DNA of 64,000 nucleotides, taken from assembly GCA_958296015.1 (NCBI GenBank), contig CATQIH010000007.1:1-64000 (forward strand), in the 5' to 3' direction. Position 1 is the stretch's first letter, and every line of letters starts with the position of its first letter. Origin of the DNA: Cyclobacteriaceae bacterium (GTDB lineage Bacteria > Bacteroidota > Bacteroidia > Cytophagales > Cyclobacteriaceae). Below are positions 1-64,000 of the stretch, one piece after another. The notes beneath the pieces are model-generated. The model ran no database searches and was not told the origin of the DNA. It saw only the letters and a list, made by a program, of their open reading frames with translations. A program made the translations under genes and the position numbers.

Positions 1-917
1 AAACTGCAACTGCGTTTTCAGTCCGAAAAGGCTTTGCGACCCGGTGATCAGGCTGTTGCTTACCGGCAGGCTCACGTTGCCCAGCTCTATCTTTTGATGA
101 TTTCATGATCGTAGCCCGTATATTCTACCTTGACGTTGTTCTGAAAATCAAAAGAGTTGTTGTTGTCAAAATTGGCAGTAACGGCCAGTTTATCCCCGAT
201 CTTGCCTGTTACGTTGAGGCTGATCTGCTGGTCGAACTCAAAATTACCATTCCTTTGCTGTCTGATAGGAATTGAGGGATTGTCTATACGCTGAAATCGC
301 CCACCAAAGTCCAGGGTTACAAATCCATTGGGACGAATATCGACGAACGAACCCCCAAAAAGCCTATCGAACACAGGCGTTGTATAGATAGGGGGAATCA
401 GCCTGCGACCGCTCACAGCACTTTCGCCATCCAGGTCAGAGGAGCGGCCTTTCCAGTATTCTTTTCTGATGCGGTTATCCTGTATGTTAGAATAATCGTC
501 GAAGCTCATTTTGGTAGGTGCTCTGTAGTCGATGCCGCCTATTTTTTCCTGGATAGAGTAGTTGATCGTTGTATCGGTGGTATCCAGTTGGGGCACCACC
601 TCCAGCATAGTAGGGTCTTTTGGAATAAGCGGCGAAGGGGAAACATGGTTGGAGAAAGGGTCGCCAAACCTGTCGCGCATATTGAAAGTAGGGCGTGAGT
701 TTCTGCGGTATCCCAAATTACGGACAGAGTCCTGGGAGGTAATAACGGAGTCCTGTTCTATAATAGTAGTATCAGCAGAAACGGGCGCATCCTGTGCTTG
801 TACCTGGGCTGGAACAAGAAAAAAATATATGACAATAAAGCACCACACTCCATAGGCTGAAGCTAAATTGTCTTTTTTCCGTACAAAACCATGTAGTTCT
901 GTAATTGCTACTGACAA
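1..917 (-). CDS. sprA: SprA/Sov-type T9SS outer-membrane translocon, N-terminal part, with an apparent frameshift
   Basis: This is the N-terminus of the giant SprA/Sov protein, the outer-membrane channel of type IX secretion needed for protein export and gliding. A signal-anchor stretch ends in VQAQ. It is followed by family-typical text: a SRPTFNMRDRFGDPF segment, GGSFVDIRPNGFVTLDFGG, and a beta-strand run ending NVKVEYTGYDHEIIKR. The open frame stops at 87-89. The next frame continues at once with IELGNVSLPVSNSLITGSQ, which is standard SprA sequence, up to base 1. One extra A in the A-run at 92-95 would join the two. The start is not ATG: the frame opens at TTG 915-917. An ATG at 890-892 would come into frame if the A-run at 873-878 were one base longer. 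It lies 21 bp behind ruvA, so the two are probably co-transcribed. Full SprA is above 2000 residues, so most of it is outside the window. Confidence 0.9.
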
Positions 918-938
918 GGTAATAATGATTGTTAGTTT

Positions 939-1566
939 TTATGTGGTTTTTAACGCTAACTTAATTAACTCCTCGAGCTTTAACTCGGAAGTATTTGTAG
1001 TCTTGTGTATTTTCTGCCATTCACTGACAGCTTTTTCTATGCTTTTTTCTGCTGCGTTTTCTATTGACGCCCAGGGTAGTTAAAGCAGATAACGCCTCTG
1101 CTTTGATGGTATTGTATGAACTACCGGATAATCCAGGCAACTTTTCCGGAGTAGTTACGTTAAATAGCTCTTCCTTCTTGATTCTATCCTGTAACTCCAG
1201 TACAATTCGCTGCGCTGTCTTCTGGCCAATGCCCTTTACCTGCTGCACGGTTTTGGCATCTCCTGTGGCAATGGCCGTTTTCAGTTCGTCTACCTGCAAA
1301 GAAGACAACAGCATCAACGCCAGGCTAGGCCCTACGCCACTGATAGACAGCAGGTTCAGAAACAACTGCTTCTCTTCGTAATGTGCAAATCCGAATAATA
1401 CCTGCGCATCCTCTTTCACATACAAATAGGTGAAAAGCTTGTAAGATTTACTGTTTTCGATAATATGATAAGTATTCAAAGAAATCCGTAGCTCATAGCC
1501 CACTCCTTGTACGTTGGCATACGTAGGTTCTTTGTAGGTGAGCTTACCTTCTATATAAGCAAACAT
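939..1566 (-). CDS. ruvA: Holliday junction branch-migration protein RuvA, C-terminus frameshifted
   Basis: RuvA binds four-way junctions as a tetramer and loads the RuvB helicase. The chosen start is ATG 1564-1566 (MFAYIEGKLTYKEPTYANV), because the upstream part of the open frame is not conserved RuvA. The OB-fold N-domain and the two helix-hairpin-helix motifs (SISGVGPSLALMLLS and VKGIGQKTAQRIVLEL) are clear. After LTTLGVN the open frame runs into RKRSRKKHRKSCQ and stops at 1021. The neighbouring frame instead gives AAEKSIEKAV and continues to a stop at 939-941, which is the expected domain III that contacts RuvB. The shift sits near 1057-1065, in an A-run that appears one base too long. 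Corrected length is about 208 aa, normal for the family. It is followed by sprA. Confidence 0.88.
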
Positions 1567-1629
1567 AGGGTTAGTTGATAGATCATGCAGTATACTATAC
1601 CTGATATAAACTGACAACAAAGCAAGCAA

Positions 1630-1909
1630 CTATAAAGCCTGTTTGCACACGCGCCAGTAAATCAGGATTTAATTAAAATTTATCGCAAAATTATCAAGTA
1701 CAAATACTGAGCGCAGACAAAGATGAATATATTTGCACCTGAAAAGCCGCGAACACCATACTTACAAAACTACAAAAACTAAAGGAGATAAAACAAGCCC
1801 TGTGCAAGGCACATGATGGGAATACCAAACAATTGTAAGTACGCTAACACGCTTCTGTTTTGTACACAATTTTATCTTTTTATTGTCTAGCAATGCAATT
1901 AACAGTTAT
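1630..1909. other. Divergent intergenic region ahead of ruvA and the GyrI-like gene
   Basis: This is the region of about 280 bases between divergent genes. It contains an AT-rich block and one TATATTTGC string near 1727-1735 that resembles a Bacteroidota -7 box. No matching TTTG lies at the right distance, so I do not call a promoter. I see no RNA gene, repeat or hidden reading frame here. Confidence 0.4.
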
Positions 1910-2449
1910 ATGCCTTTACTAAGATTTTCAAAAGCATTTTTTATACTTATAGTAGCTCTATCTGTTTTAGGAATAAGCATTTATTACTATCTGGGAGGTT
2001 TTGAGCCGATAGCAGTCGCAGAAATTCACCAGCAGCCTATACGCATAGGTGGGGCATACTTCGAAGGAAAATACGATAGCGATACATTGCTTCATCTGTT
2101 TGATCAGGTTTCTTCGTACATCCGGAAAAATCCTGCAACCTATCTGGCAGTAGTGAACTTTAGACAATATGAAGATAAAAGAGGACGTATCAGGCAGTTT
2201 ATCGGATTTACCGGCAATACGTTCCCACTGCCACTGCCTTCTGGTATTCAGATAGACACCTTTATGATGCAGGCATCTGTGAGAGCTACCATCAAAAGGC
2301 ACTATTGGGTAAGACCAAAACCTTCTGCTGTGGATCAGGAGATTGCAGACTACGCGCAGCTGCACAACCTTACATTGGGCGATTATACCCTTGAACAATA
2401 CATCTCCGACCGGGAAATGTGGATTGATATTCCAATTATTAAGAAATGA
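1910..2449 (+). CDS. Membrane-anchored GyrI-like (effector-binding fold) protein
   Basis: This is a 179-aa protein from ATG 1910 (MPLLRFSKAFFIL). The longer frame starting at TTG 1883 adds only nine residues ahead of the natural membrane signal. Residues about 8-30 form one hydrophobic helix (FFILIVALSVLGISIYYYL), so it is probably a single-pass protein facing the periplasm. The rest (IRIGGAYFEGKYDSDTLLHLF, then IGFTGNTFPLPLPSGIQ, then RATIKRHYWVRPK) resembles the GyrI/SOUL-like small-molecule binding fold of many Bacteroidota membrane proteins. The fold assignment rests on residue pattern only. The ligand is unknown. It stands alone, 140 bp ahead of the SpoIIE-type gene. Confidence 0.6.
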   Translation: MPLLRFSKAFFILIVALSVLGISIYYYLGGFEPIAVAEIHQQPIRIGGAYFEGKYDSDTLLHLFDQVSSYIRKNPATYLAVVNFRQYEDKRGRIRQFIGFTGNTFPLPLPSGIQIDTFMMQASVRATIKRHYWVRPKPSAVDQEIADYAQLHNLTLGDYTLEQYISDREMWIDIPIIKK

Positions 2450-2590
2450 GCTACATAATAACGACAAATGGCACAATATTTCCTATAGAAAAATAAGATA
2501 TCGCGCAAAAGGTTACATATGAGAGAGCTGCTAACACTTATTTTTTATTAGCCCCTAATATTTACTGATACGGCATGATGCTTCCGAGGC

Positions 2591-4873
2591 ATGAAATATA
2601 ATTACTACACAATTTTATTTCTTATGGTAGGGTTACACACCACAGGTCAGCTGCATGCACAGTCTGAACGGAGTGACAGCCTGCTCAATGGCCTGAAGGA
2701 AGCGGTTTCTTTGGAAGATCAGACCAACTATCTTAACGGCTTGTCTGCCTACTATCAGCAGAATTTTCCTGATACGGCCTATTACTATGCACAACGTGCA
2801 GTCAACACTGCCGATAAGGCTACTTATCAGGAAGGACTGGCGCAGGCATATCTTAACCTGGCGATTGGCTTCAGCCACTATAGCCGGTACAATTTTGACA
2901 GCCTTAGCTATTACCTTTCCCGCACGCTGGGTATCTACCAGGCAGTGCCTGACTCCAGCAAGATGGCCCAGGCATATTTTACTGTCAGCAAAGCTTGTTA
3001 CCAGAGCAACTATTATCCTCTGGCACTGCAATATGGGCAAAAAGCTTCGGAAATTTTAGAAAAGCAGGGCAATAAACCAATGCTTGCCAGCACCCTATCA
3101 GTGCTGTGCGAAGTACACCACCGCCTGGGCAACAACGGCCTGGCTGTGAACAGAGGCATCAAAGCCCTGCGCCTGTACGATGAACTGCAAAATGAACCGC
3201 GGCAGGCTGCTATTTACAATACGCTGGGCAGTGCCAACTATGATCTGAAAATATACGACCGGGCCAAAGAGTACTTGCTTTTTGCCATGGAGATCGCTGA
3301 AAAATATAGCCTTACTTCCGAGCTATCTGATGCCTACATCAACATGGGAGAAGTGCTGCAGCAACTCAAGGATTTTGAAGGTGCCCTGGAATACTTCCGC
3401 AAATCTCTGTCGATCAACCGTTTGAGCAACGATGAAGTACGCATCAGCCGAACGTATTTTAATATCGGCAAGACCTTCATCATGCAGGGAGAAAATGAGC
3501 AGGCACTCAACCTGTTGGAAGAGTCGCTGGAACTATCCAAAGAATATGGCAGGCTTAACTTACAGGCGCGTGCGTCGCTTGAGATGGGCAGGGCTTATTT
3601 CAACATGAATGAGCTGGACCAGGCGTATACTTACCTGAACCAAAGTACAAATGCAGCCAAAAAGTTAGGCTCCAGTGCTATTTTGAAAGATTGCTACCTG
3701 AACCTGGCGAATTATTATAACCAGACCGGCAACCTGGAAGAGGCACTGGTTCATTTCAAACTGTATGATATAGAAAAAGAACGCTTTTATGAGCGGGAAA
3801 GCGCCCAGCGGGCTACCGAACTTGAAACAGAATATGAGCTGAATAAAAAAGACGCACAGATATCACTGCTTCAGCAGGACAAAGAGATTCAGTCGCTTCA
3901 GTCCAAAGAAAGACGTTTGGTCAACTATGGCCTGATGGTAGGTATGGTGTTGCTGGCCGGACTGGGTATGGTATTTTTTAGTAAATACCGACTGAAAATT
4001 CACGCCAACAAGAAGCTGGAAAAGCAAAAAGAGTCTATCAACCAGCAAAAGCTTAAGATAGAAAGGCAAAGAGATGAGATCATCACCAAAAGTAAACAAC
4101 TGGAAGAAAACAGCAAGGATATCAAAGACAGTATCATGTATGCCAAGCGGCTACAGACTTCGTTGCTGCCTGACAAAAGCCAGCTAAAAAGAATATTTCC
4201 CGATTCTTTTGTGTTCTTTAAACCCAAAGACATTGTGAGCGGTGATTTCTACTGGTTGCATGAGATGGATGACAAAGTGATCATTGCAGCCCTGGACTGT
4301 ACGGGCCACGGTGTGCCGGGTGCATTTATGACGGTGCTGGCCAACTCTATCCTAAACCAACTGGTACTGGAAAATAAAGTCAACACACCCAATGTGATTT
4401 TGTCGCAGATGGACAGCCGCATCCAGCAGGCTCTGCACCAGCATTACCCCGAAAACAACAATACCGATGGCCTGGATATGGCTGTCTGCATCATCGACCA
4501 CGATACGCAGGAGGTTTGCTACAGCGGCGCACAAATGAATGCTTACTACTTTGATGATGACGATACTTTGATGCAGTTTCAGGCCGACCGGTATGCCATT
4601 GGTGGAGCGCAGATTACCGATAAATACTTCACCAACAAATGTGTGCCTGTGGAGCGTGGCAACATGGTCTACCTGGCTTCCGATGGTTTCCAGGATCAGT
4701 TTGGTGGTCCCAAAGACAAAAAATTTATGCGCAACCGCTTCCGCGAGCTACTTACCTGCCTACACACCCATACCACCGCAGAACAGTATCAAGTTATACA
4801 GGAAACTTTCACCGGCTGGCGCGGCAACCAGATCCAGACAGATGATATTATGGTAATCGGAATCAGGATGTAA
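2591..4873 (+). CDS. TPR-repeat sensor with SpoIIE-type serine phosphatase domain
   Basis: This is a 760-aa signalling protein. Residues 1-24 are a signal peptide ending LHAQ. Residues about 45-400 are tandem tetratricopeptide repeats (for example ALEYFRKSLSINRLS and AKEYLLFAMEIAEKY) and probably lie in the periplasm. One transmembrane helix is at about 441-463 (YGLMVGMVLLAGLGMVFF). It is followed by a charged coiled coil to about 510 and a PP2C-like SpoIIE phosphatase domain at about 525-760. Phosphatase landmarks are SGDFYW, AALDCTGHGVPGAFM and the late LASDGFQDQFGG and TDDIMVIGI, which carry the metal-binding aspartates. The family dephosphorylates anti-sigma antagonist or other partner proteins. 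No partner gene is adjacent. It is intact and apparently monocistronic. Confidence 0.88.
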   Translation: MKYNYYTILFLMVGLHTTGQLHAQSERSDSLLNGLKEAVSLEDQTNYLNGLSAYYQQNFPDTAYYYAQRAVNTADKATYQEGLAQAYLNLAIGFSHYSRYNFDSLSYYLSRTLGIYQAVPDSSKMAQAYFTVSKACYQSNYYPLALQYGQKASEILEKQGNKPMLASTLSVLCEVHHRLGNNGLAVNRGIKALRLYDELQNEPRQAAIYNTLGSANYDLKIYDRAKEYLLFAMEIAEKYSLTSELSDAYINMGEVLQQLKDFEGALEYFRKSLSINRLSNDEVRISRTYFNIGKTFIMQGENEQALNLLEESLELSKEYGRLNLQARASLEMGRAYFNMNELDQAYTYLNQSTNAAKKLGSSAILKDCYLNLANYYNQTGNLEEALVHFKLYDIEKERFYERESAQRATELETEYELNKKDAQISLLQQDKEIQSLQSKERRLVNYGLMVGMVLLAGLGMVFFSKYRLKIHANKKLEKQKESINQQKLKIERQRDEIITKSKQLEENSKDIKDSIMYAKRLQTSLLPDKSQLKRIFPDSFVFFKPKDIVSGDFYWLHEMDDKVIIAALDCTGHGVPGAFMTVLANSILNQLVLENKVNTPNVILSQMDSRIQQALHQHYPENNNTDGLDMAVCIIDHDTQEVCYSGAQMNAYYFDDDDTLMQFQADRYAIGGAQITDKYFTNKCVPVERGNMVYLASDGFQDQFGGPKDKKFMRNRFRELLTCLHTHTTAEQYQVIQETFTGWRGNQIQTDDIMVIGIRM

Positions 4874-5082
4874 CAAGTTATTATATCGCCAGGTCTTCAT
4901 CCGTATAGTTTACAGCTTTTTCCACACAGCTTCCAAGGTTTTTATCAAAGTTATCCCCACACCTTGCTCATGTAATGTGTAGCGGCTGTTGTGATTGCCC
5001 TGGCTACTGGCGTAGGTTTGCCCTTATCCAAGCAAACACAAAACCACCAAGCAAAAGCACCTTGATCCGTAGATACTTATCT

Positions 5083-6114
5083 ATGGTGGTGTGGCTGTGG
5101 TGCTGCCTGCCCAACGCCGCTCAAAGTCAGCCACAAGAGCAGGCCGTCAGGCTCAACGACCTCAACTTGATGCTGGGCAGACAAGCCTATACCCGGCAAG
5201 CTATCCTGGACAAGATGCATACCTTCCATCAGGTACACACCATAGCCTTGTCTGTCACCCTGCTCTCTGAACAGGATGTCTACCAGGTGTTCTCCCTTGA
5301 TGAAGAGACTCGCTGGCTGGAGCAAAGCTCCCCCGGCTCTATCTATCTTTATCAAAAAGAAAACATATACTTACAAAGGCAAAGTAACCATTTTGGAAGA
5401 AGAAGTTGAGCTATTGATTCAGCATTGGTATTATAGCGGACAACATAAGATAGACCCAAGCCAGGAGTATTCTTTTGGACACGGTGAACAACCAGGCAAA
5501 ACTATCTATCAGTTTGATGGCTATGTAGCAAATGATAAATTTAAACCGTTGCTCAAGATTTATGTGGACAGCGATAAAGCAGAGAAGCTAGAAGAATATA
5601 TTTTTGTAAAAAGTAACCCCAAACCACTGAACGATTGCGTTTATAGAGCATACTCGTTCGGTACATGGAGACCTAATTCATCAAGGGCTGTACAAGAACC
5701 AATGCAAGTTATGACTGTAACGAAGATAAAGTGTTTGGAGATAGGCATCACCACGGAGTGGATCTTTTTGCTGACATAGGTACGTCAGTTTATGCAATGG
5801 CTCAGGGAATTGTCACTCACGTAGGAGATGGTCAATCAATTGGTATTTCTTGCACGATGAAGGACAAGCCGGGTTCTGATCATTCAGTAATCGTGTTTTA
5901 TGCACATTTGAGTGAAGTTGATGTTACACTAAACCAACAAGTAGCACTAGGGTATAAAATAGGTGAAACTGGAATCACAGGAGCAGACTTTTTGCAAAAC
6001 TATCCTGATGAACATCATTTACATATAGAGATCATAACCAACTGGTGGCCTAGCGGTTTTGAGGGAAGAATAGACTCTAATGATTTTTTTGATATAGAAG
6101 AACCTGCTCAATAA
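5083..6114 (+). pseudogene. M23-type metallopeptidase gene broken by two one-base frameshifts
   Basis: Three overlapping open frames together read as one secreted M23 (LytM/peptidase_M23) protein of about 343 aa. Frame 1 starts at ATG 5083 with a short signal (VVWLWCCLPNAAQS); TTG 5062 is an alternative. It runs to SIYLYQK near 5355. Frame 2 resumes with TYTYKGKVTILEEEVELL and runs to SFGTWRPN near 5675. Frame 3 carries FIKGCTRTN and then the catalytic half: the zinc motif HHGVDL, then AHLSEV and the late HLHIEI. Dropping one A at about 5350-5354 and adding one T at about 5677 joins all three. The first 270 bases are GC-rich and the rest clearly AT-richer, so a chimeric origin is possible. 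It could be a true pseudogene or an assembly artefact. If intact it would cut peptidoglycan cross-links or act as a regulator of amidases. Confidence 0.72.
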
Positions 6115-6121
6115 AAATTCT

Positions 6122-6226
6122 ATGAAAAAGTTATTATTCTTTACCTGTACTCTTCTACTATGCAATATTCAGGTGATGTCTCAGGCAAACAGAATATTTG
6201 TTAATACCTATGTATTTGAGAAATAG
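6122..6226 (+). CDS. Tiny signal-peptide reading frame, possible gene remnant
   Basis: This 34-aa frame starts at ATG 6122, seven bases after the M23 stop. It begins with a convincing export signal (MKKLLFFTCTLLLCNIQVMS) and ends after only a dozen more residues. The shape is that of a secreted protein cut off shortly after its signal peptide, either a degraded downstream gene or a very short secreted peptide. No family can be assigned. Its position behind a doubly broken gene favours decay. Confidence 0.4.
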   Translation: MKKLLFFTCTLLLCNIQVMSQANRIFVNTYVFEK

Positions 6227-6248
6227 CATTCAAATTATTATCTGACAC

Positions 6249-6280
6249 AAAAAAAGCACGAACCTGTATGGCCCGTGCTT
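6249..6280 (-). terminator. Rho-independent terminator of the outer-membrane barrel gene
   Basis: On the minus strand, arms CAAGCACG and CGTGCTTT enclose a 13-nt loop and are followed by a run of seven T. It sits 42 bases after the stop of the barrel gene. Confidence 0.8.
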
Positions 6281-6321
6281 GAATATCATTGAACTACTCA
6301 TCTGTTCTGCCAGATATTATA

Positions 6322-7008
6322 TTAGAAGGTGTAATAACCCGCTATTTGAAAACTACTGTTGGCTCCGGAGGCTCCGCCAAAGAAATTCTTACCTAATGCA
6401 TTGGCAAAACCTTGTGTGTAACGTGCTCCCAGGCCAAACCCACTAGGAAACTCATAAGTAAGTCCTGCGGCAAACCCTACATCTACCGAACTCACCGCAT
6501 CTTTGCTTGTATTAACGCGCACAGTACCTTCCGGAAGGAGTTCACCAAAGCTCTGACGTGACGATAACAATACGCTAAAATAAGGCCCCAGTTCTACTCG
6601 AAGATTATTGACGGGCATAAACTCTGCCAAGATAGGAATAGCCAGATAATTTAAGTTGATCGTATAATCTTTGAAGATCGAAAACTCATCATCACGGGCA
6701 CCCATCATACTGTATAGCAATTCGAGTTTAGCACTCAAGCTTTTGGAAAAGCGATAACGGGTAAAAAGCCCTAAACTTAAGCCGGTTTTTGGATCTGCGT
6801 TGAATACTTCGTTGCTGTTTAAAGTAGAAAAATTTAATCCTACTCTTGCACCAAAATCTAAATTTTTCTGTGCAAATTCTTCTGCTTTATCTATGGCTTG
6901 TTCTGCGTCCTGCCCGGCTTTCTCAATTTTGGTACTGTCCTGGTCTTGTGCCAGGAGTGTTTGTGCAGAAAGCAACAACATAGAAAAAAAGATCAAAAAA
7001 GATTTCAT
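6322..7008 (-). CDS. Porin-family outer-membrane beta-barrel protein
   Basis: This is a 228-aa protein with a signal peptide (FLIFFSMLLLSAQTLLAQ), then a charged helical linker (about 25-50, AEQAIDKAEEFAQKNL) and an eight-strand-type barrel. Alternating strands include DFGARVGLNFSTLN, TGLSLGLFTRYRF, LSAKLELLYSMMG, LRVELGPYFSVLL, VDVGFAAGLTYEF and the closing FQIAGYYTF. The terminal aromatic residue is the usual barrel-assembly signal. It resembles the small OmpA_b-brl_2/PorT-like barrels abundant in Bacteroidota, whose individual roles are mostly unknown. It is monocistronic with its own terminator. Confidence 0.8.
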   Translation of the reverse strand: MKSFLIFFSMLLLSAQTLLAQDQDSTKIEKAGQDAEQAIDKAEEFAQKNLDFGARVGLNFSTLNSNEVFNADPKTGLSLGLFTRYRFSKSLSAKLELLYSMMGARDDEFSIFKDYTINLNYLAIPILAEFMPVNNLRVELGPYFSVLLSSRQSFGELLPEGTVRVNTSKDAVSSVDVGFAAGLTYEFPSGFGLGARYTQGFANALGKNFFGGASGANSSFQIAGYYTF

Positions 7009-7118
7009 TGTCTTTAAGTTTTGATTAAAAAATTGGTTAGAATACCACCAAGAAACTCTGATATTTATAAATAGTTTACAGGATTTTTAAAATAGTTGAT
7101 AATTTTGACGAATAAATG

Positions 7119-7152
7119 AAAGAGCATAGAATAATACTACTCCATGCTCTTT
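7119..7152 (-). terminator. Terminator hairpin after clpB
   Basis: Perfect 9-bp arms AAAGAGCAT and ATGCTCTTT enclose 16 nt. On the minus strand the stem ends in TTTCATTT, so the U tract is short. It lies 20 bases past the clpB stop. Confidence 0.65.
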
Positions 7153-7172
7153 AATTAATAAATACGTCTTTA

Positions 7173-9785
7173 TCATATCTTCACTTCATCCAAATTGATG
7201 AACTTCATCTGGTGGTTTTCATCCATCTCTATGCCCAGCACAGCATCTTTGGATATGTGGCCAGCCAGTATTTCTTTAGACAGTGTGTTAAGCACTTCAC
7301 GTTGCAACACCCGCTTCAGCGGACGCGCTCCAAACTGCGGATCAAAGCCCAACTCAGCCAGATGACCTAATACTTCGCCAGTGGCTTCCAACTTGATGCC
7401 GTTTTCTTCCAGACGATGTTGAATAACCTTGAACTGGATGTCTACGATCTTGCGCATATCTTTTCTGGACAGCGGACGGAACATGATCACCTCATCAATA
7501 CGGTTGAGGAATTCAGGCCGCACTGATTTTTTCAGCATATCAAACACTTCCTGCTTGGTATCTTCCAGCACTTCCTCTTCGTTCATCGGATTGATGGTCT
7601 GGAAACGCTCCTGAATCAAGCCCGAACCAATGTTGGTCGTCATGATGATGATAGTATTCTTGAAGTTGGCTACCCGGCCTTTATTATCTGTCAGTCGGCC
7701 ATCATCCAGCACCTGCAACAGGATGTTGAACACATCCGGATGCGCTTTCTCAATCTCATCCAGCAGAATGACAGAGTAAGGCTTTTTGCGCACAGCTTCT
7801 GTCAGTTGACCGCCTTCATCATAACCAACATAGCCTGGGGGCGCACCAATGAGTCGGCTCACGGCATGTCTTTCCTGGTACTCCGACATATCAATGCGCA
7901 CCATGCTGTTTTCATCGTCAAAGAGAAATTCCGCCAGTGCTTTTGCCAACTCGGTTTTACCTACCCCGGTTGTTCCCAGAAAGATAAACGAACCAATAGG
8001 ACGCTTGGGGTCCTGCAACCCGGCCCGGCTTCGGCGCACTGCATCAGAGAGTGCTTCAATGGCTTCGCGCTGTCCGGCTACTCTTTTGCCCAGTTCGTCT
8101 TCCAGATGAAGCAGCTTCTCACGGTCGCTTTGCAGCATCTTGGAAACCGGTATACCTGTCCATTTAGCCACTACTTCGGCAATGTCTTCGGCATCTACTT
8201 CTTCTTTCAGCAGTGAACTTTCTCCCTGCATTTTTACCAGTTGCTGCTGGAATTCCTGTAGCTTATGTTCGCTTTCGGTGATCTTGCCATACCGCAATTC
8301 CGCCACTCTTCCATAGTCACCGGAACGCTCAGCCTGCTCAGCTTCTATTTTGTAGTGTTCTACCTTTTCTTTTTCTTCACGAATGCCCTGGATTACCCCT
8401 TTTTCGTTCTCCCACTTGGCTTTGATATCTGTGCGCTTCTCTTCCAGGTCGGCAATATCTTTGTTGAGCTGTGCTTCTTTTTCTTTGTCCTTCTCACGAC
8501 GGATCGCTTCGCGCTCAATTTCCAACTGCATGATCCTGCGGTTGAGTTCGTCCAGTTCTTCTGGCAGCGAGTCAATTTCTATCCGTAGTTTAGAGGCAGC
8601 CTCATCCATCAGGTCTATAGCTTTATCAGGTAAGAACCTATCGGAAATATAGCGGTTAGACAATTCTACGGCGGCAATCACTGCATCGTCCTTGATGCGT
8701 ACACCGTGGTGCAGTTCGTAGCGGTCTTTGATTCCCCGCAAAATAGAGATAGAATCCTGAATATCAGGTTCGCCTACCATCACTGACTGAAAGCGCCGCT
8801 CCAGTGCTTTGTCTTTCTCAATGTACTTCTGGTATTCTTTAAGTGTAGTAGCACCAATAGCATGTAGCTCTCCACGTGCCAGTGCAGGCTTCAGCAGGTT
8901 GGCAGCATCCATCGCGCCTTCGCCACCACCACCGGCACCAATCAGCGTATGAATCTCATCAATAAACAAGACAATCTCTCCGTCAGAATCTGTTACTTCT
9001 TTGATCACTGATTTTAGCCGCTCCTCAAACTCACCTTTGTACTTGGCACCTGCTACCAGCAGACCCATATCCAGGGAAATGATGGTTTTAGACTTCAGGT
9101 TCTCAGGCACATCACCATCTACGATACGCTGCGCCAGCCCTTCCACAATGGCCGTCTTACCTACCCCAGGTTCACCCAGCAAAATCGGGTTGTTTTTGGT
9201 ACGCCTTGCCAGAATCTGCAATACACGCCTGATTTCATCATCGCGGCCAATTACCGGATCAATCTTACCGGCTTTGGCCAGTTGGTTGAGGTTTATGGAA
9301 TATCTTTCCAGTGACTTGTATTTGGACTCGGCATTCTGGTCGGTTACTCTGCTGCCACCGCGCAGTTCTTTGATGGCTGCTATTAGTTCTTTTTTAGCAA
9401 AACCGACTTGTTTCATCAGTTTGGCTGCTTTTTCGTTACCCGCCAACAGGCCAAGTAGCATATGCTCTATGGCAATGTATTCATCATTAAATTCTTTCAG
9501 ATATTCCCCTGCCTTTCTCAAATCAGTAGCGGTATCATTGGCCAGGTAAGGCTGTTGTCCGCTTGCTTTAGGATAAGACTGAAGTAGTTCTTCCAATCCG
9601 TTCTCCAGTTGCGTGCGTTGTACTCCCAGTTTTTGCAACAGAAAAGAAATCACGTTCTCGTCAGACTGCAACACAGCTTTGAGCAAATGTCCGGGTTCAA
9701 TAGCCTGCTGCTGTAAGCTTGTGGCTATTTCAGCGGCCTTTTGTATGGCCTCCTGTGCTTTTATGGTATAGTTATTTAAATTCAT
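7173..9785 (-). CDS. clpB: ATP-dependent chaperone ClpB
   Basis: This 870-aa Hsp100 disaggregase pulls proteins out of aggregates together with DnaK. In order it has the Clp_N double repeat (1-145), first AAA+ module with Walker A GEPGVGKT near 204 and arginine-rich [15 protein letters not shown], the long coiled-coil M domain (about 405-525, [14 protein letters not shown] onward) that marks ClpB rather than ClpA or ClpC, and a second AAA+ with Walker A GTTGVGKT near 602. The D2-small domain ends at LDEVKI. Length is normal for the family. It is monocistronic, with a terminator behind it and a pair of inverted operator-like boxes about 80-130 bp ahead of the start. Confidence 0.97.
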
Positions 9786-9865
9786 GGTTATCTATGATTA
9801 AGGTTGTTATCATTTTCCTTTTATCTATCAAATCGTACACCAGGGCAAAAAATACCAATATTTAG

Positions 9866-9917
9866 GACAATTTGTCACATTTTTATAAATATCTGCATGA
9901 TTTGGTGTCAAATTGTC
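9866..9917. promoter_or_regulatory. Inverted pair of GACAATTTG boxes upstream of clpB
   Basis: GACAATTTGTCA (9866-9877) and TGTCAAATTGTC (9906-9917) are inverted copies differing at one base, 28 bp apart, in the 266-bp region between divergent clpB and the flippase gene. The first copy is itself a perfect palindrome around a central T. Their placement suggests binding sites for a dimeric regulator of clpB, the flippase gene or both. No regulator is identified. Confidence 0.45.
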
Positions 9918-10051
9918 TTGTTTTACTACTTTTAATACATCGTACTGAATAAGTTATATGATAATAAATATTACATAAATTATATTTCATATGTATATTT
10001 TGTACCTTTAATCCCTGTACTTAGTTAGTTACTCAAGCTATTAATTTTTTA

Positions 10052-11521
10052 ATGGAACTCAACCACAAGATTGTAAGCGGTATAGGCTGGACCTCTCTTG
10101 CCACCGCCGGGTCACAGGGGATTCGGCTTGTCTTTAAGCTGATATTAGCCAAGTTGTTGTTACCCGAACATTACGGCATCATTGGTATGGCCAGTGTGTT
10201 CATCAGTTTTGTAGAAGTAGTGAGTGAACTCGGACTGACTTCGGCTCTGATTCAAAAAAAGCGTGAGCATATTACTACAGAATATTACAACACTGCTTTT
10301 TGGGCCAACCTAATCATCACCCTCATTGGCTACGTGGCTATTATAGTAATAGCAGCACCTTTTGCCTCCTGGTTTTACAAAGAAGCCATATTGAAAGAAA
10401 TCATTCCCATTTTAGCCATATCTATCGTACTGGATGCTTTTTATGTGATCCCAAGAATCAAGCTTTCACGTAAAATGTACTTTAAGCCTCAAGCTATCAT
10501 CCAGATATCTGCGGCACTTGTAGCGGGCATCACAGCAGTGATACTGGCTTATGCAGGCTTTGGTGTGTGGGCACTGGCTTTTAACGGCATACTGACTTCT
10601 CTTATTTCGGGCATCCTATATTGTGCGAATGTCCGGTGGGTACCAGCCTGGCAGTTTAGCAAAGCAGCGTTTCACGACCTTTTTGGTTTTGGCAGCAAAG
10701 TGCTGGTAGAGCGGATATTCAGCTTTTTTACGCTGAATATAGATTATATTCTTATTGGTAAGCTTATTGGAGAATCTGCCCTGGGTGCTTATACACTTGC
10801 TTTTATTCTCACCAATACTTTCATGAAGCAAATAGTAAAAGTACTCAACAAAGTACTTTATCCGGCATATTCAGCCATGCAGGACGATATCAAAAAGATA
10901 GGACATTATTACCTGCGGCTGGCAAGGCTCAACAACCTGCTGATGGCTCCTATCATGCTGCTGTTCATTGTGCTGGGCAATAAGGTGATTTATGTAGGAT
11001 TCGGCCCGGAGTGGGAGCAGACCATCGTTCCTTTGCGCATACTGGCCCTGGCCGTGATCATCAGTTCCATTGGTGGCTCCGCCTCTATTGTGATGCGAAG
11101 TGTAGGGAGACCCGACCTCTCTATGAAGGTTAATATGTATTGTACCACCTTTAGTACAGTGCCGCTGGTAGTAGCCGGGGCTATCTATTTTGGTATACAG
11201 GGAGCAGCTTTTGGCATTCTGACTGATAGGTTCGTCCGCCTTTTTGTATATCAGTACCACATACACAAACTGGTGGGTGTAAGCATGATGGAACTTAGCA
11301 AACAAGTATCCGCCACCCTGCTGACATGTACTGTCATCGGCATCATCGTCTATAGTTTGGATAATGTGTTGCACATATCTGACATGGCTATGCTGCTGAC
11401 AGGCGGAGCGACTATCGTAGTACTGTACAGCATTTACTTATATCTGTTTGAACGGGCAACTGTCAGCCGGTTGCTGGATGTGATGAAGATACGGCAACGG
11501 ATACCTTTGCTCAGGCTGTAA
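10052..11521 (+). CDS. Lipopolysaccharide/polysaccharide flippase (MOP superfamily, WzxC-like)
   Basis: This 489-aa integral membrane protein has about 12-14 hydrophobic helices. The N-terminal signature GIGWTSLATAGSQGIRLVFKLILAKLL, here abbreviated from a longer conserved start, and the following LLPEHYGIIGMASVFISF match the polysaccharide export/Wzx group, which flips undecaprenol-linked sugar units across the inner membrane. The central FGSKVLVERIFSFFTLNIDYILIGK is the usual second-half repeat start. No glycosyltransferases are nearby, so it may serve O-antigen or exopolysaccharide made elsewhere. Start is ATG 10052. It converges on the next gene with 14 bp between stops. Confidence 0.85.
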   Translation: MELNHKIVSGIGWTSLATAGSQGIRLVFKLILAKLLLPEHYGIIGMASVFISFVEVVSELGLTSALIQKKREHITTEYYNTAFWANLIITLIGYVAIIVIAAPFASWFYKEAILKEIIPILAISIVLDAFYVIPRIKLSRKMYFKPQAIIQISAALVAGITAVILAYAGFGVWALAFNGILTSLISGILYCANVRWVPAWQFSKAAFHDLFGFGSKVLVERIFSFFTLNIDYILIGKLIGESALGAYTLAFILTNTFMKQIVKVLNKVLYPAYSAMQDDIKKIGHYYLRLARLNNLLMAPIMLLFIVLGNKVIYVGFGPEWEQTIVPLRILALAVIISSIGGSASIVMRSVGRPDLSMKVNMYCTTFSTVPLVVAGAIYFGIQGAAFGILTDRFVRLFVYQYHIHKLVGVSMMELSKQVSATLLTCTVIGIIVYSLDNVLHISDMAMLLTGGATIVVLYSIYLYLFERATVSRLLDVMKIRQRIPLLRL

Positions 11522-11535
11522 ACCGGTGCTGTAAC

Positions 11536-12597
11536 CTATTCGCTAATATTCAGGCTCTTGCGCATGTTCTGGATATAGTGGTGCAGAGCTTGCTGCCAGT
11601 CTTTGCTGGCATCCCACACATCACCCACATACACATCACCAGTGTAAATGTGTTTGACATAAAATTTATAGACAGAAGCCTGATCTTCTATAATACTACC
11701 TGATGATTTCTGGCCAGTCTCCTCTTTTTGACTATAACCCAGCATATCCTGAATATGTGCTTTAGACGTATGCAATTTCAATAAAATAAACTGATAGCCA
11801 CTCTGCCGCAGCTTGTCTTCATCGATACCAGAATCAACCAGGTCGTATGCATAGGGATAATTGTCCATGATGCCAGCAAGCGACTCATTGAGGTGGTTTA
11901 CCTGCGTAGTGTCAGCTATACCAGGTGCAGGGTTTTGCATAGAAGATAGATCATCTTCCTGAAACCTGGGCACTGCCATCTTATCCAGCTTGAGGTCTTT
12001 GGCAAAAGCTTCTTCTCTGTGGCCTTTCACCACACTGCCGGCACCTACAAAAAACTCCGGCTGGTCGTTGATCAGATAGTTCTGCACTTCTGCTTTGTTT
12101 CTGTATGCCGCCTTGCCCAGCTCTATCAATAGCTGGTCGCAACTGCTGGCGGTCTGTTTGTATGCCTGCTGGTTTTTTTCAAAAAAGAAGGCGTTCCCGC
12201 TGAATGGCGTAATGACCAGACCGCAGCCGCCTTCCGTTTTGCTGATGACAACAATATTTTTGATCTGCCGCTGCTTCAACCCTTCAGCAAGCTTGCGCGA
12301 AACATCGCGACCTGCCTTTACATCATCGAAATAATAATAAGCTACGGCATCAATGCCTGCATCGCGGAAGGTTTTATGCGCTTCTTGCGACAACTCTTTC
12401 CAGGCATTCGCCTTTTGCTGGGTATGGTCATTAATCAACACCACCGACTTTGTGAATAATACATCTTTGGGAAGCTCTCTGGAACTGCCAAGCGTACGCA
12501 GATTGGCAGGAAAAACAGCGTCATCGTCTTGTGCCCGAAGCGGACAACATATAACACAAAAAGCAAAAACAGACAGTAGCAAAAACGATATTCTCAT
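11536..12597 (-). CDS. Secreted protein of unknown function
   Basis: The chosen start is ATG 12595-12597 (MRISFLLLSVFAFCVICC), giving 353 aa with a clear signal peptide ending LRAQ. The open frame extends 40 residues further up but that part is basic and unlike a signal. The mature part starts DDDAVFPANLRTLGSS. It contains an alpha/beta-looking stretch (KNIVVISKTEGGCGLVITPFSG) and a helical C-terminus ending HHYIQNMRKSLNISE. I do not recognise a family. It probably acts in the periplasm or at the outer membrane. It stands alone between convergent and divergent neighbours. Confidence 0.65.
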   Translation of the reverse strand: MRISFLLLSVFAFCVICCPLRAQDDDAVFPANLRTLGSSRELPKDVLFTKSVVLINDHTQQKANAWKELSQEAHKTFRDAGIDAVAYYYFDDVKAGRDVSRKLAEGLKQRQIKNIVVISKTEGGCGLVITPFSGNAFFFEKNQQAYKQTASSCDQLLIELGKAAYRNKAEVQNYLINDQPEFFVGAGSVVKGHREEAFAKDLKLDKMAVPRFQEDDLSSMQNPAPGIADTTQVNHLNESLAGIMDNYPYAYDLVDSGIDEDKLRQSGYQFILLKLHTSKAHIQDMLGYSQKEETGQKSSGSIIEDQASVYKFYVKHIYTGDVYVGDVWDASKDWQQALHHYIQNMRKSLNISE

Positions 12598-12864
12598 ACA
12601 CTTTTTTGGTTTCACAAGGTGAGAACGCAAAAAAAGCATTTTAATTCGATTATTTCCAGATTTGCGCACAATCCTGTAATGAGAAGGGACATTCGTGCTA
12701 TGGTAAGCGAAAGCCACGACTGCTTGCTACAAATACCTGTTCTGTTAGATATCATCAATGAGTAAAACTACCCGCTAAAGTATGGGCTGAATCTAAACAC
12801 CTTATTTTTTCCGTAGGTCGAAGAAAAGAGAAGCAAAATAAATTTTATTAAAATATACCTTTTT

Positions 12865-14895
12865 GTGCTAAAACCTACACTACTCTCTATACTGCTTTTA
12901 TACTCATTTTCAATGCAAACTCAGTTTCAAAGGCAAGTAATTTTGGAAACCGGCTCTGAAAACCAGGATATTTCCATAGAGCTTGTTGCAGACCTAACCA
13001 ATGACAGTATTCCTGAAATTATTGGCAGAAGCTCCTCTTTAGGTACTGTATATACCCTTTCCCGGCAAGCAGATGGCTCTTATCAGCAAGGCAAACCGCT
13101 TGCTGCCAACAGTGAAGCATGGTCTTTTTTGAAAGCAGGGGATATCAACGGTGATAATTTCAACGACCTGATCATATACAAAGATGACGGGCAGGTCTTG
13201 TGGATGCAAAATGATCAACAAGGTAGCTTTCTGGCAATTCAGACGCTCTTCCAAGACGACCAGGCCAAATTCCTTCAGGCTGATGACCTGATGGCACTGG
13301 ATATTGACAACGACGGCCGGGATGATATCGCGGCACGCTTACCAGGCAAAATTATCTGGTACCAAAGCCAGGGAAATGCAGTTGCTGCCCATCAAACTCT
13401 GCTGGATGTCAAAGAAGATAAAGCTGATGCGTTCGAAGACGGCCAGTTGGCTATATCAGTCATCAACCCTGCCGGATACCGGGTACTGGCTTTGCTGGCA
13501 AATGGTGCAGTCCGTACAGCAAATAATGCTTCCGGTACGTTTGTGTGGGACCAAACGCTTTCTTCTGATACACTACGGGCTGGTTATATCCAATGGGCCG
13601 ATATGGATCAGGATGGGTATCAGGATCTGGTTGTAAGTGATATTTACTCATGGACCGGGATTTATCACTTGTGGTACTACGCGCATGACCCGGATGGTAA
13701 GCTAACTCCAAATATCCAGACGCTGGGAGCAGCGTTTTTGGGCAGCCAAGCCATGCAGTACATAGGGTCGGTATTTCCCTCCGATATAGATGGCGATGGT
13801 GATACAGATACTTTTGTACAAATACAGCCCGAAGGTTGTGATCCGGAATCTCAGACGAGTACCCTGGGATGGCTGGAAAACCAGCAAGACTGGTCTGCTA
13901 CTACCTTTCATGCTATTGCCTCAGAGAAGGCAGTGGCTTTTGCGGACCTTGACAACGATAAAGATACAGATGTTGTGGTAACTACAGCGAATGAAATAAT
14001 TCTGTATCAGAACCCTCTTCAAAAAGGCCAGTTACCAATTCAGGACATTGCTTTGAGTGACGGTACCATTGTTGAAAACATGCCGATAGGTACCCTTGTT
14101 GCTGAAATCATCAGCCAGAACCCAGATACTCTTCTTACTTTTCAGTTAGTTGCAGGTGAAGGTAGCGGTGGCAATGCTTCTTTTGAAGTAAAAGGCCGAC
14201 AACTTTTGACGACTGCCTCTTTAGATTATAAAGTGCAAAACGAATATACTATCCGTTTGCAGGCTACAGATACGTCAGGTACTTCTTTTCAGAAAACATT
14301 TATCATTAGGGTTGTAGAGGTACAGGAAGACAATGCACCCATCGTAGTAAAAGAAATTCCTGCTCAAACGACTTCTGTAGGGCAATATTTTGAACTCACA
14401 ATTCCGGAAGATGCTTTTGCAGATGCCAGCAATAGCCTGACCTATACTGTTTCGCTTATCAAATCAGACACTCTGCCTTCCTGGCTTGCCTTTGATACAC
14501 AGACAAAAACGCTTTCTGGCACACCTTCTCAGGCAGACTCCCTGAACATATCAGTGACAGCTTCGGACATAAACGGCGCATCCGCCAGTCAAAACTTTTC
14601 TCTGGTAATCAAAGACAACATAACCGGCATAAACCTTCCGGATGCTTCCATTGCATTGGTTATTTATCCCAATCCGATAACCCATCAGCAACTGTTCCTT
14701 AGGTTTGATGCACTTTCTGCCAAAACGATCATGTATTACCTATGGAATATCGAGGGAAAAGTGATACAAAAAGGTCAGGCAGTGTACCATCACGATACCG
14801 CCATGATCAGTTTGCAGGACATCCGTCCGGGTGTGTATGTGGTAGAGATACAAAGCGGCTCCAATGTTGCAAGAAAAAGAATTATTGTCCGATAG
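12865..14895 (+). CDS. Secreted FG-GAP/VCBS repeat protein with cadherin-like and Ig-like domains and T9SS sorting domain
   Basis: This 676-aa cell-surface or secreted protein starts at GTG 12865 with a signal peptide. FG-GAP/VCBS calcium-binding loops occur at about 93 (DINGDNFNDL), 147 (DIDNDGRDD), 246 (DMDQDGYQD), 306 (DIDGDGDTD) and 361 (DLDNDKDTD), consistent with an integrin-like beta-propeller. A cadherin-like repeat follows at about 395-490 (IVENMPIGTLVAEI). A putative-Ig domain spans about 493-585 (IPAQTTSVGQYFELTIPEDAF, TLSGTPSQAD). Residues about 597-676 form a type A T9SS sorting domain (YPNPITHQQLFLRF, GVYVVEIQSG, RKRIIVR). The C-terminal domain is removed on export and usually replaced by an A-LPS anchor. 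The function is likely adhesive and no enzymatic motif was seen. Confidence 0.88.
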   Translation: MLKPTLLSILLLYSFSMQTQFQRQVILETGSENQDISIELVADLTNDSIPEIIGRSSSLGTVYTLSRQADGSYQQGKPLAANSEAWSFLKAGDINGDNFNDLIIYKDDGQVLWMQNDQQGSFLAIQTLFQDDQAKFLQADDLMALDIDNDGRDDIAARLPGKIIWYQSQGNAVAAHQTLLDVKEDKADAFEDGQLAISVINPAGYRVLALLANGAVRTANNASGTFVWDQTLSSDTLRAGYIQWADMDQDGYQDLVVSDIYSWTGIYHLWYYAHDPDGKLTPNIQTLGAAFLGSQAMQYIGSVFPSDIDGDGDTDTFVQIQPEGCDPESQTSTLGWLENQQDWSATTFHAIASEKAVAFADLDNDKDTDVVVTTANEIILYQNPLQKGQLPIQDIALSDGTIVENMPIGTLVAEIISQNPDTLLTFQLVAGEGSGGNASFEVKGRQLLTTASLDYKVQNEYTIRLQATDTSGTSFQKTFIIRVVEVQEDNAPIVVKEIPAQTTSVGQYFELTIPEDAFADASNSLTYTVSLIKSDTLPSWLAFDTQTKTLSGTPSQADSLNISVTASDINGASASQNFSLVIKDNITGINLPDASIALVIYPNPITHQQLFLRFDALSAKTIMYYLWNIEGKVIQKGQAVYHHDTAMISLQDIRPGVYVVEIQSGSNVARKRIIVR

Positions 14896-14945
14896 AGAAG
14901 GATTTCTAATGCTGACTAGATTTTTGTTTTAAGGTGAAAAAGAAA

Positions 14946-14970
14946 CCCCGAACGCAACCAACGTCCGGGG
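14946..14970 (-). terminator. Minus-strand terminator-like hairpin without an obvious gene
   Basis: Arms CCCCG and CGGGG, extended by ACG/CGT pairing, enclose a short loop. On the minus strand the stem is followed by TTTCTTTTT. Read on the plus strand there is no T tract, so it does not suit the upstream plus-strand gene. No minus-strand gene lies upstream, since 15.1-18.7 kb is all plus strand. Confidence 0.5.
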
Positions 14971-15140
14971 CCAACTATCAACCTTAAACAAACGCTTAGA
15001 ATAATCCTTGCGTCAGTTAAATTATACAACAACTATGCCTAATAAATTATTGTTTTATATAAAAATAATTAAACTTTAACAAAATTAGTATTTATCTGTT
15101 GAGGGTTAGACGATGTATAATAAATATACAGCCCCATAGT

Positions 15141-15770
15141 ATGAAGAATTACCTACCCTTGTTTCCTCTGAACCTGGTTGCTTTTCCGGGTGAGCACGTC
15201 AATTTGCATATTTTTGAAGACCGCTACAAGCAGTTAATTAGTGAATGCCTTGAAAACAGCCAGCCATTTGGCATACCAGCTTATGTGAAAAATGAGGTAG
15301 GCTATGGCACGGAAATGTTTGTAAATCAAATGGTAAAAAAATATAAAGATGGTACAATGGACGTTGTCACTCACGCAACACGGGTCTTCAAGGTAGCAAA
15401 TTTTTTCAATCCCATAGCCGATAAGCTCTATGCGGGAGGAAATGTCTCATTTCTGGACAATGTCTATGACGATACCTCCAACACAAAGGGTAGAATGATT
15501 GAACTGCTCAAAGAGTTGTACGAGACCATTAACGTAGTCAAATCTGTAGAAATAGCAGAAAACATTGCCACTTTTGACATTGGCCACAAGATAGGATTAT
15601 CGTTGTTGCAGGAGTATCAGCTTTTGCAGTTGGAAAGAGAAAGCGCGCGGCAGGTGTTTATCATCAATCACTTACAGCACGCCATTCCTATTCTAAAAGA
15701 AGTAGAACGGACCAAAGAAAGAATACGTATGAACGGGCATTTTAAACATCTTGACCCGCTGGACTTTTAA
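15141..15770 (+). CDS. LON substrate-binding-domain protein (N-terminal Lon-like, no protease)
   Basis: This 209-aa protein starts at ATG 15141 (MKNYLPLFPLNLVAFPGEHVNL). The upstream extension to 15099 is AT-rich and not conserved. The opening LPLFPLNLVAFPGE...LHIFEDRYKQLI is the hallmark of the LON (PUA-like) substrate-recognition domain. The ATPase and protease parts of Lon are absent. Such stand-alone LON proteins are common and of unclear function, probably protein-binding adaptors. It is cytoplasmic, with no export signal. It lies 28 bp upstream of nuoA and could be the first gene of that transcript. Confidence 0.85.
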   Translation: MKNYLPLFPLNLVAFPGEHVNLHIFEDRYKQLISECLENSQPFGIPAYVKNEVGYGTEMFVNQMVKKYKDGTMDVVTHATRVFKVANFFNPIADKLYAGGNVSFLDNVYDDTSNTKGRMIELLKELYETINVVKSVEIAENIATFDIGHKIGLSLLQEYQLLQLERESARQVFIINHLQHAIPILKEVERTKERIRMNGHFKHLDPLDF

Positions 15771-15798
15771 ATTTTGAGAATAATAGTTAACCTTGGTG

Positions 15799-16302
15799 AT
15801 GTATCATACACAGTTGTCATCTTTTGGAGAAATCTTGCTGTTTGTCGTAGGAGCTATGCTTTTCATGGCCGTCGCGCTGCTTGTTGCCAAACTTATTCGC
15901 CCGAGCAGGCCCAACCAAGAGAAGCTCACCACCTATGAATGTGGCGAAGACCCTACCGGCACTGCTTGGGGGCAATTCAATCCGCGTTTTTACATCATCG
16001 CCCTGATTTTTGTGCTGTTTGATGTAGAGATTGTGTTTTTATTTCCCTGGGCTACCGTTTTTGGCAATGCAGACCTGGTAGAAAGTACCAACGGGCTTTG
16101 GGGGTGGTTTGCTGTGGCAGAGATGTTCATTTTTATTGTTATACTATCTATCGGGCTGGCTTATGCCTGGGCCAAAGGCTTTCTGGACTGGATCAAGCCA
16201 ACGGCAGAGACAACTGCTTATAAGTCGCCTATTCCTAAAGAATTGTATACGCAGGTCAATCAGCGACATAGCAAAAGCATAGCTACTAAAGAGCAGCTCT
16301 AG
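15799..16302 (+). CDS. nuoA: NADH-quinone oxidoreductase subunit A
   Basis: This is a membrane subunit of Complex I, 167 aa from ATG 15799; TTG 15793 would add two residues. Three transmembrane helices are visible (ILLFVVGAMLFMAVALLVAKL, FYIIALIFVLFDVEIVFLF, WFAVAEMFIFIVILSIGLAYAW). The loop TTYECGEDPTGTAWGQFNPRFY carries the conserved cysteine and the quinone-site ECG motif (quoted here with 22 letters reduced to its key elements YECGEDP and FNPRFY). The cytoplasmic tail after the third helix is longer than in E. coli. It is first in nuoABCD. Confidence 0.95.
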   Translation: MYHTQLSSFGEILLFVVGAMLFMAVALLVAKLIRPSRPNQEKLTTYECGEDPTGTAWGQFNPRFYIIALIFVLFDVEIVFLFPWATVFGNADLVESTNGLWGWFAVAEMFIFIVILSIGLAYAWAKGFLDWIKPTAETTAYKSPIPKELYTQVNQRHSKSIATKEQL

Positions 16303-16350
16303 CAAAAGACGATGATACGACAGCACCTTTTTTATTGATCAGAGACGAAG

Positions 16351-16878
16351 ATGGGATTATTAGACCAGGAATTTGGCAAAGGTGGCGTCATTGTCACCAA
16401 AGTAGACGACATCATCAACTGGGCGCGTTTGTCTTCGCTGTGGCCTATGGGCTTCGGACTAGCCTGCTGCGCCATTGAAATGATGTCGACTTATGCTTCG
16501 GGCTACGATCTGGACAGGTTTGGGGTGATTCCCCGCCCCTCTCCCCGGCAGTCGGATGTGATGATTGTGGCAGGAACCGTTACCTTCAAAATGGCAGATC
16601 GGGTACGCAGGCTGTATGAACAGATGTCTGAACCCCGCTATGTTATTTCTATGGGTTCGTGTTCCAACTGCGGAGGCCCTTACTGGGAGCATGGCTACCA
16701 TGTAGTGAAAGGTGTTGATCGCATCATTCCGGTAGATGTGTATGTGCCAGGCTGTCCGCCACGGCCGGAAGCCCTGATTGGTGGCATCATTAAGCTTCAG
16801 GAAAAAATCCGTGCCGAATCGCTGATGGCACCTGCGGCACTGGAAAAACTAATGGCCAAGAAAAAACAAACTGCATAA
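16351..16878 (+). CDS. nuoB: NADH-quinone oxidoreductase subunit B (N2 cluster)
   Basis: This 175-aa peripheral-arm subunit carries cluster N2, the last iron-sulfur centre before quinone. The four ligands are visible: the tandem pair in [10 protein letters not shown], one in [17 protein letters not shown] and one in [12 protein letters not shown]. The start [20 protein letters not shown] is the usual short N-terminus of the Bacteroidota protein. It lies 48 bp after nuoA and 2 bp before nuoC. Confidence 0.96.
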
Positions 16879-16880
16879 GT

Positions 16881-17399
16881 ATGTGTTTTGAAAATATTGT
16901 CACCTTACTTATCGATAAATTTGGCGAAGGGATGTTGGAAGGCACAGACAAAGATGCTACGCCACCCATCATTCAGGTAGCAGTTAAACAGATAGCAGCG
17001 GTGTGCATGGAGCTTTACGAAAATAAGCAGACCTATTTCGACTATTTATCGTGTCTCACGGGTATAGACAATGGACCAGATGCCGGTACGCTGGAAGTTG
17101 TCTATCATTTGTATTCTATACCTTACAATGTTGCTCTAGGTCTGAAAGTGCAGGTACCACGCAATAACAAAGCCACCGATGCCCTTCCACAAGTGCCAAC
17201 CGTCAGCCACATATGGCGCACAGCCGACTGGCACGAGCGGGAGGCTTACGATGTGCTGGGCATTCACTTTACCGGCCACCCAGATATGCGCCGCATCCTT
17301 TTGCCCGCTGATTGGGAAGGGCACCCTTTACGCAAAGATGATCAGTTGCAGCAAAAGTATCACGGCATTCATGTGGATTATAATACAACAGACAATTAA
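16881..17399 (+). CDS. nuoC: NADH-quinone oxidoreductase subunit C
   Basis: This 172-aa hydrophilic subunit connects NuoB/NuoD to the rest of the peripheral arm. Diagnostic text is [12 protein letters not shown], then [21 protein letters not shown], then [21 protein letters not shown] and [18 protein letters not shown]. It is a separate polypeptide here, not fused to NuoD as in E. coli. It starts 2 bp after nuoB, which suggests coupled translation. A 7-nt-periodic repeat lies between it and nuoD. Confidence 0.95.
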
Positions 17400-17452
17400 C
17401 AACAAGGCAAATAACAAAACACAATTGTTTGTCTTTTGTCTTTTGATATTTT
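17400..17452. repeat. Heptad-periodic quasi-palindrome between nuoC and nuoD
   Basis: The 62-bp gap divides into 7-nt units (ACAAGGC, AAATAAC, AAAACAC, AATTGTT, TGTCTTT, TGTCTTT). The purine-side half is approximately complementary to the pyrimidine-side half around AATTGTT. The same architecture with other unit sequences occurs at 55175, 58319 and 63412. Confidence 0.5.
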
Positions 17453-17461
17453 CTATAAACT

Positions 17462-18679
17462 ATGGCTAACCCTATTCAATATCAGTACGAAAAAGAAAAC
17501 CTGCATCGTTCAGAACCCAATAAATACCAGCCGGAGCACCTAAAGCCCGAAGAAATGCTGATTAATATTGGTCCGCAACACCCTTCTACACATGGTGTAC
17601 TGCGCCTGGAAGTGGTGGTAGATGGAGAGATTGTGGTAGATGTGGTACCTCATCTTGGCTATCTGCACCGCTGCTTTGAGAAACATGCAGAATCGATGCC
17701 CTACAACCAAACTATTCCTTATATAGACCGCATGGATTATCTGGCGGCTATGAACTCCGAGCACGCCTATGTGATGGGAGTAGAACGCATGTTGGGCATA
17801 GAAAAAGATATACCGCCCCGCGTGGAGTACATCAGGGTGCTGGTGGCAGAGCTTAACCGGTTGGCATCTCATTTTGTGTCTATTGGCACCTACGCGATGG
17901 ATATTGGTGCCTATACGCCTTTTCTGTGGATGATGCGCGACCGTGAGCATATCCAGCGACTGTTGGAGTGGATCTGTGGTGCCCGTATGCTCTACAACTA
18001 TATCTGGATCGGTGGCTTGTTCTACGACTTGCCGGTGGGTTTTGAAGAAAGATGTCAGGAATTTATACGCTACCTGAAACCCAAGCTGATAGAACTCAAC
18101 CAGTTGGTCATTGAGAACAAAATTTTTGTAGAACGTACGGCCAACGTAGGCGTATTACCCCTGGACCTGGCGATCAACTACGCCATTTCTGGCCCTATGC
18201 TGCGCGGCTCTGGTCTCAAACTTGATTTCCGGAAGGTGGACAACTATTCTGTCTATCCGGAACTGGAGTTTGATATTCCTGTTGGAGAAGGGCTGATGGG
18301 AACCACTGGCGACTGCTGGGACAGAACCTACGTGCGGGTACAGGAGTGCTACGAATCGGTCAAAATTATTGAGCAGTGCCTGGAAAGGCTACAGAGCGAT
18401 CTGAAACGCACCCGCGAATTTGACCCGAGAGCACATGTGCCTAAGAAGATTCGTCCTAAGAAACAGGATTTTTATGTGAGAGCCGAAAATCCACGGGGAG
18501 AACTCGGCTTCTTTTTCCGGGCCGATGGCCGGTCTGATATTCCCTTCCGCTGCAAGGCCAGAAGCTCGTGTTTTGTCAACCTGTCTGTGATTGCAGAAAT
18601 ATCAAAAGGAGGCATGGTCGCCGACCTCATTGCTATCCTAGGTTCAATTGATATTGTACTGGGAGAGGTGGACAGGTAA
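17462..18679 (+). CDS. nuoD: NADH-quinone oxidoreductase subunit D
   Basis: This 405-aa 49-kDa-type subunit builds the quinone pocket with NuoB and is related to [NiFe]-hydrogenase large subunits. Landmarks are [16 protein letters not shown] (pocket histidines), [29 protein letters not shown] and the C-terminal DIVLGEVDR. Full length. It is the last plus-strand nuo gene; its stop lies 12 bp from the stop of the convergent nuoJ. Confidence 0.96.
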
Positions 18680-18691
18680 ACCAAGATTGAC

Positions 18692-19213
18692 TCAATCCAT
18701 CTGCCGCTGCGCGATATAGGCAGCTCCGATCAGGGCGATGAGCAACAGCACAGCAGCTACCTCAAAGGGCAGAATATATTCGCTCATCAGCTTGATACCT
18801 ATTAGTGGTATGGTAGATTCTTTGACAACTTCACCGGAAGCCTGCGCTCTTACGATCCATTGCAGAGAAGATACATGGGCTTTGAGAATACCATACAGCA
18901 GCAGAGAAAACACAGATACGCCTATCAATCCTCCCCAAAAACGATGATAGGTTGGTGTCATAACGGCTTGTCCAGATATCTTATTGGTCAGCATCACGCC
19001 AAAAATCATCAGCACCAGAATGCCGCCTACGTAAACCATGATCTGCGTGATGGCTATAAAGTCGGCACCGGCAAATACATATACGGCTGCCACTCCCAGA
19101 AAACAAATGATCAATAAAAAAGCTGCATGTAGTACATTCCGGGCAAAAAGTATCAGCAGGGCAGACAATGCCGTGAGCGTTGCGAAAATATAAAAGATTA
19201 CTTGCTGTGCCAT
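18692..19213 (-). CDS. nuoJ: NADH-quinone oxidoreductase subunit J
   Basis: This 173-aa membrane-arm subunit has five transmembrane helices (for example VIFYIFATLTALSALLILF, LHAAFLLIICFLGVAAVYVF, ITQIMVYVGGILVLMIFGVM). The pi-bulge helix motif AITQIMVYVGGILVLMIF is typical of NuoJ. The start codon overlaps the nuoI stop as TAATG at 19211-19215, so translation is coupled. It lies on the strand opposite to nuoABCD and nuoK does not follow. Confidence 0.94.
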   Translation of the reverse strand: MAQQVIFYIFATLTALSALLILFARNVLHAAFLLIICFLGVAAVYVFAGADFIAITQIMVYVGGILVLMIFGVMLTNKISGQAVMTPTYHRFWGGLIGVSVFSLLLYGILKAHVSSLQWIVRAQASGEVVKESTIPLIGIKLMSEYILPFEVAAVLLLIALIGAAYIAQRQMD

Positions 19214-20046
19214 TAGTCTTGTGGATCGATATGGTCTGTATGATCAGCAGAAGGTGGCATATCTTTCTGTTTCCTGGCTTCCATGATCCGTCGTGCAGTT
19301 TCCTGGGGTGTTTCGGCTAGTTGGTTGTCCTGTGCGTCTTCATCCGGTTTCTTTGCTACAGGAACCGGACGTGCACTGGCGGCCTTTGGGCGATAACCGG
19401 CAGCCTTGAGTTTGGCAGCATCAACAGGTTTCTCATCGGTGGTGTCTGGGCTGGTTGCAGTTGTCTTGGCCTGCTTCTTTTGCTCCATAAATGCTTCCAG
19501 TGCCTGCTTCTTTTTCATAATTTCCAGCGGTGTCATCTCAGAAAAAGCATAATTATGATCAGCCACATCAAACTCACTAAAGTCATATGCTTTGGTCATC
19601 GTAAGGCATTCGGTAGGGCACACTGTAGTGCACAGGCCGCAGAAGCAGCACTTGCCCATATCGATGTCAAATTTGGCTGCATAAATACGCCTGGAAGAAC
19701 CGTCGGAAGTTTTGCCAATCTCCTCCACCGCCCGCACAGGCTCAATGTCTATGCAGTTGACCGGGCAAATCTTAGCACACTTGTCGCATACAATACAATC
19801 TTCTATCTCATTGTGCAGCCGGTAACGCCCATTGTCAGGCACAGGGATTGTCTCATGCGGATACTGCAAAGTAACAATCCCCGTTTCCTGCGTAAAATAC
19901 TCAGGATCGGCCACACCAATGGGTGTTCTGCTCTTCCGGGCTTCCAGTATATGCCTAAAAGACAGCTTCAAGCCTGTAGCCATAGAAGATACACCTTCCT
20001 TAATATTACCCCAGTACGTATTGTTTGCACCTTTTCTGTTCATCAT
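19213..20046 (-). CDS. nuoI: NADH-quinone oxidoreductase subunit I with long C-terminal tail
   Basis: This subunit carries clusters N6a and N6b through two ferredoxin-type motifs (CIVCDKCAKICPVNC and CCFCGLCTTVCPTEC). The start chosen is ATG 20044-20046 (MMNRKG); the frame opens at TTG 20061. The core ends near residue 185. About 95 further residues are low-complexity and rich in K, A, P, D and Q (EKPVDAAKLKAAGYRPKAAS, then HTDHIDPQD). Standard NuoI is about 160-200 aa, so the tail is unusual and probably disordered. It forms a two-gene operon with nuoJ. Confidence 0.93.
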   Translation of the reverse strand: MMNRKGANNTYWGNIKEGVSSMATGLKLSFRHILEARKSRTPIGVADPEYFTQETGIVTLQYPHETIPVPDNGRYRLHNEIEDCIVCDKCAKICPVNCIDIEPVRAVEEIGKTSDGSSRRIYAAKFDIDMGKCCFCGLCTTVCPTECLTMTKAYDFSEFDVADHNYAFSEMTPLEIMKKKQALEAFMEQKKQAKTTATSPDTTDEKPVDAAKLKAAGYRPKAASARPVPVAKKPDEDAQDNQLAETPQETARRIMEARKQKDMPPSADHTDHIDPQD

Positions 20047-20127
20047 ACTTTTAATAGCCAACGATCATTTGTTTGTTTTAGTGATAAGCCAACAGTTCGT
20101 ACAGCCGCCAGGCGGAGCTTGTAGGCT

Positions 20128-20637
20128 TTATTCTAAATATTCTTTAGGAATCTTGTCCTCTACTGTCTCACTATCCCACAGTACATTAACAATCCACCAA
20201 CGGCCTTTATCATATACGAGTTGAATACTGTTGATCCCTGTTTCCTTACCACCGGAAAATTCAGCACCGTATGACTGAAATACATGTGCTATGTTACCAA
20301 ATTGATCTATTTTGTTTTTTAATAAGTATTCTCTGAATCCATTATCTTCATACCATGTTCCAGCTTTTTCTATAAACTCTTCCACAGAATTTACTTTCAC
20401 CCAAGAAGAATCTTGTCGATGAAAAACTGCGTTCAATTGTGCCGTGGGAAGAAACAGGTTTTTAAATCTTTGCCAATCTCTTTTCTGTCCTTTTTCACCT
20501 GATATTGAGGTTAGCATTGCCTCGGAGATATTCTCTACGGATGAAACATCTTGTTTGTATAGTTTCTTTGGCTGAGCGTAAGAAGCTATAGACACTAAAA
20601 AAATTAAAAAACTGGTGAATCCTGCTTTTATATTCAT
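20128..20637 (-). CDS. Secreted NTF2-like (SnoaL-fold) protein
   Basis: This 169-aa protein has a signal peptide (AGFTSFLIFLVSIASYAQ). The mature part has the NTF2-like order: helix with DWQRFKNLFLPTAQL, a strand pair, the helix VNSVEEFIEKAGTWYEDNGF, and closing strands IAHVFQSYGAEF, INSIQLVYDKGRWWIVNVLWD. The WWIVNVLW end is typical of the nuclear-transport-factor-2 family. Ligand or reaction is unknown. It lies in an AT-rich stretch of small genes with an attC-like repeat directly upstream. Confidence 0.7.
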   Translation of the reverse strand: MNIKAGFTSFLIFLVSIASYAQPKKLYKQDVSSVENISEAMLTSISGEKGQKRDWQRFKNLFLPTAQLNAVFHRQDSSWVKVNSVEEFIEKAGTWYEDNGFREYLLKNKIDQFGNIAHVFQSYGAEFSGGKETGINSIQLVYDKGRWWIVNVLWDSETVEDKIPKEYLE

Positions 20638-21067
20638 CTTATCTAGTTTTTTTTAATATGCCCACAACGATTGCCTACACGCCATACACCGTATAGCCTA
20701 CAAAATAAGTAGCTATACGCGGGGCGTCCCACGCCGCTGTACAAGTAGTTGTAAATAATTAACGCATGTTTGCCATTGCTTCAGCACAAAGCGCACGCAA
20801 AACACCTGCACCAAGAAAGTCTTTCTTGCTTATCAACACAATGACTCTCATATGGCTTGTGGTAATATGCTGTCCGCCCGAAGCAAACCTGGTTAGGAAT
20901 ATTAAATGTAGCATTTCATCCACCATCAACTATATGCATTGTTGTGCTCTGGTCTTATTGATGTTCGGTTATACCTTCGTTGCTTAGTTCTACGAAACTA
21001 CTTCTGTTTAAAGCATTCTTAACAATTAAAGTGTTGTTTGTAAATAGGTTAAACAACTGTCTGTTTT
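20638..21067. other. Gene-free accessory stretch
   Basis: About 430 bases without a convincing gene. It holds one copy of the attC-like repeat (20658-20779) and then a stretch with an open frame at 20766-20987 that has no recognisable product and looks like repeat-associated sequence. No promoter or RNA gene was recognised. Confidence 0.4.
20658..20779. repeat. attC-like imperfect repeat, copy 1
   Basis: Shares with 22189-22293 the blocks AACRATTGCCTAYACG, TATAGCCTACAAAATA, GCKATACG and TTGCCATT in the same order. The core GTATAGCCTAC...GTAGCTATAC folds as a hairpin with one unpaired C, a geometry seen in integron attC sites. Canonical attC core boxes are not present, so identity as attC is only suggested. 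Confidence 0.5.
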
Positions 21068-21208
21068 TCAGATTTCCAGTTTGGTAATTTCCATGTCGGG
21101 TGTTTCATCCCCTTTGGGGAGTTCATCGACATGGATGGATTCTAATCCAAGCCGGCTGAGTATTTCACAAAGCTTCGCTGGAAGTTGAGCATCCACAATC
21201 AGTTTCAT
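21068..21208 (-). pseudogene. Truncated DUF5615 PIN-like toxin
   Basis: A 46-aa frame from ATG 21206-21208 reads MKLIVDAQLPAKLCEIL...LESIHVDELPKGDETPD and ends EITKLEI. This matches the first third of DUF5615 (Mut7-C-like RNase) proteins, which have a conserved N-terminal aspartate in the VDAQLP motif and normally run to about 110-120 aa. The rest, including the later acidic residues, is missing. The start overlaps the stop of the DUF433 gene as ATGA, the usual antitoxin-toxin arrangement. It is likely inactive. Confidence 0.65.
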
Positions 21209-21441
21209 ACTGAAATTTTAGTGTAGCTTGAGTACTTTGTTACTTTCGTTGCGTAGGCTAAACATGCTAAAATATCTTCTTCTTCCAGATGAGGGTAATC
21301 TTCCAATATTTCAGCATGCGTTGACCCGGCGGACAAAAGGTCGAGAATCAAATCTACCGTGTACCGCTTATTCCTAATAGTTGGTTTCCCGTGACAAATT
21401 TCGGGGTTAACGGTGATTCTATTGATAAGTGGGTTTTCCAT
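21205..21441 (-). CDS. DUF433 antitoxin
   Basis: This 78-aa protein matches DUF433: RITVNPEICHGKPTIRNKRYTVDLILDLLSAG (shown here by its elements ICHGKPTIRN and ILDLLSAG), then the helix-turn-helix-like ILEDYPHLEEEDILACLAYA. DUF433 proteins act as VapB-like antitoxins and operon autoregulators for DUF5615 toxins. Its stop overlaps the start of such a toxin, which here is truncated, so the antitoxin may be an orphan. Confidence 0.85.
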   Translation of the reverse strand: MENPLINRITVNPEICHGKPTIRNKRYTVDLILDLLSAGSTHAEILEDYPHLEEEDILACLAYATKVTKYSSYTKISV

Positions 21442-21551
21442 ACCTTAAAGTTACGAAATTTTCAATTACTCTGTTCCCCCTCGATGGAGTATAATGATTA
21501 ATGCAGCCGTCGCCCGGCTTGTTGGCATTTGTTTTTCGTTTATCATTTTCG

Positions 21552-22175
21552 CTACTTAGGGCAATTAATGTACAAGTATCTATTTTGCCGAGGTGAGGGC
21601 TGAGCGATGTTACAGGGCGTTTTTTCTATTTTATACAATTCGATTGCCTTTAAGTAATTTTTTGCACCATTCATAGTCAGATCATGGATAAACCCATCAA
21701 GTTCAGGATGATTAGTCTCAATCCAGTTAACTAAGGAATCTCTTTCCTTTTGCCAGACATTCCAATCAGTATCTAAGCATTCTAGTGTTTCAAGCTTTGT
21801 TATTTTGTCCGAGTTAAATAAAAACTTAAATCTACAAGTCAAAGGATCATCTTTTAGAAATTTATAGCGTTTGGAACTTGAAGCCACAGTCACAATTATC
21901 TGGTTATTCTGGCCTTCTAGTTCGACAATTTTATAAGTCGGTTGGAATATAGAGTCCCACTTAAAATGTTCACGAAAACTGTCATGCGAGAAAGGCATAA
22001 CATAATCTCCTTCGACAATTATTATGCTATCAGTTATTAATGGTACTAGTTGAGTGAAGTCGGAAGCGTTGAAGGCGTCATAATATTTAGTTACCAACTC
22101 GGCGGGAGATAACTTTTTGTCGCCACATCCAGCTAGGAAAGTTATGAGAGAGAAGAGAATAAAATACCTTTTCAT
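21552..22175 (-). CDS. NTF2-like lipoprotein
   Basis: Chosen start ATG 22173-22175 (MKRYFILFSLITFLAGCGDKK), giving 207 aa; an ATG four codons upstream is possible. LAGC is a lipobox, so the mature protein is lipid-anchored at its cysteine. The following LSPAELVTKYYDAFNASDFTQLVPLI is the usual opening helix pair of an NTF2-like (SnoaL) fold, with strands ITDSIIIVEGDYVM and QIIVTVASSSKRYKF. Function unknown. AT-rich, in the cassette-like region, with a repeat copy directly upstream. Confidence 0.65.
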   Translation of the reverse strand: MKRYFILFSLITFLAGCGDKKLSPAELVTKYYDAFNASDFTQLVPLITDSIIIVEGDYVMPFSHDSFREHFKWDSIFQPTYKIVELEGQNNQIIVTVASSSKRYKFLKDDPLTCRFKFLFNSDKITKLETLECLDTDWNVWQKERDSLVNWIETNHPELDGFIHDLTMNGAKNYLKAIELYKIEKTPCNIAQPSPRQNRYLYINCPK

Positions 22176-22188
22176 GAAATGGTGCATT

Positions 22189-22293
22189 AATGCCCTGTAA
22201 CAATTGCCTATACGTCATATAGCCTACAAAATAGGCAGCGATACGTTGCTATAAAAGTAGTGACGGGTAATGAATGTATGCTTGCCATTATGC
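22189..22293. repeat. attC-like imperfect repeat, copy 2
   Basis: Second copy of the element at 20658-20779, about 105 bp long with two short deletions relative to it. It fills almost the entire gap between two small minus-strand genes, as expected for a cassette boundary. Pairing of the central arms is poorer than in copy 1. Confidence 0.5.
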
Positions 22294-22307
22294 ATTATTG
22301 ATAATTG

Positions 22308-22745
22308 TTATTTTTTCTTTTCTACGTAATGAAAATTTTTACGCCCGTCCTGTACTTCAACTTTAGTTATTTCTGCTAAAGGAATTCTTTTTGGAAGTCC
22401 AATAAATAGAGAACGATATCCAATTAATGTGTCATTTTGTACATAGATCCTGTCGAAATACAAAATTATTCTTTTTCCATCTGATGTGGTGATTCGCGTT
22501 TCAATAGAAGGACTATTCTGTAATTCGATTTCATTTCCCCCCTTATCCACACATTTAATTTGGTCAATTGGGTTCGCAGGATATTCTGTAATACCTCCAG
22601 CAGGCCCGCGGGTTCTAACCATTCTCAACTGAGTAGAGTCAATGTCTGATAGCTGCTTTTTAAAGGATTCAACGGGAATATGATAGGTTTTACAACTACT
22701 GAAAATAGCTGAAATCAAAATTGCTAAAACTATGGATATATGCTT
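22308..22745 (-). CDS. Small lipoprotein of unknown function
   Basis: Chosen start GTG 22743-22745 (VKHISIVLAILISAIFSSC), because AAAAGGAC lies just ahead and the lipobox FSSC then sits at a normal distance. An ATG at 22787 adds 14 residues not typical of a signal. The 145-aa product has a mature part with beta-rich segments (EIELQNSPSIETRITTSDG, KRIILYFDRIYVQNDTL, IPLAEITKVEVQDGRKNF). The last motif resembles the end of Bacteroidota lipoproteins that share a PLAEITKVEV strand. Role unknown. Confidence 0.6.
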   Translation of the reverse strand, partial: KHISIVLAILISAIFSSCKTYHIPVESFKKQLSDIDSTQLRMVRTRGPAGGITEYPANPIDQIKCVDKGGNEIELQNSPSIETRITTSDGKRIILYFDRIYVQNDTLIGYRSLFIGLPKRIPLAEITKVEVQDGRKNFHYVEKKK

Positions 22746-22931
22746 CACTTCGTCCTTTTTATTATTGCCAACAAAGGTAATAGGCATAGAGGGTAATCAA
22801 AAACATTACCGGTATAGATTAGCTTTTGAAAATTACCCGCTATGTATATTTTGCCTTTGGCGTGTGATATACAGGTTTTTTATATAAAAGCAGGCTTCAG
22901 TTTGCCATTGAGCATGTAATAAACAACCCGA

Positions 22932-22963
22932 ATCGTGCATATTCTTACCAAAAGATGCACGAT
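22932..22963. repeat. 9-bp perfect inverted repeat
   Basis: ATCGTGCAT (22932-22940) and ATGCACGAT (22955-22963) enclose 14 nt. A third partial copy, GCATCGTGCA, lies near 23009. No T tract follows on either strand, so it does not look like a terminator. Confidence 0.5.
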
Positions 22964-23102
22964 GATGCCGTTTGCTACCTCATCGTAGCGTGGCAGGCAT
23001 TGCATCGTGCAGACTTTCTATGCGTAAATTTGCCCAGGTGTGGCATGTTTCTTTGCTTGTCATGGCAATTTATATTCGCTACAATTTCAGTGGATGTCTG
23101 GC

Positions 23103-23322
23103 CTAGCTTATATATAGTGCTCTCCTAACCTATATGTGCTGCCTCTCTAACCTATGTACGTTGCTTGCCTAGCCTATACAGGCTGCTTCCCTAACCTATG
23201 CACGCTGCCTCTCTAACCTATACAGGCTGCTGCTCTAACCTATGCAGGTAGCTTGCTTAACCTTGAGCGGTAAGCCGTCTAACCTCAGCGGGATGCCTAT
23301 GCAACCTATGATGACCCTTTGA
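23103..23322. repeat. 22-bp tandem repeat, about ten imperfect units
   Basis: Ten consecutive units of exactly 22 bp start at 23103, 23125, 23147, 23169, 23191, 23213, 23235, 23257, 23279 and 23301. The conserved core is CTAACCTAT followed by a variable RCRSG and GCTGC. The outer units are most diverged. Units are contiguous with no spacers, so it is not CRISPR, and 22 is not a multiple of 3, so it is unlikely to be coding. Confidence 0.8.
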
Positions 23323-23340
23323 CCCTCTCAACTTAGCGTA

Positions 23341-23440
23341 CCGCCGGGCACTAAGCTTTGCTAAGGTCCGAGTGAGACGCTCAGACCAGTAAAGCGGCAG
23401 CCGCTTGTCTCGACCGGGCCTCGGTGGCTTGGACAGAGGG
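23341..23440. repeat. GC-rich REP-like hairpin block
   Basis: Two adjacent hairpins are visible: GGTCCGAG/CTCAGACC (23365-23387, 8-bp stem with one mismatch, 7-nt loop) and AAGCGG/CCGCTT around CAG (23392-23406). A third GC-rich segment CCGGGCCTCGG follows. It is much richer in GC than its surroundings. It could be a REP-type palindromic element or part of a structured RNA. Confidence 0.4.
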
Positions 23441-23580
23441 TAGCTTAAAAAACATCATGCGCCAAGCTCTATGTATAAGTCCGATGCTTTCTTCAAACAA
23501 GCAGCAAGATCCTTCCTGGAGGACAATACGGTAAAACTTAATTTACAGCACACTTACTTTCGGTGCCAGGCATAAGCATA

Positions 23581-23610
23581 AAAAAAGCCGTCGGCAAGGG
23601 TGCCGGCGGC
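23581..23610 (-). terminator. Terminator of the HU-like gene
   Basis: On the minus strand GCCGCCGGCA and TGCCGACGGC pair with one mismatch and are followed by seven T. It lies 47 bases after the stop. Confidence 0.85.
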
Positions 23611-23656
23611 TATCAACGGATGGGTATGTTTTACGATCTTACGTAGGCTGTTGGGT

Positions 23657-24352
23657 TTACTGCACTGTCAGCGTAGTAGCCAGTGTAGCAGTTTCGATGG
23701 CTCCTCCCTCTTTCCTTACTTTCTTGACCTGCAAATTGTAATCACCTTTTTTGAGCGCAGCCGGTACGGTAAAAATAATTTCGCCGGGCTTGTTGCGCAG
23801 AACGGTCTTCGCTTTGAATTCGTTGCCGTTCTGTGCCTGAAAGAAAATGCCTTGCTGTGGATCAGTCTGATCAAAACGCAGCATTTTTCCTTTAATACAA
23901 GCAGTTTCTCCAGGGGTGAGCACACTATTGACCGTGCTGCTGGCAGCATCTTCATATTCTTTGATATAGGCCACGCGCTGGGGAGTTGCTACTTTTTCAA
24001 GCTTCATATTGCGCAAAGCATTTTTCAGACGATCATTGGCAATGAGGCGCAGATTCAGTTTATGTTTACTCTGATCAAAACGATCATCTTTGTAGAACAC
24101 TCCCTTAATTTTAGGAGCAATCGAGTAAACAGGCGTGTTGATGCCGTGGCCTTCTTCCAGTGTTTCGTTTAGTGCGACATAGTACTCCTCTATGGTAGAA
24201 AGTGCTTCTGCCTTGGTCACGGTAGAACCACGGCTGATCATTTTGTTGATGAGATACTCCAGGTTTTTAGTATCGTTTACCTGTACTACCGCCCGGTAAT
24301 CGTCCGGGGCCGGTGTCAAATCATTAAGCGTTAGATAATACTTGACAGTCAT
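23657..24352 (-). CDS. HU-like DNA-binding protein with Ig-like C-terminal domain
   Basis: Start ATG 24350-24352 (MTVKYYLTLNDLTPAPDDYRAVV), giving 231 aa. Residues 1-120 match the Bacteroidota HU-IHF-related domain: NLEYLINKMISRGSTVTKAEALSTI (helical dimerisation part), YYVALNETLEEGHGINTPVYSIAPKIKGVF (the arm region, abbreviated). Residues about 130-231 form the DUF4469-type Ig-like domain (CIKGKMLRFD, GIFFQAQNG, TVPAALKKGDYNLQV). These proteins probably shape the nucleoid or bind DNA without much specificity. Monocistronic with a strong terminator. Confidence 0.8.
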   Translation of the reverse strand: MTVKYYLTLNDLTPAPDDYRAVVQVNDTKNLEYLINKMISRGSTVTKAEALSTIEEYYVALNETLEEGHGINTPVYSIAPKIKGVFYKDDRFDQSKHKLNLRLIANDRLKNALRNMKLEKVATPQRVAYIKEYEDAASSTVNSVLTPGETACIKGKMLRFDQTDPQQGIFFQAQNGNEFKAKTVLRNKPGEIIFTVPAALKKGDYNLQVKKVRKEGGAIETATLATTLTVQ

Positions 24353-24494
24353 GATGTTGTATACTGTTGGGTGAATGAATGCCCAAAGATGACTGCTTTT
24401 GCAAAAAGAAACCATGCGCTATGGCTAACCCTACAGGTAGGTAAGGTATATTGCCGAAGCACAGGTATAAGGCATGTAAGTATGCAAGGGTATT

Positions 24495-26327
24495 TTATAA
24501 TGAACCAGCCTGACTTTCCTGAGCTTCTTCTGTCTGCAACTGCTTGTCGTATAGTTCTTTGTAAACGCCATTGGTTGCCAGCAATGATTCGTTGGTACCC
24601 TGCTCTACAATATGTCCATCATCGAGCACAACAATCTTATCAGCCAGCTTGGCTGAGGATACGCGGTGAGAGATGATAATGGTGGTGCGGTTTTTCATGA
24701 TCTTTTTGAGACTGTTGAGAATGGTGTTTTCTGTTTTCGTATCTACTGCGGAAAGACAATCATCCAGGATCAGGATTTTAGGGTCACGGGCGATGGCGCG
24801 GGCAATGGATACCCGCTGTTTTTGTCCGCCGGAGAGCGTCACGCCGCGTTCGCCTACACGGGTAGCAAAGCCTTCGGGAAAATCCTCAATGGTGTTTTTC
24901 AGGTCGGCAGCATAAGCAGCCTCTCGTACCTGTTCATCAGAGAGCTGCACAGTACCGAAAGCGATATTATCAAAGATGGTATCAGAAAAAAGAAATATGT
25001 CCTGTGGCACGTAGCCTATCTGGGTGCGCAAATTGTGAATATCATAGTCTTTGATAGGCACATCGTCTATCAGTACCTCCCCTTTGGTGACGTCGTACAT
25101 GCGAGGAATGATGTTGGCAATGGTACTTTTGCCCGAACCGGTAGTACCTACAATGGCAATGGACTGTCCGGCTGCTACCTCAAAAGAGATATTATCCAGG
25201 GCTTTGATACCGGAATCAGGATAAACAAAGGAAACGTCTTTGAATGATATGTTACCCTCTATTTCCTTTTTTAGCTCATCTTCTGAGACGATATTATTTT
25301 TCTCTTTCAGAAATTCATTGATCCTTTTCTGAGAAGCCGCAGCGCGCTGAACGATGCTGGTAATCCACCCTAACGAAGCAACCGGCCAGGTAAGCATATT
25401 GACATAAATAATAAACTCAGCAATCACACCCGGAGAAATGGCTCCTCTGATTACTTCCGTGCCTCCCACAAAAACGGTGATGACAGAACTCAACCCCACC
25501 AAGGCCATGATCAGCGGCATAAAAAGCGCATTGACACGTTCCAGGTCAATGGACTTATCTTTGTATTCGTCGCTGGCCTTCACAAAATTGTTGGATGAGT
25601 CCTGCTCTCTGACAAAAGATTTGAGCACGCGGATACCCGAAAAGGCTTCCTGTACGTAAGTGGAGAGCGCGGAAAGGCTGCGTTGTATGGCTTCCGACTT
25701 GCGGTTGATGATGTTGTTGACGTAATAAATGCTAATAGACAGGAACGGCAAAGGCAATAGCGTATACCAGGTAAGTGTGGCATTCACTGAAAACATATAA
25801 GGAATTAGCATCAGAAACAAAGTAGCCAAGTTCAGTCCATACATAATGGCTGGTCCCAGGTACATTCTTACTCTGGAGACATCTTCTGAAATTCGCGCCA
25901 TCATATCGCCAGTATTATGGCGGCGATAAAAACTCATAGGCAGCACTTGGTAATGCTGATACACCTCATTCTTGAGATCAAATTCTACCAGCCGTGACAT
26001 CACAATGATGGTTTGGCGGGTAAAAAAAGTGAACAGACCTTTCAACAGAGCCAGTACCAGAATAGAAACACCATACACCAATATGCTGCTGGCAAATATA
26101 CGGTAAATTTCGTCGCGCAGGGTAAAACCTTCGTATGCACGAAACAACGACACGTTTTCTTCTACCAAATTGATTGCTCTACGAACGATCTGCGCGGGAA
26201 TGATCGCAAAAACATTAGAAATGATGATAAACAGAAGGCCAAAGAATATGTGGTATTTATACTTGAGAAGGTATTTATTGAGATAGCTAAGTTCTTTCAC
26301 GTCTTGTTCAAACGGTTTCTCCAACAA
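24495..26327 (-). CDS. MsbA-like ABC exporter (fused membrane and ATPase domains)
   Basis: This 610-aa half-transporter has a six-helix ABC_membrane domain at about 30-330 (KYHIFFGLLFIIISNVFAII onward) and an ATPase domain at about 345-590. It shows Walker A GTTGSGKST near 395, Q-loop VPQDIFLFSDT, signature LSGGQ near 499 and Walker B ILILDDCLSAVD. It works as a homodimer or with a paired half. Substrate candidates are lipid A core lipids or drugs and cannot be told from sequence. The aspartate-aspartate pair in DDCLSA replaces the usual DE, so the catalytic glutamate is D: a feature of degenerate nucleotide sites in heterodimeric exporters. Confidence 0.88.
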   Translation of the reverse strand: MLEKPFEQDVKELSYLNKYLLKYKYHIFFGLLFIIISNVFAIIPAQIVRRAINLVEENVSLFRAYEGFTLRDEIYRIFASSILVYGVSILVLALLKGLFTFFTRQTIIVMSRLVEFDLKNEVYQHYQVLPMSFYRRHNTGDMMARISEDVSRVRMYLGPAIMYGLNLATLFLMLIPYMFSVNATLTWYTLLPLPFLSISIYYVNNIINRKSEAIQRSLSALSTYVQEAFSGIRVLKSFVREQDSSNNFVKASDEYKDKSIDLERVNALFMPLIMALVGLSSVITVFVGGTEVIRGAISPGVIAEFIIYVNMLTWPVASLGWITSIVQRAAASQKRINEFLKEKNNIVSEDELKKEIEGNISFKDVSFVYPDSGIKALDNISFEVAAGQSIAIVGTTGSGKSTIANIIPRMYDVTKGEVLIDDVPIKDYDIHNLRTQIGYVPQDIFLFSDTIFDNIAFGTVQLSDEQVREAAYAADLKNTIEDFPEGFATRVGERGVTLSGGQKQRVSIARAIARDPKILILDDCLSAVDTKTENTILNSLKKIMKNRTTIIISHRVSSAKLADKIVVLDDGHIVEQGTNESLLATNGVYKELYDKQLQTEEAQESQAGSL

Positions 26328-26571
26328 ATGGTTCTTCGTTGCTTTGCAATATTGTGGTGCTACGCAAAAAATTTTTAGGTTTGCACAGTTTTAACAAAGC
26401 ACTGATAAATATTGCAACAGAAAAACAGCATAAACAAATGGTTGAAGGGAGAGTGACAGCATAGGTCAACAAAAGAAAACATGGTAAAATCAAAATTACC
26501 GGAATCCAAGCAAATTTTTTAACCGTATTATTTGTTCATAGACAGGTTAACCAAATACACGCTATTTTATA

Positions 26572-27750
26572 ATGCTGAACCGAAGAATATTAAGAGCTAA
26601 GGCCATGCAGCATATTTATGCATACAAACAATGCCAGCGGTCAAATTACGAACTAACCTTTGAATATGTGCATCAAGTTTTCCAGCCAGACCTGAACTCT
26701 ATGGAAGTGCAAAATAAAGAGCAACTGGCTAAAGACAAAGAACTGGCCAGCAACTTGCTCAGATCTTATTTCAGTCAGAAAGAATCCTTTGCTGAGGCAC
26801 TGCCGCATGTAGAGAAAGTGCTGAAAGAGGCTGTAGTACAATACGATAACCAATGCCGCCGCGACCGCAAATATCTTCTACAGCAGATGGTGTCCTCTAC
26901 CGAGCAGATTGCAGATCATTATGTGCTGTTGCTTTTCTTACTGGTTGCCTTGGCAGAAGAATCAGCCATCGACCGCCCCAGAAGAATCAGCCAGAACCCC
27001 GATGTTCCTGTGCCAGCCGGTCCGCCCAGCCTCAATTTCCAAAACAATAAGGTGGTCAATGCGATCAAAAACAATGAGCAGCTCTATACGGAAGCTAAAA
27101 ACAAGGATTTGTATTGGAACAGCCACAGAGAGGATGTAAAACAATGGTACAGAAGTTTTGTAAAGAATGATGAGGTTTTTCAGGTGTATCAGAAGGCAGA
27201 ACGGCCTACGCTGGAACAGGATATAGAGATAGCGCGTCATGTTTTTAATAATATCATCTTAAAACATGAAAACATTACAGCCATTGCCGAAGAAAACGAT
27301 ATCAGTTGGAGCGAAAATAAGAAGGCTATCAAAAGTATGGCCAATAAGTCTATCAAATCAGTTATAGCGGAGCATCCGGATGAGATTGAGGTGGTAGGGC
27401 TGACACCAAACTGGCCGGAGGACAAAGAATTTTTAGAAGAGTTGTATAGTACCACCATCCAGCATGATGAAGAATATGAGCATCTCATTCAGGAGAAGGC
27501 CAAAAACTGGTCAGCAGACCGCATTGCAGCCCTGGATAGTGTGATCATTAAAATGGCTATCACAGAAATGATCAATTTCAGTAGTATTCCCGTAAAAGTG
27601 ACAATCAACGAATACATAGATATTTCCAAGCAATACAGCACACACAAAAGCAAGCAGTTTATCAATGGAATGCTGGATGTGATATCCCATGATCTGCAAA
27701 GCAAGAACCTGATACGAAAAAGTGGACGGGGTTTGATAGATAACCAATAA
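26572..27750 (+). CDS. nusB: Transcription antitermination factor NusB, long Bacteroidota form
   Basis: This 392-aa protein has a C-terminal NusB domain at about 225-380. Landmarks are EEYEHLIQEKAKNWSADRIA, LDSVIIKMAITEMINFSSIPVKVTINEYIDISK (given by its elements MAITEMINF and NEYIDISK) and KQFINGMLDVI. The N-terminal 220 residues include LNRRILRAKAMQHIYAY, itself NusB-like, and a Bacteroidota-specific helical insertion with a proline-rich linker. E. coli NusB is 139 aa. NusB with NusE binds boxA RNA and prevents early termination on rRNA operons. It precedes ytxH by 95 bp. Confidence 0.9.
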   Translation: MLNRRILRAKAMQHIYAYKQCQRSNYELTFEYVHQVFQPDLNSMEVQNKEQLAKDKELASNLLRSYFSQKESFAEALPHVEKVLKEAVVQYDNQCRRDRKYLLQQMVSSTEQIADHYVLLLFLLVALAEESAIDRPRRISQNPDVPVPAGPPSLNFQNNKVVNAIKNNEQLYTEAKNKDLYWNSHREDVKQWYRSFVKNDEVFQVYQKAERPTLEQDIEIARHVFNNIILKHENITAIAEENDISWSENKKAIKSMANKSIKSVIAEHPDEIEVVGLTPNWPEDKEFLEELYSTTIQHDEEYEHLIQEKAKNWSADRIAALDSVIIKMAITEMINFSSIPVKVTINEYIDISKQYSTHKSKQFINGMLDVISHDLQSKNLIRKSGRGLIDNQ

Positions 27751-27845
27751 TATTTCTACATGAGTGCTATAAAAGCCCCTTTTTGTTGGGACGAATTCAA
27801 TGCACTTTGTAACTTTATACGCTAATTATTTAAAATGCTAGTACT

Positions 27846-28139
27846 ATGAATAAAACGGTTAGTTTGTTGTTGTTCTTTTCAGGCATCATGACGGGTACAC
27901 TGGTAGGTGTGCTGTATGCACCTGACAAAGGATCAAATACACGCGACAGATTTACTTTCCGTCTGGAAAAATTTAAGGTAAACCTTGAAGACCTTCTGAT
28001 CGACCTGGTGCGTTCCAAAGACGCACTACCTGAAAGTGTTGCCAAATCTGACGGTGAAAAGGTAATCAACGAAGCCCGAGAGAAAGCAAGACAGCTCCTC
28101 GACGATGTTGACAATCTACTAGGTCAGATAAAAAAGTAG
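27846..28139 (+). CDS. YtxH-domain small membrane protein
   Basis: This 97-aa protein opens with one hydrophobic helix and the glycine-rich turn typical of YtxH (SLLLFFSGIMTGTLVGVLYAPDKGSNTRDR, key part GVLYAPDKG). It is followed by a charged amphipathic tail (VINEAREKARQLLDDVDNLL). YtxH proteins are general-stress-linked in Firmicutes and of unknown role here. Start ATG 27846. Likely inner-membrane anchored with a cytoplasmic helix. Confidence 0.8.
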   Translation: MNKTVSLLLFFSGIMTGTLVGVLYAPDKGSNTRDRFTFRLEKFKVNLEDLLIDLVRSKDALPESVAKSDGEKVINEAREKARQLLDDVDNLLGQIKK

Positions 28140-28181
28140 TCTAATTTTATTCTAATTGATCACTTATTAACCACAAATAAT

Positions 28182-28724
28182 ATGAAAAGAATGAATGCAA
28201 TATTATGGGTAGCCATCATGGGAGTTGGTATACTAACTTCCTGCGACTCTTCTACAAAAGAAAAAATGGCTGAACTTGAAAACAGAGTAGCCACTCTTGA
28301 AGACAAATCATCTATCAACACACCTGCCGCACTTCAGGTAAACCAGGCTGAAGCCAATACTACCCCCAATCCTGATGCTCCTAAGTTTGAGTTTGCTGAA
28401 GAGAATCACGACTTTGGCACCATCAAAGAAGGCGATGTAGTGGAGCATGTGTTCAAGTTCAAAAATACGGGCAAATCTCCGCTCGTTATTCAAAGTGCCA
28501 GAGCTTCTTGCGGCTGTACCGTTCCCAGCAAACCTGATAAGCCGATTGCTCCGGGTGAAGAAAGCGAAATCCTTGTAAAGTTCGACAGCCATAACAAGCC
28601 AGGCGTGCAAAACAAAACAGTGACCATCACTGCAAACACAGAGCCTGCTACGACACAACTATATATTAAAAGCAATGTGACGCCCAAAAGCAATGATGAT
28701 GCTGCTGGTCCCGTCAGAAAATAA
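28182..28724 (+). CDS. DUF1573 lipoprotein
   Basis: This 180-aa protein has a lipoprotein signal (WVAIMGVGILTSC) followed by a short coiled coil (KEKMAELENRVATLEDK). A DUF1573 Ig-like domain spans about 68-165: FEFAEENHDFGTIKEGDVVEHVFKFKNTGK (key element HDFGTIKEGD), SCGCTVPSKPDKPIAPGE and GVQNKTVTITANT. The CGC motif is characteristic. It probably lies at the outer membrane facing the periplasm. It is the first gene of the tight DUF1573-yajC-ybbR-coaE set. Confidence 0.88.
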   Translation: MKRMNAILWVAIMGVGILTSCDSSTKEKMAELENRVATLEDKSSINTPAALQVNQAEANTTPNPDAPKFEFAEENHDFGTIKEGDVVEHVFKFKNTGKSPLVIQSARASCGCTVPSKPDKPIAPGEESEILVKFDSHNKPGVQNKTVTITANTEPATTQLYIKSNVTPKSNDDAAGPVRK

Positions 28725-28745
28725 ACCTATATTATTATTTTATCT

Positions 28746-29057
28746 ATGTTACACTACATTCTGCTTCAGGCCGCTGGCGGTCAGAGTCTGGTTCCGCAAC
28801 TTATCCTTTTTGGAGCTATTGGACTCATTTTCTATTTTTTTATGATCAGGCCTCAGCAGAGAAGGCAGAAAGCGCAGAAAGAGTTTATTACTTCTATCCA
28901 AAAGGGAGATATGGTCGTCACCATTGGTGGTATGCATGGCCGCATTGTAAGCGTGGAAGACGATAGCGTCTTGCTGGAAGTAGACAAAGGTGCCCGTATT
29001 AAATTTGAAAAGTCTTCTATATCTTTAGAAAGTAGTAAACGTTATGCTAAGAGTTGA
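28746..29057 (+). CDS. yajC: Preprotein translocase subunit YajC
   Basis: This 103-aa membrane protein has one transmembrane helix (LILFGAIGLIFYFFMIRPQQ) with the diagnostic FFMIRPQQRR junction. A KOW-like cytoplasmic domain follows (GDMVVTIGGMHGRIVSVEDD). YajC associates with SecDF-YidC at the Sec translocon. Start ATG 28746, 21 bp after DUF1573. Confidence 0.95.
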   Translation: MLHYILLQAAGGQSLVPQLILFGAIGLIFYFFMIRPQQRRQKAQKEFITSIQKGDMVVTIGGMHGRIVSVEDDSVLLEVDKGARIKFEKSSISLESSKRYAKS

Positions 29058-29063
29058 TGAGTT

Positions 29064-30053
29064 TTGAGCAAACATGCCAGAAAGATACTTAAAAGGGTTT
29101 TTAACCAGCTCATATGGCTTTTGCCTTCTCCAAAAGAGGGGAATATAAAAGCTATTTTTTTATGCATCCTGATTGCGACTACTTTCTGGTTTTTCAATGC
29201 ACTCAACAAACCTGATTACTCCACAGCTATTGACTATCCGGTAGCATTTGATTATAACCATGATAGCACCTATCTACTCAGCCCATTGCCTGAATATATC
29301 CAGGTAGAAGTAAGCGGAGGAGGTTGGAATTTACTACGCAAGACTCTTCGTTTTGACAGACCTCCCGTAAATATCACTTTGGATAGTCCAACTGCTACCA
29401 AATATATTGAAGCCAGCACCATTAGAAGTTTGGTGGAAAACAGACTGGAAGATGTAACATTGGATTATATCATTACTGATACGCTACCACTCAACATCGA
29501 CAAAACGTCTTCTAAGAAAGTTGTTCTTGCGCTGGATACTTCTCGCGTCAACTTTGCCAAGCAATACCGGATCACCTCCAGCATTCATATTTCTCCACCT
29601 ACAGCCTCACTGACGGGTCCGGCAACCATCCTGGCTAAAGTACCGGATACCTTGCAGCTTACAGTGTCAGATGAAGTAATTGGTAAGAATTTCTCGGAAG
29701 AAGTGCAGATAACTTCAGACATCAACGAGCATCTTCAGATTACACCGGAAGAGGTACAGTTAAGCTTTGATGTGGCCGCTTTTTCTTTGTACAAGAAGGA
29801 AGTTGCCGTAACTGCTATTGACTTTCCAGATGACTTATCTGTTACCCTATCTGAAGAATATGTCAAGATTTCTTTTTGGTTACAAAATAATTATGTAGAA
29901 TTGGCCAACAACTATGCTTTTCAGGTAGTAGCCAATTTTAAAACGCTCAACGCTGAAGATAGCACGGTAATTCCGGTTTTGAAATCATACCCTGATTTTG
30001 CCAAAGATATCACCATCACACCCTCAAAGGTTAAAGTAACCTATGCAGACTAG
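29064..30053 (+). CDS. YbbR-like (CdaR-type) domain protein
   Basis: This 329-aa protein has an N-terminal membrane helix at about 29-47 (IKAIFLCILIATTFWFFNALN) and two to three YbbR beta repeats outside the membrane (VEVSGGGWNLL, SLTGPATILAKVPDTLQL, VAVTAIDFPDDLSV). In Firmicutes YbbR/CdaR regulates c-di-AMP cyclase; no cyclase gene is adjacent here. The frame opens at TTG 29064, six bases after yajC, with no in-frame ATG near. It overlaps coaE by 11 bp, so the genes are co-translated. Confidence 0.82.
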   Translation: MSKHARKILKRVFNQLIWLLPSPKEGNIKAIFLCILIATTFWFFNALNKPDYSTAIDYPVAFDYNHDSTYLLSPLPEYIQVEVSGGGWNLLRKTLRFDRPPVNITLDSPTATKYIEASTIRSLVENRLEDVTLDYIITDTLPLNIDKTSSKKVVLALDTSRVNFAKQYRITSSIHISPPTASLTGPATILAKVPDTLQLTVSDEVIGKNFSEEVQITSDINEHLQITPEEVQLSFDVAAFSLYKKEVAVTAIDFPDDLSVTLSEEYVKISFWLQNNYVELANNYAFQVVANFKTLNAEDSTVIPVLKSYPDFAKDITITPSKVKVTYAD

Positions 30054-30651
30054 CACCTTGACAGTGGGCATCACCGGCGGTATTGGTTCGGGCAAAAGCT
30101 TGATATGTAGAATGTTTGAAGCACTGAATATCCCTGTTTACTATGCTGATGAACGTGCCAGGTGGCTTCAAACCTATGATTCAGGCTTGGTTGAGAGCAT
30201 TAAAGATACCTTTGGAGCAAATGCCTATAATGCTCAGGGAGTGTTTGACAGGGCTTTCATAGCTGACCAGGTGTTTAATGACAAGGCAAAATTGCAATGG
30301 CTCAACAACGTGGTTCATCCAAAAGTAGCACAGGATTTTTACCAGTGGCAACAAGCAAATATACTGGCACCTTATATAGTTAAAGAAGCTGCCTTACTTT
30401 TTGAAACAGGTTCGTACCAGTCTTTGCACAAGGTTATTAATGTGAATGCTCCTACTGAACTGCGCGTCAGGCGGGTGCTTCTCAGAGATCAGCAACGATC
30501 CAAAGAACAGGTGCTATCTATTATCAGCAAACAGTGGAATGATCAGCAAAGAGCAAAACTGGCTGATTTTACGATTGAAAACAACGAAAACTCACATATT
30601 GTACCCAAAGTGCTTGCCATACACAGTAAGCTTTTACAACCCAAACAATGA
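30043..30651 (+). CDS. coaE: Dephospho-CoA kinase
   Basis: This 202-aa P-loop kinase catalyses the last step of coenzyme A synthesis (phosphorylation of the 3' hydroxyl of dephospho-CoA). Walker A is GGIGSGKS near 11-18. The family motifs YYADERARWL, QWLNNVVHPKVAQDFYQW (lid and substrate region) and VKEAALLFETGSY follow. Start ATG 30043 lies within the ybbR end. Confidence 0.94.
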   Translation: MQTSTLTVGITGGIGSGKSLICRMFEALNIPVYYADERARWLQTYDSGLVESIKDTFGANAYNAQGVFDRAFIADQVFNDKAKLQWLNNVVHPKVAQDFYQWQQANILAPYIVKEAALLFETGSYQSLHKVINVNAPTELRVRRVLLRDQQRSKEQVLSIISKQWNDQQRAKLADFTIENNENSHIVPKVLAIHSKLLQPKQ

Positions 30652-30724
30652 AGTAGCATTAGGTTATTCATGTATTCATTCAAGCTATAACAATCCATAT
30701 ACACCAATAAACTATCTACTGATC

Positions 30725-31267
30725 ATGAGTTTAGACCGATTTAGAAATGAGACCTGGAAGGAAATCAACTTCGAGACAGATCTCCTGCATGCCAAATATG
30801 AAGTTTCCAGCCTGGGCAGAGTCAAAAGTTATGCTGTTGACAAGAACAATGGCCGTATTATGAAAGGCTCCGATGTCAATGGTTACCTATCTGTGATGGT
30901 ACGCTTGGGCAAGCAGATATCACAAACACATTACATTCACCGACTGGTAGCGAAAGCCTTTGCGGCAAAAGATACGGAAGAACACCGCTTTGTGGCACAT
31001 CTGGACTTCAACAAAAAGAACAACAGCCGCTACAACCTGAAGTGGATGACAGAAGAAGAACTGAACCTTCACAACAACAAGAATCCTGCTATCCTCAAAA
31101 GCCGAACTACTGGCTACAAGCTTACCGAATCGGATGTACGAGTGATCAAAAGACTGCTGAAAAACAACAAAACCAGGCTCAGCATGATCGCCAAGCGGTT
31201 TAACATTACGCATACGCAGCTCAACCGCATCCGGTCGGGTGAGAATTGGGGCAATGTGACCATTTGA
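30725..31267 (+). CDS. Free-standing NUMOD4/HNH endonuclease-like protein
   Basis: Start ATG 30725 (MSLDRFRNETWKEI), giving 180 aa; the open frame upstream overlaps coaE and is not coding. Residues about 10-40 match NUMOD4 (ETWKEINFETDLLHAKYEVS, SSLGRVKSY). An HNH_3 core follows (YIHRLVAKAFAA, VAHLDFNKKNNSRYNLKWMT), with His, Asp and Asn residues in the expected spacing. The C-terminus (about 130-175, SDVRVIKRLLKNN, SMIAKRFNITHTQLNRIRSG) is a helix-turn-helix. Such proteins are homing or phage-type nicking enzymes. No intron or phage surrounds it. Confidence 0.8.
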   Translation: MSLDRFRNETWKEINFETDLLHAKYEVSSLGRVKSYAVDKNNGRIMKGSDVNGYLSVMVRLGKQISQTHYIHRLVAKAFAAKDTEEHRFVAHLDFNKKNNSRYNLKWMTEEELNLHNNKNPAILKSRTTGYKLTESDVRVIKRLLKNNKTRLSMIAKRFNITHTQLNRIRSGENWGNVTI

Positions 31268-31273
31268 AGTTTA

Positions 31274-31525
31274 TTAGAAAAGATTACTAGGCAGGGAAAT
31301 CTGATCAGTATAAAATTTGACGCGGGAGTGAGAGGTCTTGAGCAGTTCGATCTTTTCTATTTTATCAAGCTTATGGTTGTAAAATACCTCTACATAATAG
31401 TTGTTAAGCAAATAGAGGTTTACTTTGTAACCATAATAGCGAATAGCAACCATAAAAGTCCCCTCCCGATACAGTATTTGTATCTTTTCTCTTAGAGATA
31501 AAGACATAAAATCTAAAGCGGACAT
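31274..31525 (-). CDS. Small conserved-looking protein of unknown function
   Basis: An 83-aa frame from ATG 31523-31525 (MSALDFMSLSLREKIQILY). The product is a compact beta-rich protein (GTFMVAIRYYGYKVNLYLLN, YYVEVFYNHKLDKIEKIELL) with no signal peptide. The pattern is like the small cytoplasmic proteins conserved in Bacteroidota without assigned role. Between tRNA-His and the HNH gene. Convergent with the latter, 6 bp between stops. Confidence 0.65.
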   Translation of the reverse strand: MSALDFMSLSLREKIQILYREGTFMVAIRYYGYKVNLYLLNNYYVEVFYNHKLDKIEKIELLKTSHSRVKFYTDQISLPSNLF

Positions 31526-31562
31526 AGCAAAATAATGAAACGTGTAATCCCTCAAATATAAT

Positions 31563-31595
31563 AAAAAAACCGCTCCGAAGAATCTCGGGGCGGTT
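31563..31595 (-). terminator. Terminator of tRNA-His
   Basis: On the minus strand ACCGCCCCGAG and TCGGAGCGGT pair around ATTCT and are followed by seven T. It ends 17 bases beyond the tRNA 3' end. Confidence 0.85.
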
Positions 31596-31611
31596 AATTA
31601 TAAAATTGAAG

Positions 31612-31686
31612 GGTGAATGATGGGGCTCGAACCCACGACCTCTGGATCCACAAACCAGCGCTCTAACCAGCTGAGCTACAATCACC
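31612..31686 (-). tRNA. tRNA-His (GTG)
   Basis: On the minus strand the molecule starts with the extra G-1 typical of tRNA-His (GGTGATTGTA). It has a D-arm GCTCAGCTGGTTAGAGC, anticodon loop TTGTGGA with anticodon GTG, and T-arm GTGGGTTCGAGCCCCAT. CCA is not encoded. Two U-U mismatches are visible, one in the acceptor stem (5-68) and one closing the anticodon stem (31-39). Promoter and terminator are both present. Confidence 0.9.
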
Positions 31687-31698
31687 ATTTGTAGGGTA

Positions 31699-31729
31699 CA
31701 AAAGTAGCCATCCGAGTTGATTTTGCAAA
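31699..31729 (-). promoter_or_regulatory. Promoter of tRNA-His
   Basis: Minus strand: TTTG (31726-31729), 19-nt spacer, TACTTTTG (31699-31706), ending 12 bases before the tRNA. This is a full match to the Bacteroidota primary sigma consensus. The 15 bases from CTACTTTTGTACCCT are identical to the tRNA-Phe promoter. Confidence 0.8.
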
Positions 31730-31760
31730 GGCTTAGCCTCAATTATTATAACCACAAAAA

Positions 31761-32810
31761 TTATTTCCCCAACGAGTAATAAGCCTTGATTGGGAAATGA
31801 TCGGAATATAATACTTTACGGTCAGTGCTAAAGTGATAGGCATTTAAACCATTATTATAAAACTGGTTATCGATGCGCAGGAAAAACAGTCTCCCGTTGT
31901 AGCTGAAACCCAACCCATTCCCTGCCTCTTCAAAGGCATTGTGCAAAAGTTGCTTTAGCTTCAGATACGTATAGCTGTAAGGAATATCGTTGAAATCTCC
32001 GCATACAACTGTGGGGTATGGACTCTGACTGATATGGGCTACCAGATGATCTACTTCGCGGGCCCGCGAAACAAAGCCAAACTGTAGCTTCTTGGCAATC
32101 TGGGTGTAGTTTTCCTTAGCTTTTTCCATATCTCCTATCTTTCGCTCATCAATACTCATAGATTGCAGATGCACATTGTAGACACGCAATGTATCATTGC
32201 CTAGCAACAAATCTGCAAAAATAGCAAACCGATGTCGGCTACTATCCATGCGTACCTCACCCGTAGCAAGCATAGGAAATTTACTGAAAATAGCCAGCCC
32301 GAATTGTGCCCCTATCTGGTTTACCAAAGTGGGCTTAAGATAAGCATGTTGGTTTTTACCCTGGCTGATTCGGGTATACGTATTGTAGATGGCTGAATGA
32401 TCGTCGTTGTAATATTCTTGCAGGCACTTAATATCAGCATCATTGCGGGCAACCCACTCAATCATCGACAAATTCTGACTGCTGTCTTTTTGAAGATACG
32501 CGTAAGTATTGAATACACGCACATTATAACTAAGCAATGAAAAATCGTATGTATCAACCGGAGCACTAGCATTAATGGCAACACTAGCCATCAGAAATCT
32601 GTAGCCAATTAGCAGAGCAGCTAAAGGAAAAAGTAAAGAGATATTTCTTCTAAACAAGCAGTAAACAAACAGCAGTAGATTGAGCAGGAGCAGTACAGGA
32701 ATAGATAGAGACAGAAATCCGGCAATCCAAAATCTTTCAGGAGATACATTTGTGCTTAGGTAGGCAACAATGGTGACGATAAAGATAATGACATTGATAA
32801 ACCTGATCAA
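31761..32810 (-). CDS. Endonuclease/exonuclease/phosphatase-family membrane protein
   Basis: This 349-aa protein has three N-terminal membrane helices (INVIIFIVTIVAYLS, FLSLSIPVLLLLNLLLFVYCL, LLFPLAALLIGYRFL). An EEP (DNase I-like) domain covers about 90-345: LLSYNVRVFN, IKCLQEYYND (catalytic Glu), VYNVHLQSM, VVCGDFNDIP and SDHFPIKAYY. All catalytic motifs are present. Members hydrolyse phosphodiesters or phosphomonoesters, sometimes of lipids; the membrane anchor favours an envelope substrate, which is inference. Confidence 0.85.
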   Translation of the reverse strand: MIRFINVIIFIVTIVAYLSTNVSPERFWIAGFLSLSIPVLLLLNLLLFVYCLFRRNISLLFPLAALLIGYRFLMASVAINASAPVDTYDFSLLSYNVRVFNTYAYLQKDSSQNLSMIEWVARNDADIKCLQEYYNDDHSAIYNTYTRISQGKNQHAYLKPTLVNQIGAQFGLAIFSKFPMLATGEVRMDSSRHRFAIFADLLLGNDTLRVYNVHLQSMSIDERKIGDMEKAKENYTQIAKKLQFGFVSRAREVDHLVAHISQSPYPTVVCGDFNDIPYSYTYLKLKQLLHNAFEEAGNGLGFSYNGRLFFLRIDNQFYNNGLNAYHFSTDRKVLYSDHFPIKAYYSLGK

Positions 32811-32872
32811 AGGTACGATGCTTTAATGGTAATGGTAACTAAAAGCCAAAGCAGATTGCTCCTGCTCCACAA

Positions 32873-34213
32873 TCATCTATTGAAATCCAATCGTATGCCA
32901 CATTTGCCTTCATGGAAAGAATTATTCTCGTACGCCAGATGTCCGGATACGAAAGTATGTGTCACTTTTGCCTGAAATTGCTGCCCCTCAAAAGGTGACC
33001 AACCACATTTTGCCAGTATATTTTCTTTGCTGACCGTCCAGGGTGCCTCGGGATCAACCAGTACAAGATCTGCATAATACCCCTCCCGGACAAACCCCCG
33101 TCTGTCGATCTGAAACAGGATGGCCGAGTGATGACAGGCTTTCTCTACAATTTTTTCCAGTGATATTTTTCCCTGGCGATAAAACTCCAGCAAAGCCACC
33201 AGACTGTGCTGTACCAGTGGGCCGCCCGAAGGTGCTTTGAAATACGTCTGCTGCTTTTCTTCCCAAGTATGAGGGGCGTGGTCTGTGGCAATCACATCGA
33301 TACGATCATCTAATACTGCGGCAAAAATAGCATCCGCATCGTGCCGGGTTTTCACGGCAGGGTTCCATTTGATGAGTGCCCCTTTGGTTTCATAATCAGT
33401 GTCATCAAACCAGAGATGATGAATGCAGGCTTCAGCCGTTATTTTCTTTTTTTCCAGCGGCAAGCTGTTGTCAAACAACCCAATTTCTTTGGCGGTAGAA
33501 ATATGCAGGATGTGCAGACGTGTGCCGTATTCCTTTGCCAAACCTACAGCCAATGAAGAAGACTTATAGCAGGCTTCAGCACTACGGATCAGCGGATGGC
33601 AGGCGATAGGCACGTCTTCGCCATACTTATCGCGGTATATCTGTGTATTATTTCGGATGGTCTGCTCATCTTCGCAGTGTGTGGCAACGAGCAGTTCGGC
33701 CTTCTCAAAAATGCCCCTGAGCGTAGCTTCATTGTCTACCAGCATGTTGCCGGTAGAAGCACCCATGAATATTTTGAGTCCACACACTTTTTTTGCATCC
33801 GTCTTGAGAGCCTCCTCCAGATTATCATTCGATACACCCATGTAGAAAGAGTAGTTGGCAAGCGACGAGCGGCTGGCAATGTCATATTTATCCTGCAACA
33901 GCGTTTGCGTTAAGGCATTCGGGATAGTATTGGGCATCTCCATAAAGGTAGTGATGCCGCCTGCCACCGCTGCCCTGGATTCCGTATAGATGGTTGCTTT
34001 GTGGGTGAGGCCTGGCTCTCTAAAATGCACCTGATCGTCTATCAGACCAGGAAGCAGGTATTGCCCTTTGGCATCTATAGTCATATCAGTATCCAGGCCA
34101 GACAAATCTTTGCCGATACGCGCAATAAACTGGCCTTCTACCAGCACATCGGCAACCTGTATCATTCCTTCGTTGACAAGCGTAGCGTTCAGGATTTTGG
34201 TCGTTTGCATCAT
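32873..34213 (-). CDS. pyrC: Dihydroorotase
   Basis: This 446-aa amidohydrolase cyclises carbamoyl-aspartate to dihydroorotate, the third step of pyrimidine synthesis. Motifs are LPGLIDDQVHFREPG (first zinc-site region), GLKIFMGAST with the carboxylated lysine, VATHCEDE, LHILHISTAKE and VIATDHAPHTWEEK. The metal motif reads QVH where most class I enzymes have HVH, as I recall for Bacteroidota members. It starts directly at the purM stop, so the two are co-transcribed. Confidence 0.93.
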   Translation of the reverse strand: MMQTTKILNATLVNEGMIQVADVLVEGQFIARIGKDLSGLDTDMTIDAKGQYLLPGLIDDQVHFREPGLTHKATIYTESRAAVAGGITTFMEMPNTIPNALTQTLLQDKYDIASRSSLANYSFYMGVSNDNLEEALKTDAKKVCGLKIFMGASTGNMLVDNEATLRGIFEKAELLVATHCEDEQTIRNNTQIYRDKYGEDVPIACHPLIRSAEACYKSSSLAVGLAKEYGTRLHILHISTAKEIGLFDNSLPLEKKKITAEACIHHLWFDDTDYETKGALIKWNPAVKTRHDADAIFAAVLDDRIDVIATDHAPHTWEEKQQTYFKAPSGGPLVQHSLVALLEFYRQGKISLEKIVEKACHHSAILFQIDRRGFVREGYYADLVLVDPEAPWTVSKENILAKCGWSPFEGQQFQAKVTHTFVSGHLAYENNSFHEGKCGIRLDFNR

Positions 34214-35389
34214 TTAGCTGTAAATAAATTCTCCATGTTCACTTTTAATGGTCACCTTTTTTCCGGAAGACGATGGCTCTATATAGCCAATGACCTGGGC
34301 ATCTACCCCAAATTCTCTGGCAATATCAATGACCGTCTGTGCATGTGTTTCCTGTAAGTATATCTCCATTCTGTGCCCCATGTTGAATACTTTGTACATC
34401 TCTTGCCACTGGGTTTTGCTTTCTTTACGGATCATTTTAAACAAAGGCGGCGTAGAAAACAACTGATCTTTGATGATGTGAAGGTTATCTACAAAGTTCA
34501 GCACTTTGGTCTGTGCACCCCCACTGCAATGAACTAAACCGTGAATTTCCGGCCGCAACGTATCTAGTACTTTTTTCATCACCGGTGCATAGGTGCGCGT
34601 AGGAGAAAGCACCAGCCTGCCAATATCCAAAGAATAGCCATCTATAGCAAATGGCTCGGTCAGGGCGCGGCTACCGCTATAAACCAGGGAAGAAGGCACC
34701 ATCGGATCATAACTTTCAGGATATTTTTTGGCAATGCTGCTTTCAAATACATCGTGCCGGGCAGAAGTAAGGCCATTGCTGCCCATGCCACCATTATATG
34801 TATGTTCGTAGGTGGCTTTACCAAAAGAGGATAAACCAACAATGACATCGCCGGCGGCAATTTTCTCGTTGGTAATCACATCCGCTCTTTTCATGCGGGC
34901 GGTTACGGTGCTGTCTACCACGATAGTACGTACCAAGTCGCCTACATCGGCTGTCTCGCCACCGGTGCTAATGATATACATACCATGATCGCGCAGCATT
35001 TGCAGCACATCTTCTGTGCCTTCTATGATAGCGGCAATTACTTCACCGGGAATCAGGTTCTTGTTGCGGCCAATGGTAGAAGAAAGCAGGATATTGTCCA
35101 GCGCACCCACACACAGCAGGTCATCCGTATTCATCACAATCGCATCCTGGGCAATGCCTTTCCACACCGACAGGTCGCCGGTCTCTTTCCAGTAGATATA
35201 TGCCAGAGATGACTTGGTGCCTGCACCGTCGGCGTGCATAATATTACAGTAAGCTTCATCTCCGCCAAGTATATCAGGTACGATTTTGCAGAATGCATTA
35301 GGAAACAAGCCCTTGTCCAGATGTTTGATGGCTTGGTGCACGTCTTCTTTGGAAGCGGACACGCCGCGCTGATGATATCTCTCATTCAT
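34214..35389 (-). CDS. purM: Phosphoribosylformylglycinamidine cyclo-ligase (AIR synthetase)
   Basis: Start ATG 35387-35389 (MNERYHQRGVSASKEDVHQA), 391 aa. This ATP-dependent enzyme makes aminoimidazole ribotide in purine synthesis. PurM motifs include HADGAGTKSSLAYIYWKETGD (key part HADGAGTKS), QDAIVMNTDDLLCVGA, STGGETADVGDLVRT and VHCSGGAQTKVLNF. The protein is longer than E. coli PurM (345 aa) and belongs to the divergent Bacteroidota group. The adjoining pyrC gives a purine-pyrimidine operon. Confidence 0.88.
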   Translation of the reverse strand: MNERYHQRGVSASKEDVHQAIKHLDKGLFPNAFCKIVPDILGGDEAYCNIMHADGAGTKSSLAYIYWKETGDLSVWKGIAQDAIVMNTDDLLCVGALDNILLSSTIGRNKNLIPGEVIAAIIEGTEDVLQMLRDHGMYIISTGGETADVGDLVRTIVVDSTVTARMKRADVITNEKIAAGDVIVGLSSFGKATYEHTYNGGMGSNGLTSARHDVFESSIAKKYPESYDPMVPSSLVYSGSRALTEPFAIDGYSLDIGRLVLSPTRTYAPVMKKVLDTLRPEIHGLVHCSGGAQTKVLNFVDNLHIIKDQLFSTPPLFKMIRKESKTQWQEMYKVFNMGHRMEIYLQETHAQTVIDIAREFGVDAQVIGYIEPSSSGKKVTIKSEHGEFIYS

Positions 35390-35465
35390 AAATATAAAGC
35401 TTGGTAAACACACGCATGCTACAACAAACCTATAACGAAATTCACGAAATTCATATGAAATCATC

Positions 35466-35497
35466 AAAAAAGCCCGCCAGTGCTATTGGCGGGCTTT
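35466..35497 (-). terminator. Terminator of the PorE-like gene
   Basis: Perfect 11-bp arms (AAAGCCCGCCA and TGGCGGGCTTT) enclose a 7-nt loop. On the minus strand six T follow. On the plus strand only TTT follows. Confidence 0.85.
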
Positions 35498-35525
35498 GGT
35501 TATAGCGTAGGTGGGCAACATTTCT

Positions 35526-37496
35526 TTATTCTGAGCCTTTGCTGGCCTGTGATTTATTGATTTGTATCACTTTAAATTCTGTACGGCGGTTCACCTGGTG
35601 CTGTTCGTCATTGACTGCATTTTTTATGATCAGCTGCTGTTCGCCATATCCTTTAGCAGTGATACGGGATGGACTGACACCACTGTCTATCAGGTACTGT
35701 ACAGCTGATTCTGCGCGTCGCTGAGAGAGTGCTTGGTTATAATCATTGTCTCCCTGAGCATCTGTATGTGAGCCGAGTTCAATGCTGATCTGCGGGTTGT
35801 CTTTCATGATATTCACCAGTTTATCCAATTCTACGGCAGCTGCATCGGTGATATAACTCTGGTCAAAATCGTAATAGATATTCTCCAGCACAATCGCTTT
35901 GTCGAGCACGATTTTGTTAAGCACCAACTTGGTATTAAAGGTAGTATCTGTTACCATGTCCACCAGTTCTTCCTGTGGAATAGTCTTGCCAATAGTGCTA
36001 AAAGGAATTCTGGTGGTAAAGTAGCCTTCTTTCTCACCGATGATCTCGTAGTTGGTGCCGCCCTGTACGGCAAACTTAAAGTCTCCTTCAGTATCGGTTT
36101 CTTCCGTGTTGATGGTGGTTTTGCCTTCAGGATATACCAGCCGCACGTTAACACCATCCAGTATCTTTTCTTTCCCGGTTTCATCTTCCTGCGTCACGGT
36201 GATGCCAGCGACAAAGTAGTTGACTGTTTTGAGGTTAGGGTCATTGTTCACAAAAGCATACAAATCGTCATCGCCTCTGCCCCCTTTGCGGTTCGAAGTA
36301 AAATAACCATCTTTGATCGTCGTGAATGATATACCAAAGTCATCGCCTGTGGAGTTGACCGGAGGGCCCAAATTTTCTATAGCAATATCTCCGTCTTGGC
36401 GCGTTGCCACAAATATATCGAGTGCCCCCATGCTTGGATGCCCGTCGGACGAAAAGTATAGCTTACCATCATCTGTTACATAAGGGAACATTTCATTACC
36501 GGCAGTATTGATCTTAGCACCCATGTTGCGCACTTCTCCCCAGCGGCCACGGCTGTCTACGTGGGCAGAATACAAATCTATGCCGCCATAGCCACCGTCG
36601 CGGTTGGAAGCAAAATACAGCGTCTTGCCATCGCGGCTGAAGGCGGGTGTAGAGTTCCAGGCATTCGGATCGCTGATGGTCATCAGTCCGGGTGCCGTCC
36701 AGTTTCCTTTCTGTAAATGTGAGATATACAAATTAACATCTCGGGCACCCTTTCTTTTGCCACTGTTGCCTTTGGCAAAGACCATTGTTTTGCCATCAGG
36801 CGAAAAGGTAAGGCAACCTTCGTTGATGTCTTCTGTAGTAAAGGCTGGTCCGAGTTTGGATACCTGATCAATCTGTACCTGATTATCTTCAATAGGAGCC
36901 TGAAAGATGCTCGTAAAACCTGTTCCGGTAGCCTTATATATTTTGTCAGTTCCTCGGGAAGAGGTGAAATAGAAAACACCTTTCTGTACTAACGGCGCAT
37001 ATTCAGCAGCATCACTATTGACCGAATCGAGGTTTTTTGTCTCAAAATAATTGTTTTTGCTTAGTATCTTGTTGAGGTTATTCAGGTTTTCCACTTCCTG
37101 CCGAGCGCGCTTTGTGTATTCCATCGTGGTGTCTTCCGACATAGACAGGTATTCTTCAAGCTCTGCTTTGGCTTCTTTGTATTTGCTGTTTTGTTTGAGT
37201 GACAGGGCATAGAAAAATACGGCAGAAGTATCCGGAATACCCATTTCTATGGCATTTTCGTAGTAGGGCATGGCTTCATCCAAGCGATTGCTCAATCGAT
37301 ACGCTTCGGCAATGCCATAATTAGCTTCAGCAGCTTGTACGCCCCTGTCGGCGGCCAGCTGGTACTGACCAATAGCCACATTATAATCTCCGTTTGAAAA
37401 ACTGCTGTATCCTTTGACAAGTGCGCGTTTACCGGGGCTACAGGCACTTAATAATATCAGGCATCCAAAAGCAAATTGAAGGCAGGTTCTTGTCAT
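35526..37496 (-). CDS. PorE-like OmpA-family lipoprotein (TPR, beta-propeller, CRD, OmpA)
   Basis: This 656-aa protein has a lipobox ILLSAC with cysteine 19. In order: TPR repeats at about 25-130 (ANYGIAEAYRLSNRLDEAMPYY), a PD40-type beta-propeller at about 165-410 (CLTFSPDGKTMVFAKG, PAFSRDGKTLYFASNRDGGYGG, PYVTDDGKLYFSSDGHPSMGG-like), a carboxypeptidase-regulatory-like domain at about 430-520 and an OmpA peptidoglycan-binding domain at about 540-650 (YYDFDQSYITDAAAVELDKL, GSHTDAQGDNDYNQALSQRRAE). This order is that of PorE of Porphyromonas, which anchors the T9SS PorKLMN machinery to peptidoglycan. Homologues with other roles exist, so PorE is probable, not proven. Confidence 0.82.
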   Translation of the reverse strand: MTRTCLQFAFGCLILLSACSPGKRALVKGYSSFSNGDYNVAIGQYQLAADRGVQAAEANYGIAEAYRLSNRLDEAMPYYENAIEMGIPDTSAVFFYALSLKQNSKYKEAKAELEEYLSMSEDTTMEYTKRARQEVENLNNLNKILSKNNYFETKNLDSVNSDAAEYAPLVQKGVFYFTSSRGTDKIYKATGTGFTSIFQAPIEDNQVQIDQVSKLGPAFTTEDINEGCLTFSPDGKTMVFAKGNSGKRKGARDVNLYISHLQKGNWTAPGLMTISDPNAWNSTPAFSRDGKTLYFASNRDGGYGGIDLYSAHVDSRGRWGEVRNMGAKINTAGNEMFPYVTDDGKLYFSSDGHPSMGALDIFVATRQDGDIAIENLGPPVNSTGDDFGISFTTIKDGYFTSNRKGGRGDDDLYAFVNNDPNLKTVNYFVAGITVTQEDETGKEKILDGVNVRLVYPEGKTTINTEETDTEGDFKFAVQGGTNYEIIGEKEGYFTTRIPFSTIGKTIPQEELVDMVTDTTFNTKLVLNKIVLDKAIVLENIYYDFDQSYITDAAAVELDKLVNIMKDNPQISIELGSHTDAQGDNDYNQALSQRRAESAVQYLIDSGVSPSRITAKGYGEQQLIIKNAVNDEQHQVNRRTEFKVIQINKSQASKGSE

Positions 37497-37583
37497 AGTA
37501 TTATTAATGGAAAATCTTCAGAAGTTATGCTATCATTTGTCTTAGAAACGCCGCAATGTACTATAAATTATATTGGCAGATAG

Positions 37584-38081
37584 TTAGAAATAGCGCGACA
37601 TCCAGGAGGTTTCAACTGGCACTACCCATTCCTGATCAAATTGTTGCTTGCTGCTGACAAGGTTATTAAAAGTAAGGGTATCGGGCCTAATTTGCCCCTC
37701 TTTGATCTTTTCTTTCAGGCTTTTTGCAGGCTCGAGAAATACTTTTTCCTGTTCCAAAAATGCCACCTGCGTACGATCCAGAAAGCTCAGCGGAGCAGCA
37801 GGTGTGTTGAACTTTTGTTCCAGTGCCCTCACCAACCCTACGGAAGCATCAATAGAACAACCGCTCGCCTGGTTGTGCGCTTCATCCACAGCAATCACCA
37901 GAAACTGATGATAACATAACTGAACCGATGATTTCAGATCGTTGCCATGTGCAGCCCATTTGCTCGAGAATGTTTGCCCCAATTGCAGTGCATACGTTTC
38001 TTCTGTAGCAGACAGTGCGCGGCTTGCCTGATAAATCCATACTCTAGCATGTGCAGGCATTTCTTCAAAAGGAATATACAT
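37584..38081 (-). CDS. Bacteroidota-conserved small protein, commonly labelled ABC transporter ATPase
   Basis: This 165-aa cytoplasmic protein opens MYIPFEEMPAHARVWIYQASRALS and contains WAAHGNDLKSSVQLCYHQFLVIAVDE, GCSIDASVGLVRALEQKF and a C-terminal WVVPVETSWMSRYF. No Walker A, Walker B or LSGGQ motif is present, so the inherited name ABC transporter ATPase is not supported by the sequence. Function unknown. It follows the two iron-sulfur genes on the same strand, 81 bp away. Confidence 0.75.
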   Translation of the reverse strand: MYIPFEEMPAHARVWIYQASRALSATEETYALQLGQTFSSKWAAHGNDLKSSVQLCYHQFLVIAVDEAHNQASGCSIDASVGLVRALEQKFNTPAAPLSFLDRTQVAFLEQEKVFLEPAKSLKEKIKEGQIRPDTLTFNNLVSSKQQFDQEWVVPVETSWMSRYF

Positions 38082-38162
38082 AAAAACTAAGTTAGTAATA
38101 TGAATTATCTTAACAACTTTTATTCTGCTACAAAGGGTTCATTTGCAGCTAAAATAGTATGC

Positions 38163-38963
38163 TTACAGTTTTTCATGCTCAGCGATCAGTTCTGCCAGAT
38201 CCTTTACCTGCACCTCACTTTCTTTCTCTTTGTTCTTTACGCCGTCGCTCATCATGGTCATGCAGAAAGGACAGGCTACAGCAATGGTTTTTGCACCAGT
38301 GCTTAGTGCTTCTTCTGTTCGGTCTATGTTTACTTCTTTTTTGCCTGGCTCTGCATCTTTGAACATCTGTGCGCCTCCCGCCCCGCAGCAAAATCCTTTG
38401 GTACGGCAACGCTTCATCTCTACCAAATCGGCATCCAGTGCAGCCAATACCTGCCGGGGAGCCTCGTAAATATTATTGGCCCTGCCCAGATAGCAGGAAT
38501 CATGATAGGTAATCTTTTTTCCTTTAAAAGCTCCGCCGCCCTCTACGCCTACTTTACCTTCGTTGATAAGTTGTTGCAGAAAAGTGGAATGATGAATTAC
38601 CTCATAATTCCCACCCAGTTCGGGGTATTCGTTTTTGAGTGTATTGAAGCAGTGCGGACAGGCAGTGACAATCTTTTTGATATGATACCCATTCAGCACT
38701 TCTATATTGGAAGCGGCCTGCATCTGAAAGAGAAACTCATTCCCTGCACGCCGAGCAGGGTCTCCGGTACAACTTTCTTCCTGGCCTAGCACGGCAAATT
38801 GAATGCCTACCTTATTCAGTATTTTCACAAATGCTTTGGTCACTCTTTTGTACCGGTCATCAAACGATCCGGCACAACCTACCCAGAACAGGACTTCCGG
38901 CTCTTCACCTTTTGCCATCATATCGGCCATGGTAGGTATCTGTATATGTTCGTTAGTATCCAT
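38163..38963 (-). CDS. Cysteine-rich (CCG-domain) iron-sulfur oxidoreductase subunit
   Basis: This 266-aa protein has two CCG (cysteine-rich) domains of the HdrB/GlpC/LutA type: FWVGCAGSFDDR, ESCTGDPARRAG, TACPHCFNTLKNEYP, YHDSCYLGRANN, GFCCGAGGAQMF and VACPFCMTMMSDG. These bind a non-cubane [4Fe-4S] or [2Fe-2S] cluster and take electrons to thiol or quinone acceptors. It is 12 bp downstream of the membrane ferredoxin-like subunit and likely forms a complex with it. Confidence 0.88.
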   Translation of the reverse strand: MDTNEHIQIPTMADMMAKGEEPEVLFWVGCAGSFDDRYKRVTKAFVKILNKVGIQFAVLGQEESCTGDPARRAGNEFLFQMQAASNIEVLNGYHIKKIVTACPHCFNTLKNEYPELGGNYEVIHHSTFLQQLINEGKVGVEGGGAFKGKKITYHDSCYLGRANNIYEAPRQVLAALDADLVEMKRCRTKGFCCGAGGAQMFKDAEPGKKEVNIDRTEEALSTGAKTIAVACPFCMTMMSDGVKNKEKESEVQVKDLAELIAEHEKL

Positions 38964-38975
38964 CTTTTTTTCGGT

Positions 38976-40319
38976 TTATGATTTACTCTTTTCCTCTTCT
39001 TCTTTTAGCTCGTCTGCCCAGTTGAAGCGATCGGCTGGAGGAAATTTCCATGGAGCAAAATTATTTTCTACATTAGAAAACATAGCGTTCCAGGCTGCTG
39101 GCGATTGGGCTTCTTCCATCGCTACGTACCTGCGCAGCTGCAAAATAATGGCCAGTGGATTAATATTGATCGGGCAGGCTTCCACACATGCCTGGCAGGT
39201 AGTACAGGCGTTGATTTCCTCGCGGGAAATAAAATTGTCCAATAACACTTTGCCATCTTCAAAAGGTTTTTCTCCTTTGGCCACAGCTGCGCCTGCTTCT
39301 TCTACCCTATCGCGGGTATCCATCATAATTTTACGCGGCGAAAGCTTTTTGCCTGTCTGGTTGGCCGGGCATTCGGCAGTACAGCGTCCGCATTCCGTAC
39401 AGGCATACGCTCCCATCAGATCGGTCCAGGCCAGGTCGTTTACATCTTTGGCACCAAACCTGTCTACTTCTTCGTTGCTGTCGCCATCATCGGCGGCACC
39501 GCCCAGCATCAGTTGTACCTCACGGGTCACTGCTGGCATATTGTCCATTTTGCCTTTAGGCTCCAGTTTGGAATAGTAGGTATTGGGAAAAGCCATGAAA
39601 ATATGTAGGTGCTTGGAATAGGTGACATATACAGCAAAAGCCAGGATGCCGATGATATGAAACCACCAGGCAGACCGCTCTATCCAGATAAGCGTACCCG
39701 TGCTCATATGTTCAAAAAGCGGTATCAGAGTTGCACTGAATACCAACGTACCTGTATCGCCATAATGCGTACCGGGCCGGTCTTGTAGAACTTGGTCGGT
39801 GGCATTCATAGTCAGGATAGCCAGCATTAGCACAATCTCAGTGATCAGGATGATGTTGGCGTCCGTTTTGGGCCAGGCTGTCAGCTCCTTTGCATGAAAC
39901 CTTTTGATGTGTATTACATTTCTTCTCCATAAAAAAATCACACAGGCTACGATAACGGCTACTGCCAGAAACTCGAAGATATTAATAGGAATGGTATAAA
40001 AGGCTCCTAAGGCAGGTGCAAAAAGCCGATGTGTACCAAACAAGCCATCCAGCACAAACTCCAGTACTTCCAGGTTAATCACCAAGAAGCCTATATAAAC
40101 ACACAAATGCAAGATAGCTGGTACCATACGCTTGAACATTTTCTTTTGTCCGAAGGCTACCAGCAACATGGTTTTCCACCTTTCATCTTTGTGGTCGCTA
40201 CGATCTGCGGGCCGTCCCAAGGCTATATTGCGGCGAATGCTGTTGATTCGTTTGACCAGAAAGAAAGTGGTAATGGCCAGTATGATGAGAAAAACAACTT
40301 GAGAAATAATATTTGCCAT
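38976..40319 (-). CDS. Membrane-bound 4Fe-4S dicluster redox protein (HdrE/NarI-like plus ferredoxin)
   Basis: This 447-aa protein has five to six N-terminal membrane helices (about 1-270, ISQVVFLIILAITTFFLV, LHLCVYIGFLVINLEVLEFVL) with histidines that could hold b-type haem. A two-cluster ferredoxin domain follows at about 300-400 (CTECGRCTAECPANQTGK and CTTCQACVEACPININP). With the next gene it makes a putative quinone-linked electron-transfer pair. The physiological donor is not known. Start ATG 40317-40319. Confidence 0.86.
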   Translation of the reverse strand: MANIISQVVFLIILAITTFFLVKRINSIRRNIALGRPADRSDHKDERWKTMLLVAFGQKKMFKRMVPAILHLCVYIGFLVINLEVLEFVLDGLFGTHRLFAPALGAFYTIPINIFEFLAVAVIVACVIFLWRRNVIHIKRFHAKELTAWPKTDANIILITEIVLMLAILTMNATDQVLQDRPGTHYGDTGTLVFSATLIPLFEHMSTGTLIWIERSAWWFHIIGILAFAVYVTYSKHLHIFMAFPNTYYSKLEPKGKMDNMPAVTREVQLMLGGAADDGDSNEEVDRFGAKDVNDLAWTDLMGAYACTECGRCTAECPANQTGKKLSPRKIMMDTRDRVEEAGAAVAKGEKPFEDGKVLLDNFISREEINACTTCQACVEACPININPLAIILQLRRYVAMEEAQSPAAWNAMFSNVENNFAPWKFPPADRFNWADELKEEEEKSKS

Positions 40320-40349
40320 ATAACTTTATCTAAAGTTTTCGATATTTTA

Positions 40350-40382
40350 TTTGGACTGCCTACTAAAATTTATCTACTTTTG
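40350..40382 (+). promoter_or_regulatory. Promoter of tRNA-Phe
   Basis: TTTG (40350-40353), 21-nt spacer, TACTTTTG (40375-40382), 13 bases before the tRNA. It shares CTACTTTTGTACCCT with the tRNA-His promoter. Confidence 0.8.
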
Positions 40383-40395
40383 TACCCTCATTCAA

Positions 40396-40468
40396 GGTGA
40401 TGTAGCTCAGTTGGTAGAGCATCGGACTGAAAATCCGTGAGTCGGTGGTTCGAGCCCACTCATCACCA
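40396..40468 (+). tRNA. tRNA-Phe (GAA)
   Basis: Cloverleaf with perfect acceptor stem GGTGATG/CATCACC, D-arm GCTCAGTTGGTAGAGC, anticodon arm CGGACTGAAAATCCG with anticodon GAA, and T-arm GGTGGTTCGAGCCCACT. Discriminator A. CCA is not encoded. Intact, with promoter and terminator. Confidence 0.96.
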
Positions 40469-40471
40469 CAT

Positions 40472-40501
40472 GCCTTCTCAATCTTTTGGGAAGGCTTTTT
40501 T
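40472..40501 (+). terminator. Terminator of tRNA-Phe
   Basis: GCCTTC and GAAGGC arms around a loop, followed by six T, directly after the tRNA. Confidence 0.85.
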
Positions 40502-40991
40502 GTGTGCTTCTCTTTGATCATTTTCATGCGTGTCATTTTTCGTGTTGCGTTGTTCTATACAAATACAAATAAATACCAAAATAGTATGCAAGCCTACTAT
40601 TTTGTTCAGATCAAATAGCTATATATACGCCCATTTCTACATAAATGCTGATCAAATTTGTAAAAATCATACAAATATTTCATCAACTCTTCAGGTCACG
40701 AAAAAAAATTTGATAATCCAATACACTCAAATTGGTTGATTTTGGCGTATTTTTAGTAGTTCAATACTGGCCCCACTCTTTTTTGTCTCCAAAAAGTTTC
40801 TTTATCGCAGCAATTAGTTACACATGTATGCTATTGCCCAAACCCAAGCTGTTATTTAATAAACTACGTGGTACATTTGTATAAGTGATCGGTAATAAAG
40901 TAAACGCCGGAAGAAAACAAAGTAAAGTGATAACATCGGCTGATATTACCGCAAAAAATTGACAAAACGTTAGCAGGTAAGCTGCTGACTT
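40502..40991. other. AT-rich gene-free region after tRNA-Phe
   Basis: About 490 bases with no supported gene. The composition is AT-rich and short open frames have no recognisable product. A weak inverted pair CCAAT/ATTGG lies near 40710-40733. No att site for an integrated element was recognised next to the tRNA. Confidence 0.5.
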
Positions 40992-41149
40992 AAAATATAG
41001 GTTAGGTTGTGTAGTGTAATAAAAGAGGATGCCTGCGATTAGACGGGCGCCTCCTTTATAATTCTTCAACCCAAAAACATTCAAAAATATAGGTTAGGTT
41101 GTGTAGTGTAACAAAAGAGGATGCTTGCGAATAGACAGGCTCCTCCTTT
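40992..41149 (-). repeat. Two tandem 66-bp copies, each with a terminator-like hairpin
   Basis: Copies at 40992-41057 and 41084-41149, 92 bp apart, begin AAAATATAGGTTAGG and end CCTCCTTT. Each contains a GAGG...GC/GC...CCTC stem. On the minus strand each follows the pseudouridine synthase stop, so they act as serial terminators with CTCTTTT tails. A few substitutions separate the copies, some of them matched within the stem. Confidence 0.7.
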
Positions 41150-41150
41150 T

Positions 41151-41942
41151 TTATTTCATATGCTTCAGCTTGATCACCTCTTTGCTACTAAGGTGTCTCC
41201 AATTCCCTCTCGGCAGATCTTTCTTCGTCAATCCAGCATACATCACCCTATCTAATTTGACGACCTGGTAGCCCAAATGTTCAAAAATTCTTCTTACAAT
41301 ACGGTTTTTTCCTATATGAATCTGCACACCCAAGCTTTGGCGCGTGTCGTTGACCAAGCCAATCTCATCTACTTTGGCAAGGCCATCTTCCAGCGGCAAC
41401 CCTTCCTGAATCTTTAAAAAATCTTCATCCAAGATAGGCTTATCTATATCTACCTGATACAACTTCTTTACGCCATGCGAAGGATGAGACAGTTTTTTGG
41501 CCATATCGCCATCGTTGGTGAGCAGCAGCAGCCCGGTGGTGTTGCGGTCCAGCCTGCCTACCGGATAAATGCGTTCTGTGCAAGCTTTAGCAACGAGCTG
41601 CATCACCGTATGGCGTTCCTGCGGATCATCCGTGGTTGTGATAAAATCTCTGGGTTTGTTGAGCAGCACATATATCAGCTTCTCCGGATTAAGCACTTTT
41701 CCTTTGTAGGCTACCTTATCTGTGCTGGTCACCTTGTAGCCTAGTTCGGACACTACTTTATCATTGACCTTGATTTCTCTTTCTTCTATAAGCTTATCGG
41801 CTTCTCTTCTGGAGCAAACACCGGCGTTTGCAATGTACTTATTGAGCCGAATCAGTTCATCTATTGCCTGAACAGGCTGTTGCTTTGTTGTTGCTTTAAC
41901 AACCTCTCTTTTACGTCTTTTATGTGTCGATTTGCTTTTCAT
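41151..41942 (-). CDS. Ribosomal large-subunit pseudouridine synthase (RluB/RsuA family)
   Basis: This 263-aa protein has a basic N-terminus, an S4 RNA-binding domain at about 30-90 (IRLNKYIANAGVCSRREADKLI) and a catalytic domain with GRLDRNTTGLLLLTNDGDMAKKL (catalytic Asp in the GRLDRNT motif), then VQIHIGKNRIVRRIFEHLGYQV. These match the RsuA/RluB/RluE/RluF group, which isomerises one uridine of rRNA. RluB (23S 2605) is the usual Bacteroidota member, but the target cannot be read from sequence. Duplicated terminators follow. Confidence 0.88.
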   Translation of the reverse strand: MKSKSTHKRRKREVVKATTKQQPVQAIDELIRLNKYIANAGVCSRREADKLIEEREIKVNDKVVSELGYKVTSTDKVAYKGKVLNPEKLIYVLLNKPRDFITTTDDPQERHTVMQLVAKACTERIYPVGRLDRNTTGLLLLTNDGDMAKKLSHPSHGVKKLYQVDIDKPILDEDFLKIQEGLPLEDGLAKVDEIGLVNDTRQSLGVQIHIGKNRIVRRIFEHLGYQVVKLDRVMYAGLTKKDLPRGNWRHLSSKEVIKLKHMK

Positions 41943-42092
41943 ATGTCAGCATTTACCAGTGCAACAACTATTGCAGGTGATCAGTTTTTGTAAAACGAGA
42001 AACGAAGATACGGTGTTTATGGTTCTCAAAGGTGGCTATCAGCACTTTTTCTGAAAAAGCGGCATAAACATCTTCGGATAAACAGATACATC

Positions 42093-42124
42093 GGTTTCAG
42101 AAACCATATTTGTTCATACATTTG
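42093..42124 (+). promoter_or_regulatory. Putative fumC promoter with palindrome
   Basis: TACATTTG (42117-42124) fits a -7 box. A near -33 element TTTC (42095-42098) lies 18 nt upstream inside the perfect palindrome GGTTTCAGAAACC (42093-42105). The overlap suggests an operator blocking the -33 region. Confidence 0.45.
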
Positions 42125-42173
42125 GTCATCTTATCAGCAACTGGTTTTTTTAATTACTATTAATAATACTACT

Positions 42174-43574
42174 ATGGATTATAGAATTGAAAAGGATACA
42201 ATGGGTGAAGTACAGGTGCCAGCCCACAAATATTGGGGAGCACAGACCCAAAGGTCGAAAGACAATTTTAAGATCGGCGGTGAGAACATGCGTATGCCTC
42301 AGGAAATTATTGAGGCATTTGCCATTCTCAAGAAAGCTGCTGCTGAAACCAACACGGAGCTTGGCGTACTGGACAAGGCAAAAGCCGATATCATTATGCA
42401 GGTGTGCGATGAAATACTGGAAGGGAAGCTCAATGACCAGTTTCCACTGGTGATATGGCAAACAGGTTCAGGCACTCAAAGCAATATGAACGTGAACGAA
42501 GTGGTAGCCAACCGCGCTCACGTAATCCTGGGCGGCCAACTGGATGACCAAAAAAAGAGGATTCATCCGAATGATGATGTCAACAAATCACAATCATCCA
42601 ATGATACCTTCCCAACGGCGATGCATATTGCTGCTTATAAGATGATTATGGAGCAAACCTTACCTAAGGTAGAAAAACTAAGAAATACGCTAAATCAAAA
42701 GGTAACTTCCTTTGGTGATATTGTGAAAATAGGCCGCACGCACTTTATGGATGCCACACCTTTGAAGCTGTCGCATGAGTTCAGCGGCTATGTGGCTCAG
42801 CTTGATTTTGCCATCAGGGCAATCAAAAATACGCTGTCGCACCTGTCGGAGTTGGCACTGGGCGGCACGGCAGTAGGCACCGGGCTGAACACGCCGGAAG
42901 GGTACGCGGAACTGGTGGCGCAGAAGATCGCCAAGTATTCCGGGCAACCCTTTATCACTGCCAAAAACAAGTTTGAAGCACTGGCAGCACACGATGCCAT
43001 TGTAGAAACCTCCGGTTCGCTCAAGCAACTGGCCGTGAGCCTGATGAAGATAGGCAACGACATCCGTATGCTGTCTTCTGGCCCGCGTTGTGGCATTGGT
43101 GAGATCCTTATTCCGGAAAACGAACCCGGTTCTTCTATCATGCCAGGCAAAGTAAATCCAACGCAATGCGAAGCACTGACAATGGTATGTGCACAGGTGA
43201 TCGGGCTGGATACTGCCGTGAGCGTAGGCGGTATGAATGGCCAGTTTGAGCTGAACGTCTTCAAACCTATGATGATCTACAACCTGCTGACCTCTGCCCG
43301 GTTGCTGGGAGATGCCTGCGAATCGTTCAACGACCACTGTGCAGTGGGCATCGAACCCAACGTGAGTGTGATCAAAGAAAACTTGGAAAATTCGCTGATG
43401 CTGGTGACAGCACTGAACCCACACATAGGCTATGAGAATGCTGCCAAGATAGCTAAGAAAGCACACGCAGAAGGCACAACTTTACGAGAAGCTGCCATTT
43501 CTATGAAAATTCTTACAAACGAACAATTTGATGAATGGGTAGTGCCAGAAGCCATGGTAGGAAGTTTGAAGTAG
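42174..43574 (+). CDS. fumC: Fumarate hydratase class II
   Basis: This 466-aa cluster-free fumarase hydrates fumarate to malate in the TCA cycle. Landmarks are [70 protein letters not shown] (catalytic region) and the family signature [16 protein letters not shown] with the catalytic serine loop. Length is standard. Probably its own promoter; the SPOR gene follows after 30 bp and may be co-transcribed. Confidence 0.96.
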
Positions 43575-43604
43575 CAAAGCGCGAACTTCAAATCTAAATA
43601 TCCG

Positions 43605-44276
43605 ATGAAATATCTATGCATTTTTACCCTTATGCTGTTCTGTTTGGTCGCTGTTCCTGAAACAGGAGTAGCCCAAAAACTCTCTAAAAAAGAACGCAAA
43701 CAATTAAAGAAGGCACAAAAAAAACGTTTGAAAGAACTCAAAAGCCTGAGTGCTGAAGATTTCCAGAAAGCGCAGGATGCCCAGAAAGAAATGAAATCCT
43801 CATTTTCTGAACTGGAAAGTAATACAAGCGCATTGAAAGGGCAGATTGACGAAAAGGATACGGAAGTAAAACAGCTGAAAGACCAGGTAAGAAGACTGGA
43901 GCAGCAACTTGAGCAGGCCAACGTTGCTGCTGCCCAGGACAATGATACTGAAAAAACGGCTGCACCCACTGATGCCTATAGCAAAGGGTTGGCATTTAAG
44001 GTACAAATAGGTGCTTTTCGTGATAAAAACCTGGAGCAATACATCAACAACGGCACCAACTTAGGCGGTGAGACCAACGAGCAGGGTTTGCAACTGTATA
44101 CACTAGGCAACTTCAGAGATTATTGGGAAGCTGATAAATTTAAGAAATACCTGAGAGCTATGGGCGTAAGCGATGCCTGGATTGTACCTTACCAGGAAGG
44201 TCAGCGAGTGGCTTTGAAGGATGTGCTAGAAGGATTGCAGAAAAAAGCGGTAAGCGAAAGCCAAACAAGTTGGTAA
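43605..44276 (+). CDS. Coiled-coil protein with SPOR-like C-terminal domain
   Basis: This 223-aa protein has a signal peptide (YLCIFTLMLFCLVAVPETGVAQ), then a highly basic segment (KLSKKERKQLKKAQKKRLKEL) and a coiled coil at about 65-110 (IDEKDTEVKQLKDQVRRLEQ). A SPOR-like domain covers about 130-210: FKVQIGAFRDKNLEQYI, LYTLGNFRDYWEADKFKKYL, WIVPYQEGQRV. SPOR domains bind denuded peptidoglycan, often at division sites. Periplasmic location is inferred. Confidence 0.78.
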   Translation: MKYLCIFTLMLFCLVAVPETGVAQKLSKKERKQLKKAQKKRLKELKSLSAEDFQKAQDAQKEMKSSFSELESNTSALKGQIDEKDTEVKQLKDQVRRLEQQLEQANVAAAQDNDTEKTAAPTDAYSKGLAFKVQIGAFRDKNLEQYINNGTNLGGETNEQGLQLYTLGNFRDYWEADKFKKYLRAMGVSDAWIVPYQEGQRVALKDVLEGLQKKAVSESQTSW

Positions 44277-44434
44277 TTTCGTACATTGTGCAGGTTGAGT
44301 TGATCAGATACCTGCTGACCGAAGAAAACAAACAACAAGATCAAAAACAGGATGAGCAAAGCGTACATGATCAGGTATACCTGGATGTACGCTTTCCATT
44401 TTTTATAAGACGCACTTATTTCTTTCACATACAT
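44201..44434 (-). CDS. Possible small single-helix membrane protein, antisense overlap
   Basis: A 77-aa frame from ATG 44432-44434 encodes a strong membrane helix (IQVYLIMYALLILFLILLFVFFG) after a basic N-terminus. Its last 25 codons overlap the SPOR gene end on the other strand. Codon choice in the first 55 residues looks natural. The C-terminal part looks like accidental read-through. It could be real, fixing a 190-bp gap, or chance. Confidence 0.35.
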   Translation of the reverse strand: MYVKEISASYKKWKAYIQVYLIMYALLILFLILLFVFFGQQVSDQLNLHNVRNYQLVWLSLTAFFCNPSSTSFKATR

Positions 44435-44463
44435 ACACAGAGCTAATTTTATTCTTAAATATT

Positions 44464-45000
44464 ATGAAACACACACAAAACATCTCTTTTATCCTAATAT
44501 GCCTGATGGCTATCTTTTTTTTATCATGCGGTGGAGATAACCCTGTAGATGAACTCTCCCGGAAAGAACTACTACTTGGCAGTTGGAAACTACAGTCACA
44601 AAATATAACTTCGGTTACTTATACTTTTCAAGGTCAAAGTATTGAAGTACCTGAAGCGCAGTTTAATCTTATCGAGAGCCAATTTAACGTACAAATTCCT
44701 AAAAAGGTATTTTCTGATAGCACAGTAATTACATTTGATACGGATAATTCATATACGATTTATGATCCGCAAGCAAATGATAGTGTGCCTGGTACCTGGG
44801 CTTTTAACGAGATGATGGACACCTTACAACTTTCACTGAATGAAGATATTATTAACATTCCTTTAAATAGTAACCAAGCCAGTGGTATCATTGAAGAACT
44901 TACGACCGAGGTGCTGGCGATGCTGTTGGTTGTAGAAGATATGGAGCTACAAGGAAATGAGTTCGGTGGCAAAATTCGTTTAAATTTTAATAAAGAATAA
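44464..45000 (+). CDS. Lipocalin-like lipoprotein
   Basis: This 178-aa protein has a lipoprotein signal (FILICLMAIFFLSC). The mature part reads LLLGSWKLQSQNITSVTYTF, then TVITFDTDNSYTIYD, GTWAFNEMMDTLQLSL and LQGNEFGGKIRLNFNK. The GSWK opening and alternating strands fit the lipocalin_4/DUF5004-like lipoproteins of Bacteroidota, which have no known ligand. It lies 8 bp ahead of recJ, probably same transcript. Confidence 0.65.
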   Translation: MKHTQNISFILICLMAIFFLSCGGDNPVDELSRKELLLGSWKLQSQNITSVTYTFQGQSIEVPEAQFNLIESQFNVQIPKKVFSDSTVITFDTDNSYTIYDPQANDSVPGTWAFNEMMDTLQLSLNEDIINIPLNSNQASGIIEELTTEVLAMLLVVEDMELQGNEFGGKIRLNFNKE

Positions 45001-45008
45001 TCAGGTGT

Positions 45009-46718
45009 ATGGAAAAACGTTGGGTATTACAGGAGAAACCAGATCAGGAAATTGTGCAGCAGCTTTCTTCAGCCATCAATGTAAGCCCCGTGTTGGCTAT
45101 CCTGCTGGCACAACGTCAGATCACCACTTTCGACTGTGCCAAAGACTTTTTCAGGCCCAGCCTGGCGCGATTGCACGATCCTTTTCTGATGAAAGACATG
45201 GATCATGCTGTCAACCGGTTGATACTGGCTATCAAAAGAAATGAAAGAATTTTGGTTTATGGCGATTATGATGTGGATGGTACCACGTCTGTCTCCTTAA
45301 TGTATGGCTTTCTGCGACAGATATATTCTCACCTGGATTATTACATTCCCGATCGCTATACGGAAGGCTATGGCATCTCTGAAAAAGGCATCGAGTACGC
45401 CACCACTCAAGGCTGCACGTTGATCATTGCCCTCGACTGTGGTATCCGTGCCGTCAACCTCATCAATGAGGCCAGAAAAAAGGGCATTGATTTTATTGTC
45501 TGCGACCACCACCGCCCGGGTGCTCAACTGCCGCCAGCACATGCTATCTTGAACCCAAAACAGGATGGTTGCCATTATCCTTACAAAGAACTTTGCGGTT
45601 GCGGGGTAGGCTTCAAACTGCTTCAGGGCTTTTGCCAGCAGGTGAAGCAGTACCAGAAGGAACTTGTTAAATACCTGGACCTTGTGGCTATTGCTATTGC
45701 TGCGGATATTGTACCTGTTACAGGTGAAAACAGGGTATTGATGAGTTTCGGCCTGAAAAGGCTCAATATGGGGGCACGCCCCGGACTTCACGCGCTGGCG
45801 CAACTGGCAGGCTTGCAGGGAGAAATTACGGTGGAAAATATTGTCTTCGGTTTTGCTCCCAGAATCAATGCAGCCGGACGCATGAAGCATGCAAAAGCAG
45901 CCGTAGAACTACTGCTGGCAGAAGAAGAAGAAACCGCTTTTCGTCTAGGAGATGGACTGAATCAGTTTAATACAAGTCGCAGAGCCATCGATAGCACGGT
46001 GACTCAGGAGGCACTGCAAATGATTGAGCAGGATCATACACTGTCGGGAGCCAAGAGTACTGTGTTGTTCAAAGATGGATGGCACAAAGGAATTGTTGGA
46101 ATTGTGGCTTCCCGCTGTATCGAAAAGTACTATCGCCCCACCATCATCCTGACCGAATCCAATCAGAAAGCTACTGGCTCTGCCCGCTCCGTAACAGGTT
46201 TTGATGTGTATGAAGCCATTGCAGCGTGCTCCGACTTACTTGAGCAATTTGGAGGGCACACCCATGCCGCCGGACTTACGCTATCTATAGATAACGTTCC
46301 TCTTTTTCAGAAAAAATTTGAAGAAACCGTAGCGGCCAGTATCACAGATGAATTGCTTGTTCCTCAGATAGAGATCAATGATGAAATAGCCCTTTCGGAA
46401 ATTACCCGGAAGTTTCATAAAGTGATGGAACAAATGGCTCCATTTGGGCCGGGCAACATGCGTCCGGTATTTATGAGCAGCAAACTATACCTAAGCCGGG
46501 AACCGCAATTGCTCAAAGAAAAGCACCTGAAAATCTACGTGAAACAAGTCGGCGATAAAAATGAATTCTGTGCCCTGGGTTTCAATATGCCTGAATTATA
46601 CCACAGCCTGCAAGCCAACGTGCCCTTCCGCATGGTGTACACCATTGAAGAAAACTGCTTCAATGGGAATAGCACGCTACAGTTGATGATTAAGGATGTT
46701 AGGGTGGAAAATCTCTAA
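45009..46718 (+). CDS. recJ: Single-stranded-DNA-specific exonuclease RecJ
   Basis: This 569-aa 5'-3' exonuclease acts in recombination and repair. DHH-family motifs: motif I YGDYDVDGTTS near 83, motif II ALDCGIRAV, motif III CDHHRPG, then DLVAIAIAADIVP. The DHHA1 domain has FGGHTHAAGLTLS. An OB-type tail follows (IYVKQVGDKNEFCALGFN). Length is normal. It converges on murA with a 73-bp gap. Confidence 0.95.
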   Translation: MEKRWVLQEKPDQEIVQQLSSAINVSPVLAILLAQRQITTFDCAKDFFRPSLARLHDPFLMKDMDHAVNRLILAIKRNERILVYGDYDVDGTTSVSLMYGFLRQIYSHLDYYIPDRYTEGYGISEKGIEYATTQGCTLIIALDCGIRAVNLINEARKKGIDFIVCDHHRPGAQLPPAHAILNPKQDGCHYPYKELCGCGVGFKLLQGFCQQVKQYQKELVKYLDLVAIAIAADIVPVTGENRVLMSFGLKRLNMGARPGLHALAQLAGLQGEITVENIVFGFAPRINAAGRMKHAKAAVELLLAEEEETAFRLGDGLNQFNTSRRAIDSTVTQEALQMIEQDHTLSGAKSTVLFKDGWHKGIVGIVASRCIEKYYRPTIILTESNQKATGSARSVTGFDVYEAIAACSDLLEQFGGHTHAAGLTLSIDNVPLFQKKFEETVAASITDELLVPQIEINDEIALSEITRKFHKVMEQMAPFGPGNMRPVFMSSKLYLSREPQLLKEKHLKIYVKQVGDKNEFCALGFNMPELYHSLQANVPFRMVYTIEENCFNGNSTLQLMIKDVRVENL

Positions 46719-46791
46719 TAATGCGCTATCTTTAGATTTAACACAAGATTTGTTATCCTTGATCCTTACCAGCTTTAGCAAAACTATACTA

Positions 46792-48099
46792 TTATTCTTC
46801 CCGCTCAATCTTCGCGCCCAGTGCCTTCAAACGCTTTTCTATAAATTGGTAACCCCGGTCTATCTGTTCTATATTGGAAATGGTACTACTGCCTTCTGCC
46901 GACAGTGCGGCTATGAGCAGAGACACGCCAGCACGGATATCAGGTGAAGACATCGCTACACCTCTTAGGGGTTGCTTACGGTCTAGCCCGATCACTGTGG
47001 CACGGTGCGGATCGCAGAGGATGATCTGGGCACCCATGTCTATGAGTTTATCTACAAAGAACAGGCGGCTTTCAAACATCTTTTGGTGGATGAGCACGGT
47101 ACCTTTTGCCTGCGTAGCTACTACCAGAATAATGCTAAGCAAATCGGGTGTCAGGCCCGGCCAGATGGCATCGGCGATGGTCATAATAGAACCATCGATG
47201 AATGTCTCTATTTCGTAATGATCATTGCTATGTACATGGATGTCGTCTCCCTCAATATCAAAATTAACGCCGAGTTTACGGAATGTTTCAGGAATGATAC
47301 CCAGCATGTCTACGCGGGCACCTTTGATCACAATATCGGAGCGTGTCATGGCGGCCATACCGATGAAGCTTCCAATCTCAATCATATCGGGCAGCATGGT
47401 ATGTTCGGTGCCAGTAAGTGAACTGACACCTTCAATATATAATAAGTTGGAACCTATGCCGCTGATTTTGGCACCCATGCGGTTAAGCATATTGCAAAGC
47501 TGCTGTATGTAAGGCTCACAGGCAGCATTGTAAATGGTGGTTTTGCCTTCTGCCATGGTGGCTGCCATGATGATGTTGGCTGTGCCAGTCACACTGGCCT
47601 CATCCATCAGCATATAAGTGCCCTTGAGCTTTTCTCCCTCTACGCTATAAAAACTGTTGATTGCGTCATAATGAAAATGAGCACCAAGCTTTTGTAGCCC
47701 TATAAAGTGCGTATCCAACCTTCTACGACCTATTTTATCTCCGCCAGGCATCGGAATCCTGCCTTTTCCATAGCGCGCCAGCAGCGGTCCCAAGATCATG
47801 ATGGACCCTCGTAGTGCCGCTGCCTGTTTGGCAAAACCAGCAGTTTCCAGGTAAGATATGTCTACATTTTTTGCCGCAAAAGTATACGACTCCTCCCCGG
47901 TTTGTTTTACTTCCACACCCATATCTTTCAGCAGTTCAATAAGCTTTAAGACATCACGAATGTGGGGTATTTTGTGGATTGTGACGGTGTCAGGAGTCAG
48001 TAGCACCGCACATAGAATTTGTAATGCTTCGTTTTTTGCACCTTGTGGAATGATCTCGCCTTTCAGCCTGTGCCCACCTTCAATTTTGAAAACAGCCAT
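46792..48099 (-). CDS. murA: UDP-N-acetylglucosamine 1-carboxyvinyltransferase (MurA), Asp at catalytic Cys position
   Basis: This 435-aa enzyme transfers enolpyruvate to UDP-GlcNAc, the first committed step of peptidoglycan synthesis. Landmarks are EIIPQGAKNEALQILCAVLL, AALRGSIMILGPLLARYG, ASVTGTANIIMAA and DIRAGVSLLIAALSAEG. The active-site loop reads MPGGDKIGRRRLDTHF; the residue corresponding to E. coli Cys115 is Asp121. Enzymes with Asp there are not alkylated by fosfomycin. The start overlaps the DUF4290 stop as TAATG. Confidence 0.95.
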   Translation of the reverse strand: MAVFKIEGGHRLKGEIIPQGAKNEALQILCAVLLTPDTVTIHKIPHIRDVLKLIELLKDMGVEVKQTGEESYTFAAKNVDISYLETAGFAKQAAALRGSIMILGPLLARYGKGRIPMPGGDKIGRRRLDTHFIGLQKLGAHFHYDAINSFYSVEGEKLKGTYMLMDEASVTGTANIIMAATMAEGKTTIYNAACEPYIQQLCNMLNRMGAKISGIGSNLLYIEGVSSLTGTEHTMLPDMIEIGSFIGMAAMTRSDIVIKGARVDMLGIIPETFRKLGVNFDIEGDDIHVHSNDHYEIETFIDGSIMTIADAIWPGLTPDLLSIILVVATQAKGTVLIHQKMFESRLFFVDKLIDMGAQIILCDPHRATVIGLDRKQPLRGVAMSSPDIRAGVSLLIAALSAEGSSTISNIEQIDRGYQFIEKRLKALGAKIEREE

Positions 48100-48764
48100 T
48101 AATTTTTCTTTCGTTTTAGACCAGTATTACGTCGCCCTTTGTTGTTGTTGGGGCGGCCTTTATTGTTATTTAAATTATTGTTATAAGAAGAAGTATTGGT
48201 AAAGTTGATATCAAACAATCCGTTGTCTTTGATCTCATCCATAGATATATTGAGTTTGCCACCCGCCATTTCGCTGATGTGTCGCATGATTACTTCGTCG
48301 TCTATGTTCTCTTTGTTCCACGACATATAGAAGTTCTTCATCAGTCTGCCCAGGTAGACCGTGGCACCTTTGCGTTCTTCTGGGTCTTCGATAGCACAGG
48401 CTTTTGCAATGAGTTTCTCAATGTTCTTTCCGTAGTGCTTGAATACTACAGGCTCGTCGTTGTAGGAGAGACGCTGTGGTTTTTTAAACAGCACATCCGG
48501 CTCTGGCTTTGGAAATGGAGAATCCACATCCAGCGTGAAATCAGTCATGATGAAAAGGTCGTCCCACAATTTTTGCAGGTTCTCACCATTTTCTTTCAGG
48601 GCAGGATTGGGGTTGAGCTGGCCCATCAGTTCAATAAGCGTGTAGGCAAACTGAGTACGTTTGCCTCTGTCGTCAATGGTTTTAATGTGTTCGGCCAGTT
48701 TCTGAATATTTCTTCCGTATTCTTTCAGAATAAGTTTGGATTGACCTGTATTGTATTCAAACAT
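48099..48764 (-). CDS. DUF4290 protein
   Basis: This 221-aa protein of the Bacteroidota-specific DUF4290 family opens FEYNTGQSKLILKEYGRNIQKLAEHIKTI and contains IELMGQLNPN, FKHYGKNIEKLIAKACAIEDPEER and KNFYMSWNKENIDDEVIMRHI. An N/K/G/R-rich tail (SSYNNNLNNNKGRPNNNKGR) is probably disordered and could bind nucleic acid. Function unknown. Sits between pcrA and murA and is translationally coupled to murA. Confidence 0.85.
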   Translation of the reverse strand: MFEYNTGQSKLILKEYGRNIQKLAEHIKTIDDRGKRTQFAYTLIELMGQLNPNPALKENGENLQKLWDDLFIMTDFTLDVDSPFPKPEPDVLFKKPQRLSYNDEPVVFKHYGKNIEKLIAKACAIEDPEERKGATVYLGRLMKNFYMSWNKENIDDEVIMRHISEMAGGKLNISMDEIKDNGLFDINFTNTSSYNNNLNNNKGRPNNNKGRRNTGLKRKKN

Positions 48765-48791
48765 AAGTGTATTGTTATTGTGTAGTAAAAA

Positions 48792-51038
48792 TTATTCGTG
48801 AATCTTTAGTTTAGCGAAGCTAAGCAGCAAAGTCTTCTCTCCTGCCTGCTCAAAATCTACTTTTGCTTTGCGGTTGGCACCTTCTGTTTCGATGCCTTTG
48901 ACAGTGCCAAAACCGAATTTCGGATGTTCAACTTTCATGCCTTCCTGTAGCTGACTGGTATCGCTGGGAGCAAAATCGGCATCGGGCTGATGGGTCTGCT
49001 TTCTTGCAGATGTAGTGTTTCTGTCTCTTTTGATGCTTTTCAGCAAAATTCTTGCATGTTCGGTATCTCCTACCGGCGATCGTGAGCCTACTTTTTTGTT
49101 GATCATCATGTAGGCCGGATCTATTTCTTCCAGAAAACGACTGGGTTCACAGTTTTTCAGTCTGCCAAAACGGTAACGCGTGAGCGCATAAGAGAGCGTC
49201 AATTTGTGCATAGCACGCGTGATAGCTACATAAAAGAGCCTGCGTTCTTCTTCCAGGTCTTGTCGGCTGCCCAGCATCATCTGCGATGGAAAAAGATCTT
49301 CTTCCATACCCACAGCGTAAACGTAAGGAAATTCCAAGCCTTTAGCCATATGGATGGTCATCAGCGTCACATAGTCCTGATCTTCGTCTTTATTGTCATC
49401 GTTTGAGGTGAGCAGAGCTACTTCCTGTAGAAAGGCACCCAGGCTTTTATCTTCCGTTTCCGGATTATGCACAAATTCCTGCATGGCGTTGAGGAGTTCC
49501 TGTACGTTCTCATAACGGTTAAGCCCTTCAATGGTTTTATCTTCATACAATTCGCGCAGCAGCCCCGAACCCCGGGCGATGTGTGAGGCAGCCTCAAAAG
49601 CATCTTTGCGATCGGCCTCCAGCCGAAACCCCTTGATCATATCAGCAAAGCTGGTCAGTGCATTGGCGGTGCGCCCGCTGAAAAAGCTATGAGCATCGTT
49701 GAGCACATCCCAGATAGATATGCCTCTCTCGTAGGCAGTCACTACCAACTTATCCTGCGAAGTGTCGCCAATGCCGCGCTTGGGCAGGTTGACAATGCGC
49801 CTGAATGCCTGTTCGTCGTTGTAGTTGATGGTATAACGCATATAAGCAATCAGGTCTTTGATCTCTTTACGCTGGTAAAAAGACAGGCCGCCGATGATCT
49901 TATATTTGATGTTCTGCTTGCGCAAAGCCTCTTCCATCGCCCGCGACTGGCTATTGGTTCTGTATAGAATAACAAAGTCGCTGTAGCGCAAGTGGTTATT
50001 GTTTTTCTGCTCAAAGATAGCGTAAGACACCAGCCTGCCTTCCTCTTGATCGGAAGCGGCCTTGATCACTTCTACCAGATGCCCATCGGTGTTGGCCGTC
50101 CAGATATTTTTCTTGAGCTGCGCCTTGTTTTTGCTGATGACCGAGTTAGCTACGTTGATGATATTCTTGGTAGAACGATAATTTTGCTCCAGTTTGAAAA
50201 TCTGTGCATCATCAAAGTCTTTCTCAAAGTTCAAGATGTTCTGAATATCTGCGCCTCTGAATGCATAGATACTCTGGGCATCATCGCCTACGATACAGAT
50301 GTTGCGCCTGACGGAAGCCAGCTTTTTGGTGATGAGGTATTGTGAGAAGTTGGTATCCTGAAACTCATCTACCAGCACATAATGAAAGCGGTGCTGGTAT
50401 TTGTTAAGCACCGCCGGATGTTCTCTGAAGAGCACGTTGGTATTGAACAGCAGATCGTCGAAGTCCATGGCATCCGACTTGAAGCAACGTTCTACATAAG
50501 CTTTGTAGATTTTGCCCATATGCGGTTTGGCAGCAGCCTCATCCTCAGCCTGGATAGCCGGATTCTCCATATAATCGCGCCACGAGACCAGGCGGTTCTT
50601 GGCACCGGAGATACGGCTCAGCACCATGCCAGGCTTATACACTTTTTCATCCAACCCGGATTCTTTTAGTATATGTTTGATCAGCGACTTGGAATCGTCT
50701 GTGTCATAAATAGTAAAATTACTCTGGAAGCCAATCTTGCTGGCCTCTGCCCGCAAAATACGTGCAAAAACAGAGTGGAACGTGCCCATCCATAAATTAC
50801 GCGCTTCCGTACCGACCACCTTTTCAATCCGGTTGCGCATTTCTTTGGCAGCCTTATTGGTAAAAGTAAGTGCCAGAATATTGAAAGGGTCCACCCCTTT
50901 ACTTTGTATCAGGTAGGCAATGCGGTAAGTCAACACGCGTGTTTTACCAGAACCCGCCCCGGCAATGATCATGGTGGGGCCTTCTGTATTTACTACTGCC
51001 GCCCTTTGCGGTTCGTTTAAGCTTTCTAGATAATCCAT
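48792..51038 (-). CDS. pcrA: ATP-dependent DNA helicase PcrA/UvrD
   Basis: This 748-aa superfamily 1A 3'-5' helicase shows Walker A AGAGSGKTRVLTYRIA near 27, motif Ia ILALTFTNKAAKEMRNR, motif II VLVDEFQDTNFSQY, motif III IVGDDAQSIYAFRGA, motif IV LEQNYRST, motif V TIHMAKGLEFPYVY and motif VI EEERRLFYVAITRAM. The C-terminal KVEHPKFGFGTVKGIE is the Tudor-like UvrD/PcrA tail that contacts RNA polymerase. It removes nucleoprotein blocks and works in excision repair. First gene of pcrA-DUF4290-murA. Confidence 0.95.
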   Translation of the reverse strand: MDYLESLNEPQRAAVVNTEGPTMIIAGAGSGKTRVLTYRIAYLIQSKGVDPFNILALTFTNKAAKEMRNRIEKVVGTEARNLWMGTFHSVFARILRAEASKIGFQSNFTIYDTDDSKSLIKHILKESGLDEKVYKPGMVLSRISGAKNRLVSWRDYMENPAIQAEDEAAAKPHMGKIYKAYVERCFKSDAMDFDDLLFNTNVLFREHPAVLNKYQHRFHYVLVDEFQDTNFSQYLITKKLASVRRNICIVGDDAQSIYAFRGADIQNILNFEKDFDDAQIFKLEQNYRSTKNIINVANSVISKNKAQLKKNIWTANTDGHLVEVIKAASDQEEGRLVSYAIFEQKNNNHLRYSDFVILYRTNSQSRAMEEALRKQNIKYKIIGGLSFYQRKEIKDLIAYMRYTINYNDEQAFRRIVNLPKRGIGDTSQDKLVVTAYERGISIWDVLNDAHSFFSGRTANALTSFADMIKGFRLEADRKDAFEAASHIARGSGLLRELYEDKTIEGLNRYENVQELLNAMQEFVHNPETEDKSLGAFLQEVALLTSNDDNKDEDQDYVTLMTIHMAKGLEFPYVYAVGMEEDLFPSQMMLGSRQDLEEERRLFYVAITRAMHKLTLSYALTRYRFGRLKNCEPSRFLEEIDPAYMMINKKVGSRSPVGDTEHARILLKSIKRDRNTTSARKQTHQPDADFAPSDTSQLQEGMKVEHPKFGFGTVKGIETEGANRKAKVDFEQAGEKTLLLSFAKLKIHE

Positions 51039-51086
51039 GTACTGTTTACAAGTTTATACAAAATTTATATTTCTTCAAGTAGATTC

Positions 51087-51117
51087 TTTGTAATTTAATA
51101 CGATGCATCTATATTTG
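51087..51117 (+). promoter_or_regulatory. Promoter of rpsT
   Basis: TTTG (51087-51090), 19-nt spacer, TATATTTG (51110-51117): full match to the Bacteroidota primary sigma consensus. The start of transcription would be near 51124, giving about 60 nt of leader before the rpsT ATG. Confidence 0.8.
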
Positions 51118-51184
51118 CAGTCCTTTAGCATAAAACATCAACTGTTTTATACCAAAAAAGAAACAAAGATATATATTTAATAAG

Positions 51185-51442
51185 ATGGCAAACCATAAAT
51201 CCGCGTTAAAGAGAATCAGAGCCAATGAGTCTAAGAGGTTGAGAAACCGCTATCAGACCAAGACTACGCGTACCTACATCAAGCGTTTGGAAGGAATAAC
51301 TGATAAAGCAGAAGCAGAAACTCTTTTTAGAGAAGTGTCTGGCATGATTGATAAACTTGCCAAAAAGAACATCATTCATAAAAACAATGCTTCTAACAAA
51401 AAGGCACGGTTGGCCCGGCATATCAACCAGCTTGCTGAGTAG
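51185..51442 (+). CDS. rpsT: 30S ribosomal protein S20
   Basis: This 85-aa basic protein is diagnostic for S20: MANHKSALKRIRANESKRLR, RYQTKTTRTYIKRL, IDKLAKKNIIHKNNASNKKAR. It binds 16S rRNA helices at the bottom of the 30S body. Monocistronic with its own promoter and terminator. Confidence 0.97.
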   Translation: MANHKSALKRIRANESKRLRNRYQTKTTRTYIKRLEGITDKAEAETLFREVSGMIDKLAKKNIIHKNNASNKKARLARHINQLAE

Positions 51443-51461
51443 CCATATCAAAGACACAGCA

Positions 51462-51492
51462 GCTCTGTACTCCCAAGTGCAGGGCTTTTTTT
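51462..51492 (+). terminator. Terminator of rpsT
   Basis: GCTCTG and CAGGGC arms (one G-U pair) around a 12-nt loop, followed by seven T. Confidence 0.75.
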
Positions 51493-51620
51493 ATGGCTAA
51501 TGCAAACCATTCCAAAACAGATTTGTCCGTAAATGTTACGGAAGTAATAGAACCTGCCTTTTCAGGCCAAAATATCCGTTGCTATTTCATATATAGCACC
51601 TTCACCAAAAGGCAGGTAAT

Positions 51621-52328
51621 ATGCGTACAAATTATAACCGCGATCGTGATACAGGTATCTTAAGCTGGGCAGAAGAAGACCGTCCCCGCGAAAAACTGCT
51701 GCTCAAAGGGCGTGCTGCCCTTTCCGATGCCGAACTGATTGCCATTCTGATCGGTTCAGGCACACGCAACAAAAGTGCGGTGGATGTAGGAAAGGACATT
51801 CTGAAAGGTGCCAACAACAACCTGAACGAACTGGCAAAGTGCACTGTCAAAGATTTGCAGCGTTTTGAAGGTATCGGCGAAGCCAAAGCCATTGCCATTG
51901 TGAGCGCACTGGAGCTGGGCAGGCGCAGAAAGGAAGCTGCCCCACTAAAGCGCGACAAGATTACCAGTTCCCAGGATGCCTACCAGATCATGCAGCCTTA
52001 TCTGCTGGACCAGCCGGTAGAGCAGTTCTGGATCATTCTGATGAACCGGGCCAATGCCGTCATCAAAGTGCATAATATCAGCCAGGGTGGAGTTTCCGGT
52101 ACGGTGGCCGATCCGAAAACGATTTTCAAAGAAGCACTGGATAAGCTGGCCTGCTCGTTAATTCTGGTACATAACCACCCTTCCGGAAATCTTAAACCCA
52201 GCGAGGCCGACATTCGGCTCACCAAAAAACTCAAAGAGGCAGGACAAACCCTTGATCTGCCGGTGCTGGATCATGTTATTTTTGCCGATCAGGGCTACAT
52301 AAGCTTTGCGGACGAAGGATTGCTATAA
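51621..52328 (+). CDS. radC: RadC-family JAB/MPN protein
   Basis: This 235-aa protein has the N-terminal UPF0758 part with EEDRPREKLLLKGRAALSDAEL and a helix-hairpin-helix (LQRFEGIGEAKAIAIVSALELG), then the JAB metalloprotease-like domain with LVHNHPSGNLKPSEADIRLT (the HxH...S...D zinc signature) and LDHVIFADQGYISF. RadC is named as a repair protein but that role is disputed. Start ATG 51621. Its stop overlaps the end of the convergent hydrolase gene by 6 bp. Confidence 0.93.
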   Translation: MRTNYNRDRDTGILSWAEEDRPREKLLLKGRAALSDAELIAILIGSGTRNKSAVDVGKDILKGANNNLNELAKCTVKDLQRFEGIGEAKAIAIVSALELGRRRKEAAPLKRDKITSSQDAYQIMQPYLLDQPVEQFWIILMNRANAVIKVHNISQGGVSGTVADPKTIFKEALDKLACSLILVHNHPSGNLKPSEADIRLTKKLKEAGQTLDLPVLDHVIFADQGYISFADEGLL

Positions 52329-53168
52329 ATGCTTTTTCAGGAAAGCTAAAGCCAGCTTATTGGCCTTTTGCGCGGCACTTTGATGATAGCTCTCGCTGCT
52401 GGGGTTAGCAAATCCATGACCGGCATCGAATATCTTTACCGTAATGTTTTTGCCAGCTTCTTGCATCTGGTCTTCAAACTTATGAGCGACTTCGGGTGTA
52501 ATCCGGGCATCCTGCTTGGCAAAGATAGCGAGTACATCCGCGTCAATCTTCTGAATTTCCGACTGCTCCTGCACAGGCATACCATAAAACATCACGCAGC
52601 CTACTGCCTGTTTGCCTGCCAACATGGTGGCCTGCAATGACCAGCCACCGCCAAAGCACCAGCCAATCGTACCAATCTTTGCCTGATCACCTGCGTACTC
52701 AATGGCTCCTTTGATGATGGCTTTTGCCCTTTCTTCCTTTGTGCTTTGTATATATTGAGCAGCTTCTTCACGGGTAGTAGCTACTTTACCATCATATAAA
52801 TCCAACGCCAGTACATTCACGTTATCCAGTTCTCCCGACAAACGATCAGATTCTTTTTTGATATAGTCGTTAAGACCCCACCATTCATGAATCACCAACA
52901 GGTATTTGTCAGATTTCGTTTTTGCAGGAACAAAATAGGCCGTTCCATCCTGCCCGTCCGTTGTTTTAAAGGTAATATCTTTTCCTAGTGCATTCTGGTG
53001 TGTATACGCAGTAGGAATATCATGCACATCGCGAAAATCTTTGTCGCTGGCCAGTTGCGCAAAACGCATGGTGGCTGTAGCCGGGGCACCGCAAACGGTG
53101 ATGTTTTGTTGAGCAAAGGCTGCGTTGGCCAATAAGAAGGTAAGGCAACATAAGTAGAGCACTTTCAT
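52323..53168 (-). CDS. Secreted dienelactone hydrolase-family protein
   Basis: Start ATG 53166-53168 (MKVLYLCCLTFLLANAAFAQ), 281 aa with a signal peptide; the long upstream frame overlaps the divergent DUF1684 gene and is discarded. The alpha/beta hydrolase shows VIHEWWGLNDYIKKESDRL, nucleophile elbow GWCFGGGWSLQ (Cys nucleophile), a strand with IFAKQDARITPE (Asp) and DAGHGFANP (His). This is the Cys-Asp-His triad of DLH. Natural substrate unknown; periplasmic placement is inferred. Confidence 0.88.
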   Translation of the reverse strand: MKVLYLCCLTFLLANAAFAQQNITVCGAPATATMRFAQLASDKDFRDVHDIPTAYTHQNALGKDITFKTTDGQDGTAYFVPAKTKSDKYLLVIHEWWGLNDYIKKESDRLSGELDNVNVLALDLYDGKVATTREEAAQYIQSTKEERAKAIIKGAIEYAGDQAKIGTIGWCFGGGWSLQATMLAGKQAVGCVMFYGMPVQEQSEIQKIDADVLAIFAKQDARITPEVAHKFEDQMQEAGKNITVKIFDAGHGFANPSSESYHQSAAQKANKLALAFLKKHL

Positions 53169-53222
53169 TTTGTGTAGATTTTTGTTTGATATACTTTGCA
53201 GTAACATATAAATAGCTATTCT

Positions 53223-53837
53223 ATGAAAAAGGTTTTTCCTGTTATTGTATTGCTGGTCGTTGCAGTAGTTATCTTTTATTCTTTGCAAGGCGGAGAAAGC
53301 AAAGAAAGCTATAGAGAGAGAATCCAAAGCGAAAGAGAGAAATCCGCTAAGTTTATGAAAACTTCCGATGAATCGCCCTTCACCCCTGACAGTATTCCGT
53401 TTCTGGGTTTGAAGTATTATGATATCAACCAGCACTACGCTATCAAAGCCCGTCTGGAACCAGTATCAGAGCAAAAACTGATGGTATTGCCCACCTCATC
53501 CGGCGAAGAGGAAAAATATATCCGCTATGGCTATGCCTACTTTGAGCTAAATGGAAAAGATAACAAGCTACTGGTGTTGCAGCCTTTTGACAGCAAAGAG
53601 CCTCAGCAGCTTTTTATTGCCTTTGCCGATAAAACCAGCAGCGAGGAAACGTATGGTGGAGGCCGTTACCTGAATATAGACATGCCCGCACGGTCAGGAC
53701 AAAAGACATTGGACATAGACTTTAACCTGGCTTATAACCCCTACTGCGCTTATAACCCAAAGTTTAGCTGCCCTCTCCCCCCCAAAGAAAATATCCTGGA
53801 TATTCCTATTCGTGCCGGGGAGAAGAATTATCAGTAA
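53223..53837 (+). CDS. DUF1684 protein
   Basis: This 204-aa protein has an N-terminal membrane signal (VFPVIVLLVVAVVIFYSL) and the DUF1684 fold: FLGLKYYDINQHYAIKARL, KYIRYGYAYFELNGKDNKL, FIAFADKTSSEETYGGGRYL, and the terminal DFNLAYNPYCAYNPKFSCPLPPKEN (key motif NPYCAYNP). Function unknown, though the family is widespread in Bacteroidota and Actinobacteria. Divergent from the dienelactone hydrolase gene with a 54-bp gap. Confidence 0.88.
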   Translation: MKKVFPVIVLLVVAVVIFYSLQGGESKESYRERIQSEREKSAKFMKTSDESPFTPDSIPFLGLKYYDINQHYAIKARLEPVSEQKLMVLPTSSGEEEKYIRYGYAYFELNGKDNKLLVLQPFDSKEPQQLFIAFADKTSSEETYGGGRYLNIDMPARSGQKTLDIDFNLAYNPYCAYNPKFSCPLPPKENILDIPIRAGEKNYQ

Positions 53838-53941
53838 AGCTACATTCAGGTGCTGACAGATTTGTTGCAATCAAATCAATATATAATCTGTATGAGTTGA
53901 TGGATTAGAAACTAAGAGTACTAATTTAAACTATTATAACA

Positions 53942-54739
53942 ATGGAAGATTCTATACAAAAGTTGTTGCTTTCTACTACTACAGTTTATGCTGTTCTTAT
54001 AGTTCTGGGGTTTAGTTATCTAAATAGCTACTATAAGCATTTTAATATAAAGATAGGAGACTATGCAACTTTCTTAGAGATCGTTAGGAAATCTTTGGAT
54101 GGTTACGTGGCATCTTTATTTGTTGTTGGAGCCATTGTAGTATTGGTTGAATCACCTATCACATGGAAATTTCTTGGTAACCTTATTTCTTGTTTAGTTA
54201 GTTTGATTAAACCTGATTGGATTGGTCCAATATTAGTGTTTATCCTTGTTGTGGTTCTCGTTTTAGCAATTGTTGAATTACTTATTACCATAAAGCTACT
54301 CCCAAAGTGGGAATGGTTAAATAATATGAGAGAATGGCTATCTAGAGGAAGAAATTCAATATTGCTTTCTATTATTCCAATAGCTATTACCATAATATTA
54401 GCATCTCGCGTGAAAGAATCTGATTTAAACAATAAAGCATATTTTTATTTCAATTTTGCTTTGATTACAGTTGCATTTTCATATTTTATTGCTTCGAGAC
54501 TAGGAACTCTAGAAGCTACTAGGATAAAAAGAATATTTGTATCTTTCCGATACGAAAAAAATTGTGTCAAATCTGATACTAATAATTATTATATAGGCCA
54601 GATTCAAAGCCATTTGTTCTTCCATAGGTCAAAAGAAAAGCGCACGATAGCATATCCAATGAGTAAAATTACAGACATAAGCTTTGCAGATTCTTTGGAA
54701 TTTGTTGATTGTACCAAAGTGTCATTGCCTAATGAATGA
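53942..54739 (+). CDS. Multi-pass membrane protein of unknown function
   Basis: This 265-aa AT-rich gene encodes about six membrane helices (TTVYAVLIVLGFSYLNS, YVASLFVVGAIVVLVES, ILVFILVVVLVLAIVELLI, ILLSIIPIAITIILAS, FYFNFALITVAFSYFIAS). A soluble C-terminal domain of about 65 residues follows (HLFFHRSKEKRTIAYPMSK). No family recognised. Codon use is AT-biased relative to neighbours, which suggests acquisition. First of three consecutive membrane-protein genes. Confidence 0.65.
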   Translation: MEDSIQKLLLSTTTVYAVLIVLGFSYLNSYYKHFNIKIGDYATFLEIVRKSLDGYVASLFVVGAIVVLVESPITWKFLGNLISCLVSLIKPDWIGPILVFILVVVLVLAIVELLITIKLLPKWEWLNNMREWLSRGRNSILLSIIPIAITIILASRVKESDLNNKAYFYFNFALITVAFSYFIASRLGTLEATRIKRIFVSFRYEKNCVKSDTNNYYIGQIQSHLFFHRSKEKRTIAYPMSKITDISFADSLEFVDCTKVSLPNE

Positions 54740-54785
54740 CAGCTCTTCTGTCTCTGATAAGGATGGCATTTCAATAAACTAAAAA

Positions 54786-55022
54786 ATGAATAAAGACTAT
54801 TTGAAGCAAAAAATTGTTCACGAACGCAAAAGGATAAAACAAACTTATTTTATTGTATTAGTTTCTCCTATTCTTATTTCGTTGTATCAGTTTTCTCAAA
54901 CTTATAATGATCAATATTGGTTTGTCATTGTGTTGTATGGTTTAATCCTTACCAAGTTATATTTTGATATGGAAAAGATAAGAGTGTATATTGATGAACT
55001 TACTGAACTTTTAAACGAGTAA
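54786..55022 (+). CDS. Small two-helix membrane protein
   Basis: This 78-aa protein has a basic N-terminus (NKDYLKQKIVHERKRIKQ), two closely spaced hydrophobic helices (YFIVLVSPILISLYQF and WFVIVLYGLILTKLYF) and an acidic tail (IDELTELLNE). No family recognised. AT-rich. Two bases before the next small gene, 46 bp after the previous one. Confidence 0.55.
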   Translation: MNKDYLKQKIVHERKRIKQTYFIVLVSPILISLYQFSQTYNDQYWFVIVLYGLILTKLYFDMEKIRVYIDELTELLNE

Positions 55023-55024
55023 TT

Positions 55025-55153
55025 ATGATCATAGGTACTCTAATTGGTTTTGGTGTGTTATTTGGCGGCCTATTGGTATGGGACGGTATAAAACATAATA
55101 GGCAAATTAACAAAGAGCGCAAAGAACTTGATTTACCGAGAAAACATCAGTAA
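55025..55153 (+). CDS. 42-aa single-helix membrane peptide
   Basis: A short frame from ATG 55025 to TAA 55151-55153: one glycine-rich helix (IIGTLIGFGVLFGGLLVW) and a basic tail (KHNRQINKERKELDLPRKH). The 2-bp gap to the previous stop favours translation as part of the same operon. Function unknown. Confidence 0.5.
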   Translation: MIIGTLIGFGVLFGGLLVWDGIKHNRQINKERKELDLPRKHQ

Positions 55154-55174
55154 AAGATAAAGTGCATAATAGTC

Positions 55175-55240
55175 ATTAGGACTTGGGGATTAGGCTTTAG
55201 GTATTAGCTTTTTTCCAACACCCAATTCCTAACACCCAAC
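55175..55240. repeat. Heptad-periodic quasi-palindrome
   Basis: Successive 7-nt units ATTAGGA, CTTGGGG, ATTAGGC, TTTAGGT, ATTAGCT are followed by the approximate complement TTTTTCC, AACACCC, AATTCCT, AACACCC. It fills the gap before the M1 stop. Same plan as 17400, 58319 and 63412 but different units. Confidence 0.6.
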
Positions 55241-55242
55241 AT

Positions 55243-57579
55243 CTATTCATTCCCTACTACGTCTTTGCTTTTCTTGCCTTTCTTCTTTTGCATAGGATTT
55301 GGGCCGGAGGTGCCGCGGGCATCCATCTTTTCTTTGTAGATTTCAAAGCGGGTAGGCACATTTCTCTTTGGGAAGAAGTTGTTGCTTTCATCCGTATCTG
55401 CTGTTTCGCGGAAAGGGTCTATCTGGATCTGCTTCACTTTCTTCTCCTTGGCAAATACCTTGGTGGGGTTTTCAGCATTCAAACGCCATACTTCCGCCGG
55501 GATGCGCTCTACCTCTGTGCTGCCATCTTCAAACGTCCATTGCAGAATGATCGGCATGATCAGCCCGCCTACGTTGTTGAAAGTCACTTCATAGAAATTC
55601 ATACCTGATGCCAGCAGTTCCTTTTCTTTGTCATCCAATCCTTTCACAAAGTCCTGATACAAGGCAATGTCTTCGGGTTCTACGGCAAACGGATCATAGG
55701 TACTATAAAAATCTTCCAGACCCGGATCAGCTTCCACAGCGGTGGTGGCTACATCTTCTTTGTTGTACACCTGAGAGATATGCTTTTCAGCCTGCTCGTA
55801 GTTTTGCTTGGCGATCGGCTTTTCTACCTTTGGGTCGCCGGTATTGATCTGGAAATACCGCACCTGATCGATGCCGATGTCTACGTGGTCCACCGTGTAG
55901 AACCAGCCTCTCCAGTACCAGTCCAGGTCGGTGCCAGAAGCATCTTCCATCGTACGGAAGAAGTCGGCAGGCTCCGGATGCTTGAAGGCCCAGCGTTGCG
56001 CATAAGTTTTGAATGCCATATCAAACAGCTCGCGGCCCATCACCGTTTCGCGGAGTATGTTGAGCGCGGTGGCCGGCTTGGCATAGGCATTCCAGCCAAA
56101 TTTTTGTATCTGCTCGGAGTTGGTCATGATAGGACTGATGCCGGAAGGATCACCGGCCATATAGGGCACAATCTTGAAGGCCGGACCTCTGCGCGAGGGG
56201 AAATTACGGTCCCACTCCTGCTCGGTCAGGTATTGCACAAATGTATTCAGCCCTTCGTCCATCCACGTCCACTGACGCTCATCGGAGTTGACGATCATCG
56301 GGAAGAAGTTGTGGCCTACCTCGTGAATGATCACGCCGATCATACCGTTTTTAATTCTTTCGGAGTAGGTGCCGTCTTTGTTGGGCCTGCCATAGTTGAA
56401 GCAGATCATCGGATACTCCATACCGTTGGAAGCTTCTACGGAAATGGCTTTCGGATAAGGATAAGGAATGGTGTGTTTGGAATACGTCTTCAGCGTGTGC
56501 GCTACTACTTTGGTAGAGTATTGCCCCCACAGCGGATTGGCTTCTTTGGGATAATACGACATGGCCATCACCGTTTTTCCATCAATATCCACGCCCATCG
56601 CATCCCAGACGTATTTGCGGGAGCTACCAAAAGCAAAATCCCGCACACTGTCGGCATGGTAGATCCAGGTTTTGGTATCTTTGGCCTTTTTCTTTTCTTT
56701 ACCGGTGGCTTCCTGTTGGCTTACAATTACCACAGGCTCTTTGGCTGTTTTAGACTTTTCCAGCAAGTTTTGCTGCTCTTGCGTCAGCACATCTTTTGGG
56801 TTTTGCAGCAGCCCCGTAGCCGCCACCAGATGATCGGCAGGGGCAGTGATTTCCACCTCATAATCACCAAAGGTAAGGGCAAACTCGCCGCTGCCTAAGA
56901 ACTGCTTGTGCTCCCATCCCTGATGATCGTTGTAGACGGCCATTCGCGGAAACCACTGGGTGATGGTATACAGGTAGTTACCGTCTTCCGGAAAATATTC
57001 ATAGCCACCACGGCCACCCATCAGGTTGCGGTCGTTGATATTATAATACCAGTCGATAGAAAAGGTAAGCTGCTTGCCTGGTTCCAGGGGTTTGGGAATA
57101 TCTATCCGCATCATCGTGTGGTTGATGGTGTAGGGTATATCCTTGCCATTTGCGTCTTTGATAGACTTGATCTTATGCCCTCCATCAAAATCGTACCCGA
57201 TAAGCGCCTGAATGTTATCGATATTCATGCTATCGGAGATGCTGTTGGTTCGCGTCTTGTACGTGTCAGAATCTTTGGCCCGCATGTTCTGGTCGAGCTG
57301 CACCCAGAGGTATTGCAGCGGGTCGGGGGAATTGTTGTAATAGGTAATGGTCTCTGAACCGTCCAGCCGCTGCGTTTCATCGTTGAGCGTGCATTTGATC
57401 TTGTAATCTGCGCGTTGCTGCCAGTATTCGTGGCCGGGCGCACCCGAACCGGCACGGTATACGTTAGGTGTAGGCAACATAGTGCCCAGTTGCTCAAACT
57501 TTTCGGTGTGTTTTCCTTCCTGTGCCTGCACTGAGAAAGCAGCGAAAGTTAGGCATAACAGACAAATAAAATACTTCAT
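55243..57579 (-). CDS. M1-family zinc metallopeptidase (aminopeptidase N-like)
   Basis: This 778-aa secreted enzyme has a signal peptide (FICLLCLTFAAFSVQAQ), an N-terminal beta domain (KCTLNDETQRLDGSETITYYN-type opening) and a thermolysin-like domain with HEVGHNFFP near 415 and MDEGLNTF about 22 residues later, which supply the zinc ligands. The substrate-contact GAMEN motif reads GMEYP (ASNGMEYPMICF). A lysine-rich tail ends the protein. It likely trims peptides in the periplasm or at the surface. No T9SS domain is present. Confidence 0.9.
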   Translation of the reverse strand: MKYFICLLCLTFAAFSVQAQEGKHTEKFEQLGTMLPTPNVYRAGSGAPGHEYWQQRADYKIKCTLNDETQRLDGSETITYYNNSPDPLQYLWVQLDQNMRAKDSDTYKTRTNSISDSMNIDNIQALIGYDFDGGHKIKSIKDANGKDIPYTINHTMMRIDIPKPLEPGKQLTFSIDWYYNINDRNLMGGRGGYEYFPEDGNYLYTITQWFPRMAVYNDHQGWEHKQFLGSGEFALTFGDYEVEITAPADHLVAATGLLQNPKDVLTQEQQNLLEKSKTAKEPVVIVSQQEATGKEKKKAKDTKTWIYHADSVRDFAFGSSRKYVWDAMGVDIDGKTVMAMSYYPKEANPLWGQYSTKVVAHTLKTYSKHTIPYPYPKAISVEASNGMEYPMICFNYGRPNKDGTYSERIKNGMIGVIIHEVGHNFFPMIVNSDERQWTWMDEGLNTFVQYLTEQEWDRNFPSRRGPAFKIVPYMAGDPSGISPIMTNSEQIQKFGWNAYAKPATALNILRETVMGRELFDMAFKTYAQRWAFKHPEPADFFRTMEDASGTDLDWYWRGWFYTVDHVDIGIDQVRYFQINTGDPKVEKPIAKQNYEQAEKHISQVYNKEDVATTAVEADPGLEDFYSTYDPFAVEPEDIALYQDFVKGLDDKEKELLASGMNFYEVTFNNVGGLIMPIILQWTFEDGSTEVERIPAEVWRLNAENPTKVFAKEKKVKQIQIDPFRETADTDESNNFFPKRNVPTRFEIYKEKMDARGTSGPNPMQKKKGKKSKDVVGNE

Positions 57580-57666
57580 AGGATAGACAGTTGATAAAGA
57601 GTTATTAACAATAAAAGAACGTCAATTGAAAGACTTATCCAAATTTTTTATAAGTAATAGAGGATA

Positions 57667-58248
57667 TTACCAAAACTTTGTATCCAACATCAGCATAAAA
57701 GCGATACCGGCAATGGCAGAAGATACCACCAGCCGCCAATCTCTGCGCTGTACGCCAAATATACCAATAAAAATGTAAGATATGACCAGAAATACGGCAA
57801 CAATGACGATCTGCCCTAGTTCCAAACCTACGTTAAAAGCAAATAGTTGCGTGACAATGCTTTCGTCTTTGCCCAGCAGGCTGCGCAGGTAGTTAGAAAA
57901 GCCCAGGCCGTGTATCAGTCCGAAGAACAGCGCAAAAACATAGTTGAGCTGTATCTTGTTGGGATCAAACCGGTCTTTCTTCAGTATATTGCTCAGGGCC
58001 GTGACAAAGATCGTTACCGGAATCAGAAACTCAATCAATGCCGGGTTAACATTGACAATACGCAGCGTAGAGAGTGCCAGCGTGATGGAGTGGCCGATCG
58101 TAAAGGCCGTCACGATGATCAGCACCTTGCGCCAGTCGCGGGGCAGGTACAAAGCACACAAAGCAACAACAAACAGGATGTGATCGTACCCATTGATGTC
58201 TAGGATATGGGTGAGTCCCAGATCAAAGTAGAGCGAAAAAGTAGACAT
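57667..58248 (-). CDS. HupE/UreJ-family membrane protein
   Basis: This 193-aa protein has six to seven helices. It opens FSLYFDLGLTHILDINGYDHILFVVALCALY (key element DHILFVVAL), then TAFTIGHSITLALSTL and FGLIHGLGFSNYL, ending with LMLDTKFW. The His and Asp residues in DHILF and GHSITL are typical of HupE/UreJ, thought to move nickel or other divalent metals. No urease or hydrogenase gene is nearby, so the substrate is open. Confidence 0.85.
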   Translation of the reverse strand: MSTFSLYFDLGLTHILDINGYDHILFVVALCALYLPRDWRKVLIIVTAFTIGHSITLALSTLRIVNVNPALIEFLIPVTIFVTALSNILKKDRFDPNKIQLNYVFALFFGLIHGLGFSNYLRSLLGKDESIVTQLFAFNVGLELGQIVIVAVFLVISYIFIGIFGVQRRDWRLVVSSAIAGIAFMLMLDTKFW

Positions 58249-58318
58249 AACACACTGATCATAAAATGATTGCCAAAAGTATTGAATTTTTTGAGAATAC
58301 TGTTATCTTATGGAGGTT

Positions 58319-58427
58319 GGAAGTCGGAAGATGGAAGATGGAAGATGGAAGTTGGGAGACGGAAGACGGAAGATGGAAGCCTCTTTTCCTCGGACTCCGG
58401 TCTTCGGACTTCGGTCTTCCGGTTTCC
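58319..58427. repeat. Heptanucleotide minisatellite with inverted half
   Basis: 58319-58379 holds eight to nine units GGAAGAT or variants (GGAAGTC, GGAAGTT, GGGAGAC, GGAAGAC). After CCTCTTTTC comes the complementary-type run CGGACTC, CGGTCTT, CGGACTT, CGGTCTT, CCGG to 58427. One strand is purine-rich then pyrimidine-rich, so it can form a long imperfect hairpin. Non-coding, just upstream of the protease-like gene. Confidence 0.8.
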
Positions 58428-58474
58428 CATAAACAAAACGGTGTATGTGTGACTTTACCTGTTGTTATCGGGTA

Positions 58475-59707
58475 ATGCGGTTGATGATCAGTATTACCTG
58501 TCTTTTGTTGAGTTGTGATGTGATGGTGTGTGCACAGCAGCAGGGCTTTGCCCTGGAAAATCCCAAAGCCAAAAGGGTCGTTATCCCGTTTGAGCTGCAC
58601 AGCAACCTGATCGTGGTGCCCGTCAGGGTCAACGACGGGGTAGACCTTAAGTTTATCCTCGACACCGGTGTGCGCAATAGTATCCTCACCAATCCTATGT
58701 ATGTAGAAGGGCTGCCTGCTGCCAACGATCGGCTGATCAACCTGATGGGTGCCGGTAACTTCGGGCAGATCAGTGCCTATGTGAGCACCAATATCAATAT
58801 TGATCTGCCAGGCGTAACGGCAAATGGCAACGCCATGCTGATCCTCAAAGAAGATTACCTGATGCTGGAAAACTACCTGGGCACCCGCGTACATGGCATT
58901 CTGGGCTATGAGATTTTCAGCCGGTTTGTGGTGGAGATAGATTACGTCAGCAACCTGCTCATCTTGCATAAGCCGGAGCATTTCCGTCCCCGCAGGTCTT
59001 ATATGGCTATTCCCCTTACCATAGAAGATACCAAGCCCTACATCACCGTGCCTTACAAGGTGGATGATACCACCTCTATCAATCTCAAACTTATGGTAGA
59101 TACCGGTGCAAGCCACTCGCTGCTGCTGAACGCATTCAGTCACCCGGCTCTCCAGGTACCGGAGAAGCATATTGGAGGTTATTTAGGCCGCGGACTCAGC
59201 GGAGAGATTTATGGATATATGGGCAGGGTGCAGGAGATAGACCTGGGCAAATACACCATCAAAGATATCATCGCCTCCTTTCCCGAACACAATGAAGCAG
59301 TGACAGAAGCGGCGGCCAAAGTAAGCAGCAACGGCAACATAGGCGGCGCACTACTCAAACGCTTCAAGGTTATATTCGACTATGGCCGTGGCATGGTCTA
59401 CCTCAAAAAGAACCGCTCGTTCCGAGATCACTTCGAGTACAATATGAGTGGCATCGATCTGATTGCCGTCGGGCCATTACTTGAGACGTATGTCGTAGGC
59501 AAAATCTCCAAAAACGCCGTGGCAGAGCAGGCAGGCATCCGCGAAGGCGACATTGTATTGTCTGTCAACGGCATGGCTTTTCCGGAGCTTACTCTTAGTA
59601 ATTTTAGCGGTATGATGAGTTCCAGGCCCGGTAAAAAGATCAAAATACGCCTGCTACGCAACGACCGTATACTCAAGAGAGTCTTCCGGCTGGAGCGGGT
59701 ATTGTAG
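58475..59707 (+). CDS. Retropepsin-like aspartyl protease with PDZ domain
   Basis: Start ATG 58475 (MRLMISITCLLLSCDVMVCAQ), 410 aa with a signal peptide; the frame extends ten residues further up. Two retropepsin-like aspartyl domains are visible, with active-site motifs FILDTGVRNSIL near 66 and LMVDTGASHSLL near 208. A flap-like GYLGRGLSGEI follows the second. A PDZ domain covers about 315-405 (VVGKISKNAVAEQAGIREGDIVLSVNG). The two-DTG plus PDZ layout is common in secreted Bacteroidota proteins. Substrate unknown. Confidence 0.85.
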   Translation: MRLMISITCLLLSCDVMVCAQQQGFALENPKAKRVVIPFELHSNLIVVPVRVNDGVDLKFILDTGVRNSILTNPMYVEGLPAANDRLINLMGAGNFGQISAYVSTNINIDLPGVTANGNAMLILKEDYLMLENYLGTRVHGILGYEIFSRFVVEIDYVSNLLILHKPEHFRPRRSYMAIPLTIEDTKPYITVPYKVDDTTSINLKLMVDTGASHSLLLNAFSHPALQVPEKHIGGYLGRGLSGEIYGYMGRVQEIDLGKYTIKDIIASFPEHNEAVTEAAAKVSSNGNIGGALLKRFKVIFDYGRGMVYLKKNRSFRDHFEYNMSGIDLIAVGPLLETYVVGKISKNAVAEQAGIREGDIVLSVNGMAFPELTLSNFSGMMSSRPGKKIKIRLLRNDRILKRVFRLERVL

Positions 59708-59976
59708 ATAACTTTTTGCAGCTTTTTTGTTATGCAAATGCATTTTTGTTAAAGAAATGTTATTATTTATTACTCATAATAACTTACGAGTTGTAAAAAT
59801 GTCATTTTTGTTATTAAGAAAGTGTTCTTAATCGATAAAAACATCTTTGCATAACATATCTACGCTTCTTAGTTATGCAAATGTCGTTTTGTTAACCCAG
59901 AACTCTGTTAAGTTATGCAAAAGTCATTTGCATAACGTATCTTCTCTTCTTAGTTATGCAAATGTTATTTTTATTA
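59708..59976. repeat. Cluster of six GTTATGCAAA motifs in alternating orientation
   Basis: The 10-bp word GTTATGCAAA occurs at 59729, 59872, 59912 and 59953, and as its complement TTTGCATAAC at 59846 and 59927. Adjacent opposite copies make perfect inverted repeats: 59846-59881 and 59927-59962 (each with a 16-nt spacer that is itself related) and 59912-59936 (5-nt loop). Variant words ATGTCATTTTTGTTA lie between. The region is otherwise AT-rich and gene-free. Confidence 0.8.
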
Positions 59977-60378
59977 CTAAAAATCAACAACATACGTAAT
60001 ATAAATCTCCTGACTGGTGTGCCAATTGCTGCGAACATAGAAATGGTCTTTTGATATATCAACATCAAAGTCCGCATCTTCATAATACAAATTCCGGTAG
60101 CCAAAAATGTACTGATCAGCAGCATTATAGAAAGCTACTGAATCTGTAAAAAATATACCATTGTTACCAATAAAATAATCCTGACCTTTAATGATAGTTC
60201 CTTCATTAATAACTTCCCCACTCTTGTAAAGAGCAAACTTTATATCCCCATACGTCTGGTTTAAAATGTAGTATCTATACTTTGGCGAAATCGCGTTGTC
60301 AACCACTTGTTCACAAGACAAAAGGCAAAGCAACAAACAGCAAATGGTGAGATGCTCATAATAATGCAATAAACGCAT
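59977..60378 (-). CDS. Small lipoprotein of unknown function
   Basis: This 133-aa protein has a lipoprotein signal (LTICCLLLCLLSC) and a beta-rich mature part (YRYYILNQTYGDIKFALYKSG, YFIGNNGIFFTDSVAFYN, YIFGYRNLYYEDADF). No family recognised. Aromatic-rich, low GC. Lies alone next to the GTTATGCAAA cluster. Confidence 0.6.
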   Translation of the reverse strand: MRLLHYYEHLTICCLLLCLLSCEQVVDNAISPKYRYYILNQTYGDIKFALYKSGEVINEGTIIKGQDYFIGNNGIFFTDSVAFYNAADQYIFGYRNLYYEDADFDVDISKDHFYVRSNWHTSQEIYITYVVDF

Positions 60379-60986
60379 AGTTTTTTCGATAAAAATAAGT
60401 ATTTCCCAATGCTAAATCAATTTCTTTGAAAAGTCAAAGTTTGCAATAACTAAACCCTGTCATTCAGGAGGAACCTTGTTAGTTGTATGGTTAAAAAAGC
60501 CAAACACGTATCATTTACTTGGCGCACAGGTGTTGATAAGCAATGTGCCTGCACGTCAAGGGTCATTACTCAATATAGTAATGTTCCTACTGATAGAGCA
60601 GCTTGTTAAGTTGTCCTGCTAAGGCACATTTGCCATCTCTACCCGTGGCCTGTGTCTCCACAGAACACTCCGTTGTGCTTTCATCCCTTGAGTTAGTGTA
60701 TTTATAAGAAGCTTATCATCCCTCTTTCCCGCTAGGGCACATTTGCATGTGTCCTGATCTTTATTTGGCATTTGTAATGCCACGAAACACAAGCATTGCC
60801 AAGTGTCTTTAAGATGAAGCCGCATTGCAAATGCGCCTTAGCAAGGTGGAGCATGGCTTGAATATATGCTGTAATATTCCTTATAAATCTTACCATGTAC
60901 AGTAACGGGCTTGTTTTGGCTGGTAATTGTTTGGCGACTTGTGTTGTTTTACAGAAAAATTATTTATCACAAAACGTTAATAAGAT
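60379..60986. other. Gene-free region containing a MITE-like element
   Basis: About 600 bases without a supported gene. The central part is the 227-bp element described separately (60617-60843). The flanks are low-complexity AT-rich sequence. An open frame inside the element is not supported. Confidence 0.6.
60617..60843. mobile_element. MITE-like element with 17-bp terminal inverted repeats
   Basis: TGCTAAGGCACATTTGC at 60617-60633 faces GCAAATGCGCCTTAGCA at 60827-60843, complementary except one base. Inside are two more palindromes, GGGCACATTTGCATGTGTCC and GGCATTTGTAATGCC, and a GTGGCCTGTGTCTCCACAG segment. No transposase is encoded. No clear target-site duplication flanks it. This resembles REP/MITE elements spread by Y1-type transposases. 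Confidence 0.6.
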
Positions 60987-61670
60987 ATGGGTAGTAAGAC
61001 TTTTGAAAATACACTGGAAAGGTATCGTATTGCGCTGATCGGGGCTATCAACCATCCTGAAATATTCAAGAAACTCATCAAGCATGGCTACGACCTGAAG
61101 AAGTTGCAGGAAGGAAAAGCATGGTGTGAGCAACTGGAACTGCTAAGCCATACACAGAATGATGGGCAGGGAGAGCAAAAAAACGCAACCGCTGAGTTTG
61201 AGAAGGCCAGAAAAGAGATCAACACGATCTATCACCATCACCTGGATATAGCCAAGTATGTATTGCAAAACGACCGCAGGCTGTGGGATACGCTGCAACT
61301 GGAAGGGCCGCGCAAAACGTCTATCCCCGGCTGGTTGAGCCAGACCAAAGCATTTTATAGCAATGTACACCGTGTAGCGGCTCAAATGGGCCAGCGGGGC
61401 GTAAGCTTGTCGGAGTTGACGCAGACCAAAGAAATGCTGGAAGCAGCGGCTGAGCTTCGTATCAAACAAGCCTATAAGATGGGGGATAAGCAGTCGGCTA
61501 CCGAGCAAAAGCAACTATTGAAGCAAAAGCTGGATGCCTGGATGAGCGACTTCTACTACATCGTGAAGTTTGCCCTGAAAGACGATAAGCAGATGTTGGA
61601 AAGCCTGGGTATTGTAGTGCCATCTGGCACAAAGACCAAAGCACGCCGGAAAAAAAGTGTCGACAAATAA
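60987..61670 (+). CDS. Helical protein of unknown function
   Basis: This 227-aa cytoplasmic protein is rich in K, Q, E and A and mostly alpha-helical (GSKTFENTLERYRIALIGAI, EEFEKARKEINTIYHHHLDIAKYVLQ-like region, TKEMLEAAAELRIKQAYKMG). It has no signal or membrane helix. A basic tail follows (TKTKARRKKSVDK). It is probably conserved in Bacteroidota but no function can be given. Monocistronic with a terminator. Confidence 0.65.
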   Translation: MGSKTFENTLERYRIALIGAINHPEIFKKLIKHGYDLKKLQEGKAWCEQLELLSHTQNDGQGEQKNATAEFEKARKEINTIYHHHLDIAKYVLQNDRRLWDTLQLEGPRKTSIPGWLSQTKAFYSNVHRVAAQMGQRGVSLSELTQTKEMLEAAAELRIKQAYKMGDKQSATEQKQLLKQKLDAWMSDFYYIVKFALKDDKQMLESLGIVVPSGTKTKARRKKSVDK

Positions 61671-61692
61671 TCTTTAGATAGCTTAGAAAAGC

Positions 61693-61725
61693 AAAAGGCT
61701 GCTCCGAACAAGGGTGGCCTTTTTT
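61693..61725 (+). terminator. Terminator after the helical protein
   Basis: AAAAGGC and GCCTTTTT arms with partial inner pairing, followed by a T run (TTTTTTATTTTTT). Confidence 0.7.
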
Positions 61726-61890
61726 ATTTTTTTACCTGTATTCCTGTCTTCCTAAAAAGAAATCAGGAGGCTTCTATTTACCCTCCCTTCCCACAAACTG
61801 CTACCCAAGAGCCAATGAATATAACAAAAGCTGCCTTGCCATGTTATATAGAACGATCACTTATTTTTTAACCTGATAAACGATAAAATT

Positions 61891-62058
61891 ATGAAGAATA
61901 TTAGTATTAGCAGCCTTTTGTTAGTATTTGTAATGATGATAAGCCTGAGCAGCTGCGATCTGGCAGGCGATATTTTTGAAGCAGGTGCCTGGACTGCCAT
62001 CCTGGGCGTAATTCTGGTTATTGCGCTTATCGTCTGGATCATACGCAAGGTACTTTAA
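61891..62058 (+). CDS. 55-aa lipoprotein
   Basis: ATG 61891 to TAA 62056-62058. The product has a lipoprotein signal (SLLLVFVMMISLSSC), a short acidic linker (DLAGDIFEAGAW) and a membrane helix (AILGVILVIALIVWIIRKVL). Short lipoproteins with this layout are common in Bacteroidota but uncharacterised. Too short for many gene callers. Flanked by empty sequence on both sides. Confidence 0.7.
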   Translation: MKNISISSLLLVFVMMISLSSCDLAGDIFEAGAWTAILGVILVIALIVWIIRKVL

Positions 62059-62214
62059 TGCTCATTGCTTCTGATGTAGCAGTAATCCTATAATGCTACG
62101 TATTGCCTAACTTTATCAGTGACTGTTTAGCAGCCTTTAGCTCATACTGGCTGCTAAATTTGCAGATTGTTTGCATTAATGTGAATGCTTACGAATATTT
62201 ATTGCAAATAATGT

Positions 62215-62235
62215 GTTGATGTTAAAACTATCAAC
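62215..62235. promoter_or_regulatory. Inverted repeat upstream of the VWA gene
   Basis: GTTGAT (62215-62220) and ATCAAC (62230-62235) are separated by 9 nt, 53 bp ahead of the VWA start. Possible operator. No regulator gene is adjacent. Confidence 0.35.
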
Positions 62236-62287
62236 GTTTTACATAAACAGTGCGCAAACAACGCATCACATTTTAAGTTTTTGAAAT

Positions 62288-63391
62288 ATGTTAGGATACC
62301 GGTTTACAGAATATATACCTGATGAGAAAGCACAGGATCAAAGCACCTTTGACCAGCTTCTCAATATCTTTATGCAACTGATGGTGATCACCTCCGGCGA
62401 TGTGTCAGAGGCATTGCAATGGATGAACAGCCTGAACAACCAATATGGCATGACCAATGACGAATATGGCATGGGTGATTTTATCCAGGACTTGAAAGAT
62501 AAAGGATACGTGACAGACGAAAACAAACCTGGCTCTTTTGAGATCACAGCAAAAGCGGAGCGTAGCATCAGAAAAAGTGCGCTGGAAGAAATCTTCGGCA
62601 AGCTCAAAAAGTCTGGCAAGGGAGACCATAAGACTCCACACAGTGGCTTTGGCGATGAACCCAGCACCGACCGCCGCGACTATCAGTTTGGCGATACACT
62701 CGAGCAGATCGCCATGACAGATTCTATCCGCAATGCGCAGATCAACCACGGCCTCAATGATTTCACCCTGACAGAGGGCGATCTGGAGGTGAACGATACG
62801 GAATACAAGACGCAGACCTCTACCGTGCTGATGATTGATATTTCGCACTCCATGATCTTGTATGGTGAAGACAGGATTACACCTGCCAAAAAAGTGGCGA
62901 TGGCCCTGTCAGAGTTAATTACTACCAAATACAAGAAGGATACGCTCGATATTATCGTATTTGGCAACGATGCCTGGCAGATACAGATCAAAGATTTGCC
63001 TTATCTACAGGTGGGCCCCTACCATACCAATACGGTAGCGGGGCTGGAACTGGCACTGGATATTCTGCGCCGCCGCAAGACCAAGAACAAGCAGATATTC
63101 ATGATCACCGACGGAAAGCCCACCTGTCTGAAACAGGGTATTAAATACTATAAAAACAGTTTTGGTCTGGATAGCAAAATCCTCAACCGAACACTGAACC
63201 TGGGCGCACAATGCCGCAGGCTTGATATTCCTGTTACCACATTCATGATTGCTTCTGATCCTTACCTGAAACAGTTCGTCAAGAAATTTACCGAAGTCAA
63301 CAATGGTAATGCTTACTATAGTGACCTAAAAGGCTTGGGTAACCTTATTTTTGAAGACTACCGCCGCAATCGCAGAAAAAACTATAAATAA
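62288..63391 (+). CDS. VWA-domain protein, partner of an AAA+ ATPase
   Basis: This 367-aa cytoplasmic protein has a helical N-terminus (1-110) and a basic middle. A von Willebrand factor A domain covers about 178-350. The MIDAS motif DISHS near 183 (DxSxS) is intact in MIDISHSMILYG, with later residues VFGNDA, GLELALDILRRRKTKN and MITDGKPT. It precedes a ChlI/RavA-like AAA+ gene by 99 bp, so the pair is likely a VWA-AAA+ chaperone or chelatase-like complex, as in BchD/BchI or MoxR systems. No tetrapyrrole genes are in view, so metal chelation is not assumed. Confidence 0.85.
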   Translation: MLGYRFTEYIPDEKAQDQSTFDQLLNIFMQLMVITSGDVSEALQWMNSLNNQYGMTNDEYGMGDFIQDLKDKGYVTDENKPGSFEITAKAERSIRKSALEEIFGKLKKSGKGDHKTPHSGFGDEPSTDRRDYQFGDTLEQIAMTDSIRNAQINHGLNDFTLTEGDLEVNDTEYKTQTSTVLMIDISHSMILYGEDRITPAKKVAMALSELITTKYKKDTLDIIVFGNDAWQIQIKDLPYLQVGPYHTNTVAGLELALDILRRRKTKNKQIFMITDGKPTCLKQGIKYYKNSFGLDSKILNRTLNLGAQCRRLDIPVTTFMIASDPYLKQFVKKFTEVNNGNAYYSDLKGLGNLIFEDYRRNRRKNYK

Positions 63392-63411
63392 AATAAGTTT
63401 ACATTTCCCTA

Positions 63412-63488
63412 TTCATAGTTCGCAGTGTAAACTTTGAACCCTGGATTACGAACCTACCACTGTGAACTTCACACTTTGAACTCTGAAA
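63412..63488. repeat. Heptad-periodic quasi-palindrome
   Basis: Units of 7 nt run through the gap: TCGCAGT, GTAAACT, TTGAACC, CTGGATT, ACGAACC, TACCACT, GTGAACT, TCACACT, TTGAACT. AGTTCGCAGTG (63417-63427) is inverted as CACTGTGAACT (63458-63468) with one mismatch. Same plan as at 17400, 55175 and 58319. Confidence 0.55.
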
Positions 63489-63490
63489 GC

Positions 63491-64000
63491 ATGCAATATT
63501 ACGAGATTCCATCTGATAAATTACTGAAAATACATACACTGGGTGAGCTGAAAGCTACAGGTTACCAACCCAGACCAGTGAAGCAAGAGTTGCGGGACAA
63601 TCTTATCCAAAGGTTGAAGCGCAAAGAGCCTGTTTTTGAAGGCATATGGGGCTATGAAGAAACTGTTATCCCGGATATGCAGCGGGCTATTCTGTCTATG
63701 CACAATATTATCCTGCTGGGTTTGCGTGGACAGGCAAAAACCCGTATTGCCCGCATGATGGTAGACCTGATGGATGAATACATTCCTGTCATTCATGGCA
63801 GCGAGCTTAACGATGATCCGCTCAGTCCGCTTTCCAGTTTTGGCATCACTGCTGTAGCTGATCATGGAGACCAAACGCCCATCAGCTGGATGCACCGTTC
63901 GGAACGGTATGCTGAAAAGCTGGCCACGCCCGACGTGTCGGTAGCCGACCTGATAGGTGATACAGACCCGATCAAAGCAGCGGCACTCAAGCTGCCCTAT
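63491..64000 (+). CDS. AAA+ ATPase (magnesium-chelatase ChlI-like), 5' part
   Basis: The first 170 residues are in the window; the gene continues past the right edge. It opens MQYYEIPSDKLLKIHTLGEL, then ELRDNLIQRLKRKEPVFEGI and IWGYEETVIPDMQRAILSMHNIILLGLRGQAKTR (key motif GLRGQAKT near 77 as the P-loop, with Ala in place of the last Gly). It looks like the Bacteroidota ChlI/RavA-type ATPases annotated as magnesium chelatase. With the VWA protein it forms a likely two-component remodelling machine. Start ATG 63491. Confidence 0.82.
   Translation, partial: MQYYEIPSDKLLKIHTLGELKATGYQPRPVKQELRDNLIQRLKRKEPVFEGIWGYEETVIPDMQRAILSMHNIILLGLRGQAKTRIARMMVDLMDEYIPVIHGSELNDDPLSPLSSFGITAVADHGDQTPISWMHRSERYAEKLATPDVSVADLIGDTDPIKAAALKLPY

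Follow-up and report, generated by a model that had tools for sequence, protein, structure and literature searches.

The heptanucleotide tract of the window (the whole stretch of 64,000 nucleotides that was analysed) belongs to a dispersed family of heptamer arrays, which mostly point outward from the neighboring genes, have edges at stop codons and frequently occur in inverted pairs, while the two arms of a pair are not matched to each other. The explanation which we consider best, with about even confidence, is a degenerate heptamer satellite of spacer DNA, with gene boundaries setting or filtering the direction in which it reads. The hairpin would then mostly represent a by-product.

The window is part of a genome of 5.9 Mb (G000), which was compared among others with a sister genome (G001). 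Around the tract, the following features are present:

57667 to 58248, minus strand: hupE/ureJ-like gene (PF13795, Pfam), the start of which faces the R arm at 61 bp
58274 to 58281, minus strand: promoter-like TACTTTTG before hupE, found as a match to TAnnTTTG; the array starts 28 bp upstream
58310 to 58379, plus strand (G-rich strand): purine-rich heptamer array (R arm), nine units of the GGAAGAT, GGAAGAC or GGAAGTT type, from sequence reading, TRF and unit profile
58380 to 58386, no strand: junction between the arms, CTCTTTT, from sequence reading
58387 to 58427, minus strand (G-rich strand): complementary heptamer array (Y arm on the plus strand), five units of the CGAAGAC or CGAAGTC type, from sequence reading, TRF and unit profile
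58475 to 59707, plus strand: aspartyl protease with PDZ domain (PF13650, PF17820, Pfam), the start at 58475 being judged likely and the N-terminus resembling a signal peptide

The original prediction described tandem GGAAGAT-type units that switch to their complement, and direct reading as well as TRF confirmed this. For the R arm, TRF reports a period of 7 with 10.0 copies and 82% matches (58310-58379), and on the Y side complementary rows of period 7 and 14 at 58390-58419 and 58396-58427. The tract is indeed located at 58319-58427 as proposed, but the first degenerate units were missed, since the R arm begins at 58310. The phase of seven, which had been described as kept on both sides, holds within each arm (GAAG cores at 58320+7k; CTTC cores at 58402, 58409, and 58416), and the registers of the two arms are offset by 5. 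The two arms are built from different variants of the unit, GGAAGAT in the R arm and CGAAGAC in the Y arm, and within each arm the units are locally alike (0.82 and 0.75), which is an exception within G000.

That the tract can fold on itself holds for RNA as well as for DNA. As RNA it reaches -47 kcal/mol with a z-score of -1.82 against dinucleotide shuffles (8 of 200 equally good), and as DNA a z-score of -1.06 (31 of 200). Since the RNA value is only -1.82, much of the folding energy is due to base composition. A purine-pyrimidine triplex of the H-DNA type, which was suggested as well, is very unlikely, since every unit contains one or two pyrimidines and the longest purine run within the tract is 6; the longest pyrimidine run is 12. 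An Rfam scan of window positions 57000-60000 yielded two matches to mir-H1 with 28.3 and 25.3 bits at a cut-off of 97, and hence no family.

The tract sits in a divergent spacer of 226 bp between hupE and the aspartyl protease gene (the Pfam scan covered three window proteins). For the latter, the longest open reading frame would start at 58445 and the gene caller chose 58523; with the start at 58475, the end of the Y arm lies 47 bp upstream. TACTTTTG fits the -7 box TAnnTTTG of Bacteroidota, and at its position the sister genome G001 carries TATTTTTG. The divergent gene pair is kept in G001 and in G013. G001 can be aligned with G000 at both sides of the spacer, whereas the middle is array in G000 and an unrelated, array-free spacer in G001. 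Since the whole spacer is no longer than that of the sister (226 bp compared to 243 bp), an insertion is not evident at this locus.

Within G000, the repeat of the window is no chance product: a strict pattern of three units, RGAAGWYSGRAGWYSGRAG, has 28 matches at about 15 places in the whole 5.9 Mb, and the backward control has none. A unit profile with a score threshold of 18 was used to scan a sample of 1.264 Mb of this genome (144 kb of C7, in which the window lies, 400 kb each of C13 and C20, and 320 kb of C32), with genes called by a hexamer model of our own trained on long open reading frames. The controls were the sister genome and shuffles, because backward sequence is unsuitable here, GAAG reversed being again GAAG. 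This revealed 52 arrays, of which 43 are spread over 25 intergenic spacers and 9 fall within called genes; 400 kb of G001 contained two arrays that reached score 18 and none that reached 20.

A search for tracts of period 7, which had been proposed as a check, gave an excess in spacer DNA. TRF found 8 tracts of period 7 and 25 of period 14 in 222 kb of G000 spacer, although some of these 33 consist of other units, among them ATTCAAC and several 14-mers. Shuffled spacer gave none of either period, and 964 kb of coding DNA gave no tract of period 7 and 4 of period 14. For the spacers of G002, 9 and 12 tracts of the two periods compare with 0 and 2, for G028 0 and 6 with 0 and 0, and for G001 0 and 2 with 0 and 0. 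Taking all G000 spacers together, base identity does not peak at lag 7 (0.277, compared to 0.278 at lag 6 and 0.275 at lag 8), so that the period is confined to a minority of spacers. Spacers with arrays do not exceed the remaining ones in length (median 149 bp compared to 167 bp).

The distribution over genomes is patchy. Of 59 genomes, 8 including G000 contain the strict pattern, with 51 matches in G002 and none in G014 or G001, and the only other genome of the genus among the 59 lacks it. The genes flanking the arrays, for which translations were read at 10 loci (ppx/ppk, sucD, fabI, pgi, and tsaD among them), appear ordinary, and phase variation of these genes was dropped as an explanation. 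A REP or REPIN element mobilised by a RAYT was rejected likewise, since blocks of several units are common to loci no more often than by chance. Furthermore, the number of RAYT genes does not track the arrays (15 in G000, 28 in G014 without strict matches, 3 in G002 with its 51), and no array scoring above 17 was present within 3 kb of the three matches to PF01797, out of 15, that were examined.

The arrays obey a rule of polarity. For each array, the gap between the 5' end of its G-rich strand and the gene on that side was compared with the gap at the opposite end. In G000, 38 of the 43 intergenic arrays point outward from the nearer gene (the 9 inside called genes being excluded), as do 8 of 10 in G028 and 9 of 11 in G002 (2 inside genes excluded). 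A scan of named genomes found at least 119 stretches in several phyla. Among the 80 loci listed from it, 45 of 54 arrays are outward (of 112 in total, 32 inside open reading frames and 26 at locus edges were excluded), with 20 of 23 in Bacteroidota and 25 of 31 in other phyla, as grouped by record title. Unpaired arrays alone follow the same rule, with 12 of 13 intergenic ones in G000 and 32 of 40 among the named loci listed.

The order of the arms is equally biased. Among the 25 array spacers of G000, 14 carry R followed by Y, 7 only R and 4 only Y, and the order YR does not occur. The clusters at the 80 named loci listed comprise 63 single ones (38 R and 25 Y), 20 RY and one YR. Across 395 genomes of Bacteroidota, the RY order, searched as GAAGNNNGAAG-gap-CTTCNNNCTTC, has 88 matches in 43 genomes and the backward YR control 26 in 23 genomes, where overlapping matches are counted apart and some RY matches outside G000 are other hairpins; G000 itself contributes 12 versus 0, and the remaining Bacteroidota 76 versus 26. 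The occurrence of 14 paired spacers among these 25 indicates that a class of elements with a centred strand switch exists in G000, as anticipated.

Given the outward polarity, the strand switch of a tract can be understood as the point where two arrays meet, each reading away from its own gene. It had been argued that adjacent tandem inserts fail to account for the strand switch. They could, as single arrays obey the same polarity. Nevertheless, R and Y arms share a spacer in 14 cases, while about 0.4 would be expected if they were distributed independently (21 and 18 of 866 spacers). The arms are thus not unrelated inserts, and given this number the pairing itself may matter.

The position of the arrays is tied to gene boundaries. 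For G000 arrays with a stop codon on the 5' side, the median distance is 0 nt and 19 of 26 lie within -7 to +4, whereas the 18 arrays at starts have a median distance of 81 nt and a minimum of 16. Several stop codons are fused with the first unit, e.g., TAG-AAG, and TAG is the stop codon of 10 of the 24 gene ends abutting an array, compared to 268 of 1111 called genes.

For the preferred reading, these observations can be arranged as follows. The arrays would be a satellite that colonises spacers. It would occupy DNA without another recognised role, reaching the stop codon on one side and ending before the promoter region on the other, and a stop such as TAG-AAG may act as the first unit. Orientation would be set or filtered at the gene boundaries, since repeats of GAAG or GGAG would resemble a Shine-Dalgarno sequence before start codons. 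Arrays at both ends of a spacer would then meet head to head, which would produce the apparent flip into the complement, and the hairpin would largely result from the orientation rule. In addition, something acting on each unit would have to keep three positions fixed. One finding speaks against a simple satellite, as the local likeness of units to be expected is missing in G000 when the window locus is left aside.

Alternatively, the paired arrays may have been selected as RNA hairpins behind the stop codon, working as bidirectional transcript ends without a U-tract or as protectors of the 3' end. We consider this somewhat unlikely, but, together with a binding site for each heptamer (see below), it is one of the two rivals that should be taken seriously. 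Bidirectional intrinsic terminators form a stem-loop after the stop codon and are often present between convergent genes. A stem-loop near the stop would be common to the arrays and these terminators, of which 54 ordinary ones were scored, and convergent spacers make up 8 of the 25 with arrays compared to 124 of 866 overall. Also the order of the arms would fit, since it is purine-first in all 14 paired spacers of G000. Having the purine arm first would be favorable for such a function, as the 3' arm then leaves a weak hybrid of pyrimidine-RNA and purine-DNA.

Other observations speak against it. Of the 29 gene ends that carry an array, 14 score as strong hairpins, compared to 160 of 743 other ends, but among these 14 the array supplies both arms in only 6 and a single arm in 2 more, so that array-borne hairpins (8 of 29) show no clear excess. 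A U-tract after the stem is seen at one of the 29 array ends, where it belongs to a separate ordinary hairpin beside the array, compared to 54 of the 743 others, so that a canonical intrinsic terminator is not supported. In contrast to such terminators, the stems consist of imperfect heptamers, single arms are common and keep the same polarity, and the copy in the window lies between two divergent genes. Furthermore, the arms of a pair are not matched beyond the shared motif.

The ppx/ppk spacer gives evidence for both sides. In G000 it comprises 114 bp, nearly all of it array. Of 30 loci surveyed, 11 had a ppk match, 8 of these being convergent. In the six convergent relatives apart from G000 and G001 the spacer has 0 to 82 bp, and three of the six carry ordinary hairpins by reading, as the selection of RNA hairpins would predict. 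However, the G001 spacer has only 21 bp and is without a strong hairpin. For Xanthomonas, RNA-seq has been reported to show more transcript starts and stops at quadruplex-capable heptamers than at control repeats, which would support a role at transcript ends, although, in the available text, the authors found no role in gene regulation (PMC4692102).

A different view is opened by the units themselves, for which about 2.4 Mb from four genomes and a set of short loci were analysed. Their consensus is V-G-R-A-G-W-Y. Over 283 units, position 2 is G in 93%, position 4 is A in 93% and position 5 is G in 86%, while positions 1, 3, 6, and 7 are variable, for the most part within V, R, W, and Y. If arrays had grown recently by slippage, neighboring units should be alike. 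Comparing the variable positions, neighbors in G000 without the window locus agree to 0.444 and units of other arrays to 0.447 (p 0.28; 41 arrays, 148 units); with the window locus included, p is 0.04. In G028 there is no local likeness either (0.433 compared to 0.488 for other arrays; 9 arrays), whereas it is present in G002 (0.691 compared to 0.594; 10 arrays, 27 units). For the named-locus arrays listed, where all positions were compared, neighbors reach 0.889 and others 0.716, which demonstrates that the test detects slippage where it exists. The detection of arrays partly favors the fixed positions, a bias which is equal within and between arrays.

Neighbors that are not alike, together with three positions that are about 90% fixed, argue for a constraint on each unit in G000 (window locus aside) and G028 rather than for recent slippage. 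Neutral decay would be expected to erode the fixed positions and ongoing slippage to leave likeness between neighbors, which again would leave constraint. The missing likeness makes the slippage account testable, and the likeness it predicts is absent in two of the three genomes examined.

Such a constraint could be exerted by a trans-acting factor of a kind so far not recognised, with a register of seven bases and common to several phyla, which writes or polices the arrays unit by unit. This reading is unlikely; the arrays would then be a genome-wide mark of gene boundaries and not a microsatellite. The units resemble independent draws from one degenerate code, start at the stop and point outward, as would be expected of a boundary mark.

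Closely related is the possibility that the heptamer is a binding site, so that a protein or RNA with a footprint of seven bases keeps G2, A4, and G5 while positions 1, 3, 6, and 7 drift, which appears distinctly unlikely. The contrast between fixed and mixed positions and the lack of local likeness in G000 without the window locus are in line with it, as are the independence of positions 1 and 3 (p 0.87) and the finding that blocks common to loci are as rare as by chance (two-unit blocks 18 compared to 16.7 expected, three-unit blocks 1 compared to 0.5). On the contrary, the units of G002 are locally alike, and none of the candidate readers of the motif that were considered is clearly supported. 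GGA is the core of the CsrA site, but it is present in only 60% of the units. Cold-shock proteins, for which a consensus d(GTCTTTG/C) is given in the accessible part of the report (PMC7825780), fit somewhat better than chance, with 6 or 7 of 7 positions matched by 21 of 162 Y units compared to 237 of 3240 shuffles. The domain counts run in the opposite direction, with one match in G000 and 5 in G001, from which the strict pattern is absent, so that there is no clear support for cold-shock proteins as readers.

It had further been proposed that slippage through a hairpin could account for the switch; one arm would then have been copied from the other by fold-back or hairpin-templated slippage. 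The co-occurrence of R and Y arms far above independence would agree with this, and a few pairs match very well (for example ppx/ppk and C32:150869). However, in 22 pairs (15 from fetched contigs and 7 from further loci), own arms were no better matched than swapped ones, neither in complementarity (12.91 compared to 12.95, p 0.51) nor in duplex energy (-29.10 compared to -29.13). The pairing of the arms hence follows from the shared motif alone. As the arms in the window are moreover of different variants, copying of this kind is highly improbable. A common motif at the centre of the pairs was rejected as well, since by eye TTCTTTTACTCC-like sequences are present at few junctions and absent from most of the 22 pairs.

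Heptameric repeats of this kind are already known from the plant-pathogenic bacteria of the genus Xanthomonas. As far as the accessible text of PMC4692102 goes, GGGAATC and GGGGA(C/T)T repeats of Xanthomonas and Nostoc are intergenic and of degenerate unit, and two genomes of Xanthomonas carry 70 and 75 inverted pairs of them in head-to-head arrangement. Most of them lie within 50 bp, on the coding strand if downstream of a stop and on the non-coding strand if upstream of a start, with the 5' neighbor nearer (28 compared to 160 nt); adjoining genes belong to all functional classes, and divergent spacers are under-represented. Measured against this account, the G000 arrays likewise have a tandem seven-base intergenic unit with fixed and variable positions at many loci, are arranged in head-to-head pairs (in 14 of the 25 array spacers sampled) and are placed at stops and starts. 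They differ from it in the unit V-G-R-A-G-W-Y, which is without regular G3 or G4 tracts, and in the phylum.

A G-quadruplex element, as discussed for the GGGAATC repeats, would share unit length, polarity and inverted pairs with the arrays described here, but its probability is close to negligible, since GG is usual, a single G frequent (CGAAG) and G3 only occasional rather than one per unit. Since the polarity rule holds in several phyla for a unit without G3 tracts, quadruplexes are not needed for it.

A second group comprises the TAACTGA heptamers of Beggiatoaceae, Cyanobacteria and some Bacteroidetes, which, according to the part of PMC4679880 available, are like the G000 arrays intergenic and patchy over phyla. 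In contrast to these arrays, they have one near-invariant unit, occur in 169 direct sets and one indirect set, and are mostly present just upstream of starts. Heptamers are a favored repeat length in many bacterial genomes, for which polymerase slippage has been proposed in the accessible text of both papers (PMC4679880, PMC4692102). The slippage signature is absent in G000 (window locus aside) and G028 and present in G002 and the named loci listed. For long simple sequence repeats of prokaryotes, seven is reportedly the commonest unit length in many genomes according to Mrazek and co-workers. Arrays of the GGAAGAC type in Bacteroidota were not described among the open-licence literature matches listed.

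Several other repeats were noticed. In the window, degenerate copies of a unit of 22-44 bp (CTCTCTAACCTATACAGGCTGC) occupy positions 23102-23263, where no gene was called. On the same contig beyond the window, C7:111500-111605 (in L358) holds seven copies of the 14-mer CCGGTCTGGAAGAC, in which a Y-type and an R-type heptamer alternate; a tRNA-Arg gene immediately precedes this array, and a hairpin with a T run follows it. Rows of period 14 outnumber those of period 7 in G000 spacers. At C13:203433-203743, a single spacer contains two adjacent 14-mer arrays, AGCGGCCACCGTGG with 9.5 and GACTACGTGTCCCG with 7 copies, and at least two other spacers of G000 contain a third 14-mer, AATGCCCAGCATGG. 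Other heptamers were seen in relatives, at G034 C22:499600-500200 (L041, L046, L051) and G002 C22:240804, namely TATCAAC/CTATCAA and GAGGGAC beside GGAAGAC units, as well as arrays of AAGAACC/AAGAATC. Finally, the Y1 transposase family PF01797 has 15 matches in G000 compared to 2 in the other genome of the genus, and five of them have an identical score (C2:105930, C2:133961, C2:164421, C11:64994, and C29:115256).
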